Assembly (NCBI GenBank): GCA_021292105.1
Contig: CM037861.1
Location: 26,591,110-26,655,109, forward strand
Source: Anadara kagoshimensis
Taxonomy: Eukaryota; Mollusca; Bivalvia; Arcoida; Arcidae
DNA length: 64,000 nt
Direction: 5' to 3'
The translations under genes were made by a program, and so were the position numbers. This document shows positions 1-64,000 of this stretch, in pieces. The notes under the pieces are model-generated. The model made no database searches. It saw only the letters and a program-made list of their open reading frames with translations, and was not told the origin of the DNA. The number at the start of each line of letters is the position of its first letter. Within the stretch, counting starts at the first letter, position 1.

Positions 1-504
1 TAAATCTATATCCTGATTTTAGTTCCAACGTTATTGTTCTAAACTAAAGAAGATTTGTCATTTAGCCTCCTGTTCTTTATTTCAAACAAAATAATCATAT
101 TCACTAATAATTAAAAAAATAATAATAATAAACAGAAACGGTATTAACTATTGCGATTGATTATATCATCAAATTGGCTTTGTAGTGACTTGCTTAAAAT
201 TCCGAACTCAGTTTATACAATATATGTATACAAAAATTCTTCTAATTATTCAGCATTTACACTAGAAAATAAAAGGAAGAAAACTGACAAAATGGATGTC
301 GTGGTCTGATAAAAGACAAGATACAGTAGTGTATTATTTTTTTTAATTGAGTAAATTTATAGATTTGAATTAGCAGTCAATTTGTGTTTAATTAAAATCT
401 TCATTCAATTTTTCTTCTTTTATTGAATCTTTCATGTCATCATTATAAAACACTGCCGGTATGTCTGTCATTAAATATTACCTGTTGCCTGTAGGATTTA
501 CAAA
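1..504. other. AT-rich DNA at the left edge, inside or beyond EXOC7
   Basis: No EXOC7 exon 9 could be found in 1-2599, so this is probably EXOC7 intron 8. The wider stretch also has a poly-T run (1477-1495) and A/T-rich microsatellites (1690-1840, including (AAT)n). Confidence 0.5.
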
Positions 505-1086
505 GCTTTATTGACAACCGCGAGTATCTATGAACGATCTACCGGATGTTTACATAAGGTAGTATTACTCGCAATCATCGGAACTCTTCTGTGTACTCGC
601 GTGTACACCGACAAGAATTACTTCCCTTTTATTGTCCCCCGATCGGGCGATCCCCCGTTTCGGGCTGATCCCAGACCTGTTATGTCCTGCTGGCTCATTT
701 GGCCATGTTGTTTTCTATAGCAATGTGCAATCCGTTGTACGTTTGTATATTAGCAAGGATTATCATAAGTTACAAGCGTTTGTGTGACCTGCATAACACA
801 GACGGGGTTCCTGTGTATATGAGCAGGGGCTATAAACAAACTGTATACAACACTAGCAGCCAAGGTGTACCAAATTACATTGTTTACATGATCATCTTTT
901 GGCTAAAAACGATGTTTACATGATCATCTCCTGGTTATAAAACAATCTTTTCAGTACAAAAAATAAATTTTCGGTCACAGCCTCTGTATTTATAGATCGC
1001 CGTTTGGCGAGTGCATCAGAAATTTACTAGCCATATCTGATTTTTAGTCGCATATGCGAGTAATTTACTCGCTACTTGGAGCCCTG
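505..1086. repeat. GC-richer insert with a hAT-like terminus
   Basis: This block is markedly less AT-rich than its surroundings. Its right edge, read on the minus strand, is CAGGGCTCCAAGTAGCGAGT then AAATTACTCGC, a start typical of hAT elements. A matching left end was not found. GTTTACATGATCATCT occurs twice (about 881 and 913). A short open stretch at 511-720 is not protein-like. Confidence 0.35.
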
Positions 1087-2284
1087 CATATAAATATCTC
1101 AAATAAAAAAGTTCAGAAATATTATCTTTATAGCTATAAAATCCTTTAAATATGAAATATCATATAACAGTGCATTCAATACAACACAAACATTTGTTTT
1201 CCTTTTTGCCACATTTTTAGGAAATTTTATTTTGTTCGGTGGAAAAATGCAAAAGCATACTTGAAATGAAAAAAAAACTTTTTCTTAGTATTATGTGTGA
1301 ATTTGGTATGGTTCATAAATCTGTGAAATAATTCAATAGCTAATTTAATGAAATAATTTTATTCAGATTTTGAAATTTTGTTATTGATGATCAGCAGCGT
1401 CCCACATAATAACCCATAATGTTTGTGACAATGTGTGAGGAACTTTTATTTCTACTAATATGGAATTGCATCAGGTTTTTTTTTTTTTTTTTTTTATTAA
1501 ATGCAGCCAGAATTTTACTGAACAAACCACAAAATCCAGAAAAACCTCAAAATGTAACATAAATGCTTAAAGATTTGAGCTGGAATAACCTGGAACATTA
1601 GAGAATCTTATCAGTTATTACGATAATTGTTTTTTTAAGTTTTTTATTACATAAAAAATAAGTAATACATCTCAACAATAAATTTGCATATAATAAATAA
1701 AAAAATTAAAAATAAATAAATATTTATAATAAATAAAAAAATAATAATAAATACAAAAGTTAACTATGACATACAAATACATACGTATACCTGTGGATTA
1801 AATAATAATACATGTAATAATAATAATAATAATAATAATGGGATATCTGATTAATATGGTAAGTTGACAATTTATATTAAACCCATGTTTGCAATATAAT
1901 CAAGTTCAGAATAAACATGACTGGACATTGATCATGTTGTATACTGCAAAGCTCATTAATCTCTATACATTTAAAGACTGCTAATAGTTCATCCATTTCA
2001 AATAATAAGTATTGATACATGCATATTATATACACAGTGTGTATGTACAACCCTCCATATTAGGTCAAGTCCTTTTTTTAGTAGTTGTATCATACAAGTC
2101 GCACTTGTGTATATGATATTTTTATCTAACATTTCTAACTAGGTTATTTAAACTAATAAAAAACAACACTTTAAGTGAAAAAAATTATATTTTACCACAG
2201 AAACAACATTGAACTATGTTATGACCTACGGTATGTTCTGTAGTAATGACATCATTATTTACATTTGACAAATCACAGATTCCC

Positions 2285-2368
2285 TGATGACGTCACAATG
2301 AAAAATCCGACTAAAAGTGCATGTGTACTTTACCGCCAATGTTGTATCACCACAGTGTGGTGATACAA
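2285..2368. repeat. Repeat with GTATCAC palindrome and TGACGTCA site (copy 1)
   Basis: TGACGTCA lies at 2287-2294. A perfect 27-nt palindrome at 2342-2368 has 13-bp arms TTGTATCACCACA around one G. Confidence 0.5.
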
Positions 2369-2599
2369 GATTCTTTATCATGCATGTTCAATAAAACTTG
2401 TATTTTGTCAGATCAGATATAAAAACTAGTCATGTGTTAGATAAATGTAAATGTATGATTAGAAAGAAACCCTTAAGAATACACATGTTAAGGAAACTCT
2501 AATTATATTTCTAGTTTCAATTAAAATGTGAAATTTTAATTTCAGAAATCAAAATTAACAATAATTTTTCAAATGTATCAGGAAATAATAAATACTTAC

Positions 2600-5500
2600 G
2601 CAATCTTCTTCATACTTTTTCTCACTGGGGTATCTTTTGCACCTCTGAACTTTCCAATCTGAAAGAATATGTGTGAATATATATTTTTTAAAAAGAAGTT
2701 AATAATTAATGCATTTTTTAACTTAACATTCATACATAATGTAGTTGCCTGAGGACTGCATGTATATAATATATATATTTATGTAAAAGACTCAAGTAAT
2801 CTAAATAATTGTAGTTGCTCATCTAGTAAGCCTCTGTCTTAAATATGGAGTTCCTCGCCACAAGTGATTTAATGCTTTTTAATGTAATGTATGATGAATT
2901 GTGAGACAAAAAAATACATCTAAACAAAACCTTTTCTGTTACATCTGAGAGAGACGCTATATGATGTAATTGATTGAGATTTTATGTCGAAGTGAAGAAT
3001 ATTTGAATTATATTGTGAGAAAACCAGCTATAGGTGAAGTGCCATTAATTGTAACCTTTGCACTGTACTCAGGGACACAGGACATCAGTTTTTAAGGTCT
3101 ACTCCGATTGATCCATGACTTTTTACTTGTTCATTGAAATATTTCATTCACAATAATATGGTGGCATAAAAATCATATGTGATAATATACAAACCGGAGC
3201 TGGAGATTGCTGGCCTGGAAATAGTCCAGAACTGGCACTACTGGAACTGGATGACTTCATGTGTTCTTTTAAACTGAAGTTCAAAATACATGTACTGGTA
3301 ATGCACTTGACTAAATCCTGATATATATAACATTTATTTATAATTTTGCAGGTTTTTTTATCTTTTTTATTTAAGTTTTATTTTATCTACTTATTGTTTT
3401 TTTTTGGTTTTTTTTTTTTTTTTTTTTTTGAGGTTTTTTGGGTTTTTTTTATTATTGCTTTGTAGTGTAATTCATAAATGTATGGTAGAAGTCTGATAAT
3501 TAAAACACAATTTTCTTAATATTCACTAAAAATAGTTTGGTATAATATTAATAGCATAATAATTCAATTCTCCTTTGTTTCAAGGATTTTCATTGGTCAT
3601 ATTTTTCTGTTATGTATGCATAAATGGATTGGCTCTCAATGGCGCCATCTTATTATGGATGATGCACAGAGGCATTTGAATTCCTATGCCATAGTGATGC
3701 TATATTTTCTTGCTACGGCAATATTGACATTGTTATTTAAATTGTTGATTTGTTGTTGAAAATTTTTTGATAAATTGAATTATAAGAAATGAAGTTAATT
3801 TTTCTTTTTGTTATGAAAGTATGAAAGAATTGGACATTGTACACATATAATAATTCGCTATGCAAATTATTCAGTGTGCAAAGTGTCCAATTCTTTCATA
3901 CTTCCATAACAAAAAGAAAAATTAACTTCATTCCTATAATGAAATAAAAAAGATTCAAACTAAAATTTGGCAAACCATTAAAATGTCTAAGAATACATAC
4001 TGGTACTATTAGAAGCACACTTCATTATGCAAGAGTATAATCATTAACTCAAATTCATTAAAAGTTTAACATTTCTAGGAAGTCACATACCCTTGTAATG
4101 AACGATGAAGCATATCTGCTCTAAGTTTCTGATAATCTTTAAGGAATTCAGTTGTGTTACCCTTAGTAACCAGCCACTTAGCAATCTCCCCTAGATCAGA
4201 CACAACTTTCTCAGGTAAATGTTCCAATACGTCTGGTTCATCATGCTGTAATTCTGAAAAAAAAAAATAAAAAATAAAATAAAAATAAATCGTTTTGTTA
4301 TACAGCGCAAGTGCAAGGAGTAAATAAAAAATATACAATGTGTAATATTTTACATAGATAAACTGTTTGTTAAATTAACCTGTATAAAAAAAATACTGGT
4401 AACTGTCTAAAGCAAACATTCACATACCAATGATCTTTTTCAGTTTGAATGCAGTCAAACCTGTCTATAAAGGTCATCTAAGGATAGCAGTAAAAGTGGT
4501 CTTAATAGGCAGGTGGCCCTTATATAGAAGTTCAAATAAAATGAATAAAGAACAAATGGGATCAAATTTTACTGGTTTTAAAAGCCTTTTTGCTATGATT
4601 TGACTGGATGAGCTTGACCTTCAACATAGAAAATCCCATGTGGTTCATGACACATTCTCTTATGCTGGTTTCCACTTGTACCAAGTTTATGTACCAAGTT
4701 TATATTCATTTAGATATGCATGGGGAAAGGGAGCAGACATCACAGTGTTACAGACTGATGGACTGACAAAATGACTGATGGACAAGTCAAAAACATTATA
4801 CCTTCCACAACTTTGTTGCAGGGGGTATAACTTGGCTGACATCAACACCTTTGTCTCACGTCTGTTCCTTAAACATTCCACCATATAAATTGCCATTACA
4901 TTATGCATGCCACTAAACAATATTAGATTAAATGATTATTTGCATGAATTTTGATTGGGTTCTTTATGTCTCTGTCAAGACTATTTCCTTATGTCAAGAT
5001 GTCACCAGTTATGGTTTAGTGGTTGTTATGGTTACATACCTTCATCTGGACCAATCAGATCTAAGATCATTACTGGTGGTACAGGTCGGCCATGTCGACT
5101 TAACATAGTTCTAAACTCCCTCTGTAAAATGTCTTTACCTTCATCATATACTCTCATCTATAAATAAAACATCAAAATACGAATGTAAGCATATTTATTA
5201 GTTTTTGCTTTTCAGGCTGCAACACATTTATGGTATTGGTATACTAATGGGGATCATATCCCTTTTCTGAACTTATTTCTAAAGTTTTTGGAAGTATGTG
5301 TAAGTGATAAAAACACTTTTTGCCGTCACTGTATTATGTTACATATTATACCAGTTTTAATTTTACAGCACTAGACGCCTGTTTCAGAATACAATTCCTA
5401 ATTATTAGTGCTTGGACCAAAATTATGAAACCAAAATTGTTTTCAAGATGTTGAAAAGATACCCAAAGGACTATATATATTTTACCAAATTAAGCTAAGG

Positions 5501-8500
5501 AAATACTTTGCATGGGGGAGTATATTTTAGTTTTTAAGGAATTTCAAATTTTACCTAGCACCAAATTTACATGTATACAATACTCAATAGTATATTTCTG
5601 ACAATAATACACAATTATTGCATACAGGGTTTCTGATAACCTCAGCCACCAGCAGAGATACCAAGAACTTCATTTGGTAGAGCATTCATAATGTGTGTTT
5701 TATCAACTTGCATGTTTTTCTCAAAATGCACTACTCAAGTTGTAGTAAAAGGTGGTGCTCTTGGATAACCAATGATATGTGACATGTAGTGACCTTACTA
5801 TTTGAGGCACACATGCTGAAGAAGAGGAAGCCAAAACCTAGTAGATATTGAGGTAAGCAGGTAGTATCAGTACTCTACCAAAATGCCATAAAATTAAAAC
5901 GTCTGAAAGTTAATAGCCATGAAAACATTTTAAGTTTACATTACTGGTTATTAGTATAATTACATAACCAAATATCAAATAATTTACAATAAATAACTTA
6001 CTACATCAGTCAGGTCTAGACTAGCTGGGTTGTGTTTGTTAAAGTAATTGTGTGCTTGTAAGAGTCTGTCCATATGTCCTAAATATTTCTCCAATCCACC
6101 TGCTGATGGTCTGTGAAATAGAGCAAAGAAAAACATATATATACTGTTATAAATACATGTACAATGGTAAAAATAAAGGAATAAATTAATGTAAATGGAC
6201 CTGGTTTATTTAATTGCTAGAGTGGGCTAATCAAAAACAAACATACTGGTCAATGGTTGACTCACAATCCTAAAAGCAAAGTAAAAGTTTTGAATACTGG
6301 CAATTTATGTTAGATACTTGAAGTTCCATCAGGGAAGTGAGGTCAGGTACTTAAGAAGGGAAATCACCTTCTGTTTAGCTAGCTACACCAACAAAGTTAT
6401 TTGCAAAAGAATGTATTAAATTAACTTCATTGAAGACTTTCCTGTGACTGATTAAATGTACACCTTCAATAAAACCAGACAGTAATGCAAAAATGTTAAT
6501 CTTAAGAGAAATATCCTTCAAGCATTTGATTTAAAGAAAAATATTGGAATACAGTAAGATTATGCAAACTAAATGCATGCGGACATTCACTGAAGGCAGT
6601 ACATGTATATACTGTGATGGGGAAAATTTTTGCATGGTGAAAATTGTGCAATTTCTAATTTCTGGCATTTCGTGTGGGTGTAATTTTTGTGTTACCAATA
6701 TAAGTGGGTGTACATGTATATTCTATATATTAACCTGTAGGGTAGAGATATTAGTGTCGGTAAAATTTTCGTGATAATTTCTTCAGCGTGAAGTAAGCAA
6801 AAATTTTATCCATGCGAAAATTTCCCTCTTTACAGTATGTATTCGTACTAAATTGTGGAAAACAATATCACTAATCATTCAAGAAAACATAAAAAAACAA
6901 TGTAAAGAAACAAATGCCATAAATATAAATATAATTTACCCTTCCACAATGCTTGATTCAACTTCCTTAGCAACATGAAAATATCCCAGGACATTGTCCA
7001 ATGTAAATAATGTTTTTTCTATGTCTGTAAGTAGTTAAGGTTTATAATAGAACAGGTAAAACTAAATTTAAATCACATAAAAACCAGTTATTAGTTTCAG
7101 ATTTCAAATTTTGTTATAAAAACGGTCTTTCAGCCAAGGTCTAGTTTCTTAGTACACACTACAACTAGGTTTCCACAAAATATACAATTGTAGGCAGCTA
7201 AATTTCCATAATTTGTAAAATTACAGTATGGTAAACGTATTTAAGAATTTTTTCCACAAATTCGCTTAAATAGGTTACTTTTTGAATGAATTTCTCAAGA
7301 ATTAAAGGCCAATGCTTCCAAGAATGGAAACCTTCAAAGACAATACTTTTTAGGTTTGTCTAACAATCCATCACACATTCATGAGTAATTTGACAAAGGA
7401 TACTCTCTTGACGTCTTCTTAACATTTCTGTTTCATTATAAACTGGTTCCACTGTACTTTCTAACTTCTTAAGACGATTCTCAAAACTGTTCAATATAGT
7501 CAGCATATTCTGTGTATTGGTGTTACTTTTATTCATGGCATCTTTTAACATGGAAAGGTTATTCTTTTCCTAAAAATAAAAAAAAATTATTTTGTTACAC
7601 CGTTCTGTACAATGGCAATAATTTTTATGTTCTATATCTCTTTTGGACAATTTAATCTTCATATATTTACAATATTACTGTATCTCTCTTCAATGAAACA
7701 TTCAGAAGCAATTATATTGCAATTTCCATTGAAAGACAATGGGGATAATGACCTTGATGCGTAATTATTTTTCTCGCAAGACAACATCATGTCTCCCACA
7801 GGATGACATTATGTGATTGTCTTTGATTATGACGTCACTTAAGGTTACCTGGTTATGCGTGATACACCGACTTCACATAGAATAAACTTCATCTCGCATG
7901 AGCAGGTATAGAAAAAATAGTGAAGAGTTGAAACAAATATGGGTACAAAATATTTATTGAAAGAAAAAATTGTAAATATAAGAAATGTCATTCTACTTAT
8001 GATATTTCAAGAGGTAATGCAAGATAGTGTGGTGCATGTCAAATTCAAAATGAAGGGCATTACCTCTTAAAATACCATGAGCAGAATGTCATTTAAATAT
8101 GTCATTTCATAAAATTGTCATATTTTAACAAGACCTGTTTACAGAGCACTAAATACCTCAATGCACATCTAATCTATCAAAACACTTATCCGTAGGTTTC
8201 AGATGCTCATGATAGAGGTGTAATTTTACCTCTTCAAATCAAATCTCTACCAAAGGAACATGTAGCTTGTGTGAATACCTAGTGCATGAAAACACTTTGT
8301 ATACTGATACATCTACACACTAGTTTATGCCATGTACAATAATCTTGGTCCCGTTTCACAGTCAATCCTTAACTTAATTCTGGCAACTTTTTTAGTACTG
8401 CAAATAAAAAGTGTCTTAAAAATGGAAATAATAAGAATGTGGGTGTCCATCATGGACAAGAGGTCTAATGGATTTGAATGGTCACATGAGGACATGAAGA

Positions 8501-11500
8501 ATCATAATTACAAATGTTGATTATGCATTTCCATACTGTGTCAGGCTTATTAATGCACAGGTGTGATATTTCAACCATCTAAGCCTTTGTTTTGAGAACA
8601 GAAGCTGATTAACTTTTTTTTGAAACCACAATGACCTCGAATGCAGGTCAAAGTCATCCAACTTCATAAAATTTGATAGGTCTACAAGCACTGGTGCTAA
8701 GTTAAACTTCTAGTCCCCTCAGTTCAGGTAACTGTGAACTTAAATGAGAATTGAGGTCAATCAATTTAAAAACTTTGTAGAACTTTATTCTTTGATGTTT
8801 TAGGACTTTCAGTTCATGACAAAATGATGCTTAAAGGTTTTACGTCACTGTGACTTTAAATGCAGGCAAAGGTCAACCAGTTAAACTTTACAATCTTGAT
8901 ACAGGACTTCCTTACCCCCAGTGGGTGTTTTTACCTAAAACAGAATAAATTCTCCTGTTTGGGGTAAAAAATGTCTGGAATTTTTAAAAAGGGTTCATGC
9001 GTTTTGATTTTCAACATTTTTGTTGCAAAATCTGATTTCATCATAGAATCCAATTTTGGTTTGATAAAAATTCTAATTAATTTTGTTGAAAATGTGTACT
9101 TTGAACATTTACTTTTTTTGCAAAATTAAATCATCAAACTTAACATTTTCAACTAAGAATTTGATGTTTCTGGTTTTAAAATATTTCACAACTTTTTGCT
9201 ATTTAGTTCCATTTGGAACGATTCTTGGGTTAAAATCATATGGAAATAGTGAAAAGTTACAATCGGCTGTAACACAAAAATTCAGTAAATTAGGATTGGC
9301 AACCAGTAGGTAATTTTTGTGATTTGCACTTATGTTCAAAGGACTGTAATATCCCAAAGAATATGAGCTAACCAACTCGGATTAATGATAAGCACATCTT
9401 CTATCAATATTAATGCTTTGCTTTCGTGAAATAATGTTTCATACTTTTGGAGGATTACTCCAGACACATGGACAGCAGTTTAAATACCCTCTTCTTTTTT
9501 TTTGAGAGGTGGGGGGTTAAAAAATTAATGAAAAACAACTATACACAATGACAGGCTTAAGATCATGATGGATTTTTCCATGCTGTGGGGAGGGTAACAT
9601 CAGCTTTTCTTTATAAACTTCATACAGTCTGGTTAAAAAAATAACAACAATTCAAAATAAAGTAAAATAAGCATTTATTTTTATGAAACAAACAACTTGA
9701 ATCATCAGAATACATAACATTTAAATGAGTATGGTCATAATTGATGTCTGAGTAACAAACTGTATACACTCCCTATTATATTATACAAAATGTATACAAA
9801 AACAATATTTTGACATTAAGAAACATACTCAAATTTAACTTTTAAACCTTTGCAGTTTCACTATTTAGATAAAGGGAATTGCTAAGGTACTACAGAGGTC
9901 CCAATATTTATATTTTTGACCATGACCATAAATGATGATACATGTCTCATCAGCATTAGAACCTAAAATTTCTCTTTATTTGACTGGAATATGATATTTT
10001 ATAGTTTTTGTTCACAGAAATGTTGTGCCAAATGATGTGCCAACTAGATATTTCTGAAGGACAACTTATAAAGCAATATCTAGTAGGAGCTAGGTCTCAA
10101 GAGCTTTCACAGTTTTTCTGTATAAAAAGATAGTTTCAATTTTCTAACGCTCAGCAGCAAACATGATACTTTCATGATACTTTTTTGATGCAAATTGAAA
10201 TTACATGGATTTAATATCTATATACATTGTACATTGGTTTGTTTATAAAGAATCAGAATTTAAGGCCTTACAAGCACATTACAATCCCCACTTCTTGGAA
10301 TATTTGTTCAAAAGCAATATTAATACATGTATATTTATAAGCAAAGTAGAAAACATAAAAGCACTAAGTTCAACAACATTTTTTAACAAATTACATTTGT
10401 AACAATTTTAAGTTTTTTTAAAGTTTAACTGGTTACAGTCCTTGACCTTATTTCTTTGTATAAAAAGCACTATAGAGTAACAAAATCACACAAATTAATT
10501 CATGATCATGGCCATGTTCTTATCGTCAACAATATCTTGCATCTGTTGTATTAGAAGGTCTATAGCTCTATCAGTCTCCTCTTGATCAACATCATCACCC
10601 AGTATCTTCATATCTGAACTTGTAGGAAACAAACTAACACGGAAGTTTTCACAGCCACTGAAATAGAAATAAAGTTATATTTTACTTATAAGAGTTAAGT
10701 AGTGATGTTTAACATCCCAGTCAAAAATATTTCACTTATATTCAGACATCGCCAACTATAGGCAAAGGTACAGAAATTTTGCAAGGACATGGGACCTCGT
10801 TTATTTTGAGTTCTTTCAAGTCTTGGGTCAGACCTGGTTGGGTTCCAGTATACCTTAGTTTTTTAGGCATTTCAAATTTTAAATAAGTTAGAAATTTAAA
10901 TCACAAGTATCAGCTATAGGAATAGGATAATTTTACAAGAAAATGTGTGCAGATACCATTTGGTACATGTAAAGTACCATTTGTGAAACTCTGCATTTAA
11001 CTTGGTGTGAATAAAGAATTGAGTTTGTTTTTAACTTTAAGGTAAACTCCTAAGAAGAAAATGACTGATACTTGTGATTTACTTCATTCAGCTTATGTTA
11101 CCGAGTTAATACTTGACTCTGTAGTTTCACAAAAATGGTACATTACATGTTTAAGTTATACTTGAACTATAAATTCAAAAAATGTGTTCAAATGATTTTT
11201 AAATCAGTCAATTTCTTGCAAGTACTGAATTTATTGCTCAATGTTCAACCAAAAAATATCTCCACCCCAATCGATTTAATCTTTTAATTTATATCTTTTT
11301 TATGTAAAATAAATTACAAAGAAATGAATGTTCTGTTACATACATTAATATTAATCTGGACTAATGTGCATTAAACACAATTTATCACAATGGGATAAGT
11401 ACCTTGATTCATGATATCCAATAATTTTCTGTCCCTCTGGTTTTCTCTTCTTTCCAGATTCATGTCTGTTACAAAATTCTGAAATTATAGAATTATAGAA

Positions 11501-14500
11501 GATTATCTGACAATGTGCATAAGAATTACAATAATCTTAAGATGATTAGCAGATCATTGGTATGTGTACATCTGGATAACTTTATAGTCTATTGAATAAA
11601 TTCAAGGATTTTATTTCCAAGAATAAAATTACTGTTACTTTATTCAGTAACATGAATAATGGTACTGAATAAATTTTCTACTCTGTAGCTTCCCTACATG
11701 GTTTAATTACATGTATAAGTGACACATATATTATAACTTTGAAACGTGTTCAGCTGAATTTCAAAATCTTACAAATGAGGAAAATCTGGAATCAGTCAAG
11801 GATTGAACTGAGGTCTATCAATGTTGAAACTGTGGCTTCATTTAAAATTACATCCAAGTACCTGTCATGAGCAACAGTTAGCAACTGGGTGTACCTAATT
11901 CGGCGAGATATGGTTAACACAACTGCACTATGCATTTAATAGTTAGTAACTAGGTGCCCTTAGTCCATATGTAAATTGTAAGCAGAAAAATGAATATAAT
12001 TTGGTATATATTTCGAGCCTTTTGAACATGATTTAACAGGAAAAACAAAATACATTCTCCCATATCCGACAAGAAAATCCATCATTTTTAAAGGGTAACA
12101 TTTTTCTGTCTAGCTTTTATGTAACGACATCATTCTTTCTCTTTTTTTTCCAGACCCCGGCAAGCCTTTTTCTGGAAAATATAGAATCTCACCCCTCCAG
12201 GTGAGATTTCTATGTCTCCACTACAAAACAAGTAGAAGAACAATAATAAACATTTACCATTAGTGAAGACAAGTTTTCTTCTTGCTGTAGTACATTTATC
12301 TGTCTGCTCATCGTCTGCTTCAGACTCTGGGGATATCGGAGAGTGTAGATTACTTAAAAACTCAATTATAGGCGTATCAATCAAGTGACAGCTCATACCA
12401 GTATCTATAAATAAACAAATACACTAACATTATTTTCTATCATTACCTCAGAATTCTATAAAATGCATTGTTATAAGGCAAATGTTATTACCACATATAT
12501 TTTTATACCCGATGCATTTTACCGAATCATTAGTCTTTTAAACTGTATAATACATATAATATGAGATAAGCACTCTCCTGATACAAATTTTAATCAAAAA
12601 CAAACAACACCATCCATGTCCAAATTGCAATCCCAACACATTTAGTAAAATGTTTAAACTTTGAAACAGGCAATTAAAGTTAAACAATATACATTTAAGT
12701 TATATCTGCCTGAAATACAGTTAAACCTGCCTTAAAGACCACCTCTGTATAAGGGCAACCTGCTTTTAAAGGCCAGTAAAATATTATCCCAATGGCTCTT
12801 TATCCATGCTATGTGAACCAATATATAAGGGCCACCTATAATGTACAACTACCCGGTACTTTTTCTGGTTCTCTTGGTGGTCTTTATAAGCAAGTTTGAC
12901 TGTATCACAGTCACAAAGATCATCCATTTTCTAACAAGAACTTTAGTATATACAAAATAAGAAGTTTTGTCAAAAAAGGTTCAAGAAATGAGAAGTATAG
13001 AATCTGTTGCAAGTGCAGGAAGAATAAAATAAAATTAAGAAGTATTCAAGTTAAATATTGACATATATCAATCAAAATTAACTAGACCTTAATCAACTAC
13101 AGTAAATTACAACATAGCAGTTTGTTTTAATTTCCATAATTTTGAAGCAAAAAAATGCAAAATTAATTAAATTTAAAACCAATTTTTAGTTTCAAGTAGT
13201 CTGATTAAACTTTTTTTGAAACATTTTTAAAGTATAAAATGAAATAAATTCTAATTTCTAAATTTAAAAAATCAAAAATTCTAAATCAAGTCATTATTAT
13301 GAAAGATATCATTTTATTGTAAAATTTTGAAATTAAACAGTTCCTTTTTTCAACATAGAAAATACAAAATGTATATCCATAAAATGGTTGGAATTAATTT
13401 TTTAAATGGAAATCAATTATATTCGACTACATTTTTACTGTCATATTTTTTGCTTTAGTTTTTAAATTTATAATCAAAAAGAATATGTAGACAAGTTAAA
13501 TCAATATATTTAAAATTTACCTTATTTGTATTAAAATTTATATTTTTAAATTTGAATTTTGATATCATAAACAGAGGTTTTGTCAAAGAAAATTGACATA
13601 ATTAAGATTTATAAACATTTTGACTTTATTTCTACTGATAAAAATTGATAAATCAATAATAAAAGAGCCAAGAAATTGGCAATAGTAAGAAAAAAAGAAA
13701 GAAAAAGATGATTACCTTTATTAGACTGGTATGTCATGTTGTCATAATCTGTGATGGCATCTACAAAATCTTGTTGATCTTCTGTGTCAAATATCCCCAT
13801 TTCTTCTAGATCCATTTTTGTAAGTAATGTTAAACTAAGAATACTACAATATCCATGCCGTTCAAAATGGTATTTAAGGTTGTCTAAATCGTAATAACTA
13901 AAAAATTCACTAAAGGTTCTAGGAAGAGACATCTTTGTTGTGATGTGGTGTATACACTTTTGCAAAAATCTTAATTTTTCTCTGAAAATATGTCCCAAAA
14001 CCAAGGAAGCCATGGGCTCTTGTCAACACTTTACAGCTTGGACAATTCTCTGCTGGATTGGTCACCATTAACCACAGACAATCCTGATTGGATTAACGTA
14101 CTCAGTGCTCTTAGCTGCTAATTAAAATATGGGCTTGGGTACTTCTTTCAATAACATTACAAAGAGCGATTATGCAAACTACTTCATGGTACTTGTTTGA
14201 TGTTTACAAATCCATTTTTGAAACAGACACATAAAGATCACATAAGGATGTAATGAAAACATTTATATTTATTTAAGTATATGCACATATAATCTTTGCC
14301 TGCTTTGTAACAATTTTATCAATTGTTAAAATAATATCATAATTGGGATCTATTTTAAACAATATTTTAAGAATTGCTATTTAAATAGCAGTATTAATCA
14401 CTTTTGAAATTAAAATAACAATAAACTTTACATTTGATGTGCTATTTTCATCAATAAATTCATTCTATTAATTGCAAACAAATAAAACAAACAATTTGTA

Positions 14501-15931
14501 AATGTATAAACTAGAAAAAAAATTGTTTAATGTACAATTTGATAAAAAATTATTCTCAATCACCAAAACTGCTATTTATCAAAGACCAAATTTGTCTTTT
14601 ATAATTTCATTTATTATTAAAGGATTAAGAAGGTTTAACACATTCTAATTTTCCTTTTGATCTATTGTTGTTGCACATATTTCATGTTCCAATTTTTCTT
14701 TTTATTATTTAAAAGTTTCTCAACCTCCTTATTTTTTTTTTAGTTTTAAGCAATGTTTTAAATTCACTGAGAAATTTAATAAAAGTCTTAATAAAAATAC
14801 CCAGTTGGCTGGATATTAATCTGCTTTTATATGTAGATTATTGTATATTTTACTATGTAGATTAATATGTGGCAAATATATAAATTAATATTATTATTAA
14901 TTTTATTATCAATTTTATTATTATATCCATGTTTGACATTATAAAATCATCTTTGTTTCTAATTATATCTTTAAACTTCATTGACAATTTACACATACAT
15001 TTGTAAGAACAGTAATTTAAACTGCTGGTACTAATGATGAATACTGTAAATGTATTTGTTTTAAGTGTTCTAATTTTCTTTTATTTCGACATCATTTGTT
15101 TAACGCAAAAATTAATACTGAGTGTAAATAAAATTATGCCTATTGTGTTATAATGCATATTTAAAAAATGTGAAAAATATACTATATACCTCCAATATAA
15201 GTACACACAAATTAAATATGTTAACATTATAAATAATTTTGATCTTTTTGGTAGGGCTTCCTTTTGTACCCATTAAATTCTTGGTAAAATATTTGGGATG
15301 CTATTTTTCACATAAATGTTCAAAATGGCCTGATTTCTTGATAAAACTGCGAGTTTCACCATCAAAATGCAATACATGATCTGATTGGTCAATGCAGATT
15401 AGTAATGTCTTCAAGGTGCAAAAGTAACATAGAGCTGAAGAGACATCAGGAAATCATGAATTTCTACTTATATTGATGGATTTTAATTCAAAGTCAATCA
15501 TGGATCGTTAGAATAATGTTTTAGGAAGTGTTCCATGTAATGTTGCCAGCAGGAGCAAGGTAAAGAAATACTGACAACTATCAACGCATGTTTTCGTTTC
15601 TGCCCTTTTCGCCAGTAACTTTAAGAATTCAATAATGAACACTGTCAGATCACAAACCCCTAACAAGTCAAGAATAAATGGGCCGATTAGTCGGACTAAA
15701 CAAAACAAACATTCTCACAGATAGAATCCTTTATGGGACATACTGGCTTGCGACATGAAGATGGGTCAGACTCAATCTTCTGGTACCTGTTTAAGTGTTA
15801 AGTGACCCAACAGCAGTTGCAGAGGTTGCCTGCTGCATCCCAGTTTTATTTGCTAAAATAAGAAAAATGTTAGTGATTACCCTGCTTAGTTTGCTGTCAA
15901 TATCTGATTTAAGAACGCCGATTTCACCCAT
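2600..15931 (-). CDS. EXOC7: Exocyst complex component 7 (Exo70), N-terminal part; gene runs off the left edge
   Basis: Exo70 is a subunit of the exocyst, which tethers secretory vesicles to the plasma membrane. Eight coding exons join in one frame with GT-AG introns: 15881-15931, 7404-7569, 6940-7024, 6002-6110, 5040-5157, 4091-4253, 3195-3273 and 2600-2658. They encode 276 residues and end in phase 2, so about 60% of the usual protein (roughly 700 residues), including the C-terminal membrane-binding domain, lies outside the window. Recognisable stretches are NMLTILNSFENRLKKLE and RRQENIEKTLFTLDNVLGYF (N-terminal coiled coil), REFRTMLSRHGRPVPPVMIL, DVLEHLPEKVVSDLGEIAKW and GLKEHMKSSSSSS. The start at 15931 gives MGEIGVLKSDIDSKLSR, which continues in phase 0 into EKNNLSMLKDAM, matching the family's N-terminus. 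Intron 1 (7570-15880) is very long and holds a complete second gene on the same strand. The gene is divergent from WBP11. No disruption is visible. Confidence 0.95.
2960..3125 (-). mobile_element. Worn SINE tail fragment in an EXOC7 intron
   Basis: ACCAGCTATAGGTGAAGTG and GGGACACAGGACATCAGTTT are recognisable from the family A tail; the rest is diverged. Confidence 0.5.
3781..3938. mobile_element. Fold-back MITE with arms of about 55 bp
   Basis: The left arm (3781-3836) and right arm (3884-3938) are inverted copies with only a few mismatches; both contain GAAGTTAATTTTTCTTTTTG on one strand or the other. The loop is about 47 bp. TA lies at both outer ends. In the EXOC7 intron between exons 6 and 7. 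Confidence 0.75.
4451..4585. mobile_element. TACAGTCAAACC-type MITE, left part only
   Basis: GCAGTCAAACCTGTCTATAA and the internal ATAAAATGAATAAAGAAC segment match the complete copies; a clear right end is missing. In an EXOC7 intron. Confidence 0.6.
4590..4832. repeat. Interspersed repeat of common mollusc type
   Basis: Text such as ACAGACTGATGGACTGACAA, then ATTATACCTTCCACAAC and GGGGGTATAACTTGG, is of the kind that ends an abundant repeat in mollusc genomes (GACGGACGGAC... ATATACCCCC). Identification rests on recall of that pattern only. Confidence 0.4.
7745..7905. repeat. Interspersed repeat with TGACGTCA site (copy 1)
   Basis: CTCGCAAGACAACATCATGT, then CTTTGATTATGACGTCACT (palindrome TGACGTCA at 7830-7837), matches the repeat at 63905-63990. 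Confidence 0.5.
7983..8094. repeat. Inverted repeat, arms of about 38 bp
   Basis: The left arm AAATGTCATTCTACTTATG...AGAGGTAATGC and the inverted right arm differ at about six positions. In EXOC7 intron 1. Probably a worn MITE. Confidence 0.55.
8590..8900. repeat. Probable interspersed repeat
   Basis: Two related phrases, AATGACCTCGAATGCAGGTC (about 8630) and CTGTGACTTTAAATGCAGGC (about 8850), recur with intervening A/T-rich text, a pattern usual in bivalve repeats. No ends were found. Nothing else is seen in EXOC7 intron 1 between 8100 and 10490 apart from A/T-rich sequence. Confidence 0.3.
10495..14013 (-). CDS. SAM-domain protein of 227 residues, unidentified, nested in EXOC7 intron 1
   Basis: Four exons, 13716-14013, 12258-12404, 11403-11478 and 10495-10657, splice in frame with GT-AG borders to 684 nt ending in TAA. 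Residues about 34-92 look like a sterile alpha motif: FFSYYDLDNLKYHFERHG, then LTKMDLEEMGIFDTEDQQ, then FVDAI. SAM domains usually mediate protein-protein association. A serine- and acid-rich linker follows (SPISPESEADDEQ), then a basic patch (GKKRKPEGQKIIGYHES) and a compact C-terminal segment (GCENFRVSLFPTSS, then an acidic helix-like stretch EETDRAIDLLIQQMQDIVDD). I do not recognise the C-terminal half and give no function. ATG 14013 is the first start; ATG 13932 has a better Kozak context (A at -3) and would remove 27 residues rich in basic and hydrophobic residues. No signal peptide or membrane segment is seen. The gene sits wholly inside EXOC7 intron 1 on the same strand but has its own ATG, stop and upstream CCAAT boxes. 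Confidence 0.8.
10692..10850 (-). mobile_element. Partial tRNA-derived SINE (family A)
   Basis: On the plus strand GATGTTTAACATCCCAGTC, ATATTTCACTTATATTCAG and CAACTATAGGCAAAGGTAC match the tail of the full copy at 16768-17074; an internal part is missing, and the text resumes at CCTCGTTTATTTTGAGTTC. The tRNA head is reduced. Confidence 0.7.
12716..12904. mobile_element. TACAGTCAAACC-type MITE, complete, 189 bp
   Basis: Terminal inverted repeats TACAGTTAAACCTGCC at the left and TACAGTCAAACTTGCT from the right, with TA at both ends. It lies between exons 1 and 2 of the SAM gene, within EXOC7 intron 1. Non-coding. Confidence 0.75.
14014..14130 (-). promoter_or_regulatory. Probable promoter of the nested SAM gene
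   Basis: Immediately upstream of the SAM-protein ATG on the minus strand, the plus strand reads GGATTGGTCACC (about 14054) and CTGATTGGATTAAC (about 14084); these are CCAAT boxes on the coding strand. The tract has fewer A/T runs than the surrounding intron. A transcription start cannot be placed exactly. Confidence 0.4.
14131..15880. other. EXOC7 intron 1 upstream of the nested gene
   Basis: AT-rich from 14131 to about 15250. The stretch 15290-15850 is less AT-rich and has a 66-codon open run on the minus strand (15508-15708) without recognisable motifs or splice context; I do not call it a gene. Confidence 0.45.
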
Positions 15932-16363
15932 TGTGTTGAATTTTCAAGTAGTCTCTATTCAAATCTAAAATGACATGCAAATATCCGCTTTTCACGTCAG
16001 ATTTGACGTTTCTGCCTTCTTTTCCTGTTTACTCCTCCATGTTTTGAAACATGCCAATTTTTGGCATATGTTGTTGTAAATATAAAAAATACACTCTAAG
16101 AGTGTGGTTTTATAAAGACGGATTCTATTACAACAAGTTTTAAAAGAAATCTGCATATTTCAATTTTTAATACTTTTTTATTGTTTTGGATAGATGTCGC
16201 AAATACCACCTTCATACCCACTTCCGGTAACAGGTTGTTGTGTTCTGTGAAACTAACCTCAGCCTCAGGGTTTAGGCCTAGCATGAAAATAGAAGATCGG
16301 TGTTAGAAGCATTTAATTTACCACCATTATAGCTTAACTTGGACCGTCAAGAGAAATACCAAG
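15932..16363. promoter_or_regulatory. Probable bidirectional promoter between EXOC7 and WBP11
   Basis: The two start codons point away from each other and are 432 bp apart. Inside are two CRE-like half sites (CACGTCA and TGACGTT, about 15997-16012) and an ETS-type site CACTTCCGG (about 16209-16217, CCGGAAGTG on the other strand). ETS sites are common in promoters of housekeeping divergent gene pairs. There are also short palindromes (ACACTCTAAGAGTGT near 16091). No TATA box is placed convincingly for either gene. Confidence 0.5.
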
Positions 16364-19300
16364 ATGGGTCGTCGATCCATTAACACCACGAAAAGTGGGA
16401 AATATATGAACCCCACTGACCAAGCAAGTGAGTGTGCAGTGATTGGAGTTTTCCCAAACCTTAGAAGGGGCTGCTGAATTATTCCCTCTTTTTCTGTCAT
16501 TAGCTTATAGATATGGCAAACATATTTTCTTTTTATTTCTTGCTTAACCGTAATTATAAGTCATGTAGTTAAATTGTCATTGATTGCAAACCTACTGTGT
16601 GTATTTTGAAAATTTTCATAGAAAAATCTATAAAATTTTGCATTTGAATAAAGCAGTCATAGTATTTACTACACTCTTCTACGAGCCACCACACACCATT
16701 ACAAACCTGTTATATCTCACGTTTTACAGAGTTTATGACTAGTACTTGGTTAGAATGTGTAAAATATGAGTTGAGTAATGGCGTTTAACGTCCCAGCCAA
16801 GAATATTTCACTTATAATGAGACGTCGCCAGCTATAGGCGAAGGTGCAGAAATTTTGCCTGTGAGTTGCACTGATGGCATTATACAACAGGGTTCTTTAA
16901 CGTGCCAAGCCCACCGTGACACAGGACCTCGTTTATTTTAAGTTCCCATCCGAAAGAACCGTGACTTTCATTTTGTAATGCCGAGTGCTTGGCGAAAGAA
17001 CAGTCACTACCCAATCGAACCCACGACCTCCCACATACGGAGCGAGCACTCTACCAACTGAGCTACCGCAGTGGTTGTAAAATATGATATATTTTCATTA
17101 AATTGAGTTACTTTTTATGAATATTACGGGTTCTTCTATTGATGAATTACTGAGGAATTACGTAATTTCCCATATACAACACCAATACACTCCTGTGGTA
17201 TTTACTATGAGCCCATTTTATCTCACAATCTACATGATTTATGAAGTTAATAATTTGTCAGAAAGTGTAAAACATGATATATTTTCAATATAACTACTTG
17301 TTTTATATGTATTTCACAAAAGCATGGATTTATAGCGAATTCATTTTTATCATTAAAGATCTCATTGACTAATGTCTTTACTCGATGCATAAATTACAGA
17401 AATTTACCTATATCTTCAAACTTTTATTTCTCTAGGAAAAGAAGCAAGAAAGAGAGAATTAAAAAAGGTTTGTAACCTTATATCTACAGTGTTTCCTACA
17501 TCTGACAGTTACTTTATATCTAATATTAGCTAAACTGTTAAGCATGTAACTCTAACATTTATTTGTGAAATAGGCTCTAAAGTACAGTTTATTGGATGTA
17601 CACCTAATTCATACAGATTGTAACCAGAATGAATTCAAGACGAATGGATTTGAAATATGCAGAATTACATTTTTAGATTTATTAATTGTGTTACTCAACA
17701 TTAAAGTTTAGATTGATTGAATGGGGTTTTACCTCCGGGTCAAGAAAATTTCATTCATATTGAGACATCACCAGCTATAGGTGAAGTGACAGAAATTTTG
17801 ACATTTGCAGTGTGCTTAGGGCAATGTGCAAGAAGGGTTCTTTAACGTGCCACTCCTGTCGTGACATTGGGCATCAGTTTTTACATTTAAGTTTAGACCT
17901 AAATTGTGAATCAGAGTTACTAGCATAATATTATTGTTATCACAGAAGTTTTGTTTTAGTAACTTTTGCTACCGATCTGTAATATTTGAATATTAGGAAA
18001 TATTTGACAGATTTATAGAAAGCCAAGATCAATGTCATTTATTTTTTAGAAAACAAAATTTGTACAATTTCAGAAACAAACTTGTTTGATTGATTTTGTT
18101 CTATAATAATGTAACAATATTATTTATATTATCTGTCAGATATTGTAATTTTTGGAGGTAAAAAAAAAGTGAAATACAAATAAAAGTTTATACAATATGT
18201 CTGTACTACTTGACAGTTTTTGTCATGTTTATGAAATTCTTGTGTTAAATCAATATTTCAGAACAAGAAGCAGCGTATGATGGTAAGACAGGCTGTATTA
18301 AAAGGAAAAGATCCTCTGAAATTGCTCCAGGAAATGGAAGTTATTGATCAAATGGGTAAAGAAATCATTTACTATTAATGTTTTAAGTGTGATTGTATGT
18401 AGGTTCTAGGTGGTTAAAACTTTTTCAATTGCTAAATTGTTTACATATTTGTATAATAATAAGAAATGTTTTTATCCCAGTTCAAGAGGTTCAACTAGCT
18501 TTTGAAATTGTAACAAGTGATTACAGGGTGTTCAAAAATAAAGTGCTAAAAAACTGAAGCTCTCTATAAAACTACACTTTGTTTGATTCAACGTCTCTTG
18601 CTGCCTTTGTAATCACAACTTAACTTAGGCATAAATATTTGTTACAAGTTCACCAACTGTTGAAGTTTTAATAGTAAAGTGAAATAGTCATGACTGGGAC
18701 TTTACAGAGATGTTGAAACACTATATAGATATAGCCTTGAGATGGTGTAATATTTTTACAAGGTGACCTGATAAACTACCAGGTAAATCTTATTTTCCTC
18801 TCCCTGGAGACTTGTTCCTTATGATGTTGTTAGGAAAGGTATAAGCCAAAGTTATTAAGAGGATCATGTATTTATCCACAGGACGAAAACTTTTTAGTGG
18901 CAAGAAGGTTGGAGCCGATACAAATTGGTCAAAACTTTTTGACTTAAAAAGGATGGTGTTCTCTGCAAATAAAATTACTATTGTTTGTCCTTGATAAAGC
19001 ATACAGGTTATTGAATTCATTAATTATTTTTTATATCTTCAGAGTACAACCCATTGGAACCTCCAAAATTAAATGAAAAGGTGTTAAAAGATAAACGAAA
19101 GAAACTTAAAGAGACCTTTACCAGAGTATTTAAACTTTATGTGAGTAATCAATATTGTCACATTGCTGTAGAAAGATGGATTTACTACTAAAATTACATG
19201 TATTTAAGTGAAGTTTGTTTTCATTAATCTGAAATTATAGCTTAAAGAAAATATCTCCAAGTGAGAAGTGCTTTGATGAGTGTTGTGTTAAGTGCTGATC

Positions 19301-22300
19301 ATCTAGAACCATTCTAGTTTTAGTTGTCCAGGTTCTCTGGTTTCTGCCTCCAGTTCAGTCCAGAACTAATCACCTTGAATTGAAATAATTTCAACTGTGT
19401 AACAAACCTTCCCACAAGCTTGTAGTAACCACAGGCTCTCTAGAAAGTTAATAGACTTGTTTTCTATTTCCTGAACTCTTGGGCAATTATTAGTTGTACA
19501 TTTTCAGATATTTCCAGACTCCAACTTTAAAAAGTAACAAATTTTACATCACTTTGAAACATTGACAATTATGAAATCACCTACCTTTCATAACTTTCAT
19601 GTACAGGCATGGCTAAAGTAGAAGTTGCCCATGAGCATTTCCCTTTGCAATGACTGCAATTTATTTATACATGTATATATTATTTGATTTATCAGGAAAA
19701 GGAAAATCCAGAATTTGCCAGAGAATTGAGGAAATCTGAAAATGAGTATGAGAAAAAGAGATTAAAATTACAAATCTACTTTGGTGAGTTAACCAAATTC
19801 AATAGAAATAATATGTATTTTATAATTATCTATCATATGTATGTGATCGTCTCACCATCTTTTATCTTCTCCACTCCCTGTTACAATTTAGCTAATTCAT
19901 AGAAGACATGAAAATGTCACATCTGTTTTATGAATTTACTAAAGAGATAGCAATAATTCTAATAACTATGGTTAAAAACTGTATGCAATTTTGAAAAAGA
20001 ACATCTAAAATAATGTACAGTAAAACCTTGTTATGATGCCCTTCAATAACTTTGCCACAAAATTTTGTAGTCCCATATTCTGTTTCCTTCTATATAAGCC
20101 TTCCTTGATTTGTCACCAAATTCTTTTCTAACACCATGATTCAATTAAACAAATGGTGGGGACGAATAAAGGTTTTCCTGTATCTTAATGTGAAAATATC
20201 ACCTTTCTTCAGAACATTTCAACTTTAGTATTCTTAAAAAATACATGTATAATCCATCTATTTTCTACTTGTAATATCTGATGAATTTTGATTGTAGAAC
20301 AAGTAAAGAATGCAGAGCGTGTACAGTTGGATCAGATCCCTTTACCAGATTTACCACAACAGATGACAGGTATGGCTAGTATTTTTATGGTATGATGGCA
20401 AATGTGGTCTTTGTTAAGTCATATATATACATTACACATATTGCTTAACTGTATTAGTTTTATCAAGGAATAATGTTAAATGATGACAACTTTCATTGAT
20501 TCAGGAAGACTTTTCTTTTGATATACAAAAAAAAAAACCAAAAAACATTGGACTGGATTAGGGTAGTAAGGGAAAACATTAACTTTGTTATTTGTATTGA
20601 ACAAAAATTGACATGCACACTTTATCTCGGGTAGAGTATTCAATATATACACTTGTACATGGCTTGCTGAGAAGAAACATAATTTTAAATGGACATATGA
20701 ATTTGCTATGAAAGTAGATGGTAATTGTCATAATTCTGGAGTTATTTCCCTTTGACTTAATTCTTGAACACCAATAATGAAAAAAAAAACGGACAATTTG
20801 TAATTGACTTCACCAATATATCTCATTATACCAATACAATAACATTTGTGTATAACTGTTTTTCTATTGGGTATAGAAGTGCAAAAATTGACATTTGTCT
20901 GTAAAAATGGCATTATTCAAGGAATGTGTGAAGTAAATGTTTTCTATACAACATAAATTGAGCACCCATCAGAATAATTCATGAATGAAAAACCAGATAG
21001 GTAGGTAATGGTTAAACCTTATATAATACTTAATGCTATCATTGATTTTATCTTTCTCATCAAGAGCAAGGAAATGAGAATAACAGTAACTTGCAATAGT
21101 ATATTACAGGTTCAAATTTACTATATATAGGGATTTTAGAGGTTAAAACAAATTAAAATTCCAGAATGACAGTAAAATAATTTTCTGTATTTGTTTTTTT
21201 TTTTTACAGCCACTTCAATGATCCCATTACCCAGTGATATACCTTTACCCTCAATACCTAACATGGACAAACATCCACACAGTATTTTAAAGAAGTCATC
21301 TTTATACAGGTTAGTTGTGTCCACATATAAACTTGTCTAAAGAGGTCATTTAGAGTACATTTAAAGACAATCTTTTTGAGCTAATGACTATTATATATTT
21401 GTTGATACTATATCTTCTTACCTATAACCAAAACTTTTTAACCAAAAAGTAAAAATTTGAGAAGGAGGATACAGGTTATTGGGCAGGTTATAAGAAAAAT
21501 TCATCTTGACCACTTCTCGAGATTCAACTTTGGAGGGTAAACCAGGTGTATATATGAACATGGGTTACAGTGGTCATCAGAGATAATTTTTCAGCATGAT
21601 GGGCATTCAATTTAACAATGAAAATTAGTTTTTAAAAAATATGTAAATAACAAATAATAAAAAATAACAGCAATTGCATGTATTTGTTGGAATTTTATTA
21701 ACCTATTTTGAGTTTTATTTAAAGATAAGAATCATGTTTCATTAAGCCATTGCTAATTTTTGGCTTCAGTAATCATTGAAAGTGCACAAGTAGTCTTTTA
21801 ATTGGGATGCCAGACAAGGCAAACTTAAAGATATTTAATTGTTAAAGAATAGCCAAATGGACTGGAGCAATGTACTGTTGATGTTTTTGATCAGTGATTT
21901 GTTATTCACCCAGACATACTGGTAATCTTCCAAAAAATCACTCTTTCTTTTTTTAGAAGAACCAGTATTAACCAGAATTGAAATCCCCCACCTATAACAG
22001 TCAAAATAGATCATTCAATACAGTACCCATAACTTGGACATACTAAGTGTTACGGTGTATTTAAATTTTAATCTTTGATAGAGCAGTTATTTGATCAGTT
22101 ATTTGTTTTTGACAGAGACTATTCACATCTTGATCTTGAAGCAGCTCGACGGCGTAAACCAGTAGGACCCCCTCCCGGAACTCCGCCATTATTAAGTGAC
22201 AGTGAAGATGAAGAGTATGATCCTGAAAAGGGTAATCTATTATCATATTTAATTTGTAATTTTATGAAAATTAAATGTTTGAATTTTATGATTTTATGAT

Positions 22301-25300
22301 ATTTTTAGCTCACCTGAGCCAAAGGCTCAGATGAGCTATTGCAATCTATCACCGTCCGTCGTCCGTCGTGCGTCGTGCGTCGTCCGTCGTCCGTCGTGTG
22401 TAAACTTTACATTTTAATCTTCTCCTCCAAAACTACTGGGCCATATTTGATGAAACTTGGTGATTATCATGCCTGGGTAACAGCCTTTCAAAATTGTGTT
22501 CGGGGTTTGGCCACGCCCAACAAGATGGCCGCTGTTACTAAAAATAGCAAAAAGACAAAAAAATCTTCTTCTCTGAAACCAAAAGGTGCAGGCAAATTTT
22601 GATTGGATATTTGGATTCAGCATACCTAGGAACAATAAAATTACGTAATTTTTAAAATGAGACATTTATTGTTATAACGGCTGAAGATAATTGTATGGAG
22701 TTTTCACTATTGATCTTGTCTTGCAATTTTCTTCCAATTGATGTCAAGGTCGAAGGTCAAGGTCATGTCCCAGTTTTTGACCTTCGATAAAAAATGCTAT
22801 TTTTTTAACATTTCTTGTGATAATGGCGTAGGATTTTCAGTTATTTGTAAGTATTGACATGACGATCATTTTGAAACAAAGATCAGGGTCATGGGTTCAA
22901 AGGTCAAGGTCACAGATGTCCAAGAATACCAAAATAGTTAATTATCTGCAAAACTATGAATTTTTTGTATAGGCATGTATATCAGAATATTGTAGGCATT
23001 TGCACAACGATCATTTTGATATATGGTTAATTATCTCAAAAACTATAAATTTTTTGTATAGGCATGTATATTGGAATATTGTAGGTATTGGCCTAATGAT
23101 CATTTTGATATATGAATGAAGGTCATAGGGTCAAAGGTCAAGGTCATAGAATTGAACGAATACTTAAATGGTTAATTATCTCAAAAACTATAAACTTTTT
23201 GTATGGGCATGTATATTGGAATATTGTAGATATTGGCCTAACGATTATTTTGATATATGAACGAAGGTCATAGGTTCAAAGGTCAAGGTCATAGCTGCGA
23301 ACGAATATTTAAATGGTTAATTATCTCAAAAACTATAAACTTTTTATATAGGCATGTATATTAGAATATTGTAGGCATTTGCACAACGATCATTTTGATA
23401 TATGAATGAAGTTCATAGGTTCAAAGGTCAAGGTCATAGATGCAAACTAATACTTAAATGGTTAATTATCTCAGAAACTATAAACTTTTTGTATAGGCAT
23501 GTATATTAGAATATTGTTCGTATTGGCCTATCGATCATTTTGATATATGAATGAAGGTCATAGGTTCAAAGGTCAAGGTCATAGAATTGAACGAATACTT
23601 AAATGGTTAATTATCTCAAAAACTATAAACTTTTTGTATAGGCATGCATATTGGAATATTGTAGGCATTTGCACAACAATCATTTTGATATATGAATGAA
23701 GTTCATAGGTTCAAAGGTCAAGGTCATAGATGCAAACGAATACTTAAATGGTTAATTATCTTAAAAACTATAAACTCTTTGTATAGGCATGTATATTGGA
23801 ATATTGTAGGTATTGGCCTAATGCACATTTTAATATACAGATGTTCTAGCTGTTTATAAATAATATATTGTAGCTAGACTTTAAATATGTTATATATAGC
23901 ATACTTATTTATATAATTATTATAATTAATTTGCAATAATACTTGCATATTATTGGCCCTTACTGCTGAAAATTTTGATATTCTCTTTTAGTAATGTCAT
24001 TGACCATTGAACCTCTGCATAAGATATGTACTCTTCCTCAGGTGAGCGTTAAGGCCCATGGGCCTCTTGTATAATCTAAAATTAAAATTATTTAAAACTT
24101 TATGCAAAGATCTAGGTTCACAAATTAAGAATCATTTGTAGCCAATTTTACAAATTTTGTGAAAATGTAGTCCTTTTTAAAGTGTTTTTTTTTTTATAGT
24201 TTGCTAAAATAGATTACATTATGAAACAATTATTAGAAATCAGTAGCCAATGGCCATTTTGGCTACCAGAAATGGAAATTTAGTGAGATGCCAGTGGAGT
24301 GAGGTTATATTTTAATTACATACCCCAGACAACTTTCTTTCTGTATGTTGAGATAGTTTATTTTGAGATAGTTTATGAAACTGAAATATGCAAAGAAACA
24401 TTGATGAAGTTTTGCTAGTGAATTGACTAATTCTCACACAAGATCTGCTCTTGTCTGATTTAAACATGCCGTGATCTGTAAGCTGGGGCTTTAAGTCACT
24501 TGGCAACGGAGCCCGTAATGCTAAAGGAGATTGAGTAACTTGTGTCACACAAATGCATCTTGTATTCTTTATGTCCCACTCTTTGAGAATCTTTATTCAA
24601 ATCGGGCAGATATAAATTTTTAAAAAGAAACAACTTTGATTTCTATTGTACAATTCTTGTGATTTTTATCCCTTTCATAGGAATTGAAGAAAACATAGGT
24701 ATGGTAGATGTTGATGTAGAACACCCCCATGATACAGAGGATGATGCCATGATCTCGGAACCTGTTGATGAACCTCTACCTTTACCAAAACCATCACCAG
24801 GTAGTTATAAATACTGTAAAGGTTAAATAAAACTTGTTTGGGGTTGACGATAATTTATGTGAGAAGATCTATAGTTGATTTTATTTGTCCTTTGTCCTTT
24901 GAACATAAGAAGCACATTAACTGTTGTACCATATATGTAGAGAGGCCACAGTGACCTAATGGCTAAGACACCAGTCTACAAATGCAGGGTCTCTCACTGC
25001 TGTGAGTTTGAGTCCCGTTTAGACCACATGTGGGAAAGTGAATTTTTCTTGTCCTTGGCCTTTACTGGTTCACCCTGTGTCAGTATAATGTGCCGGGGGA
25101 GTGGTACGCTTGTCTGTGGCGTGTTGACTCGTTAAGCTATCACATTAAAGTCACCCTGACTGTGTGCTGGTACAAGGCAGACCATAAAACACACTCTCAC
25201 TTAACATCCATACACGAACTTGTGCAAAGATTAATCCATAGAGAGTAATAAAGTAGTAGCTGAAAAATTCCTGATGCGACGTTAAACAACATTCAACAAC

Positions 25301-28300
25301 AACAACCATATATGTTATTTACTTTATCTTTGTTATATGTTTTATAACTCTACATTATTACATCATATTTATGTTTATATTATCCTTATTTATAAGTATT
25401 AATCATCCAGTGGTGAAAATTTTAATCACAATTCCAAGGACACTAGCATTAATTTCTTTTGATGTCATAATTAATCCTTGTCGGTAAATTCCTGATCAAA
25501 ATGTTGTATTGTGAAAAAAAAATCAAACAAACTCTTCTATTGTAAAACCTTGATTCATTATCATATTTTGTTGTTATGGAGTGCCTTGGTTTTCAATTAA
25601 TTGAGACTTTTGTACTTCAAAATACAGTGATGATAAGTGGGATAGCAGAGCAAGAGACATTTCAATGCGGTTTTGTTGTAATTAGATATTTTTCTTTTGT
25701 TTTCAGTAAAGACTAAATCAAAATCTCGTAAGATCCGGTTTATGGATGATGATAGTAGAGATCCAGAGGAAGAAGAAAAAGATACCAGGTTAAGGTTTGG
25801 TAAAAAACCGGCAAAGGGTGTAACACCGCTACAAGCTAGGATGTTACGCATGGCTGGTCAGGAAGTACCTGAAGAACCAGAGGAGAAACCAGCAGAATCT
25901 GAAGAAAGTAGTGAAAGTGAAGACGAGGATAGTGACAGAGAAGAGGAACGGAAAATGGAGATTGAGGTATGAAGGCAACAGATTCATAAAGGCTATGTTT
26001 CCATTATTGATTTATTGATAGGAATTGCCGTAAAAACGGTTACATTACTATGTTCTGAATTGTGACCTTTTTAGTCATATTAGCTATCTATAAAAACAAT
26101 GTTATGTCCACAAAAATACTTGCTTTACCTTTACCTTAATGCTCTCTCCGGCAGAAGGGGCATAAGGCAGCAACACTATCCTTCTATTTTTGCCTGTCCT
26201 TTCGCTGCTGCTTTGTGTGTTCCAGCTAGTCCATCCAGCGACTTTTCTTTCCACACAACTTCTCCTACAGTCTCTTAATAAACAGACTGTTTGTACATAC
26301 ATTCTGTGTTAAAGATGTGCATTTTTCAGAATTTAGATTTCTAACACTTACCATGCTATGGACGCATACTATTTTTTAGCTCCTATCAGTTTTAATCTAC
26401 AAATACGAAAGCTGAGTTAAATGGCAAATGTCTTCGTGTTTGTTTGTCAGTATAATTTACCTGTATATATTATTGATTTTAAACAGTTGGAAGATGATAG
26501 AAAAAAGAAGTCACTAAGAGAGGAAGAGACAATGAAATCTAGAGATAAACTACCTAATGGACCCCCAGGGGAAGATGTATCACAACCCCCTCAACAGCCA
26601 CAGAGGTTAATGCCACCTGGTCCTCCCCCAGGTGCACCACCAGGACTCCCTCCAGGTAAAACTTAGTTAATATCTTGCACATTTTTAATACAAAAAAATC
26701 TAAAAAAATTAACTGTTTATTTCTACATCATCATGTTGATTTATATACCATCATGGGTGAATTATTATACATGTATGTGTATTTTTTGACTTATTGTTTG
26801 TTGGTATGTCTGTCTGTCTGTCTGTCTGACTACAACTTTAACTTTTGACTTCTAGGGATTTCATGTTTGGAAAATTCTCTCTTAATATAGGACATTTTCT
26901 AGCAGCTAAACATTTTGACCTGAAGAGCATGCCCTTTATATTCTAACAATTAGTTGCTGGCAAGGAGTGATATAAAGACACACACTTATCATAAACAATT
27001 ATTTATTTTGTTCTCTAGGTCCCCCTCCAGGTGCACCACCAATGATGTTCAGACCCCCTCCATTAAGAGGGGGTCCCCCTGGAGCTCCACCCAGATTGTT
27101 ACCACCAGGGCCACCACCTGGAAGGCCACATGGTTTACCCCCAGGGCCACCACCTGGATTACCTCCAAACATTAGACTTCCCCCAAGAATGCCACCTGGA
27201 CCTCCAGGTAAGTTTTACAATTATGTCTTGCAAATTAAAAAAGACTATGTGTATTGTAAACATAGTAAACGCACTTTTATTCGTGGATATTTACTTTCGG
27301 GATTCTCTTACTAAAACCAAATTGAGAATATTTGCGGTAACATTCACGATATGGACTATAGCTGAATATTTGATATAAATAATACCATGTTTGGAAACAA
27401 GTTCGTGACATTTCACTTTTGCGATTAATTTGTCAGCTCAAAAGTTGATCACACGCAAATAAAAGTTTGTTTACAGAATGTTAAGGCAACCATATATACC
27501 TCATTTCTCAATACAGAGCAAAAGTATTTTGAGCAAAAATATTAGGTACATGAATTGTATTTGGTTAAGTTAAGATATCTCTTAAACAACAAATGGTAAT
27601 GATTTATTAATCTGTTTGTTCAAATTATTACTATATCTGCTTTAATTTCAAAGCACTAGATGGCCAATTTGGAATATAATTCCTCATCATTAGTGCTCAG
27701 ACAAAATTGTGGAAATCAAAATGTTTTTAAGATGTTGAAATGAGAAAAATGGAAGGACTGAAATTAATTTTATCAAATATTTATAATCAAAACTAATAAT
27801 TAAATAAAAGATCTTGTAATATAGTGTTTTTGTAACTGTGCAAAAAGTTAGTTTATCTTTACCAATACAAAAATGCACTATTTGTGAAACATTTATTGAT
27901 AACAATTATGTAATGTCAGCTCTTCATGTATGTCCATGTTTCGGCTTTAATATCATAGCCAAAATATTGACACAGAGCTGACATTATATTGTTATTTTGA
28001 AATGGATTTTCCCCTTAGGGAACTATATTAAGAAAGTAATATACGTTTCATGAATATGATTTTTACAGGTGTACCACCTCCAAGAATGATGCGTCCTCCA
28101 GGTGCCCCACCAGGTATACCCCTACCTGGCTTACCACCACAAGTCATGCTTCCATCTGCGCAGAATCCAAATGTACTTAGTGCCCCACCAAGTATTATGA
28201 AACCACCACAGAAAGCTCCAGAAGAAGAAAAGAAGAACACAGCCACAATAGAAGCTAAACCACAGATTAAAAATGTTATTGGTGATGTCACAAGATTTAC

Positions 28301-29519
28301 ACCAACAGCGCTCAAAGTCAAACGCCAACTCAAAGATTCTAAAGGAAGAGTTAAGGAACAACGTAAGTAGTTATTTTGTTTATCTGTCTGTCTGTCCGTC
28401 TGTCTGACATGGTAGAAGGAAAGTAAGACATAAATGTCATCATTGTCAACAAGCCAATATTTATGTTGTTTTGGGAACTTTTTGTCATTGTTGTATTGTT
28501 GTGGCTAAAACATAGACATGAAACTGTAAAAACTAAATTATGTGTAAGATAGTACAGTCTGTTAGTCCAACAGTTTTCCACACTTTTTTTCTTATCACCT
28601 GCAATTGTTGAAGTGATTTTTGGTGTGCCAGTCTACCACTATGAATTAAAAAAAGTTTGTTATGTTCTACTTTGCTGGTTTTAAGGGGATGATGGCCCTT
28701 GGACTTTGAAAATTTGACATATATATGCCCTTGGGGTATGTGAGCTTGCTTACTTAGACCGCTTTCGAGAGATCCGTTCTTGACACTAGAATGGATTAGA
28801 ATCTGATCTTTGTGTTTGAGACTTATATTCTTGACATGAGTACGTGTTCTTGATTTTCTCAAACACCCAGAACAGTGCATTTGGGTTGTGTTCTTTGCAA
28901 AAAAAAACCTACTCCCACTGTTAGGTGGTGTGATTCAAGAGCAAGATGGTGATATCCAGTGACTTTTAAGTAAATGCAAATGAAAAATAAAAACAAAACA
29001 AAAAAAAATCATTTTCCTCGACAAATAACTCTACTTTCTCTACACTATCTTTGTTGAAGACAGAAACCAGTAAGGGGGGGGGTGTTTTTATTATGGATAG
29101 TTGTGTCAGGATACTCCATAAGATCATTTACCAGTGTAAAGATGCTTAAAATTTTGTTTTCATCTTAATTGTATTCCATGATTGATGTTGATGTTTGAGA
29201 GAAACTACAACCATTTGGAAACAATGAAAACGTTCACTGAGCATTGGAGACTTGCAAGAATGTGTTCTAGGTTCTCAAGAATAAACTCTCGAAAATGGTC
29301 ACAGGTTCATTCATTGACCCAGTAATTGTTACATTCATTAAAGTTTGAATGATAAAGATTTCAAAAGTAATCATTATTTTTTGTGCATTTTTTACAGAAA
29401 AAGAAGAAAAGAAACCTATTGGAGTTGCACCAAAATCAGCACCTGTCATTACTACACAAACTAAGACAAAGGACGATGCTTATGATCAGTTTATGAAAGA
29501 AATGGAAGGATTTTTATGA
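16364..29519 (+). CDS. WBP11: WW domain-binding protein 11 (splicing factor, PP1-binding)
   Basis: WBP11 (NpwBP/SIPP1) is a nuclear, spliceosome-associated protein that binds WW domains, such as that of PQBP1, and protein phosphatase 1. Fourteen coding exons join to 1818 nt, 605 residues (human 641): 16364-16427, 17436-17467, 18262-18355, 19043-19140, 19696-19783, 20298-20369, 21210-21309, 22116-22231, 24681-24800, 25707-25966, 26487-26655, 27019-27207, 28069-28362, 29398-29519. The N-terminus MGRRSINTTKSGKYMNPTDQ is nearly the family signature. A lysine-rich helix follows (RKEARKRELKKNKKQRMM), then acidic tracts, KIRF at about 270-273 (RVxF-type PP1 docking), TPLQARMLRMAGQEVPEE, a proline-rich WW-binding region of repeated PPGPPPG from about 382 to 505, then VTRFTPTALKVKRQ and the conserved end DQFMKEMEGFL. 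All introns are GT-AG. No lesion is seen. Intron 8 hosts a pearl-like element and intron 9 a SINE. Confidence 0.97.
16768..17074 (-). mobile_element. Full-length tRNA-derived SINE (family A) in WBP11 intron 1
   Basis: Read on the minus strand, the head GGTAGCTCAGTTGGTAGAG plus GTGGGTTCGATTGGG gives Pol III A and B boxes; the body includes AATAAACGAGGTCCTGTGTC and the tail ends GGACGTTAAACGCCATTACT. About 307 bp. Confidence 0.85.
17713..17905 (-). mobile_element. SINE tail fragment in WBP11 intron 2
   Basis: GAATGGGGTTTTACCTCCGG, CATCACCAGCTATAGGTGAA and GGGTTCTTTAACGTGCCACT match the tail side of family A on the same strand as the copy at 16768-17074. Confidence 0.65.
22307..24070. mobile_element. 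Pearl-like / Helentron-associated non-autonomous element with 145-bp internal array
   Basis: In WBP11 intron 8. It begins AGCTCACCTGAGCC followed at once by its complement (CTCAGATGAGC), forming a terminal hairpin. It ends with CTCAGGTGAGCG (a subterminal inverted repeat of the start) and the palindrome AAGGCCCATGGGCCT before CTTGT. A short (CGTC)n-like run lies at about 22351-22395. From about 22890 to 23840 is a tandem array: the landmark AACTATAAA(C/T) recurs at 23041, 23186, 23331, 23476, 23621 and 23766, exactly 145 bp apart. There is no coding capacity. The architecture (hairpin end, subterminal inverted repeats, tandem core, T-rich target) fits HINE elements such as bivalve pearl; the family name is inference. 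Confidence 0.75.
24941..25312 (+). mobile_element. tRNA-derived SINE (family C) in WBP11 intron 9
   Basis: The head has A-box-like TGACCTAATGGCTAAGACA and B-box-like GAGTTTGAGTCCC; the body is GC-richer than the intron; the tail ends GATGCGACGTTAAACAACAT then (CAA)n. The body is unlike family A. Confidence 0.65.
26808..26830. repeat. (GTCT)n microsatellite in WBP11 intron 11
   Basis: About five TGTC units; a similar interrupted run is at 28383-28407. Confidence 0.85.
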
Positions 29520-30753
29520 ATCTTTTACTGTAAGTAAATAACATTTAAATTATCTACATTGATCTAAAATGATTTTTTTTAATCGAAGATATATCAAAAT
29601 ATCACATTTTGGTCTTGAAGAATGAGGTCAAGGTCAAAGGTGTATGCATCAGTAAACTTTAATTTTTTCCTCTTAAACTGTTGGGTCGAATCTAATTGAG
29701 TGAGGAAGGTCCTTAGGAATATAGATTAAACATTGTTTTTGACATGGCCATCCAAAATGGTCTGCTGTCATTACTATAAATAGAAAAAATAGCCATTACA
29801 TACCGATTTGGTTCTAATTTTAATTGCAGAAAGTAGATGTATGGCCATGTAACATAGGTATTTGCAACAAGTTATTAATTGAACTTGTGTTCATGGGTGT
29901 TATTATAAGTCAGTTCTTTGAAAATCTTTGCTCTGAAACTGCCAGGCCAAATAGAAAAAAAAATGGCGAGTGATGCAATTTAAAAATTAGCATGACCATT
30001 AAAGTCCAAGATTGCAACTGTACTGTTACAGATTTATTTATGGAAAAATTGAGTTCAGTTTTGATAATACAGAATGTAGATGTATAGCCATTTAATGTTT
30101 ATACCAGATTTTTGTGAGATAGTTTCCCCAATTTTCACAAAATATGCAAATTAAATGTTGATTTAAGCTAATTTGGTTTTAGAAAAATTGGAGATCCTGG
30201 ATTATGCATAATTTAAATAATATTCATTGTGAAAATCCTTGGTTGACGCCTATTTCAAATTGTGTCTGACATGGCTGTATTATTTTCAAAATCAAATTAA
30301 TTGATCACTAATGGTTGAGTGATACAAGCCCTATTTGTCCTCTTGTTATATGACATTCTTTAAATTATCAATGTAACATGTTTGTAATATTTATACTTGA
30401 GAGAAATGAAAGTGACAGGTGTATGATATTCCATTGGCAGTGTTATTGTTAGTTTTTATGCTGACAGTAAGTGTAGAAAAGACTCGGCATCAGTTTCATG
30501 GGGTCATTTTCTGTTAAAAGTTGGTTTTGTTTTTTTTTTTCAAAGATTTGAATTTTCATCAGACTTAAAAAACTTTAAGGGCATAAAAGTTATAATGTAA
30601 ACTGCTTTGTATCATGACTTTCTTATTTGATTGATTTTTATATTCCATTTGTATTACGTCAGTTGAAATTTAATGCTAGATGTTCAGTCTCATCATACTT
30701 GATAAGAGATCCTCTTTACAAAAACTAGGTCAAAATTTGTATATTGTTCATGT
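29520..30753 (+). other. WBP11 3' flank / probable 3'UTR
   Basis: This follows the WBP11 stop. No AATAAA is obvious in the first several hundred bases; an ATTAAA variant lies at 29725-29730. The sequence CTGTAAGTAA about 9 bases after the stop resembles a splice donor, so a 3'UTR intron is possible but unproven. From about 29600 to 30349 the region is a diverged pearl-like element, described separately. Confidence 0.4.
29600..30349. mobile_element. Diverged pearl-like element without an array
   Basis: Similarity to the complete copies is seen at CAGTAAACTTTAAT (about 29650), the following CTCTTAAACTGTTGGGTCG, GGCCATCCAAAATGG (about 29745) and the right end CAAGCCCTATTTGTCCTCTT. No tandem core and no clear left hairpin remain. 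It lies in the WBP11 3' flank. Confidence 0.5.
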
Positions 30754-30766
30754 GGGTACATTACAT

Positions 30767-30865
30767 TACCGCGACATTTTAGAAATTTTCATAACCGCGA
30801 CCCATCCATTACCGCGACAAAATTGTATACGCTACCGCGACATTCTAAATATACGTTACCGCGAC
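30767..30865 (+). repeat. Left-end array of five TACCGCGAC boxes in the MULE
   Basis: Five copies of a CG-rich box (TTACCGCGACATTTT, ATAACCGCGACCC, ATTACCGCGACAAAAT, GCTACCGCGACATTCT, GTTACCGCGACC) lie within 100 bp. The same box in inverted orientation makes up the right end. Arrays like this are usual for transposase binding at MULE termini; that role is inference here. Confidence 0.85.
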
Positions 30866-31107
30866 CTTATATGTTAGATATATTATATAGATTGATTTAT
30901 TTTATTTAAATATAATAGTGCCTCTTCCGTCAGCCAGCGCCTTATACATTTGATGCATAAGACCTGTTTCCCCTGCTCACCACGAGGAGGTGGAAGTAGG
31001 ACTTTGAGCAGGATATATATCTTTATAATTTATTACAAAACATACATATTTAAAAGTTTAAAAGTCGATGTTAAAATTGAGAGTATTCATGATTGTACAC
31101 TTCTGAA

Positions 31108-32493
31108 TCAGACAACCGGCAACGCTTTAAAGGCCATCCTTCTAACATACTCAATTCGTGTGAGTTCACCATTTTCAAATCTGGCTTTTAGTTCCTTTTT
31201 CTGTTTAGTATTATCACTCTCTTTCCGTCCTGAAGGAAATCTACCATTTGCAGCACGAATTTTTAGGTAGGTTTTTGTTTGTACACATTGAATCTTGGCT
31301 AAGAAGTCAAAGATATTTGGATGAGAACTGTAGAACATCGTACTAAACTCCTTGTGAAAACTTTCACACCCGTTCGTTGTCCTTTTGCCTTCAACATCGG
31401 AGTCTGCCCATATAATAGGAGGAAAAGACGACGACTGATCAATGTAGTTATTGACTACATAATCTGCAAAGTCAACAGCTTTTTCTGAATCGGGAGCCTC
31501 AGAAAATATGTCAAAGACGAAACACTCCTCAACTACAGCAGGATCTAGAAAGCTGATTCCGAAAAAAGTTTTCAGCCACTGTCCAACTGCTGAGTCCTGA
31601 CTCTTATATTCAGACGCTAGACCAAGGCTTTGGATCTTCCGATACCACGCTTGAGCAAGGTGAAATTGACATCCTTTGATAGCGACATCAGGCCAAAAGT
31701 GCCTTGCTGCATCATGAACAGCTAATTCAAAGTCAAGATTTAAATTTTTGATGTTCAGTGTTAAGTTTTCCTTGACACATGCATCTACAAGGCAACGGAA
31801 CATTTCAATATAGCATGCCTTGGTTTTGAACGGAAGAAGGAAAAATACACATGGTATATACTGTCCATTCTGAAATATGTGAAGGGTATACAATTGATAA
31901 AAATGTTTTGCGCAATATTGGAATGTTCCATCTCCAAAAATCTGTACATCTTCCTGACATAAGGATTGCAAGTTTGATTTAGTCGTGAGCATTACAATTT
32001 CCGATTCTGAACTACTGACATAAATCATGTCTTCACCTTTACTCGACTTGAGTTCATATTCTTTCAACATCTCGATTGTTTCCATTCTAGAAGTTGGTAA
32101 CTTGGGCTGCGTCTTTCGCCGTTGTCTATACATAGCCTGCCTTACTGAAGTTATGTCCTGACTCACAAGTTCATCGGTACCAACTTTTTCAATCTCCTTA
32201 ATGATCAGCTTAGATGGTCTTTCTAATGGCTCATCTTCGGCTTTTCTTTTACAGGCGTGTCGAACTTTCTGTCTCTCAATTGTCCGTCGCTCGGGTTCGT
32301 CGTGATCATGCTCAAGTCTTCCTCCTAATATAAGAAGCTCATCTAAATCAGTTTTGCAGTTACTTTTGCACGATTTTTCTACGCACCTCCAAAGTTTTGA
32401 ATTCTTGAAAAATTTATCTTTTCTGAATTTAAATCCATCTACGATTATCCCAGGATTTCCTCTGTTTGTGACAAACTTCTCTATCGTTGCCAT
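31108..32493 (-). CDS. MULE transposase with N-terminal FLYWCH zinc finger
   Basis: A single uninterrupted frame of 461 residues from ATG 32493 (Kozak A at -3, G at +4) to TGA at 31108. Upstream codons stay open but lack an ATG, so this start is preferred. Residues about 8-66 are a FLYWCH-type zinc finger (DGFKFRKDKFF, WRCVEKSCKSNCKTD, then EHDHDE): C37, C42, H62 and H64 are likely zinc ligands. The MULE catalytic domain follows, with the acid triad seen as D188 (FGDGTFQYC), D254 (NLDFELA) and E377 (NGCESFHKEF), and the family's C/H motif GCQFHLAQ at about 274-281. The C-terminus is lysine- and arginine-rich. The enzyme should cut and paste its element through the flanking inverted repeats. 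It is on the strand opposite to the upstream WBP11. Nothing suggests host domestication: it sits between its own ends with a target duplication. Confidence 0.9.
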   Translation of the reverse strand: MATIEKFVTNRGNPGIIVDGFKFRKDKFFKNSKLWRCVEKSCKSNCKTDLDELLILGGRLEHDHDEPERRTIERQKVRHACKRKAEDEPLERPSKLIIKEIEKVGTDELVSQDITSVRQAMYRQRRKTQPKLPTSRMETIEMLKEYELKSSKGEDMIYVSSSESEIVMLTTKSNLQSLCQEDVQIFGDGTFQYCAKHFYQLYTLHIFQNGQYIPCVFFLLPFKTKACYIEMFRCLVDACVKENLTLNIKNLNLDFELAVHDAARHFWPDVAIKGCQFHLAQAWYRKIQSLGLASEYKSQDSAVGQWLKTFFGISFLDPAVVEECFVFDIFSEAPDSEKAVDFADYVVNNYIDQSSSFPPIIWADSDVEGKRTTNGCESFHKEFSTMFYSSHPNIFDFLAKIQCVQTKTYLKIRAANGRFPSGRKESDNTKQKKELKARFENGELTRIEYVRRMAFKALPVV

Positions 32494-32610
32494 TTTGTCA
32501 ATAACTGATTTCAGTTCAGGGTGAGTAGATAGTGAGTATATTATGTGTTGTATTGATTTTATACATGTACATGTAGAACTCTTTAAAACCAATCGTAAAT
32601 TTTATACATA

Positions 32611-32720
32611 TGTCGCGGTAACGTATACTATATAGATGAAAAAATGTCGCGGTAATGTATACTTTATTTTTTAACAAAATGTCGCGGTAATGAACGGTAA
32701 ATTTTGACAATGTCGCGGTA
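32611..32720 (-). repeat. Right-end array of four inverted TACCGCGAC boxes in the MULE
   Basis: Four copies of TGTCGCGGTAA(T/C)G, the reverse complement of the left-end box, are spaced about 33-36 bp. The first three left boxes align with the last boxes here as a terminal inverted repeat. Confidence 0.85.
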
Positions 32721-32741
32721 ATGAGCTTTCCCCGTTCATGT

Positions 32742-33160
32742 TGGGTCTCACTAGGTCAGATCATAGAAAAACCTTGTTGCTAGAGATTGCAATTGTTGTC
32801 TAATGTTCTTCAGTCTTGTCCTGAAAAAGCTAGGGTTAATTCATATATGGGTCCTTTTAAGTCATAATTTCGGTTAAGACAAATTTGACAAAAACTAGAG
32901 AGGCCACATTTCTCAAATCTCTCTCAAACATACTCAGAATGGCCCTTATGACAAAAACTAAGTCAAGGTTCCATACTGGTCATGTTGAGTGAAAAAGTTG
33001 GTCACTAGTTCAAACCAAACACTAGAGGCTATATTTATCTCACATTTTTATCAGCCTCCTCAAAAATGTTCCTCTTGACATTATAAGTTAGGAGAAGATT
33101 AAGGATTGATAAAAAAGTAGGTCACTGGGTAAATGTAAAAAAAAATCTAGTTACTTTATG
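32742..33160. repeat. Older interspersed repeat interrupted by the MULE
   Basis: GGGTCTCACTAGGTCAGATC and ATAGAAAAACCTTGTTGCTA, then two related units (ACTAGAGAGGCCACATTTCT near 32896 and CACTAGAGGCTATATTTATC near 33022), are of a type abundant in molluscs. Its other part lies left of the MULE (about 30680-30745). Confidence 0.55.
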
Positions 33161-35345
33161 CAGAAATTTAAGCTAGCATACATGTCATATGTCCCGGATT
33201 TTGACCCTTTTAAAACCTGTCCCACAGGGACACGTAAAATCACGGATTTTTTACCCTGTCCGTTATCTTGAAAAACCCGCCATTGTCAAGGAACTTCTTA
33301 GTCTTGTAAAAAATCAATCACATTTCATGGTTAAACTTCTTTTAAAAAAAGGATCATTTTTGCAATATATATGTATCAAAAGACTTTTATTTACTAAATA
33401 TAACCTTAAACACAAAATTACAAACTTTCAAAGCTGTTTACATACAATTTACAGTTTTGTATTTTCTACTTCTGGTTTAACCATGTGTTTTGTAAACAAA
33501 CACACAACATCTTTTTTCATTCAGAAGAATGATTGTCAATGAAATAAAGAATGAATATTTGTTCAAAGTAAGTTAATTTTGCCATAATAACACCGATAAT
33601 CTGGAAAATGTTTGTACCGGTATATGTAGTTTTAACGAATAAATAAGTTGTGAAATGGCCTGATGATTGGAGCTTGGATAGCGAGGCCAGATTATAAAAT
33701 TTGCATTCTTATGAAAAGTCTTTAAAAATATAAAAGCTTATTCTCCTATTGTTATAACTTTTAAATTTATTATTTTTGATAAATATATTATTCTTTCTCT
33801 TAATATGGTGTTAATTGTCGATTCACTTAATTTTGTTTTCTGTTAAAAATGTCTCCTAACATTGGTGAAAGTGTCCCAGATTCACATAAAATTCTAGATT
33901 GTTTTATATAATGTCCAGGGTTTCCATTTTTGAGTCGTGGCATGTATGAGCAAGATACAGACTTTTTTAGTTGAGCAAAAAGGGCCTTCTTGGTCCTCTT
34001 TTTCTTCTAATAATGCATTGAATATTATATGTTAGATTTTGTTTTCTTTGGGTTATCCCCCTTTTTATATTAACTCTTGACTGCCATGAATATATAAGTG
34101 ATCCAGTCAATTTGGTATGAGTGTATTATTATTGGTACATGTCAGTGGAAAAGGAATCTACTGAGAAAAATCTCTTACTGTTTGTGGAGTATAAGTTGTT
34201 TTTTTTTGACATTTAGCATTTAGTTTTTGAAAACTGAGATTAAATATGCCCAAATTTAATTATTCCCAGTTGCGCCTCTTATATTTCAAGCAGATGATTC
34301 AAACTAAATTTATTGTTGTGGTGAGCAATACCACATTTAATTTATAAGAAACAAAAAGTTTTGAGTCAAATGCTTCAAAAATAATTATGAAAAGGTTGAT
34401 TTTTGACAAAATCAACAGAAAAGGCTGAACTTTTTGCTTTTAATATTAGCACGTGTGTACTGTCAAACATGACTGAATATGAAAACCCTGAGAATTATGA
34501 TTTTTCATTCCTTGAGTGTTTTTCTGAAAGAAAAATGAAAATTGAAATATTTACTTTTCACATTGATAAAATACTAAGTTCATACCAGTAGTTTCATTTC
34601 ATCTAATGGTTTGTGGCGGGGATATATAAGCTAAACAGGAGGTGCTTACCCTTTCAGAGCACCCGGTCTCACTACCATGGTGGTAGTTCATGTGTTAAAC
34701 CTAATTTGTCAGTTTCAAGGTTTTTACTTTGCTTTGAGATTGTGGTTTGGACATGGATTAGTATGTTTGCTTTTAATGTATGTGAATTGCATGATAATAA
34801 ACATGTATCAGAACTGTCATGTATTGATATTGCTGAATTTTATTGTTCTACATGGTACCAATGATTTGCTGAAGTTAGGATACACAATCTTGGAAAAAAT
34901 GAACACAATTTCTATGATCTATACAAAACATTATGAAAAAAATATATACTGTCTAGTAGAATTACATCATTCAGAAAGTTATACTAGACAGAATATCAAT
35001 ATTACATGAACTTTTATGATTTTATATTCATGAATTTTATGGTTGTTAAGGATGGCCCACTCTTGTGGGACTTAAAGTGACAGTTTTGGATTTGACAGAT
35101 TGGTAGCCTATTTATTGAGACAGAAAATTGATAGACTTCCATTTGAACCCTCCACTAAATAATTTATTTTGACTGAAAAGCATGAAAAAGATGGAATCAA
35201 ATGTTTTGGATAATTTTTGTGGGAAAAAAATTCAAAAATTTAGAATAGAATTTCATGAGTGGGTATTACTAGATAAAAGTCCAGAAAAAGTTTACACTGT
35301 CTAGGATTTGTCAATGAAAATTAATTTCATGACTAATTTTTTTTT
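33161..35345. other. Gene-free, AT-rich interval
   Basis: No exon with convincing splice sites and protein-like content was found on either strand. Short open stretches at 33189-33542 and 34403-35009 are low-complexity by translation. Phrases about TGTCCCGGATT (33190) and TGTCCCAGATT (33872) may be two pieces of one worn repeat. Confidence 0.5.
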
Positions 35346-35349
35346 TTAC

Positions 35350-35405
35350 AAGATGAAACTTGCACCAGCATAATGTTAACTGCCAGGTGAGCATTCAAGC
35401 CCTAA
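35350..35405. mobile_element. Right-end fragment of a pearl-like element
   Basis: GTTAACTGCCAGGTGAGCAT followed by CAAGCCCTAAATG matches the right terminus of the copy at 47215-48961 (GTTAACGGCCCAGGTGAGCG). Confidence 0.45.
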
Positions 35406-35710
35406 ATGATCATCTCATTTTACCTTTATACAGGTCAGATTTATGGTTTTATAAGGGACATTTGTTTAATAAAGAAAATTAAATGTGATTAATTTAATCA
35501 GGTTTAAAGGATCGGTTTCCTATAAAACACAGGTATTGTTTACCCTAACAGTACAGAGTCTTAAGATTTTATTCACCACACAATGTGTACAGTTTTACTG
35601 TATATGATATAGAAATTATTTGGCTCATTTATGTAGGATTGTGATTGAGATGGCTTCACTTATTTCACTTATATCAAATCATCACCCTTAGATTGATACT
35701 AACGTAATGT

Positions 35711-35907
35711 TTAGTGGTCAAGTTTGACCTGGTCGTTTGACCTTTAATTTGCATATCCATTATGTAATTTAGGGGCTATATAAAGTTGATATATAAGTAT
35801 AGATGATAGCATTATTAGGTAAATGAAACATGCTGTCTTACCTAAATAACACAGTCTATAAGCCCAATTTAATGTTCAAATTAAAGGTCAAACTTGACGC
35901 ACTTTAC
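35711..35907. mobile_element. TTTGACC-type MITE, copy 1
   Basis: Left end GTCAAGTTTGACCTGGTCG, right end AAAGGTCAAACTTGACGCAC as inverted repeats; core GGGGCTATATAAAGTTGATA. Confidence 0.75.
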
Positions 35908-36381
35908 GTATGATAATGAGTGCATTAAAGTAGAGTAAAGGTTTTTCTTGTCCCAGTCAAGATTCTATCACTGATATTGAGACAGTAAGCTCTGGAATGG
36001 TGGAGAACACCCCATTGGGCATAGGCAATAAAATTTGCTTTGATTCTTGAGCTGACACTTAAGACCACTTAACCACCAATGTTAGTGGTAATGACCAGCT
36101 AGAGTTAATTTTCATACCATGTTAAATTGACGCAGAACGTCAGATATTAAGGTCGTAAGTAACCATTAATGTCTTGTGTAGGCATTACTGTTACGGTAAC
36201 TGTTACATCTAGAATCCTATGTATTGTGATATTACATCAGCCATCCTTATCAAAGAGTGTCTGAAAATTCAAATGTAAATAATTGATCACGATTTTATGA
36301 AGTCTGTCACACAATCTGTAAAACCTGAATGAAGATAGCAACAAACATTTATCAATGAATTTATTCCCCACCTCTATATTG

Positions 36382-36624
36382 TATAGTGTGTTAAGTTTGA
36401 CCTAGCCGTTTGACCTTTAATTTAAATATTCAAACAGACATATTTATCGTGTAATTTAGAGGCTATATAAAGTTGATATATAAGGATAGATGATAGCAAT
36501 ACTGGGCACCAGGTGGTTATGGTAATGAAGCATGCTGTCCAACCAAAATCACACAGTGTATTGGCCCAATCTAATACTATTCAAATTAAAGGTCAAACAG
36601 TCGGGTCAGACTTGACACACTATA
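36382..36624. mobile_element. TTTGACC-type MITE, copy 2
   Basis: Left end TATAGTGTGTTAAGTTTGAC, right end CAGACTTGACACACTATA: inverted repeats meeting TA dinucleotides. The core is shared with copies 1 and 3. Confidence 0.8.
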
Positions 36625-37242
36625 CTGATTAACTAATCCCAATCCCCCACACTGATGTTAATTATTATTCAAATTCAAATTCATGTTACATCTTGTAAAA
36701 CACTTCTTTATTATACGACCTGTGTACATAGTCTATTGTTTTTATTGCTTTTTGTCTCGGTTTTCATTGATTTTTCACCTGTTACCGGTATTTAGCGTTA
36801 AAGTCATACAAGTGCAGCACTCCTTTAAAGGATGTTGTTTACTAAACAAAATCACACTATGGATCAAGTATTTTATACATAATTGATACATTTCAATAAT
36901 AACTTGTCGTTATGGCAAAATTACCACATCATCATCATCTGTAAATCTGCTACATCAGCTACAAGGACACTTCATCATTATCTCCCCAGTAAATACAATC
37001 TGAATATAATCGGTTGATAATTACTAAAATCAATGAAAATAAAGTACTTATTTAAGTAATTGGTTTATATTCTAAGAAAATCAATTAAAACAGGTTAGTT
37101 TTAATAAAAAATGTTTCATAATTAAGCATGCAGTAACACCTTAAAATTTTTATTAGACTTTCAAAATCCAAATTTAAGCAGCACTTTAGATACATCCTGT
37201 ATACACAAACACACCACATTTCTTTCTTTTTGATCAAATTTT

Positions 37243-37243
37243 A

Positions 37244-37275
<32 letters not shown>

Positions 37276-37277
37276 CT
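37243..37277. repeat. (CT)n microsatellite
   Basis: An uninterrupted CT run followed by TTTCTTTCTC. Confidence 0.9.
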
Positions 37278-37982
37278 CACTTGAACAAAAAGTGAATAAT
37301 CTTTGTCATTTTCATTGTCATTTTTTTTCACTGTTTGTCTTTTGTTATTTGTCATTTGTTCTGTGTTAAAATGTCTTTGTTGACTCATTATAGGTCACAG
37401 TTTTTCCAAGAATGGAAAATTTTTTACACAGAATGGTTCTCTTGATGGTTTTCTCTCCATGTGCTGTCAGTGTTTTGCTTATAGTTTTACATATTAAGTT
37501 ATCAAATCATCACCAAGATGGGGGGGATAGGGACACATGTAATTACAATTAATTTTTGTAGTATAATTATACATGTATTCAGATTCGTGATACAGTACAA
37601 CCTGTTTACACTGAACTATTTTTAAACAGGATTAAACATTAATATTCCTAATGAATCAACAGAGAAGACTTCTTATTTAATAAAATAATCAAACACTGCT
37701 CTTCTTACAACGTTTTGGCAATTAAACCTTTATCTAGTACCAATATACATTCAAAGTCACATTCTAATAAAAAAATATCTATCATATAAAAAATTATACA
37801 AAATTCAGTTCAGGATTAGTTTGGTTTAAACATGTTCTACTGCATACATCAAATTTATGTTTCAATTAAAATTTTTATGGAGAACTATACATAAAAGCTA
37901 ATTTGAGGTAAATTTACAAGTAGTTAAATATGACATTAAATATACTGTTAAAGTTGAACTGAGAGTACTCAGATGTTGGCAG

Positions 37983-38205
37983 TACAGTCAAGTTTGACCT
38001 GGGCATTTGACCTTTAATTTGAATATTCAAACACACATATCCATTGTGTAATTAAGGGGCTATATAAAGTTGATTTATAAGGATAGCTGATACTTATACG
38101 TACCATGGTAATGAAACATGTGTCTAACCTAAATCACACAGTTTATTAGTTTAGTCTAACATTCAAATTAAAGGTCAAACATCCAGGTTAAACTTGACAC
38201 ACTAT
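37983..38205. mobile_element. TTTGACC-type MITE, copy 3
   Basis: Left end CAGTCAAGTTTGACCTGGGC, right end GGTTAAACTTGACACACTAT; core GGGGCTATATAAAGTTGATT. Confidence 0.8.
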
Positions 38206-38629
38206 ACATGTATAAATGTTATGATTCATGACTAACCAAGCAGAGATATATCCAAAATAAAAAGAAAACAGTGAGGTTTTATTTTCTTTCTTCAAAGCCA
38301 GTCAGTTCAAACACACTTAGCCCATATTAAAATATACTCTATATACATTCATATACATCAATAGGCTTAATCCTTGAAAGAAACATTCTAGAAATTAATA
38401 TTAAACCTATGTTTATAGTTTTTGTATAGGTGGTGGTTTCATTTTTCAAATGGAGTACCCCACTCAGAGTTGAAATAATTGATAATCATGCAATTATACA
38501 AAGTTTTTTTTTAAAAAAAATGTCGTGATACATGTGTATCCAATATTTAATACAAAAGTAAGAATGATACCTGGCTATTCAATATTTTATTCAGAAATAG
38601 GCTAATTTTGACTAGAACTTCAACTGAAT

Positions 38630-39158
38630 TGAGCTGAAAGCTCAGATGAGCCATTGGGATGGTTCAACATCCATTTTTCTGCCTTGTGTAGTCTGTCATG
38701 TGTCATCTGTTATCATTTTACATTTGAATCATCTCTTCCAAAGCTTCTGGTCCAATTTTGATGAAACGTGATGATTATCATGTCTAAGTATCAAAAGTGG
38801 ATGAAATATCTTTGATTATTTAAATGGTTAAAAAAAAAAGAACTGAAACGTGATGATCATCATATCTAGGTATCAAAAGTGGATGAAACATCTTTAATTA
38901 TTTAAATGGTTAAAAAAAAAGAACTGAAACGTGATGATCATCATATCTAAGTATCAAAAGTGGATGAAACATCTTTGATTATTTAAATGGTTAAAAAAAA
39001 AACTGAAACGTGATGATCATCATATCTAAGTATCAAAAGTGGATGAAACATCTTTGATTATTTAAATGGTTAAAAAAAGAACTGAAACGTGATGATCATC
39101 ATATCTAAGTATCAAAAGTGGATGAAACATCTTTAATTAAATAAATAGTTAAAAAAAA
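38630..39158. mobile_element. Truncated pearl-like element with an unrelated 79-81-bp array
   Basis: The left end matches the other copies (GAGCTGAAAGCTCAGATGAG, then a CTTCCAAAGCTTCTGGTCC segment). Instead of the 145-bp core it carries five units of about 80 bp built on GAAACGTGATGATCATCATA and ending AAATGGTTAAAAAAAA; the landmark CTGAAACG lies at 38843, 38924, 39003 and 39082. No right terminus is found, so the copy is incomplete. Confidence 0.65.
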
Positions 39159-39756
39159 GGAACTCTAAGCAATAGAATTAAATCAACACTAATTTGAAGT
39201 GAACAAAATGAAAATTCACATGCATGAATTGGTGTTAATCCAACAAATTACAACCTTGCATATGCATGTTTAGTATCTGGGCAAAAATAGCTACCAAATG
39301 CTCGACTTAGATAGATCCTTCTCAACTGTGTATGCATTTTTTGGCAAATTTTGTTTAATTTTGTAATTGTAGTATTACTGTAGAGGAAAAGTACATTTGT
39401 ACATTTGGGCCATTCAAAATTGGCACAAATAAAGTTTATTGAGATCAAAGCATACCATTATGTCTAGTACAAATGTGGTCTACTGGTTGTCTGGCTCTAA
39501 CATAGTGTTTATTTTTGCTATTGTTGAATTGCCATGTATTTATTTGAATAATATTTGCTTTTCCTCCCTCTATATTCAATATAATGTCCTGTCAGATAAA
39601 GTATATTGGAAAACTCAGACTGTACTTTCGTTCTGGACTGGTCTCTGAAATTAGAGTCCGAAATCCTTATACTTCATGTAATTTTATTTATCACATACCC
39701 ATTTAATCTTACTATAGCAATACACTGTTTTTTCCAGCTATGTGATATGGAAGTCT

Positions 39757-39910
39757 GTATCACACGCGTGTGTGATACAACATTCCGTATCACCATAGTA
39801 GCCGGAACTCCTTTTAGGGGAATTCCCTTTTCCGACAACAATAATATGACGTCATTATGTGATACGTAATGACAAAAATAATATGACGTCAATATGTGAT
39901 ACATACGTCA
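39757..39910. repeat. Repeat with GTATCAC palindrome and TGACGTCA sites (copy 2)
   Basis: A 22-nt hairpin (stem GTATCACAC, loop GCGT) at 39757-39778 is followed by TGACGTCA at 39847-39854 and 39884-39891, each near ATGTGATAC. It resembles 2285-2368 in the opposite orientation. Confidence 0.5.
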
Positions 39911-40221
39911 TGTTAAGTTGGGAGAATTTAATGGAGTTGGGAGAATCGCGGACGATGTTAAATAATTTTGTAAAATCAATGTTTGTTTTTTTATTTTTTT
40001 TCCAGTGTTTACGATGGTATTAGTAAAATGTTAACCAATGATGTGTAAACGAAGAGTTATCTGTTGTTTTTAATTACTTCTTTAGCAGTTTTTCCATTTA
40101 GATATCAGCTTTTTCGAATCGGATCAAAAATCAATATGAAATACTGAGTTGATTGTGAATTCTTTGACAGATTAAGCCAAAGAAAGCTTTTCATTTAGTT
40201 TGGTAGGGTATGTGATAAATA

Positions 40222-40384
40222 CAAAACCACACATAAGTGGTTTTCTGACGTAGCTTGATCGCACTCTTTTATTGCGTGAACGCATACATTACACTCATGC
40301 GCAGAGCGCACTCGTGTAATGTATCCGTCCGCAAAATAAACTGTGCGATCAGCTACGTCAGAAAACCACATATGAGTGGTTTTG
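40222..40384. mobile_element. MITE with 42-bp inverted ends, 163 bp
   Basis: Left end CAAAACCACACATAAGTGG then TTTTCTGACGTAGC; the right end is its inverted copy with a few changes. The end itself is palindromic (AAAACCAC...GTGGTTTT). An inner inverted repeat, CATACATTACAC / GTGTAATGTAT, lies in the middle. Confidence 0.8.
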
Positions 40385-40807
40385 CGTATATATATAGATA
40401 GTTCCCATGTGAGGCCACATTGTCAACTTTACAGGTAAAGTAGTAGCTATTTTGGTAGGCATTAGAAATTGAGTCTCTTATTAATTCTTTCTAAAATAGG
40501 GTGTATAAAATTTATTGTCACATCATTGCTATAGGGACAAAAATCTTATAAATTATACCAAATCAAAGTACAAACAATGGTGATTATATAGATTTAAAAA
40601 CTTTATTGATATCCCGATTACTTTTTGAAAAACAATAATTCAAAAATTCACAAATTTGGTTAAAATAGACAGATAAATGATATAGATTGCCTAACAAAAT
40701 GGTGACCGCTCTACTGAAAAGTTTGTCTGCTAGAGGTCCATAAGAATTATCTATACACAATGTAAATACCAGTACTAGTATATATTTTGCCCAGAGTTCA
40801 GAATTTC

Positions 40808-40856
40808 AAGTCAAAGACCAAGCCAAAACCCAAGTCAAAGACCAAGCCAAAACCCA
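40808..40856 (+). repeat. Short tandem repeat, 24-bp unit twice
   Basis: AAGTCAAAGACCAAGCCAAA plus ACCC is repeated head to tail. Confidence 0.8.
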
Positions 40857-41597
40857 GAGTCCAAGTCATAGATATGGTCCAGGTTTTCTTATACACCACT
40901 TGATAGACTATATATAATAAAATATAACCAAACAATAAAACAATAGCCTCCTACTTTACAGTCAATAAAATACCTTTATATATTGTTCAGATTACCTGGA
41001 GATTATTCAATATTTATGTTGTATCTATAACCTGATTTGGTCTAACACACTAGGTCAGGAATCGGATCCTCTCCTGATTAACAGTTATACATGTTAAAAT
41101 TTGACAGTTTGTATTCTAACAGTACACCACTTAATAGAACCACTGACCCTCGGAGCATGTTAAAATTTTCAGTAAATGTTAAATAGACTATATGATGACA
41201 TTATTTGTTTTGTTGATTGTTAGTGTGGTAATTTCTTATATATGGCACAATAAAACTCAATATCTTCTACTTTGATCTACAATTTCTGCTTATCTGCCCC
41301 CAGAGATATTACAGCTGTATTGTTCTGAATGAATAGAAACTGAAATGGTTTGTAAAAGGCATACAATTGACAAAATATACTTTAGTACTCTCATACCCTA
41401 TACCATATGTACCATATTATACTAAGCTTTGAATATACCTGTATGTATATAGGTATTTTAAGATCTTATGCAACCTATGGCCTAAACAAGCTAACTACAG
41501 TAAAACCTCAATTTATTGACACCAGTTGTTCAGTCAGATTTTTTATTTAAAATAGTTTAGCAATAAATGAAGGAAAACTTATGTGGCGGGCCATACT

Positions 41598-41945
41598 CGA
41601 TAGGTGGCCGGGTATCTCAGTGGATATAGCATCCGCTAGTATAGAAAGGTCCTGGGTTAGAGTCCTGGTTTGACTGCTTCATTATTCCCTTTTCTGTTTC
41701 ATTTTGGGGATTGTCCAAACCTGGGAAGTTGCTGACCAATAGGTTTATCCCAGGGTAGAACCTGGTAGTTTCAATTCAAGAGAGTTGAATCAAAAAAAGA
41801 AAGGGAGGAATATGGTGGGCCGGACTCAACAGGTGGCCAATTAGCTCAGTAGAGTGTCCCACTGGTATTGGGAAGGTATCAGGTTCTAGTCCAGGTTTAG
41901 CGCTGCATTTTTCCCCTTTCCTGTTACACTAAGTCTTATAAAAAG
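41598..41945 (+). mobile_element. SINE with two tRNA-like heads (family D)
   Basis: Two similar heads lie about 230 bp apart: GGTGGCCGGGTATCTCAGTG with TGGGTTAGAGTCCTGG (41604-41670), and GGTGGCCAATTAGCTCAGTA with CAGGTTCTAGTCCAGG (41832-41906). Each is followed by CCCTTTTCTGTT / CCCTTTCCTGTT. This is either a dimeric SINE or two side-by-side copies. Confidence 0.6.
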
Positions 41946-42569
41946 AAAAAAACATATATAAAATGAACTTTGGGTCTTTAAATAGTGTGGCGATAATTGA
42001 GGTGGAAAAGATATTGAGGGTCATTATAACAAGGATGTAATGTTTTTCTATCTATTGTAATATAATGTAATGGCATATGAAAAACTAAAAAATTGAATTG
42101 TCCCTCCAAAAAAAAGAAAACAGAAAAAACTGATAAGTGAAAACGTGGGTATGGTTATATAAAATTGTGAGAGATGAAATTATGCTTGATTAAGGCCATT
42201 TATAGATGTTCTGGCTATACTAAAGCTAAATCACTTTTCAGTAGACCAATTTCTGCCTGAAAGGTCTTAAATGACTGTTTCAGCAGACCTTTTAAAGAAG
42301 CCAGATTATATTTACATCTTTAAAACCCTCAGCAGCCACTGTATCAAAGAACTGGACAGAAGTGAGAATATTTATTCAGAAGACATACAAAGATTGATAT
42401 TTCATTCACTTTTATGTAACTAGGCTGCTGAAAGAATGAATGAATTATTTAACATTTCCTCTGCCTAATGGGGATTAAACATGCTAAAAAGTAAAACAAA
42501 AATCTGCTGTATCATCATTTAACTTAGGATATTAACCTTTAAATTACCTTCACTCTCTCCTTCTATTAA

Positions 42570-42900
42570 CCACTGAAGTAACTCAGTTGGTAGAGTGCTC
42601 CCTCCATAAGAGGGAGGTCATGGGTTCGAACTCCGATTTGCTCTGACCCAAGACTTGAAAGTTGGTAGTGACTGTTCTTTCGCCAAGCACTCAGCATTAT
42701 GAAATGAAAATCATGTTTTGTCAGCTGGGAACTTAAAATAAACGAGGTCCTGAGTCACAATAGGCGTGGCAAGACCCTGCTGCATTATGCCATCAGTGCA
42801 ATGCACAGGCAAAATTTCTGCACTGTCACTTATAGCTGGCGGCATGTCGATATAAGTGAAATTTTCTTGAGTTGGAAGTTAAACACCATTACTCAACTCG
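42570..42900 (+). mobile_element. Full-length tRNA-derived SINE (family A)
   Basis: The tRNA-like head AACTCAGTTGGTAGAGTGC and CATGGGTTCGAACTCC is followed by the same body and tail (AATAAACGAGGTCCTGAGTC, then AAACACCATTACTCAACTC) as the copy at 16768-17074. Confidence 0.85.
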
Positions 42901-43577
42901 ACTTTATTTTCTTTATTAGTTCAGGGCAACACAGGTAGGCTATTTTACATACTGCAGCATAAGTATTATTTTTGTTCATACTGTCTTTAAGGTAGATCTA
43001 ACACATATCTGTACTGAAATAAACTTTCCCATTTTATATTGAAGAATTTCTTCCCTGTTCTTGTCTACCATAAATCACTAAAAATAAACTAAACAGCTCA
43101 TTAAAACACGCCAAAATCGTCACAACTTGAACCTATATAAACGTAACTTGTATAAATTACTGCATTAAAAACTCAAACATGATTTCTTGGGTCAGTTTGG
43201 TTTGTAAAACGGGTCAGATGATAGAATTTAGCAATAAATATTTTACAGTAAAGGGTCAAGCGATAGAATTTGAGTTGTTAAATATTTTCACTGTAAGTAT
43301 TAAAAATTGATTGATTTTTTATCTGACCTGTGTGTGATATATATAGGGGGTATCTATCAGTTTGAAGGAGATCTGATGGAACAGTTTATATATACGGCGA
43401 TATTGATTAAGATTTATTGTATATATATTATATATCTTGGTATTTCTTATCTATCAGACTTGTTTACACAGACGTCGTGTCATTGGGTATAACATATTTA
43501 TAGAGGTGAAAAAAGCATGCAATCAATAATGACACTGCAGTTTAGTATACCCTGTAGATTATAATACATGTAATGCC

Positions 43578-43860
43578 AAGACCATGAAATATAAAAACGT
43601 GTTGGTAATTAGTGAAGGCTTTGATTACACTTGGTCATTTGTAGTAAATTATGTATAATACATATACTGGTATATGTAAAGTGCAACATGAGATGTGTGA
43701 ATCAAAGTTAGGAAAATACTGTTCTTTAATATTGAATGGCCCATCATCAGAAGATAATATTAATTTCTTTCTTTCTAAGACCATGAAATATAAAAACGTG
43801 TTGGTAATTAGTGAAGGCTTTGATTAAACTTGGTCATTTGTAGTAAATTATGTATAATAT
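43578..43860 (+). repeat. Local duplication, about 80 bp, 199 bp apart
   Basis: AGACCATGAAATATAAAAAC and the following text through GTAGTAAATTATGTATAAT occur at 43579-43660 and again at 43778-43857 with almost no differences, suggesting a recent local copy. Confidence 0.8.
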
Positions 43861-43879
43861 ATTTATATGTAAAGTATCA

Positions 43880-44112
43880 AGACTAGGAAGTGACTGTTCA
43901 TATGCAACCACTTGGCATTTAGAAATGAAAGTCACATGTACCTTCGGAAGAGACTTTAAAAACCAATGCCCTGTGTCATGGCAGGCGTGGCAAATTTAAA
44001 TAACCCTCCCTGCACATTGTCCGGAACACACTGCAAAGGGCAATATTTTTTGTCATTTCAACTAAAGCTGGTGACATTTCGATGTAAGTGAAATTTTTGT
44101 AGGGGTGTAATT
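43880..44112 (+). mobile_element. SINE body and tail (family A relative), head lost
   Basis: GGAAGTGACTGTTCATATGC, AAATGAAAGTCACATG and CTGGTGACATTTCGATGTAA align with the SINE body and tail; no tRNA-like head precedes it. Confidence 0.6.
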
Positions 44113-44247
44113 TTTACGTAACCAATTTAATGACTTCCTGAACACATGAATGACAGATATCAAGTTTTACAAATCCTTTTCCTGAAATCCTTAAATCTCT
44201 AGGGAATATATATACATGTATATAATTATTATTTCTCTTTATTTCAG

Positions 44248-44401
44248 ACACAGAATTATCATTTGGATTATTATAGTGAGCATTCTGGTATTGACCGGAT
44301 TACAGAAGATTGGGACTTTAGAAGAAATCGTTGATCATGTTGATAGCATGGACTTCAGACCAACAGAGACTATCAATACTTTAAATGATTTGAAGTTTTA
44401 A
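44248..44401 (+). CDS. Possible 3' terminal coding exon with a membrane segment
   Basis: A good acceptor (TTTATTTCAG at 44238-44247, with a pyrimidine-rich tract) opens a phase-2 frame of 50 residues ending in TAA: RIIIWIIIVSILVLTGLQKI is a likely transmembrane helix, followed by a hydrophilic acidic tail (GTLEEIVDHVDSMDF, then FRPTETINTLNDLKF). The composition is more protein-like than other local frames. An AATAAA lies at 46174-46179, allowing a long 3'UTR that would include two MITEs. No upstream exon could be found between 32.7 and 44.2 kb, so the gene, if real, is unidentified and mostly unseen. It could be a chance frame. Confidence 0.3.
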
Positions 44402-45201
44402 TACACAAATCATTACCTGTATTGACTCACAGTTACCAGTGATATAGAATATAACGATCATAACCTGGACAATATTGGTTTTGCCATTACTGTTGCTACT
44501 TTCACAGGAATTTATTCATTTTATCATAGAATATCAATATTTGAAAAGTTGATTTGTTTTAATTTGATGTATATATTCTTTGGCAGCTAAGGCATTTTTG
44601 GAAGAGTTGAGTGACAGAAGCGTGAAAAAATATTGGAATGTGTATTTGATATCGGTGATATAAGCATAAACTCATGTGTGTGTCATTGTGTATGTGTGTG
44701 TGTGTGTGCGTGTGTGTGTGTGGAATGAAATGTTGGAATTGTAAAAGATTGAATGGTTATCATATGTAATTAGTAGGCATCATGTAAGATAAACAAACTT
44801 GTAAGAAGTAAATGTGAATATGAGAATGGTCTGATTGGTAATCATTATTGCTAGTAGAGCACAATTTATTATTGTGATTGTCTGTGGTAGAACTTTTCTA
44901 ACTGCCCTCGTCCTTTTCCCATCCATCTGTTTCCAAGATTTGGTATAGATTTGTCAGGTACTTCACAGGACAATATACCAAAGAGTACTTCAGGCATGTC
45001 CTGATATAATACTAGTAGTTCAGTTTAGACATATGTACTCAGTTTTCAGTTAACCATGCTTTCAGATCTGTAGTCAGTGTAGACAGGTTCGTGTAGACAG
45101 GTTCCTTTCTAGTATACTTAAGAACAGTTGTGACTGTAATGCTGTATATATAAGAGACACTAAACTGTAAACTTCTCTATAATTTAGGCACTTATTTAAA
45201 T

Positions 45202-45390
45202 TACAGTCAAACCTCTCTGTAAAGGTCACAGGTCACCCAAAGGAGCCAGTAGTTGTGGCCTTTATGGGTAGGTGACCCTTATATACAGGTTCAAATAACA
45301 TGAATGAAGAGCAATTGTGTTAAATTTTTCTGGTCTTTAAAAGCAGATGGTCACTATATAGAGGTGGAATTAAATGCAGGGTTGACTGTA
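45202..45390. mobile_element. TACAGTCAAACC-type MITE, complete, 189 bp
   Basis: Starts TACAGTCAAACCTCTCTG and ends GGGTTGACTGTA; the same length as the copy at 12716-12904, with shared internal text (AGGTTCAAATAACATGAATG, also near 4530). Confidence 0.75.
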
Positions 45391-45741
45391 ATTATACTTT
45401 GTACATTTCTACCCCTTTACACTACAAATTTATTTACGTCATAGAGTGCTATGGAAATGTACATAAGAAAAAAGTATTACAAAGATCTGCAATTATACTT
45501 GAAAAAGTAGATGTAAAAATGGTGTATAATTGTTTTGTGAGTTTGAAAAAAAAGGTATTTCAAAATTATGATGATCTGTTTGATAAAAAACTTAATGATT
45601 AAGGTTTTAAAATAGAACATTCATTTATTTAAATTTTATTAAATATTTAATTTTTTAGGAGTTAGAAAGAATATTGTAAAACATAATGTCCCCTATTGTG
45701 TCAGCTATGATGTCATACATAATTTATTATTCACCAATATA

Positions 45742-45961
45742 TACAGTACAGGCCTGTCAAAAGTTTAACACTGAGCCAGTGAAAAAGAAGTCAAATCTCA
45801 ACTGCCATGTGACTGAGATATGAAAAACCTATGGTTGAAAAGCTGCCGAGAGATAGATAAAGCAGCTGCTAATGCATAGCTAACGAGGGGGTCTAGATGA
45901 GCCACCAATTCGGCACTAATTTATGACCTCATTGTTAAACTTCCGACAGGCCTGTACTGTA
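45742..45961. mobile_element. TACAGTACAGGCCTG-type MITE, copy 1, 220 bp
   Basis: Inverted ends TACAGTACAGGCCTGTCAAA and TACAGTACAGGCCTGTCGGA (read from the right), continuing with AGTTTAACA. The element is flanked by AT-rich TATA sequence. Confidence 0.8.
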
Positions 45962-47214
45962 TATTAAACATTGAAATATAATAAGTGATAGATTTTATAG
46001 AATGTTAAGCGATCATTGTGTGTTAAAATATTTAATAACTGCTTGATTCAACATAAACGTAATTAAACTCTTGAAAGACGTACAGCAACTATAGTCCCTC
46101 CTGTGTGGGGGATTTAAGTGTAATCAAGTTTGTTTTAACATGTTTTTATTGTACAACTGTTTTAAATTTCACCAATAAAATTGGTGCAATATATATTTTG
46201 TTCTTCATTATATTTTTTAATTAATAAGGAGAGGGGGGGCTAAGTAGGTTGGTATATAGCATAGTCAGCATAGCAGATATAACATATTGTGAGTAGAAAA
46301 GAAGATCTAGATGTTGGGGAGATAAAGGTGTTGTTTTATTCCTGGTCAAGATTGATTTGCTTGTCATTTGATCAATATGTCAGATGCCCATACATAGTTT
46401 GGAGTTTTATAATCAACAAGTGTAAGTTGAAGTGGGGAGTCTCTATTCTGTCCCCCAAATGAAGCAATAAAATACTGGAATAGTGGAAAATTGTTTTAAA
46501 TTGAATATTATACATGTCAGAAAAAAATGTTATTAGCAATTGATAGGAAACCCACTCATGCTCAGAAATGGCCCAGTCCAGAATTGGTGCAGGTTTACCA
46601 CACCTACATGTACTATGCAGCATTACATACTGATGAAAATAGGGTAATGGGTGTTATCCTAACAATTGCGTAGAAACTTGTTGGATTGAAAAATGGACAC
46701 CTCCAGTCTGTAATTTAACCATATTGTGATATATAAACCTGCTTTGGCATGTAGATCAACAATATGGTTAGTTGTGTTTATTTTCACAAATCAGAATTAA
46801 CTACAAGATTTTGTATCTTGCAGATCAGGAAAATAATGGTGTTTTTTCCTACTAGTTGTTTTATCTCAACAAATCAGCAGAAACCAACAAGGACTTGTAG
46901 ATCAAATAAATACATTTAGTAATTTAGTGCTGTTTTCTTCACCAGTTAAGAATAGAAAAACTATGTACCTAGGTGCGAAAATCCATTTAAAGCTTGCAGA
47001 TCAAGGAAATACAAAGCACATAATTTATTGGTGTTTATCAAAGTGGTCCTCTTCTTTTGGCCCAAAATGGACCAAATGTACACTGGTTCAAAAGTCACCA
47101 AATGATGAGGTATGAATTCAATTCAGCATTCAAAGCAAGACAAGTGAAATACAGACTAACCTGCCTAAAAGGGCACCTCTATAGAAGGGCCACCCACTTA
47201 TAAAGGCCATTTTT

Positions 47215-48684
47215 AGCTCACCTGGCCAAAGGCCATGTGAGCTTATGGCATGGCGAGGCATGCGTGTGTCAGTAAACTTTAATCTTCTCCTCCGAAACTA
47301 CTGGGCCAACTGAAACCAAATTTGCCATGGAAGGTCCTTGACAGAGTCTAACTATAGTATGTTCAAATCATGGTGATCAAATATCCAAGATGGCCGCTGT
47401 TATTAAAAATAGACAAAACCTAAAAAAATCTTCCTCTGTTGAACCACTCATTGGAGGCAAAAACTGATGTGATATTTGGATTCTACATAGTCTTAACCTT
47501 TAACTTTGTTCATTTCGTAAAATTTGGTTTAAAAATAGGTTACGCGTTTTTGCGTTCAATTTTGAAAAAATCGTAAAATATTTTTAAATTGTTATAACTT
47601 GACTATATGACCAGATAATGACATGGGGTTTTCAGTTTTGACATATTCTTGTAATTACCTTCAAAATGGTGTCAAGGTCAATTATGAAGGTCATGACCTA
47701 ATTTTTTACCTTTCTAATATTATTTATTATCTCGATAACTATAAACTTTTTATATAGGCATGTATATTAGAATATTGTTGGTATTGATGTAATGATTATT
47801 TTGATATATAGATTAAGGTCATTGGTTCAAAGGTCAAGGTCACAGATGCGAAAGAACACTGAAATGGTTCATTATCCCGAAAACTATTAACTTTTTGTAT
47901 AGGCATGTATATTAGAATGTTGTAGGTATTGATACAACAATCATTTTGATGTATAGAAAAAGGTCATGGGTCCAAAGGTCAAGGTCACAGTAGCAAAACA
48001 ATACCAAAATCGTAAATTATCTCGAAAACTATAAACTTTTTGTATAGGCATGTATATTGGAATGTTGTTGTTTTGATGTAACAATCATTTTGATATATAG
48101 ATTAAGGTCATTGGTTTAAAGGTCAAGGTCACAGATGCGAAAGAAAACTGAAATGGTTCATTATCTTGAAAACTATTAACTTTTTGTATAAGCATGTATA
48201 TTAGAATGTTGTAGGTATTGATACAGCAATAATTTTGATGTAAAGAAAAAGGTCATGGGTCCAAAGGTCAAGGTCACAGTAGCAAGTCAATACCAAAATG
48301 GTTAATTATCTCGAAAACTATAAACTTTTTATATAAACATGTATATTAGAATATTGTTGGTATTGATGTAACGGTCATTTTGATGTATAGAAAAAGGTTA
48401 TGGGTCCAAAGGTTAAGGTCACGGTTGCAAAACAATACCAAAAAGGTTCATTATCTCGAAAACTATTAACTTTTTGTATAGGCATGTATATTAGAATATT
48501 GTTAGTATTGATGCAATGATCATTTTAATATATAGCAGGGGCGGATCCAGGATTTTTTGAAAGGGGGGGTTGAAAATTATATCAATGGTAGGTGTGAGCG
48601 CCGAAGGCACGAGCTTTCAGAAACGAGGGGTCTAGGGCAGAGCCCCGATGGGGGCCAAGAAAATAATTTTTAATCAGTCAATAG

Positions 48685-48718
<34 letters not shown>

Positions 48719-48961
48719 TCTCTCTCTCTCTTTAAGTTTTTAAAGGGGGGGTTGCAACCCCCGCAACCCCCCCCCCTTAAATCCGCCACTGTATAGAGTA
48801 TGGTCATTGCTTCGAAAGTCAAGGTCACAGATGCGAGTAGCAAGTTTCATAAATATCTAATTATCCACATCAGAGTTATTGCTCCTTAAATGTAGTATTT
48901 ATTGTGTTTTTGTGCTGTTAACGGCCCAGGTGAGCGGTACAGGCCCTATTGGGCCTCTTGT
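47215..48961. mobile_element. Second pearl-like element with 145-bp array, inserted in a MITE and itself interrupted
   Basis: It has the same termini as the copy in WBP11 (AGCTCACCTGGCC with its hairpin partner; right end CCCAGGTGAGCGG followed by CCCTATTGGGCCTCTTG). The landmark AACTATAAAC / AACTATTAAC occurs at 47737, 47882, 48027, 48171, 48316 and 48461: spacing 145, 145, 144, 145, 145. Units alternate between two types, so the real repeat is a 290-bp dimer. A hAT-like MITE (48536-48791) interrupts the end of the array. The element lies inside a TACAGTCAAACC-type MITE whose halves are at 47150-47214 and 48962-49003. Confidence 0.75.
48536..48791. mobile_element. hAT-like MITE, 256 bp, inside the pearl-like element
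   Basis: The ends are CAGGGGCGGATCCAGG on the left and, read inward from the right, CAGTGGCGGATTTAAGG, followed on both sides by G-runs. The 5-bp repeat TATAG flanks it (48531-48535 and 48792-48796). It contains a (CT)n run at about 48688-48733. The CAG(T/G)GGCGGATCCAGG terminus is typical of hAT-type non-autonomous elements in animals. The 5-bp rather than 8-bp flank leaves the superfamily somewhat open. Confidence 0.75.
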
Positions 48962-49021
48962 TACTGGTTCCCTTGGGTGGCCTTTATAGACAGTTTGACT
49001 GTACTCTTGATTGGGACTTAA

Positions 49022-49355
49022 AATAAGCTCTAGTTGGAAGAGTGCTCGCTCTGTAAGTTGGAGGGCGTGGGTTCGAACCCATACTCGGTCTGACCCAAGA
49101 CTTGAAAGTGGGTAGTGACTATTCTTTCACCAAGCACTCGGCATTACAAAATGAAAGTTAAAGTTCTTTGAGATGGGAACTTAAAATAAATGAGGTCTGT
49201 GTCACAGTAGGTGTGGCACAATAAAGATATCTGCTGTATAATGCCATCAGCACAATAAAAATTCAAAATTTCTGCATGTCCACCTATAGCTGGTGACATC
49301 TTGATATAAGTGAAATATTCTTGAATGGGACTTAAACATCATTACTCAACTCAAC
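49022..49355 (+). mobile_element. Full-length tRNA-derived SINE (family A)
   Basis: Head ATAAGCTCTAGTTGGAAGAG and GTGGGTTCGAACCC; tail ACTTAAACATCATTACTCAA. It adjoins the split MITE at 47150-49003. Confidence 0.8.
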
Positions 49356-49787
49356 TCTCTCTCACACACACCTTTTGTCCCATATTGTGTCAAGAACCAG
49401 CAATACACAAACTGTTCAAGGTTAGATTATTAAAAAGAATGTTAAAAATATTTATACAAGTTACTTAGATTAAAATATTGTACAATATTGTACTATTCCA
49501 GAAATGAATATAACTGTGAAATAAACTGGACATAAACAGTTGGATTAACCTTATTGCTGTGAACTTTTGTTTGAAATAAGTACTTACTAAAACACTGATA
49601 AATAGACTGAAAAATTACAAGTACTTTCTGTATTAGAATTATAATGTGTTTCGAAATGCCTCTACAGACAAATATGTTTCTGTATATATTGCTTTTAAGT
49701 TTTTATATTTAAAGTGATTTTGAAATTTTAAAATTTAAAAGATTGTGGAATATTTAACTATTACAAAGACTTAAAATACTAACTAGC

Positions 49788-50009
49788 TACAGTACAGACT
49801 TGTCGAAAGTTTAACACTGAGCAAAGGAAAAGAAGCTGAAGCTCTGTTGCAGAATGGCCAAGATATGGATAGTTATCAGTGACCAAAAAGCTGTCAGTAG
49901 TTGCAGCCGAAAAGCTGCTGGGGTAAAGCTAGCGAGGGGCCGAGATGAACTGCCGATTCGGCATGAATTCGTAACCTTAGTGCTAAACTTTCAACAGGCC
50001 TGCACTGTA
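49788..50009. mobile_element. TACAGTACAGGCCTG-type MITE, copy 2, 222 bp
   Basis: Ends TACAGTACAGACTTGTCGAA and, from the right, TACAGTGCAGGCCTGTTGAA; shares CTAGCGAGG and CCGATTCGGCATGAATTCG-like text with copy 1. Confidence 0.8.
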
Positions 50010-50379
50010 TATATACTCCCGTTCTACTAAGTATGAAATATTTAACTGCTATAATTCAGTACTTAAGATTATAGTATTGGTTTACTTGATCATTTCTCTT
50101 CTATGATTAATTCTTTGTATTGAACTTTGGAAGCAACGACCTCCCACGATTACAGGATTACCCCCACCTAATATGGTGTCTGTCTCCACACCCATTTCTG
50201 ACATACAAGAACCAATACATTCCTGCTCTCTTGCCCATTTGCTAGGCTATGTTTTATGTCTTTTCCGTTCAACTGATTTTTGTTTTAAATTGTTATTCTG
50301 TGAAAAAGGGCAGAACGCAAATAATCCCTGCCTTATCTGAACTAGTGAAGATAATACTTCAAAAGGTACTCTGAAACGA

Positions 50380-50590
50380 AGATCTTAGGGGCAGTGTCTC
50401 ACAACCTAGGTCCAAATCCCACTCCGTCAGTTCCTAGTGTAAGAAGGTTGTTAGTCTTCTTCCAGAAGGTCAGCCGTTTTCTTCAAATCGGCACTCTGGT
50501 TTACTCCACATCCAAGAACTGAATAAATGTGAAATAATCTTGATTTGGATATAAAATACCTTGAAACACTTGAAAGACTATTCGAATAAT
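50380..50590. repeat. SINE-like fragment
   Basis: CTAGGTCCAAATCCCACTCC resembles a B box, and the tail-like text CTTGATTTGGATATAAAATA precedes the LINE fragment. The evidence is thin. Confidence 0.35.
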
Positions 50591-50598
50591 ATTCGAAT

Positions 50599-50784
50599 GA
50601 TATTGATGTCCAGCACATTTTGCTGGATTGTGTTGACTTTGCACCTACAAGGGATACTTTCTATTCAGCAATATCAATGCAAGATCTTTTTAATAATGTC
50701 AGTGGACATCAAATTTTAAACTTCCTTCGGGAAATTAACTTGTATAATAAAATATATTTTTTTAGTTTTAGTTTTACATTTTAA
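50599..50784 (+). mobile_element. 3' end of a LINE reverse-transcriptase frame
   Basis: The frame reads VQHILLDCVDFAPTRDTFYS, then LFNNVSGHQILNFLREINLY and NKI before a TAA at 50782-50784. The pattern H-I-L-L-x-C ... I-L-N-F-L-R-E-I is characteristic of the C-terminus of non-LTR retrotransposon ORF2 proteins. No upstream reverse-transcriptase domain is present, so this is a typical 5'-truncated copy. Confidence 0.75.
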
Positions 50785-51687
50785 TAGTTTGTATTATTGA
50801 AACTATTGTATCTTTTACTTTTTCTAGCCGCGAATAGCTGCAATATTGCTGGGTTATTATGAACATAGAACTACCACTATAAGTGTCATTAAAGTATTGT
50901 TCTACACTATGTGGTTTGTTGTACACACCGATCCATGTTCAAATCACAATCCTAAAAGAAAAACTAAAAATTTGAAATCCGACAGCATTTTTCAGCTTTA
51001 CAGTAAATGTATAGCCATATGCTACTTTTGAATCTCTATAAAAGAATAAGTTCAAAAGAAGTAAATAAATTGCCATTAATACTTTTGAATTGCAGAAAAT
51101 TAAAAAGCACGTAACAATATGAATGATAGTGCACATTATACCAATTACATGTATATTATAGAAACACGAAATACACGGGTTTCCCTCGTTTTCAGCACAA
51201 TATATATGAAACGTATTCTTAGCATACTCTACTTGTGGCATGATTAACTTGAATTCTAATGACTAGTGTATGGACTCCGGGACTTTTCAGTCGGCTCTCA
51301 AATACATTTGAATTTGATATAAGGAGAGCTTTTAGAAGTCTCATGATTGTGTTTGCTTATGGATTCGACACCCTTTAAGCAAACATGAGTATTTAAAACT
51401 TTCTCGACAATTGCAATTTCATTGTTTAATATAAAATTAAAATTTAAATATATTAAGTAAACATAATGAAAACGATCATTTTATATTTTAACACACATCG
51501 TGTTCAGTTAAGATAGTACTTTTGCTGTTTTGTTTAAATTGTGTTTACTTTCCTCCTCAAGTTAATGTTCTTGGTATTTTCTGCAAAGTAATCAACGACA
51601 ATAAAAAACCGTCTTTGATAACATACGACATTTTTCTAGCCTTAACGAGCTTTGAAATATTAGTTGTTCGTCTACTGTATATCTGAG

Positions 51688-51805
51688 GACACGAAATTTA
51701 TTCCCATATCAAGGACAGTGTCCCCATTTTGTGGTAATAGAGTTCTTGAAAAATTTTCCCCAGATTAACAACTGGAGCTCCCCCCTCTCCTCTCTCTCTT
51801 GTTAT
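51688..51805. repeat. Interspersed repeat paired with 54430-54600
   Basis: GTGTCCCCATTTTGTGGTAA and TTTCCCCAGATTAACAACTG followed by GAGC and a CT run are matched at 54500-54585 by GTGTCCCCACTTTGTCAGTG and TTGTCCCCAGATCAACGTCT followed by GGAGC and a CT run. Confidence 0.6.
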
Positions 51806-52218
51806 GATCTTTAAATTGTCATGAAATAAAATATAAGAAAAATAATAGCGTGTGACATTTGTATTTAATAAACGGATTGCTTTCCTAAAAACGTGCGTTT
51901 TGTTTTTTAGCTCGAGACATTGCACAAACAAGGTACATTATGTTCAGCTTGAAATGTTGTACTATTTATTGTCCTACAGAATGCTTGTCAATTAATGATT
52001 TCCTGGACTTAAATGTTCTGTAGGCAAAGACTAATGCAACATGTCCAATAACAAATTAATGTATCAGTTTTAAATGATGAAATCCATTCAATATTTAATA
52101 CTAATGCATTAATGATTTTTTGATTACGTAAACAACTTATTCTAACTGTTGTCACTAAACGAAACCATTTCCTTTCATTAATTGATTTCTTGTTTATTTT
52201 CTTATAGCCTCCCTGTAC

Positions 52219-53500
52219 TTGCTAACTGAATGTTTCGTCTTCTGTAGTGGTTAACAGAATGTTTTGCCTTCCTATGTTTGCTCAGTAGATGTTTTGCCTT
52301 TCTATGCTGGCTCAATAGATGTTTACCTTCCTGTGCTGGCATAACAGATGTTTTGCCTTCCCGTGCTGGTTCAATAGATGTTTCGCCTTCCCGTGTTGGC
52401 TCATTAGATGTTTCGCCTTCCTGTACTGGCTCAATAGATGTTTCGCCTTCATGTGCTGGCTCAATCGACGTTTCGCCTTCCTGTGCTGGCTCAATAGACG
52501 TTTCGCCTTCCTGTGCTGGCTCAATAGATGCTTGGCCTTCATGTACTGACTCAATAGATGTTTCGCCTTCCTGTGCTTGCTCAATAAATATGTGGCCGTC
52601 CTGTGCTGGCTTAATAGATGTTTGGCTGTCCCGTGCTGGCTTAATTAATGTTTGGTCGTATTGTGTTGGCTTAATTGATGTTTCGCCTTCCTGTGCTGGC
52701 TCAATAGATGTTTGGCCTCCCTTGCTGGCTCAATATAGATGTTTGGCAGTCCTGTGTTGGCTTAATAGATGTTTGGCCGTCCCGTGCTGGCTCAGTATAT
52801 GTTTGGCCTTCATGTGCTGGCTCAATAGATGTTTCGCCTCCCTTGCTGGCTCAATATAGATGTTTGGCAGTCCTGTGTTGGCTTAATAGATGTTTCGCCT
52901 TCCCGTGTTGGCTCATTAGATGTTTCACCTTCCTGTGCTGACTCAATAGATGTTTTGCCTTCCTGTTGTTTGACCGTCCTGTGCTGAATCAATAGATGTT
53001 TGGCCGTCCTGTGCTGACTCAATAGATGTTTTGCCTTCCTGTTGTTTGACCGTCCTGTGCTGAATCAATAGATGTTTGGCCGTCCTGTGCTGGATCAATA
53101 GATGTTTTGCCTTCCTGTTGTTTGACCGTCCTGTGCTGAATCAATAGATGTTTGGCCGTCCTGTGCTGGATCAATAGACGTTTTGCCTTCCTGTGTTGGC
53201 TCATTAGATGTTTCGCCTTCTTGTTCTGGCTTAATAGATGTTTTGCCTTTCTGTGCTGGCTCAATAGATGTTTCGCCTTCCTGTACTGGCTCAATAGATG
53301 TTTTGCCTTCCTGTGCTGGCTCAATAGATGTTTCGCCTTCCCGTGCTTACTCAATGTAATGGCAAAATGGATGCTTCGTCTTCATATGCTGGCTCAATAG
53401 ATGTTTTGCCCTCCTATGTTGGCTCAATAGCTGTTTTGCCTTCCTGTACTGGCTCAATAGACGTTTTGTCTTCCTGTTTTGTCTAACTGAGTGTTTCGTC
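52219..53500. repeat. Minisatellite, about 30-bp unit, some 42 units
   Basis: The unit is about TGTTTCGCCTTCCTGTGCTG plus GCTCAATAGA. Variants group by position: GCCTTC units at both sides and GGCCGTC units in the middle. Higher-order copies exist: a 76-bp unit ending TTGTTTGACCGTCC (landmark CTTCCTGTTG at 52959, 53035, 53111) and a 121-bp repeat around CCTCCCTTGCTGGC (52716 and 52837). Because 30 is divisible by 3, several frames on both strands stay open (for example 10-residue repeats SPSCAGSIDV and, reversed, SQHRKAKHLL). No start context, splice signal or known protein supports coding. Confidence 0.85.
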
Positions 53501-54263
53501 TTGAAAGTTATTTTAATGGTTATGCTTCATTTCATTTTAGTTCCATCTGTAGGCCTGAAAAACTAAATGAGACAAACAAAACATGTAGTCAAAGGAAAGC
53601 ATTTGTGACTTGAATCTCCTCTCATTTTTTTGCCCCGGTTTGTCCTCGACTTCGTGTATATTTTTCCCTTCCCTTCAATTTAAATGAAACCGATATTTCA
53701 CTTTTTAAAATATAAGTAGGCCTATTATAAACAGAATGTGCAGAAAAGGCAAACGTGTACAACATCTCGTTGCAAGAAAGAACAAATGTATACGCCCGTT
53801 TCTCAAACTTATCAGACCAAATCAATTTCATTTATGAAATCGATTTCTTATAAATATAAGAAACCTATTACGTATTTTTAACTTAAATGTAAAATCAGGC
53901 CGGGTACTATTAATTGATTTTTATTTCAGAATTTCACGGATGTCTTGATTCCATTGTAAGACGGAAGGCCCTATTAAGTAAATAATGCGATAGAAAATCG
54001 AACCTATTTACTGACTGGCCTTAAAATCAATAAAATGATTAAATTACATTGAAATATCTACATAACTATAGATCTAATGACGTATGTCACTTATTGTGTG
54101 TAGTCATCAACGCCGTGTTTAGAATAAGACGGAATATTGTACAATTTTTATATAAGTATGAATAACTGTGTATTTTACAAGTTCATTCGCTTAATTCGCT
54201 TAGTACGGAAAGCTCATCATGGAAAGTGATAATATTGACAACACCCAATTCTAAAAATGTCAA

Positions 54264-54348
<85 letters not shown>

Positions 54349-54693
54349 GATACTTTAACAGTGTGGAACAAATAAGATAAATAGTAGGGGGAAATGTGAG
54401 ATGTTAGTTCTTTTACCCGTGATGTGAAGACATTTTTTCTCTGGGGGAAATTTAACCAACCTACTGTTGATATGTGGACATCCCCACGACAACGGTGGTG
54501 TCCCCACTTTGTCAGTGATGGAGATAAAATTGTCCCCAGATCAACGTCTGGAGCATGTCTCTCTCTCTCTCTCTCTCATAATGATAGTCTAAATATTTTT
54601 TCGGTATTCTATCCTCTTAGCAATTTCAAGCATCAATACATTTTGGTGTTACCCTTTTGTAAATAAAAGAAATTTATTTATTTATTTATTATT

Positions 54694-54724
<31 letters not shown>

Positions 54725-55518
54725 CTAGTATTCAATTAATTCTGTGACAAGTTGGAACAAGAATTTTGAATGAATCGTGAGTGCAATAAGTTATAATTTT
54801 ACAAAAACCACCCCCGAACTTTAATTATGTTATTTTTGCGCGAAACATTTCCACAAATTAAATGATGTATTGTTATCGTATAACGTATTAATTCAAATTG
54901 AACTGTAAAAATAACTGACCATAAGACGTATGATTTTAATTATTTAACTGAGCAGGGGTCATAATTAGAAACAAAGAACAGCGGGAATTTATGGGGAATA
55001 ATGTTTAAACTACCCGTGAAGTTTCCCTCGGAGTTCCAACTGCGTGAATGACCACATGTTCAAACTTGATTTATATATTTTTTATATATGGTATAATTTT
55101 ATTTCCTTTTTTGATTAGTAAAGACCATGATCTATTGTGTCCGTTTTATTGGGTATGAATGAGGTCGCATTAGGTGTAGTAGGGGGATTAAATTAATATT
55201 AAAACCTGTAAAACATGAGAGAAAAGTATATTATAATGTATTATTGTACATAAGTAAAACCGACACTTATAAACCATCTTCTAATTGTAAACTCGCTTTA
55301 ATTCGTTTATGTGTATATTAAAACTTTGGATTTTCGATTTAAATCCATTGTCCTAAACAAAAGAACAAAATCAGTTTAATATGTTTTGAATACTACTTTT
55401 CCGTTTCGAAAATACAGTGAGTCACCTCTTGCTCAGTAAAAAATATACCATGCTTTCTATATGCGCAGTTTAATTTTTTTTTTTTCAAAGCTGAAATAAA
55501 GCTGAAATGCAAAAACTT

Positions 55519-55568
<50 letters not shown>

Positions 55569-55748
55569 TAAGTTTGAACATAGGTTCGTTCCTTTTATAA
55601 AGTCGATTATTGTTATTATCATTATTTTTCCCATATAAGGAGATGTTTTAATCAATAATAACGATATAAGAAATCTTTCAAGTTATAGAATTATCGATCT
55701 TCCGAAAAAACATAATCGATTTGAATTTATTTATTTTATTTTATTTTA

Positions 55749-55790
<42 letters not shown>

Positions 55791-56500
55791 GATTATCAAT
55801 AAATATTGACTTTGGTGATTGATTAATTCACACAATATTTTTTCATGTTTGAAGGTAAATTAAATCGGGTTTATTATTATTATTATTTATTTTTTGGGGG
55901 GAGAGGGGGGGTTTGGGGTGTCTTTTCTTGCGTTGTGTATTGATATTTACGGAAAAAAAGTTTGTCTAATACACCGAGCGTATTTGGTGATTATCAGTAT
56001 GATAAGCTTCCCATTTATTACTTAAGGTATTTTTACCGAATGTTCATGTAAGCTTCAAAGTTTGTGTCGTGGTTTTGTCGTATTTTCCCCCTAATTTCTG
56101 AAAACATTGCTGCATGAGCAATGTCAGGCTCAGAAGTAAGGGTATAAATGGAACTCCTTTTTCAATAAAGGAGTCAAACTGGCACAACTTCATCTAGACA
56201 GACCACAAAACAAACGAACACATTACACATAAAGCATAGACAAGCAAGCTCATGTTGAAGTAACGACACGTATCTGCAGACTGTGTATTCAATTTTGTCT
56301 ACGCACATTATTTTAGTACTTTAAATTTCTCGCATTGTCAATATTTATCTTTGTAAGGAAGACGACTATCTCAAGTTCTTTGCAGGGTATTTAAAGTCCC
56401 AAGATTCGACCCAAAATATTTTGAAACATGGTAGTTTTTTTCAATATAAACAGACCAAAACAAATTAATGAATGTACTACTTGGATAACCCCGATGACCC
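53501..56500. other. AT-rich intergenic DNA with microsatellites
   Basis: Contains a (CT)n tract with a small interruption (54267-54345), (TTTA)n (54667-54725), a run of about 42 T (55522-55563) and (TTA)n (55740-55790), plus one copy of the repeat at 54430. No gene is seen. Confidence 0.7.
54430..54600. repeat. Interspersed repeat paired with 51688-51805
   Basis: See the paired copy; this one carries an extra upstream block (ATGTGGACATCCCCACGACA). Confidence 0.6.
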
Positions 56501-56980
56501 CAATACATTAAACGGTAACCAATCCCTGACAGCGTTAATACGCTTGGTATCTGTCACCAACCAATCAATGATTGCGACACAACGTGCACGGACTAACTGT
56601 TTATTTCCCGCAACCATAGTCGAATACACAACACGGTGATCAACCAATCAAAGCAAATACACTATTTACAATAGTTTACATTGTTGCTACGATTGGGGTT
56701 ATTCATTAGGCAATGCATGTGTATATACTTTCATTTCATGTTATGTATCTTTATAAGTTTAGATCTGTCTCAAGAACGAAATAATTTATAAATTTTGGCA
56801 AAAATGGGAAAAAATATTAACTGAGATGAAAAAAAGCCGGTAAAAATTGTTAAAATCTGTTGATTAAACGCATGCTGATATTTTACCGGCAAGATCAAGG
56901 AACAAGCTTGGGCTTATCTGGAGGAGGTATAAAACTTCAATCGTCACCTGTGCAGCTAAAGTGAACATTTTTCAGTTCAG
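56500..56980 (+). promoter_or_regulatory. FOXJ1: Probable FOXJ1 promoter and 5'UTR exon
   Basis: A TATAAAA box lies at 56928-56934. About 25-50 bp downstream, GTGCAGC or TTCAGTTC could be the initiator, and a donor GTAAGA at 56981 ends a short non-coding first exon that would splice to the acceptor TTTCACAG at 58520. Upstream are several CCAAT boxes on the plus strand (ACCAATCCC near 56519, ACCAATCAATG near 56562, ACCAATCAAAG near 56644), an RFX-like half site GGTAAC (56515) and a 10-bp inverted repeat GCCGGTAAAA / TTTTACCGGC (56836-56845 and 56881-56890). An E-box CACCTG follows the TATA box. Assignment to FOXJ1 is by position. Confidence 0.5.
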
Positions 56981-58609
56981 GTAAGAATATGCCGATAAGG
57001 TTATAACAATGCTTTTTCTTTTTTAATTATGACATGTTTCGTCTCATTTTAAGGAATTGTTATTGACAAATTGAAAGTGTTCAACTGCCTTGATTTGTGT
57101 ATACACGTGTCAGCCTTGTTATAAATAGACGGCTCTAGTCCAATCAAATTAAGGCGTTAATGTGGATTAAGATTTTGACGCGGTTTTACCTTGCATGCCC
57201 ATACCTATATATATTTAAATGCAATGGGGGTTTTTAACTGTCTGAACATGTAGAATATTGACACACCTTCTAAAAGAGTTCCAACAAAGTGACATTTCAT
57301 TTTTAACTGACCTCAAGACTTGGTCTAAAGACAAGCTTCAGATAACTGGACACAAAGATTTTAAAGGAACACCTGGAATAAAAATTCTGATTGTTCAGGT
57401 ATTTTGCACATTTTGATATTTTTCATTTCATTTTAAAAAATAATACTTTTTAATAAATAAAACAATTTTATCTAGCTGAAGGTCTTATAAAACACTACAT
57501 TGACTATTTTAGCAAAATATTTGAGATCCTTATTGGAATTATTAATTTTTCTGCAAAATATTTTTTTTTCATTTTGTGCTCAAATGTTGCAGTTTAATAA
57601 TTTTGTGAATTAATTAATTAATTAAAATACATGCATGTTAATAAAAATAAATGTAAATTAATTTAATTAAATCAATAATAATGAATAAGTAATAATAAAT
57701 AAATGCAATACTCTTGAATTTTCTGTAGTGTCATTTTTATAGAAGTTTATACCGGTATTTGATATGCATGTGATATAATGAAAAAAGGTACCGGGTATAT
57801 ATATCTACAAATGTCAATACATCTACTTCAATGAAAGGTTAAGTAGGTCATCTTGTCTTAAATGGTGTCACATTAATTCCAATTGTCTTATTAATTTTAT
57901 TTTCACTTTTTGATTAAATTACAAATATTATGTTGATATTCATGCAGGATTGAGCATGTTTGTAAATAAAGCATATTAAAATTCATCATTTTTTGATCAG
58001 GAGTTATTGACCTTGAAAAAAATATATGGGTTTAATTCACATATATATAGAGTGTATAATGTATAAAATGAAATTTTGGAAATGTCATTAATGTAATTGT
58101 TTTTAAATCATTTAATCAATGTTTTATTTTTTTTTAAATTTTTTAAAATTGTAATTTTTCATTGTTAATAGAGACAATTTTTTTTTAACTCAATGTGAAT
58201 ATTATATGTACATATTGAGATTTCCATACATAGAATATTTGCAATATAAATACGGAATTTGATATAAATTAGATTAAATTTTTGGATAATCGGAAAGAGA
58301 TGTCATAAATCGAGAAAAAATGTCTTTTCATTACATGTAATGTTTCTTAGCTTTACAGTACTTGTCCACTGTAACACTTACCCTATACTTATGAACACCA
58401 GATTTATTTATTTATTTATTTATTTGTTTATTTTACAGCTAATGTGTTTATTTATTTATGTATTTATTTATTTTACAGCTAAGTTAATGTTAATGTTGAC
58501 TTACTTTTTTTATTTCACAGAATAAACAAATTATTGTGTGTTTCTGCTAAACAGCCAAAACGAAGTTCCCACAGGCATATACGGTGCAGAGGCATCAGAG
58601 GTCGGGAAG
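56981..58609 (+). other. FOXJ1: Probable FOXJ1 5' intron and start of the first coding exon
   Basis: AT-rich sequence from the proposed donor at 56981 to the acceptor at 58520, with repeated TTTATTTATTTA runs (58401-58475). The 89 bp from 58521 to 58609 would be 5'UTR. The frame is open upstream to a GTG at 58538, but the first in-frame ATG is 58610. Confidence 0.45.
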
Positions 58610-61021
<2,412 letters not shown>

Positions 61022-61690
61022 CTCCATTTGAACAAATTCAAACTTCATCATTGTGCTCAATTTTGTCATTGCCAGTATATACATAAAGTGTGTGTGTGCA
61101 TGTGTATATGCCTGTGTGTGTGTTTGTGTGTAAAGGGTGAATTTGCATGAAAAACATATTTTTCAGAAATATTTATATTCCTTACAACAGGTTAAGAAAT
61201 AATCTTATATTTTTGAGTGATGTTTTTTAAATCATGATATTCAGATCGTCATTATTGGCCAGTTTCAGCTACTGTAGATATATATATATATATAGGTTAC
61301 TGGTACACATGGGTCAGATGAGGAAATTATCTCATTATGGAAACATTTCCTGTCTGTTGCTCCATGTTTACTGTTTTGTTTTGTTTTGTTTTCTTACAAG
61401 TGTGAGTTTTATAATAGGTACAAAAATATACCTAATATATAAATAGCAAATACTCATAGATGTGAAGCTTTCAAAAAAACATTTTAACCTACGTGTGCGA
61501 TTTTAAAGAGTGCAAAAAATGTTCTTGAAGGCTACTTAAAACATTCTACATCTATAACATATTTTTATCACTTTCCGTCCATTTTTACATTTTTCACATA
61601 CATATTTCATATGCATTTGTCATACATTTTATATCATCATTTGAAATACTAAATCAGGTCTCAATTTGAATAAAACACTTGATTGTTATC
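61022..61690 (+). other. FOXJ1: FOXJ1 3'UTR with poly(A) signal
   Basis: An AATAAA lies at 61669-61674, about 650 bp after the stop; cleavage would follow near 61690. The region includes GT-rich (61088-61132) and TA-rich (61280-61295) stretches. Confidence 0.6.
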
Positions 61691-62651
61691 TTTGTGTTAA
61701 CCTTGCCTTAATAATCATGAAATTAAGATTACTGTAATTCTGGGAAAAGTTGAAGATATTTGTCAAATCATGATTTTAAAACAATTTGAATTAATTCAAA
61801 CATAACTTTTTAAAAAAAAAAAAAAAAAACCTGAAAATTCTTAACGTAACATAGCTACTTTTAAACTATGTGCATATTTATATTTGATATCTTATTTTTT
61901 TACACTCGATTGTCAGAGTAAGTTTTAGCATCTCCATGTGGCCTGTCAGTGCATTGCAGACCATACTTTTCTTACAGACGTTATAGTTTGTGGTTATAAA
62001 TAGAAAGGTATATACCATGATCAGTATCCCCATGTTTTATAGAGCTGTTTTAAAAATGTGTATATTTATTTTTTATTTATACATCATAAAGTATTGGCTT
62101 AAGTTATCAATTTTAAAGAATTATAATTTATTTTATGTCAAAGCTTCTGTGATAGTCTATATAGATTCAAGTTTATATATACCGCACACAAAGATTAAAA
62201 TTAACAGCCATAGATACATTCAGTAGTCCCATATCTTAGGCAATTCAGCAATAGCTATCTAGCTCTACATGTTCAAAGCATGGCTCTTGCTCTACAAAAT
62301 GGTTTTACCGTAAATTAAAATTTTTCATGATGAATTTAAATCTTTGAATAGTTATTACATTGAATTAAAAATCAGAAAATGGAATACTTTTTTTGTTTGA
62401 CAAGAAATTTATAAGTGAACTTAGGTTTTTATTTTTGACAAGGAATTTATGAGAAATTGTCTTAATTTGAACAAGAAACTTATCAAAGCAATATTTAACA
62501 TTACAAAAATCCATTTTATATTTTCATAATGATAAATTAAACATGTTTAATTTCTGAAACATTTTTTAAAGAATGGAAATTAGCAAAAAATAAAAAAAAA
62601 GGGAGATAAATCTTTTACAATAGAATTTCCAAAACAAACTTGGGTTTTGAA
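61691..62651. other. AT-rich intergenic DNA
   Basis: Only a run of A (61814-61829) and AT-rich sequence are seen; the short open stretch at 61990-62226 translates to low-complexity residues. Confidence 0.6.
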
Positions 62652-62821
62652 CTATAGTCCATCCATGATCTGATGGCAGAGTGTTTATAAACACGGACGG
62701 GTTTAAAAATCGCATATAGATGTAAGTAGCATATCACTGTATGTGTATAATCATGCAGCTCACGCTTTGTTACAATTAACCTAATATTGAAATACTTTGC
62801 CATCAGATCATGGACGACCTA
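62652..62821. mobile_element. MITE with TGATCTGATGGCA ends
   Basis: Left TAGTCCATCCATGATCTGAT and, from the right, TAGGTCGTCCATGATCTGAT, followed on both sides by GGCA; TA at each end. About 170 bp, non-coding. Confidence 0.7.
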
Positions 62822-63184
62822 TACAGTGAGCCATATTTTTAAATAAAAACTGTTATATGTTTTGAGTACCACTACAGTATTAGCTCTGCTCTGGCTGTGA
62901 TTATTTTAGTTATAATGTATCAGAGTAGGATATCAGCCCTCTGCCGTCCAGTCATTTATGACATCATTATCATTATAATCATTAATCGTTGTCACCTCAA
63001 ACATGGTCACTTAGGACTTTGTGTGGGCGTGTGTGTTAAATCTTTGTTATCAGATTATTTATTTATTTATTTTATGACTTAATGCAAAAAAGAAAAAATA
63101 CAAGAAAGAGTGAAAAACTTTAATTTACATTGTTGTTGTTTTTTCTACTCGGCTAATATTGAACTGTCCTAAAACTAATGTTTG

Positions 63185-63525
63185 ATTGTTTAAATGGTGT
63201 TATACACCCCAGTCAGTCAAGAATATTTTAACTTATACCAAGACATCACCAGCTATAGATGAAGTGGCAGAAAGATTTTACCTTTGCAGTGTGCACAAGA
63301 CAATGTACAAGATTAGAAGAATTGATTGAATGGGGTTTTAAGTCTCAGTCAAGAATATTTCACTTATATTGAGACACCGCCAGCTATAGTTGAAGTGGAA
63401 GAAAGATTTACCTTTGCAGTATGTATAGGACAATGTGCAAGAAAGATTGATTGATTGAATGGTGTCTTAAGTCCTAGTCAAGAATATTTCACTTATATTG
63501 AGACATCACCAACTTTAGATGCAAT
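63185..63525 (-). repeat. Three tandem copies of a SINE tail
   Basis: Units begin near 63185, 63323 and 63451, each with TTGATTGAATGG(G/T)GT, AAGAATATTTCACTTATATT and CACCAGCTATAG-like text. Each unit lacks the tRNA head. Confidence 0.65.
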
Positions 63526-63537
63526 GGCAGAATAATA

Positions 63538-63665
63538 GAATCTATCATGAGTATCCATGTAGGAAAGGGAAATCTCACCCAAGGGGTTTAATATTTTAGT
63601 CGGAGACGAGGCCTGCCGAGGGTTAGATTTGCCTTTCCTACATGGATAAACTCATGATTGATTCT
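63538..63665. mobile_element. Inverted-repeat element, arms of about 48 bp
   Basis: The left arm GAATCTATCATGAGTATCCA then TGTAGGAAAGG and the inverted right arm (read inward: GAATCAATCATGAGTTTATC then CATGTAGGAAAGG) differ at a few positions. It follows the SINE tail array directly. Confidence 0.65.
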
Positions 63666-63904
63666 TTTTCTTCCATTTTGATGAAAATTTTTGGCTTGAA
63701 GTATCAGTTTCATCGACATCGAAGCCATCTTTGTAAATCTAACTTTCTTATTTAACGTTTTACATAAAAATAAATATGACCATAGGACAGAATGTATCTG
63801 AATATGGTTTAAACAAAATGTATAAACTTGAAAACAAAGCTATTTATTCCAATCTCCCAAAAAAAACCATTTGAAACGCAGTGAAAATTTCTAAATTTTG
63901 GAGA

Positions 63905-64000
63905 CTTGGGTGTCATTTTCCCGCAAGACGACGTCATGTCTCCACGATATGACGTCATTCAATTGTCCTTTGATTGTGACGTCACTGAAAATCTGTAGGT
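63905..64000. repeat. Interspersed repeat with TGACGTCA sites (copy 2, cut by the window end)
   Basis: CCCGCAAGACGACGTCATGT, GATATGACGTCATTC and TTGATTGTGACGTCACTG align with 7780-7840. TGACGTCA lies at 63950-63957 and 63977-63984. Confidence 0.5.

Follow-up and report, generated by a model that had tools for sequence, protein, structure and literature searches.

A young FLYWCH MULE from the bivalve Anadara kagoshimensis with a predicted HDV-like self-cleaving ribozyme behind its transposase gene

Why would a cut-and-paste DNA transposon carry a predicted self-cleaving ribozyme in the transcript of its transposase? The question is raised by a MULE lying in a stretch of 64,000 nucleotides from Anadara kagoshimensis (the window, to which all coordinates refer). 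We consider it probable that this young FLYWCH MULE possesses, as a built-in and conserved module of the 3' UTR of its transposase transcript, an HDV-like self-cleaving ribozyme.

The element, which belongs to what is called here family A, is 1980 bp long (30754..32733, transposase on the minus strand) and was delimited from its ends, its target-site duplication (TSD) and its genome copies. It is flanked by GTTCATGT, read directly in the window at 30746..30753 and 32734..32741, and the TSD is exactly 8 bp long since the bases adjoining the two copies differ. By itself, this duplication is weak evidence: when 60-bp stretches from the window are paired at random, 9.3% of the pairs have some 8-mer in common, and the flanks share two further overlapping 8-mers, which are part of an older repeat. 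Motif scan and end alignment reveal five ACCGCGAC subterminal motifs at the left end (30764..30866, plus strand) and four TACCGCGAC motifs at the right end (32609..32724, minus strand), the outermost lying 14 nt from the end on both sides. The nine TACCGCGAC-like motifs of the window, where 0.95 would be expected, are all located at these two ends, and the end-to-end alignment of the termini scores 102, whereas none of 500 shuffles exceeds 52. The MULE thus has terminal inverted repeats that are imperfect and built of repeated motifs. Furthermore, its flanks, when joined with a single TSD copy between them, align across the junction with an adjacent unit of the older repeat (score of 62, against 50 for the best alignment elsewhere in the window and at most 54 in 500 mononucleotide shuffles); this sequence comparison suggests that the MULE probably interrupts that repeat.

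The transposase is encoded by a single open frame of 461 codons plus stop (31108..32493, minus strand; ORF and Pfam), counted from the first ATG of an open stretch of 497 codons, whereas the longest stretch in 500 dinucleotide shuffles of the MULE does not exceed 196 codons. An N-terminal FLYWCH zinc finger, the trait of the Phantom/Muta group, occupies residues 9-64 (32302..32469; 31.2 bits for a Pfam cut-off of 23.6) and shows two cysteine and two histidine ligands, C37, C42, H62 and H64. The MULE domain covers residues 188-281 (31651..31932; 31.4 bits for a cut-off of 27.6) and includes D188, D254 and C275xxH278, while W362 and E377 lie downstream of its Pfam boundaries; these residues were matched by eye to those named for the mosquito element Muta1 in the part of PMC5225508 that was available. 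The DDE, CxxH and W domain, the terminal inverted repeats and a TSD within the range of about 8-11 bp are the traits of the MULE superfamily, and the anatomy is that of a complete FLYWCH-type MULE, a cut-and-paste element. An earlier note, made from the letters of the window, had described an exact 8-bp duplication, matching ends, an uninterrupted 461-residue frame with zinc-finger ligands and an acid triad (here D188, D254 and E377), hence a FLYWCH-MULE transposase in less than 2 kb, and an insertion into an older repeat: all of this stands, the last point as probable. Prediction of the transposase by AlphaFold from the single sequence reached a pLDDT of 36.8, and no solved structure resembling it by sequence was found. 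No relative was confirmed in IMG/VR or in GTDB genomes, as expected because the element is animal.

This MULE probably works like mosquito Muta1 and nematode Tm1. Its DDE domain would cut the ends, and the FLYWCH finger would bind the TACCGCGAC motifs repeated there. Muta1, assigned to the Phantom family (PMC5225508, PMC6446971, as far as available), also combines a FLYWCH finger with a DDE domain carrying CxxH and W, has ends built from subterminal repeats and generates TSDs of 8-9 bp; the D-H spacing is 24 in both elements and the D-D spacing is 66 here and 69 in Muta1. However, Muta1 is longer (3198 bp) and has two exons, whereas the present element has one, and its subterminal arrays contain nine units, against four to five looser ones here. 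In the same way, Tm1 from root-knot nematodes encodes a FLYWCH/MULE transposase (496 aa), has composite ends of repeated units and gives rise to short gene-less derivatives, but its TSDs are mostly of 9 bp and some copies carry a histone hairpin (accessible portions of PMC3169594). Unlike the window MULE, neither Muta1 nor Tm1 is credited with a ribozyme in the available parts of these three papers.

Is the element young? The genome contains at least 11 near-full-length copies of family A, the window copy included, and ten of them (L107, the eleventh, being left out) differ pairwise by 0.10-0.61% (median 0.25%). Exact 8-bp TSDs flank 21 of the 26 family-A loci inspected, either full length or internally deleted; 20 of these TSDs are distinct, since two loci have one in common. 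Seven copies, including that of the window, keep an uninterrupted frame from residue 1 or 2 to residue 461. The MULE is thus young and intact, as the earlier note had supposed from a single copy; the count of near-identical copies that it proposed as a check excludes a single-copy locus. For comparison, a bivalve repeat library is described as containing 39 autonomous MULE consensus sequences (PMC10294476, seen in part).

Between the transposase stop codon and the left end of the MULE, on the transposase strand, lies a predicted HDV-like ribozyme of 92 nt (30921..31012, minus strand), recognized by Rfam and by a topology scan, with a predicted cut at 31013/31012. The earlier note does not mention it. 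The 3' UTR had also been considered as a captured gene piece, an idea abandoned once the ribozyme was recognized. All its parts are on the minus strand. According to the ribozyme model, the P1 5' strand CCUGCUC (31006..31012) pairs with GAGCAGG at 30972-30978, and P3 (30979..30991) associates ACC with GGU around the loop L3, UCCUCGU. The P2 5' strand CCU(A)CUUCC (30992..31000) pairs with GGAAGAGG at 30921-30928, which gives 8 bp with one bulged A, and the GG of P1.1 (30970..30971) pairs with the CC of L3. A P4 hairpin, whose sequence differs among MULE families, follows (30935..30966), and the predicted catalytic cytosine of J4/2 (GGCUGAC) is at 30933. The nested double pseudoknot of P1, P1.1, P2 and P3 is therefore present in the window copy. 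One AATAAA (30901..30906) starts 14 nt past the P2 3' strand, and another (31029..31034) is located 16 nt upstream of the predicted cut, a placement reached by chance in 7.8% of cases.

The site gives full-length matches with two covariance models drawn from other hosts, HDV-F-prausnitzii (RF02682; 31.5 bits) and, at the same place, drz-agam-1 (RF01787; 23.5 bits). It could be objected that the element is only an ordinary MULE and the likeness fortuitous, as 31.5 bits is below the curated RF02682 gathering cut-off of 44 and the E-value, with the whole window as search space, is 0.06 (with the MULE alone, 0.0018). This score is not low for such ribozymes, however, since four of seven viral contigs whose ribozymes share the stem-loop give 22.5-26.9 bits, the three others having no match among those listed. 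Furthermore, P2 is outside the RF02682 model, and when its two segments were shuffled 200,000 times, its score was reached 121 times. A search of the window for the complete double pseudoknot, with a topology descriptor composed after the candidate had been seen, gives 60 for the ribozyme and 45 for the next best site of the window, when one strand each of 208 shuffled windows and of 164 random 64-kb sequences yields at most 50.5 and 51, respectively; this stricter descriptor superseded a looser one that had many chance matches. Considering also the copies in three MULE families, some above the cut-off, described below, a chance likeness is extremely improbable.

The 35-letter 5' core of the ribozyme occurs exactly at 42 genome loci (none for the reversed control), distributed in three MULE families, A, B and C, although the pattern was derived from the very families counted and near-identical copies of family A account for 24 of the 42. 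This census of one genome is a lower bound shaped by the MULE families already seen. Outside family A, three of the six scanned copies of families B and C reach the Rfam cut-off of 44 bits (L105, 49.5; L104, 47.0; L173, 44.2) and three are below it (L161, 43.9; L157 and L171, 37.4 each). A whole ribozyme was retrieved in 11 of the 14 sources inspected, by patterns that themselves required the J4/2 cytosine; the three others show deletions (L154, L162) or lack a P1 strand (L171), none having a base swap at this cytosine. Small faults occur in some relatives, for instance in P1.1 and P2 of L160 and in P2 of L158. Judged by sequence, a candidate ribozyme module is common to at least three transposon families of this genome. 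It is not found everywhere: among 14 stretches lying 3' of further transposase matches, 12 show no ribozyme (five of them also by Rfam), namely four from a family 28-33% identical, seven from other relatives and one deleted family-B end.

Such a distribution could result from a real ribozyme that an ancestral MULE captured and that has since hitch-hiked unused, a non-LTR retrotransposon with a ribozyme at its 5' end being one conceivable donor. Among retrotransposons, R2 and further LINEs have HDV-like ribozymes (PMC7761336, PMC3774820) and MULEs are described as capturing host sequence (PMC5225508), in the parts of these papers available. Broken copies also exist, in family B (L154, L162, L171, L177, L178, L180). 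However, transposase identity between family A and families B and C is only 35-47%, and the transposase DNA of A can hardly be aligned with theirs, whereas the ribozyme core is 93-95% identical (40-41 of 43 nt) and the ribozyme is by far the strongest DNA match of A with B (81%, E 1e-19) and with C (81%, E 2e-17). P4 changes in sequence among families, yet its pairing is kept in A, B and two of three C copies. In all three families, the ribozyme is placed between the transposase gene and the subterminal repeats, in the same orientation, and 10 of the 11 whole copies have an AATAAA that starts 14 or 19 nt behind it. An unused passenger is thus unlikely.

The conserved block could also be a DNA or structural RNA signal, for instance part of the end bound by the transposase or an enhancer of polyadenylation, which resembles a ribozyme but does not cut. 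The block adjoins the subterminal repeats and AATAAA, and the letters of P1, P2 and P3 are nearly invariant, beyond the reach of a covariation test. Minimum-energy folds recover P1 in L104 and L157 but not in L161, and L157 (z -0.1) and L161 (z -1.4) fold no better than shuffles. In addition, the window ribozyme and all 11 other loci inspected have C at +1. G is usual at this position in HDV-like ribozymes. A 15-mer of the ribozyme retrieved 78 loci from IMG/VR, 12 of which fit P1, P1.1, P2 and the cytosine (at least two, L023 and L068, being weak); 11 of these 12 have G at +1, so the cut of the MULE ribozyme may be slow or absent. Against a non-cutting signal are the full HDV topology, in which P2 is pseudoknotted, P1.1 is present and the catalytic position is occupied by a cytosine, the preservation of P4 as a stem more than as a sequence, the three copies above the Rfam cut-off, and L154, which lost half of the block and still has an exact TSD. 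This possibility is consequently regarded as very unlikely.

Compared with known ribozymes, the candidate shares with those of R2 and LINEs the nested double pseudoknot, the J4/2 catalytic cytosine (predicted here), a variable P4 and residence in a mobile element; however, these are located at the 5' end of retrotransposon RNA (PMC3774820, in part), whereas the present one lies in a 3' UTR, that of the transposase of a cut-and-paste element. Phage theta ribozymes are HDV-like too, but this type is minimal, lies beside tRNA genes and is cut before G1, unlike the window ribozyme (available part of PMC10879173); the theta-resembling IMG/VR copies have the CACCUCCUCGUGGUG stem-loop in common with it by search design. 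Patterns of the MULE end motif, 3' UTR and ribozyme core gave nothing in IMG/VR, and none of the 17 loci matching an 18-mer in GTDB genomes fits a ribozyme.

If the predicted ribozyme is active, the RNA would cut itself between 31013 and 31012, 95 nt past the stop codon, which would leave the coding RNA with neither a poly(A) tail nor the transcribed left end. Two benefits appear most likely. Transposase output would be kept low and transient, and the complementary ends would be kept out of one RNA, where they could pair into a long duplex; the computed energy of the two ends as an RNA duplex is -114.5 kcal/mol, whereas 200 shuffles give -37.7 (sd 5.6). Conversely, the ribozyme might serve the downstream product by stabilizing the 5' end of a short RNA that consists of the ribozyme, the left-end repeats and a poly(A) tail and acts in its own right, for instance as a transposase decoy. 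This would recall the geometry of retrotransposons, in which the ribozyme remains part of the RNA downstream of the cut (PMC3774820, PMC11331408, both in part). The AATAAA behind most whole copies agrees with it, as do four short family-B elements (332-464 bp) that retain a whole ribozyme. We are aware of no need for an RNA of this sort in a DNA transposon, and such a role is judged distinctly unlikely.

Release of the coding RNA from its tail by the ribozyme remains the preferred reading. Among mobile elements, retrotransposons are described as having HDV-like ribozymes, which set free the 5' end of the RNA to be copied (PMC3774820, PMC7761336, as far as available), and no report of one in the mRNA of a cut-and-paste transposase was found in the open-licence literature, among the matches listed. 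As a cut-and-paste transposon has no RNA intermediate, a conserved ribozyme in the mRNA of its transposase is expected to work in expression control or in RNA-based evasion, unless it is a passenger that is hard to lose. There is, in our estimation, an even chance that an animal MULE lineage has made an HDV-like ribozyme a permanent part of its transposase gene, as a switch that severs the mRNA from its tail and terminal repeat and thereby tunes transposition or escapes dsRNA-based silencing. If true, this would be an unexplored self-limiting route for a eukaryotic DNA transposon, and such MULEs could be a source of ribozymes for other elements and for host genes.

All structural points of the compact MULE (Mutator-like element) with an exact 8-bp target-site duplication (TSD) that the earlier note had claimed at 30746-32741 were borne out. 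The element (30754-32733, 1980 bp), a member of family A, is flanked on both sides by the TSD GTTCATGT and carries on the minus strand a 461-aa transposase frame (32493-31108), in which the FLYWCH and MULE domains of Pfam both exceed their curated cut-offs (31.2 and 31.4 bits). The residues C37, C42, H62 and H64 were found, as were D188, D254, C275xxH278, W362 and E377. Muta1 has similar D-D and D-H spacings (69 and 24, against 66 and 24 here), and its residues D214, D283, H307, W401 and E419 were demonstrated as important, according to the excerpt of PMC5225508. ACCGCGAC-type motifs occur five times at the left end and four times at the right end, the outermost lying 14 nt from each end; the rest of the window has none, even when one mismatch is allowed. 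Muta is described as having subterminal repeats, FLYWCH fingers and TSDs of 8-9 bp (PMC5225508, excerpt), and Tm1 as having composite repeated ends (PMC3169594, excerpt). The excerpt of a MULE survey (PMC6446971) includes two mollusc groups, in which it does not note a zinc finger, and places Muta in Phantom.

When the flanks are joined with one TSD copy, their alignment to a neighbouring unit of an older repeat crosses the junction, so that this repeat was probably interrupted by the MULE. The CpG observed/expected ratio is 0.99 in the element and 0.79 in its coding part against 0.30-0.31 in the 5-kb flanks, a contrast in line with a recent arrival.

The element lies about 2.4 kb downstream of proline-rich open stretches (26976-28370, plus strand) that have no Pfam match and presumably resemble WBP11. 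The window also contains two exons of a forkhead gene (58526-61021, plus strand; Pfam Forkhead), which we take to be FoxJ1, with a hairpin-like stretch between these exons (59163-59257) matched on both strands by microRNA models below their cut-offs. A tandem repeat of 145 bp occurs, in similar form, as two arrays (23023-23837 and 47726-48535). Other features are a 30-bp minisatellite with long open frames preserved in both strands (52202-53478) and a tRNA-Thr-like sequence (41835-41903, plus strand; 27 bits, cut-off 29).

The apparent youth of the element agrees with the state of its family in the one genome searched, which is assembled into 36 contigs (1.115 Gb). With the element as DNA query, 59 matches were obtained, 40 of 119 candidates being scored, so that copy counts are lower bounds. 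Family A has at least 11 near-full-length copies, including that of the window. Pairwise differences among ten of these are 0.10-0.61% (median 0.25%), L107, the eleventh, having been left out of the comparison. L107 and L102 have one TSD in common and are probably a single duplicated locus. An exact 8-bp TSD flanks 21 of the 26 full-length or internally deleted loci examined, the other five having a truncated or altered end. In seven copies the frame starts at residue 1 or 2 and runs unbroken to 461; in two of these (C18:9.37 Mb and C11:43.1 Mb) the main alignment ends before one element terminus. Such a pattern is expected of a family that was active recently and includes an autonomous member as well as non-autonomous derivatives.

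The 3' UTR of the transposase contains a candidate HDV-like ribozyme (31012-30921, minus strand; predicted cut 31013/31012). An Rfam search of the element with a lax threshold gave full-model matches to RF02682, the HDV ribozyme of F. prausnitzii (31.5 bits, E 0.0018; cut-off 44), and RF01787, drz-agam-1 (23.5 bits, E 0.078; cut-off 37). Both are below their cut-offs, and they coincide in position and lie on the transposase strand. When the whole window is searched, the E values rise to 0.06 and 2.5, and at one other place both are outdone by two microRNA models that are themselves below their cut-offs. Seven viral contigs whose ribozymes have the same stem-loop served as a yardstick in the same search: RF02682 scored 22.5-26.9 bits in four and had no listed match in three, so that 31.5 bits is not low for such ribozymes. 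Of the viral HDV-like ribozymes L065, L009, L060, L003, L015, L011 and L016, three lie inside tRNA arrays and three more near tRNA or tRNA-like matches, as do published theta ribozymes.

The RF02682 alignment and a hand reading agree on the parts of the ribozyme, including P1 (CCUGCUC/GAGCAGG), P3 (ACC/GGU, loop UCCUCGU) and P1.1 (CC/GG). RNAfold predicts P4 as a 14-bp hairpin with one bulge, and J4/2 (GGCUGAC) has a cytosine at the catalytic position, 30933. P2, CCU(A)CUUCC/GGAAGAGG, is absent from the RF02682 model and put elsewhere by the RF01787 alignment, which covers only part of the stretch; its score was matched or beaten in 121 of 200,000 shuffles of its two segments. A double-pseudoknot descriptor, composed after the candidate was seen, scores the candidate at 60; with both strands of the window scanned, the runner-up has 45. 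The highest control scores, with one strand scanned in each, were 50.5 among 208 shuffled windows and 51 among 164 random 64-kb sequences of the window's composition. The sense strand folds better than its shuffles (z -2.6) and the opposite strand does not (z -0.4). The +1 base is C, which is unusual for HDV-like ribozymes.

The candidate ribozyme also occurs beyond family A. With its 111-nt region as DNA query and 40 of 108 candidates scored, 40 matches were obtained, of which 29 are family-A copies by location; four of these are truncated inside the region, and 24 of the remaining 25 contain a letter-identical 92-nt ribozyme. The other 11 loci (L104, L105, L154-L162), all fetched, each hold a ribozyme or a broken form. 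Different repeat-array motifs lie within about 250 nt downstream in ten of them, with none that near in L161. Two further MULE families carrying the ribozyme can be recognized. Family B has AATCGGCGCAAATG repeats and, in L105, a transposase 35-47% identical to that of the window, encoded 5' of the ribozyme on the same strand. Family C (L157, L160, L161) has AATTGCCGGAAACG repeats and, in L161, a partial transposase 35-44% identical; no TSD was found for this family. Five short family-B copies of 332-505 bp have both ends, GGCCGTATGAC...AAACGCC(G/A), and four have an exact 8-bp TSD, which two of them have in common. These elements (L104, L154, L155, L156, L158) consist of hardly more than two ends and the ribozyme, whole in four and broken in L154. 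A 35-letter 5'-core pattern has 42 exact matches in the genome (24 of type A, 15 of type B, two of these known from the pattern match only, and 3 of type C, by their letters) and none when reversed. The pattern was derived from the three families themselves, and a match denotes the core, not a proven whole ribozyme.

By far the strongest DNA match of family A to B and C is the ribozyme (E 1e-19 and 2e-17); the transposase genes align no more than weakly and in stretches (E 0.010 and 8e-4). In the B-C comparison, the ribozyme (E 7e-22) is nearly equalled by the transposase genes (E 1e-19). With one copy per family, identities over the 43-nt 5' core are 41 (A-B), 40 (A-C) and 40 (B-C). Since P1, P2 and P3 are nearly invariant, only P4 supplies covariation-type evidence: it has 14 bp in A and 7 bp closed by GAAA in B, is shorter and preceded by a G run in L159 (family B), and in family C is a stem interrupted by a mismatch or internal loop (L160, L161), with no stem in L157. 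At J4/2, family A has GGCUGAC, families B and C have GGCUAAC, and L159 has GGCAAAC. The Rfam cut-off of 44 is reached by L105 (49.5), L104 (47.0) and L173 (44.2), with L161 (43.9), L157 (37.4) and L171 (37.4, without the P1 5' strand) below it. The minimum-energy fold of L104 forms P1 and P4 and is better than shuffles (z -2.9); those of L157 (z -0.1) and L161 (z -1.4) are no better, L161 favouring another fold. AATAAA starts 14 nt past P2 in family A and six of seven whole family-B copies (the exception being L156), and 19 nt past it in all three family-C copies.

Other copies are damaged. L154 and L162 have a common deletion of the ribozyme 3' half; L154 nevertheless has a perfect TSD, which suggests that a non-autonomous copy does not need an intact ribozyme in cis. 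Five more family-B loci were read across about 130 bases. P1.1 and part of P4 are missing from L177 and from L180, in which J4/2 is also altered; L178 has lost the P1 3' strand and everything after, L179 has a single change in that strand, and L181 has an apparently whole ribozyme. A motif search covered 14 stretches lying 3' of other transposase matches and found the ribozyme in two, both of family B (L173, and L171, where the P1 5' strand is missing), and none in the other 12. These comprise L163, L164, L165 and L175 (a family 28-33% identical), L166 and L170 (another MULE family), L172 (a family-B end with a deletion), and L167, L168, L169, L174 and L176. An Rfam search of L163, L166, L168, L174 and L176 gave no HDV match. 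L168 and L169 end shortly past the matched part and may have lost the ribozyme through deletion. The ribozyme module is thus seen in one part of this genome's MULEs. A hammerhead was suspected 3' of the MULE in L166 and L170, and Rfam gave no match for L166; the region contains a small nested inverted repeat (AACCTGTCGAAAGTTTAA) with CTGATGAG letters.

HDV-like ribozymes in mobile elements are known from R2 and other LINEs (PMC7761336, PMC3774820, excerpts), and one from abalone is mentioned (PMC3774820, excerpt). No report of one in a DNA transposon was found among the matches listed from the open-licence literature, in titles and starts of abstracts.

The transposase gene reads inward from the right end, and its RNA would run through right end, frame, stop, 95 nt, cut site, ribozyme, AAUAAA and left end. 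We infer from this order that cutting would produce a coding RNA without tail and without left-end sequence. A second AAUAAA in family A, 16 nt upstream of the predicted cut (7.8% by chance), implies that some mRNA could gain poly(A) before the ribozyme is transcribed. As RNA, the two ends give a duplex of -114.5 kcal/mol versus -37.7 (sd 5.6) in 200 shuffles of one end, so that a transcript spanning both could yield dsRNA. One plausible advantage of the cut would be to keep the two complementary ends on separate RNAs; another would be a lowered transposase output.
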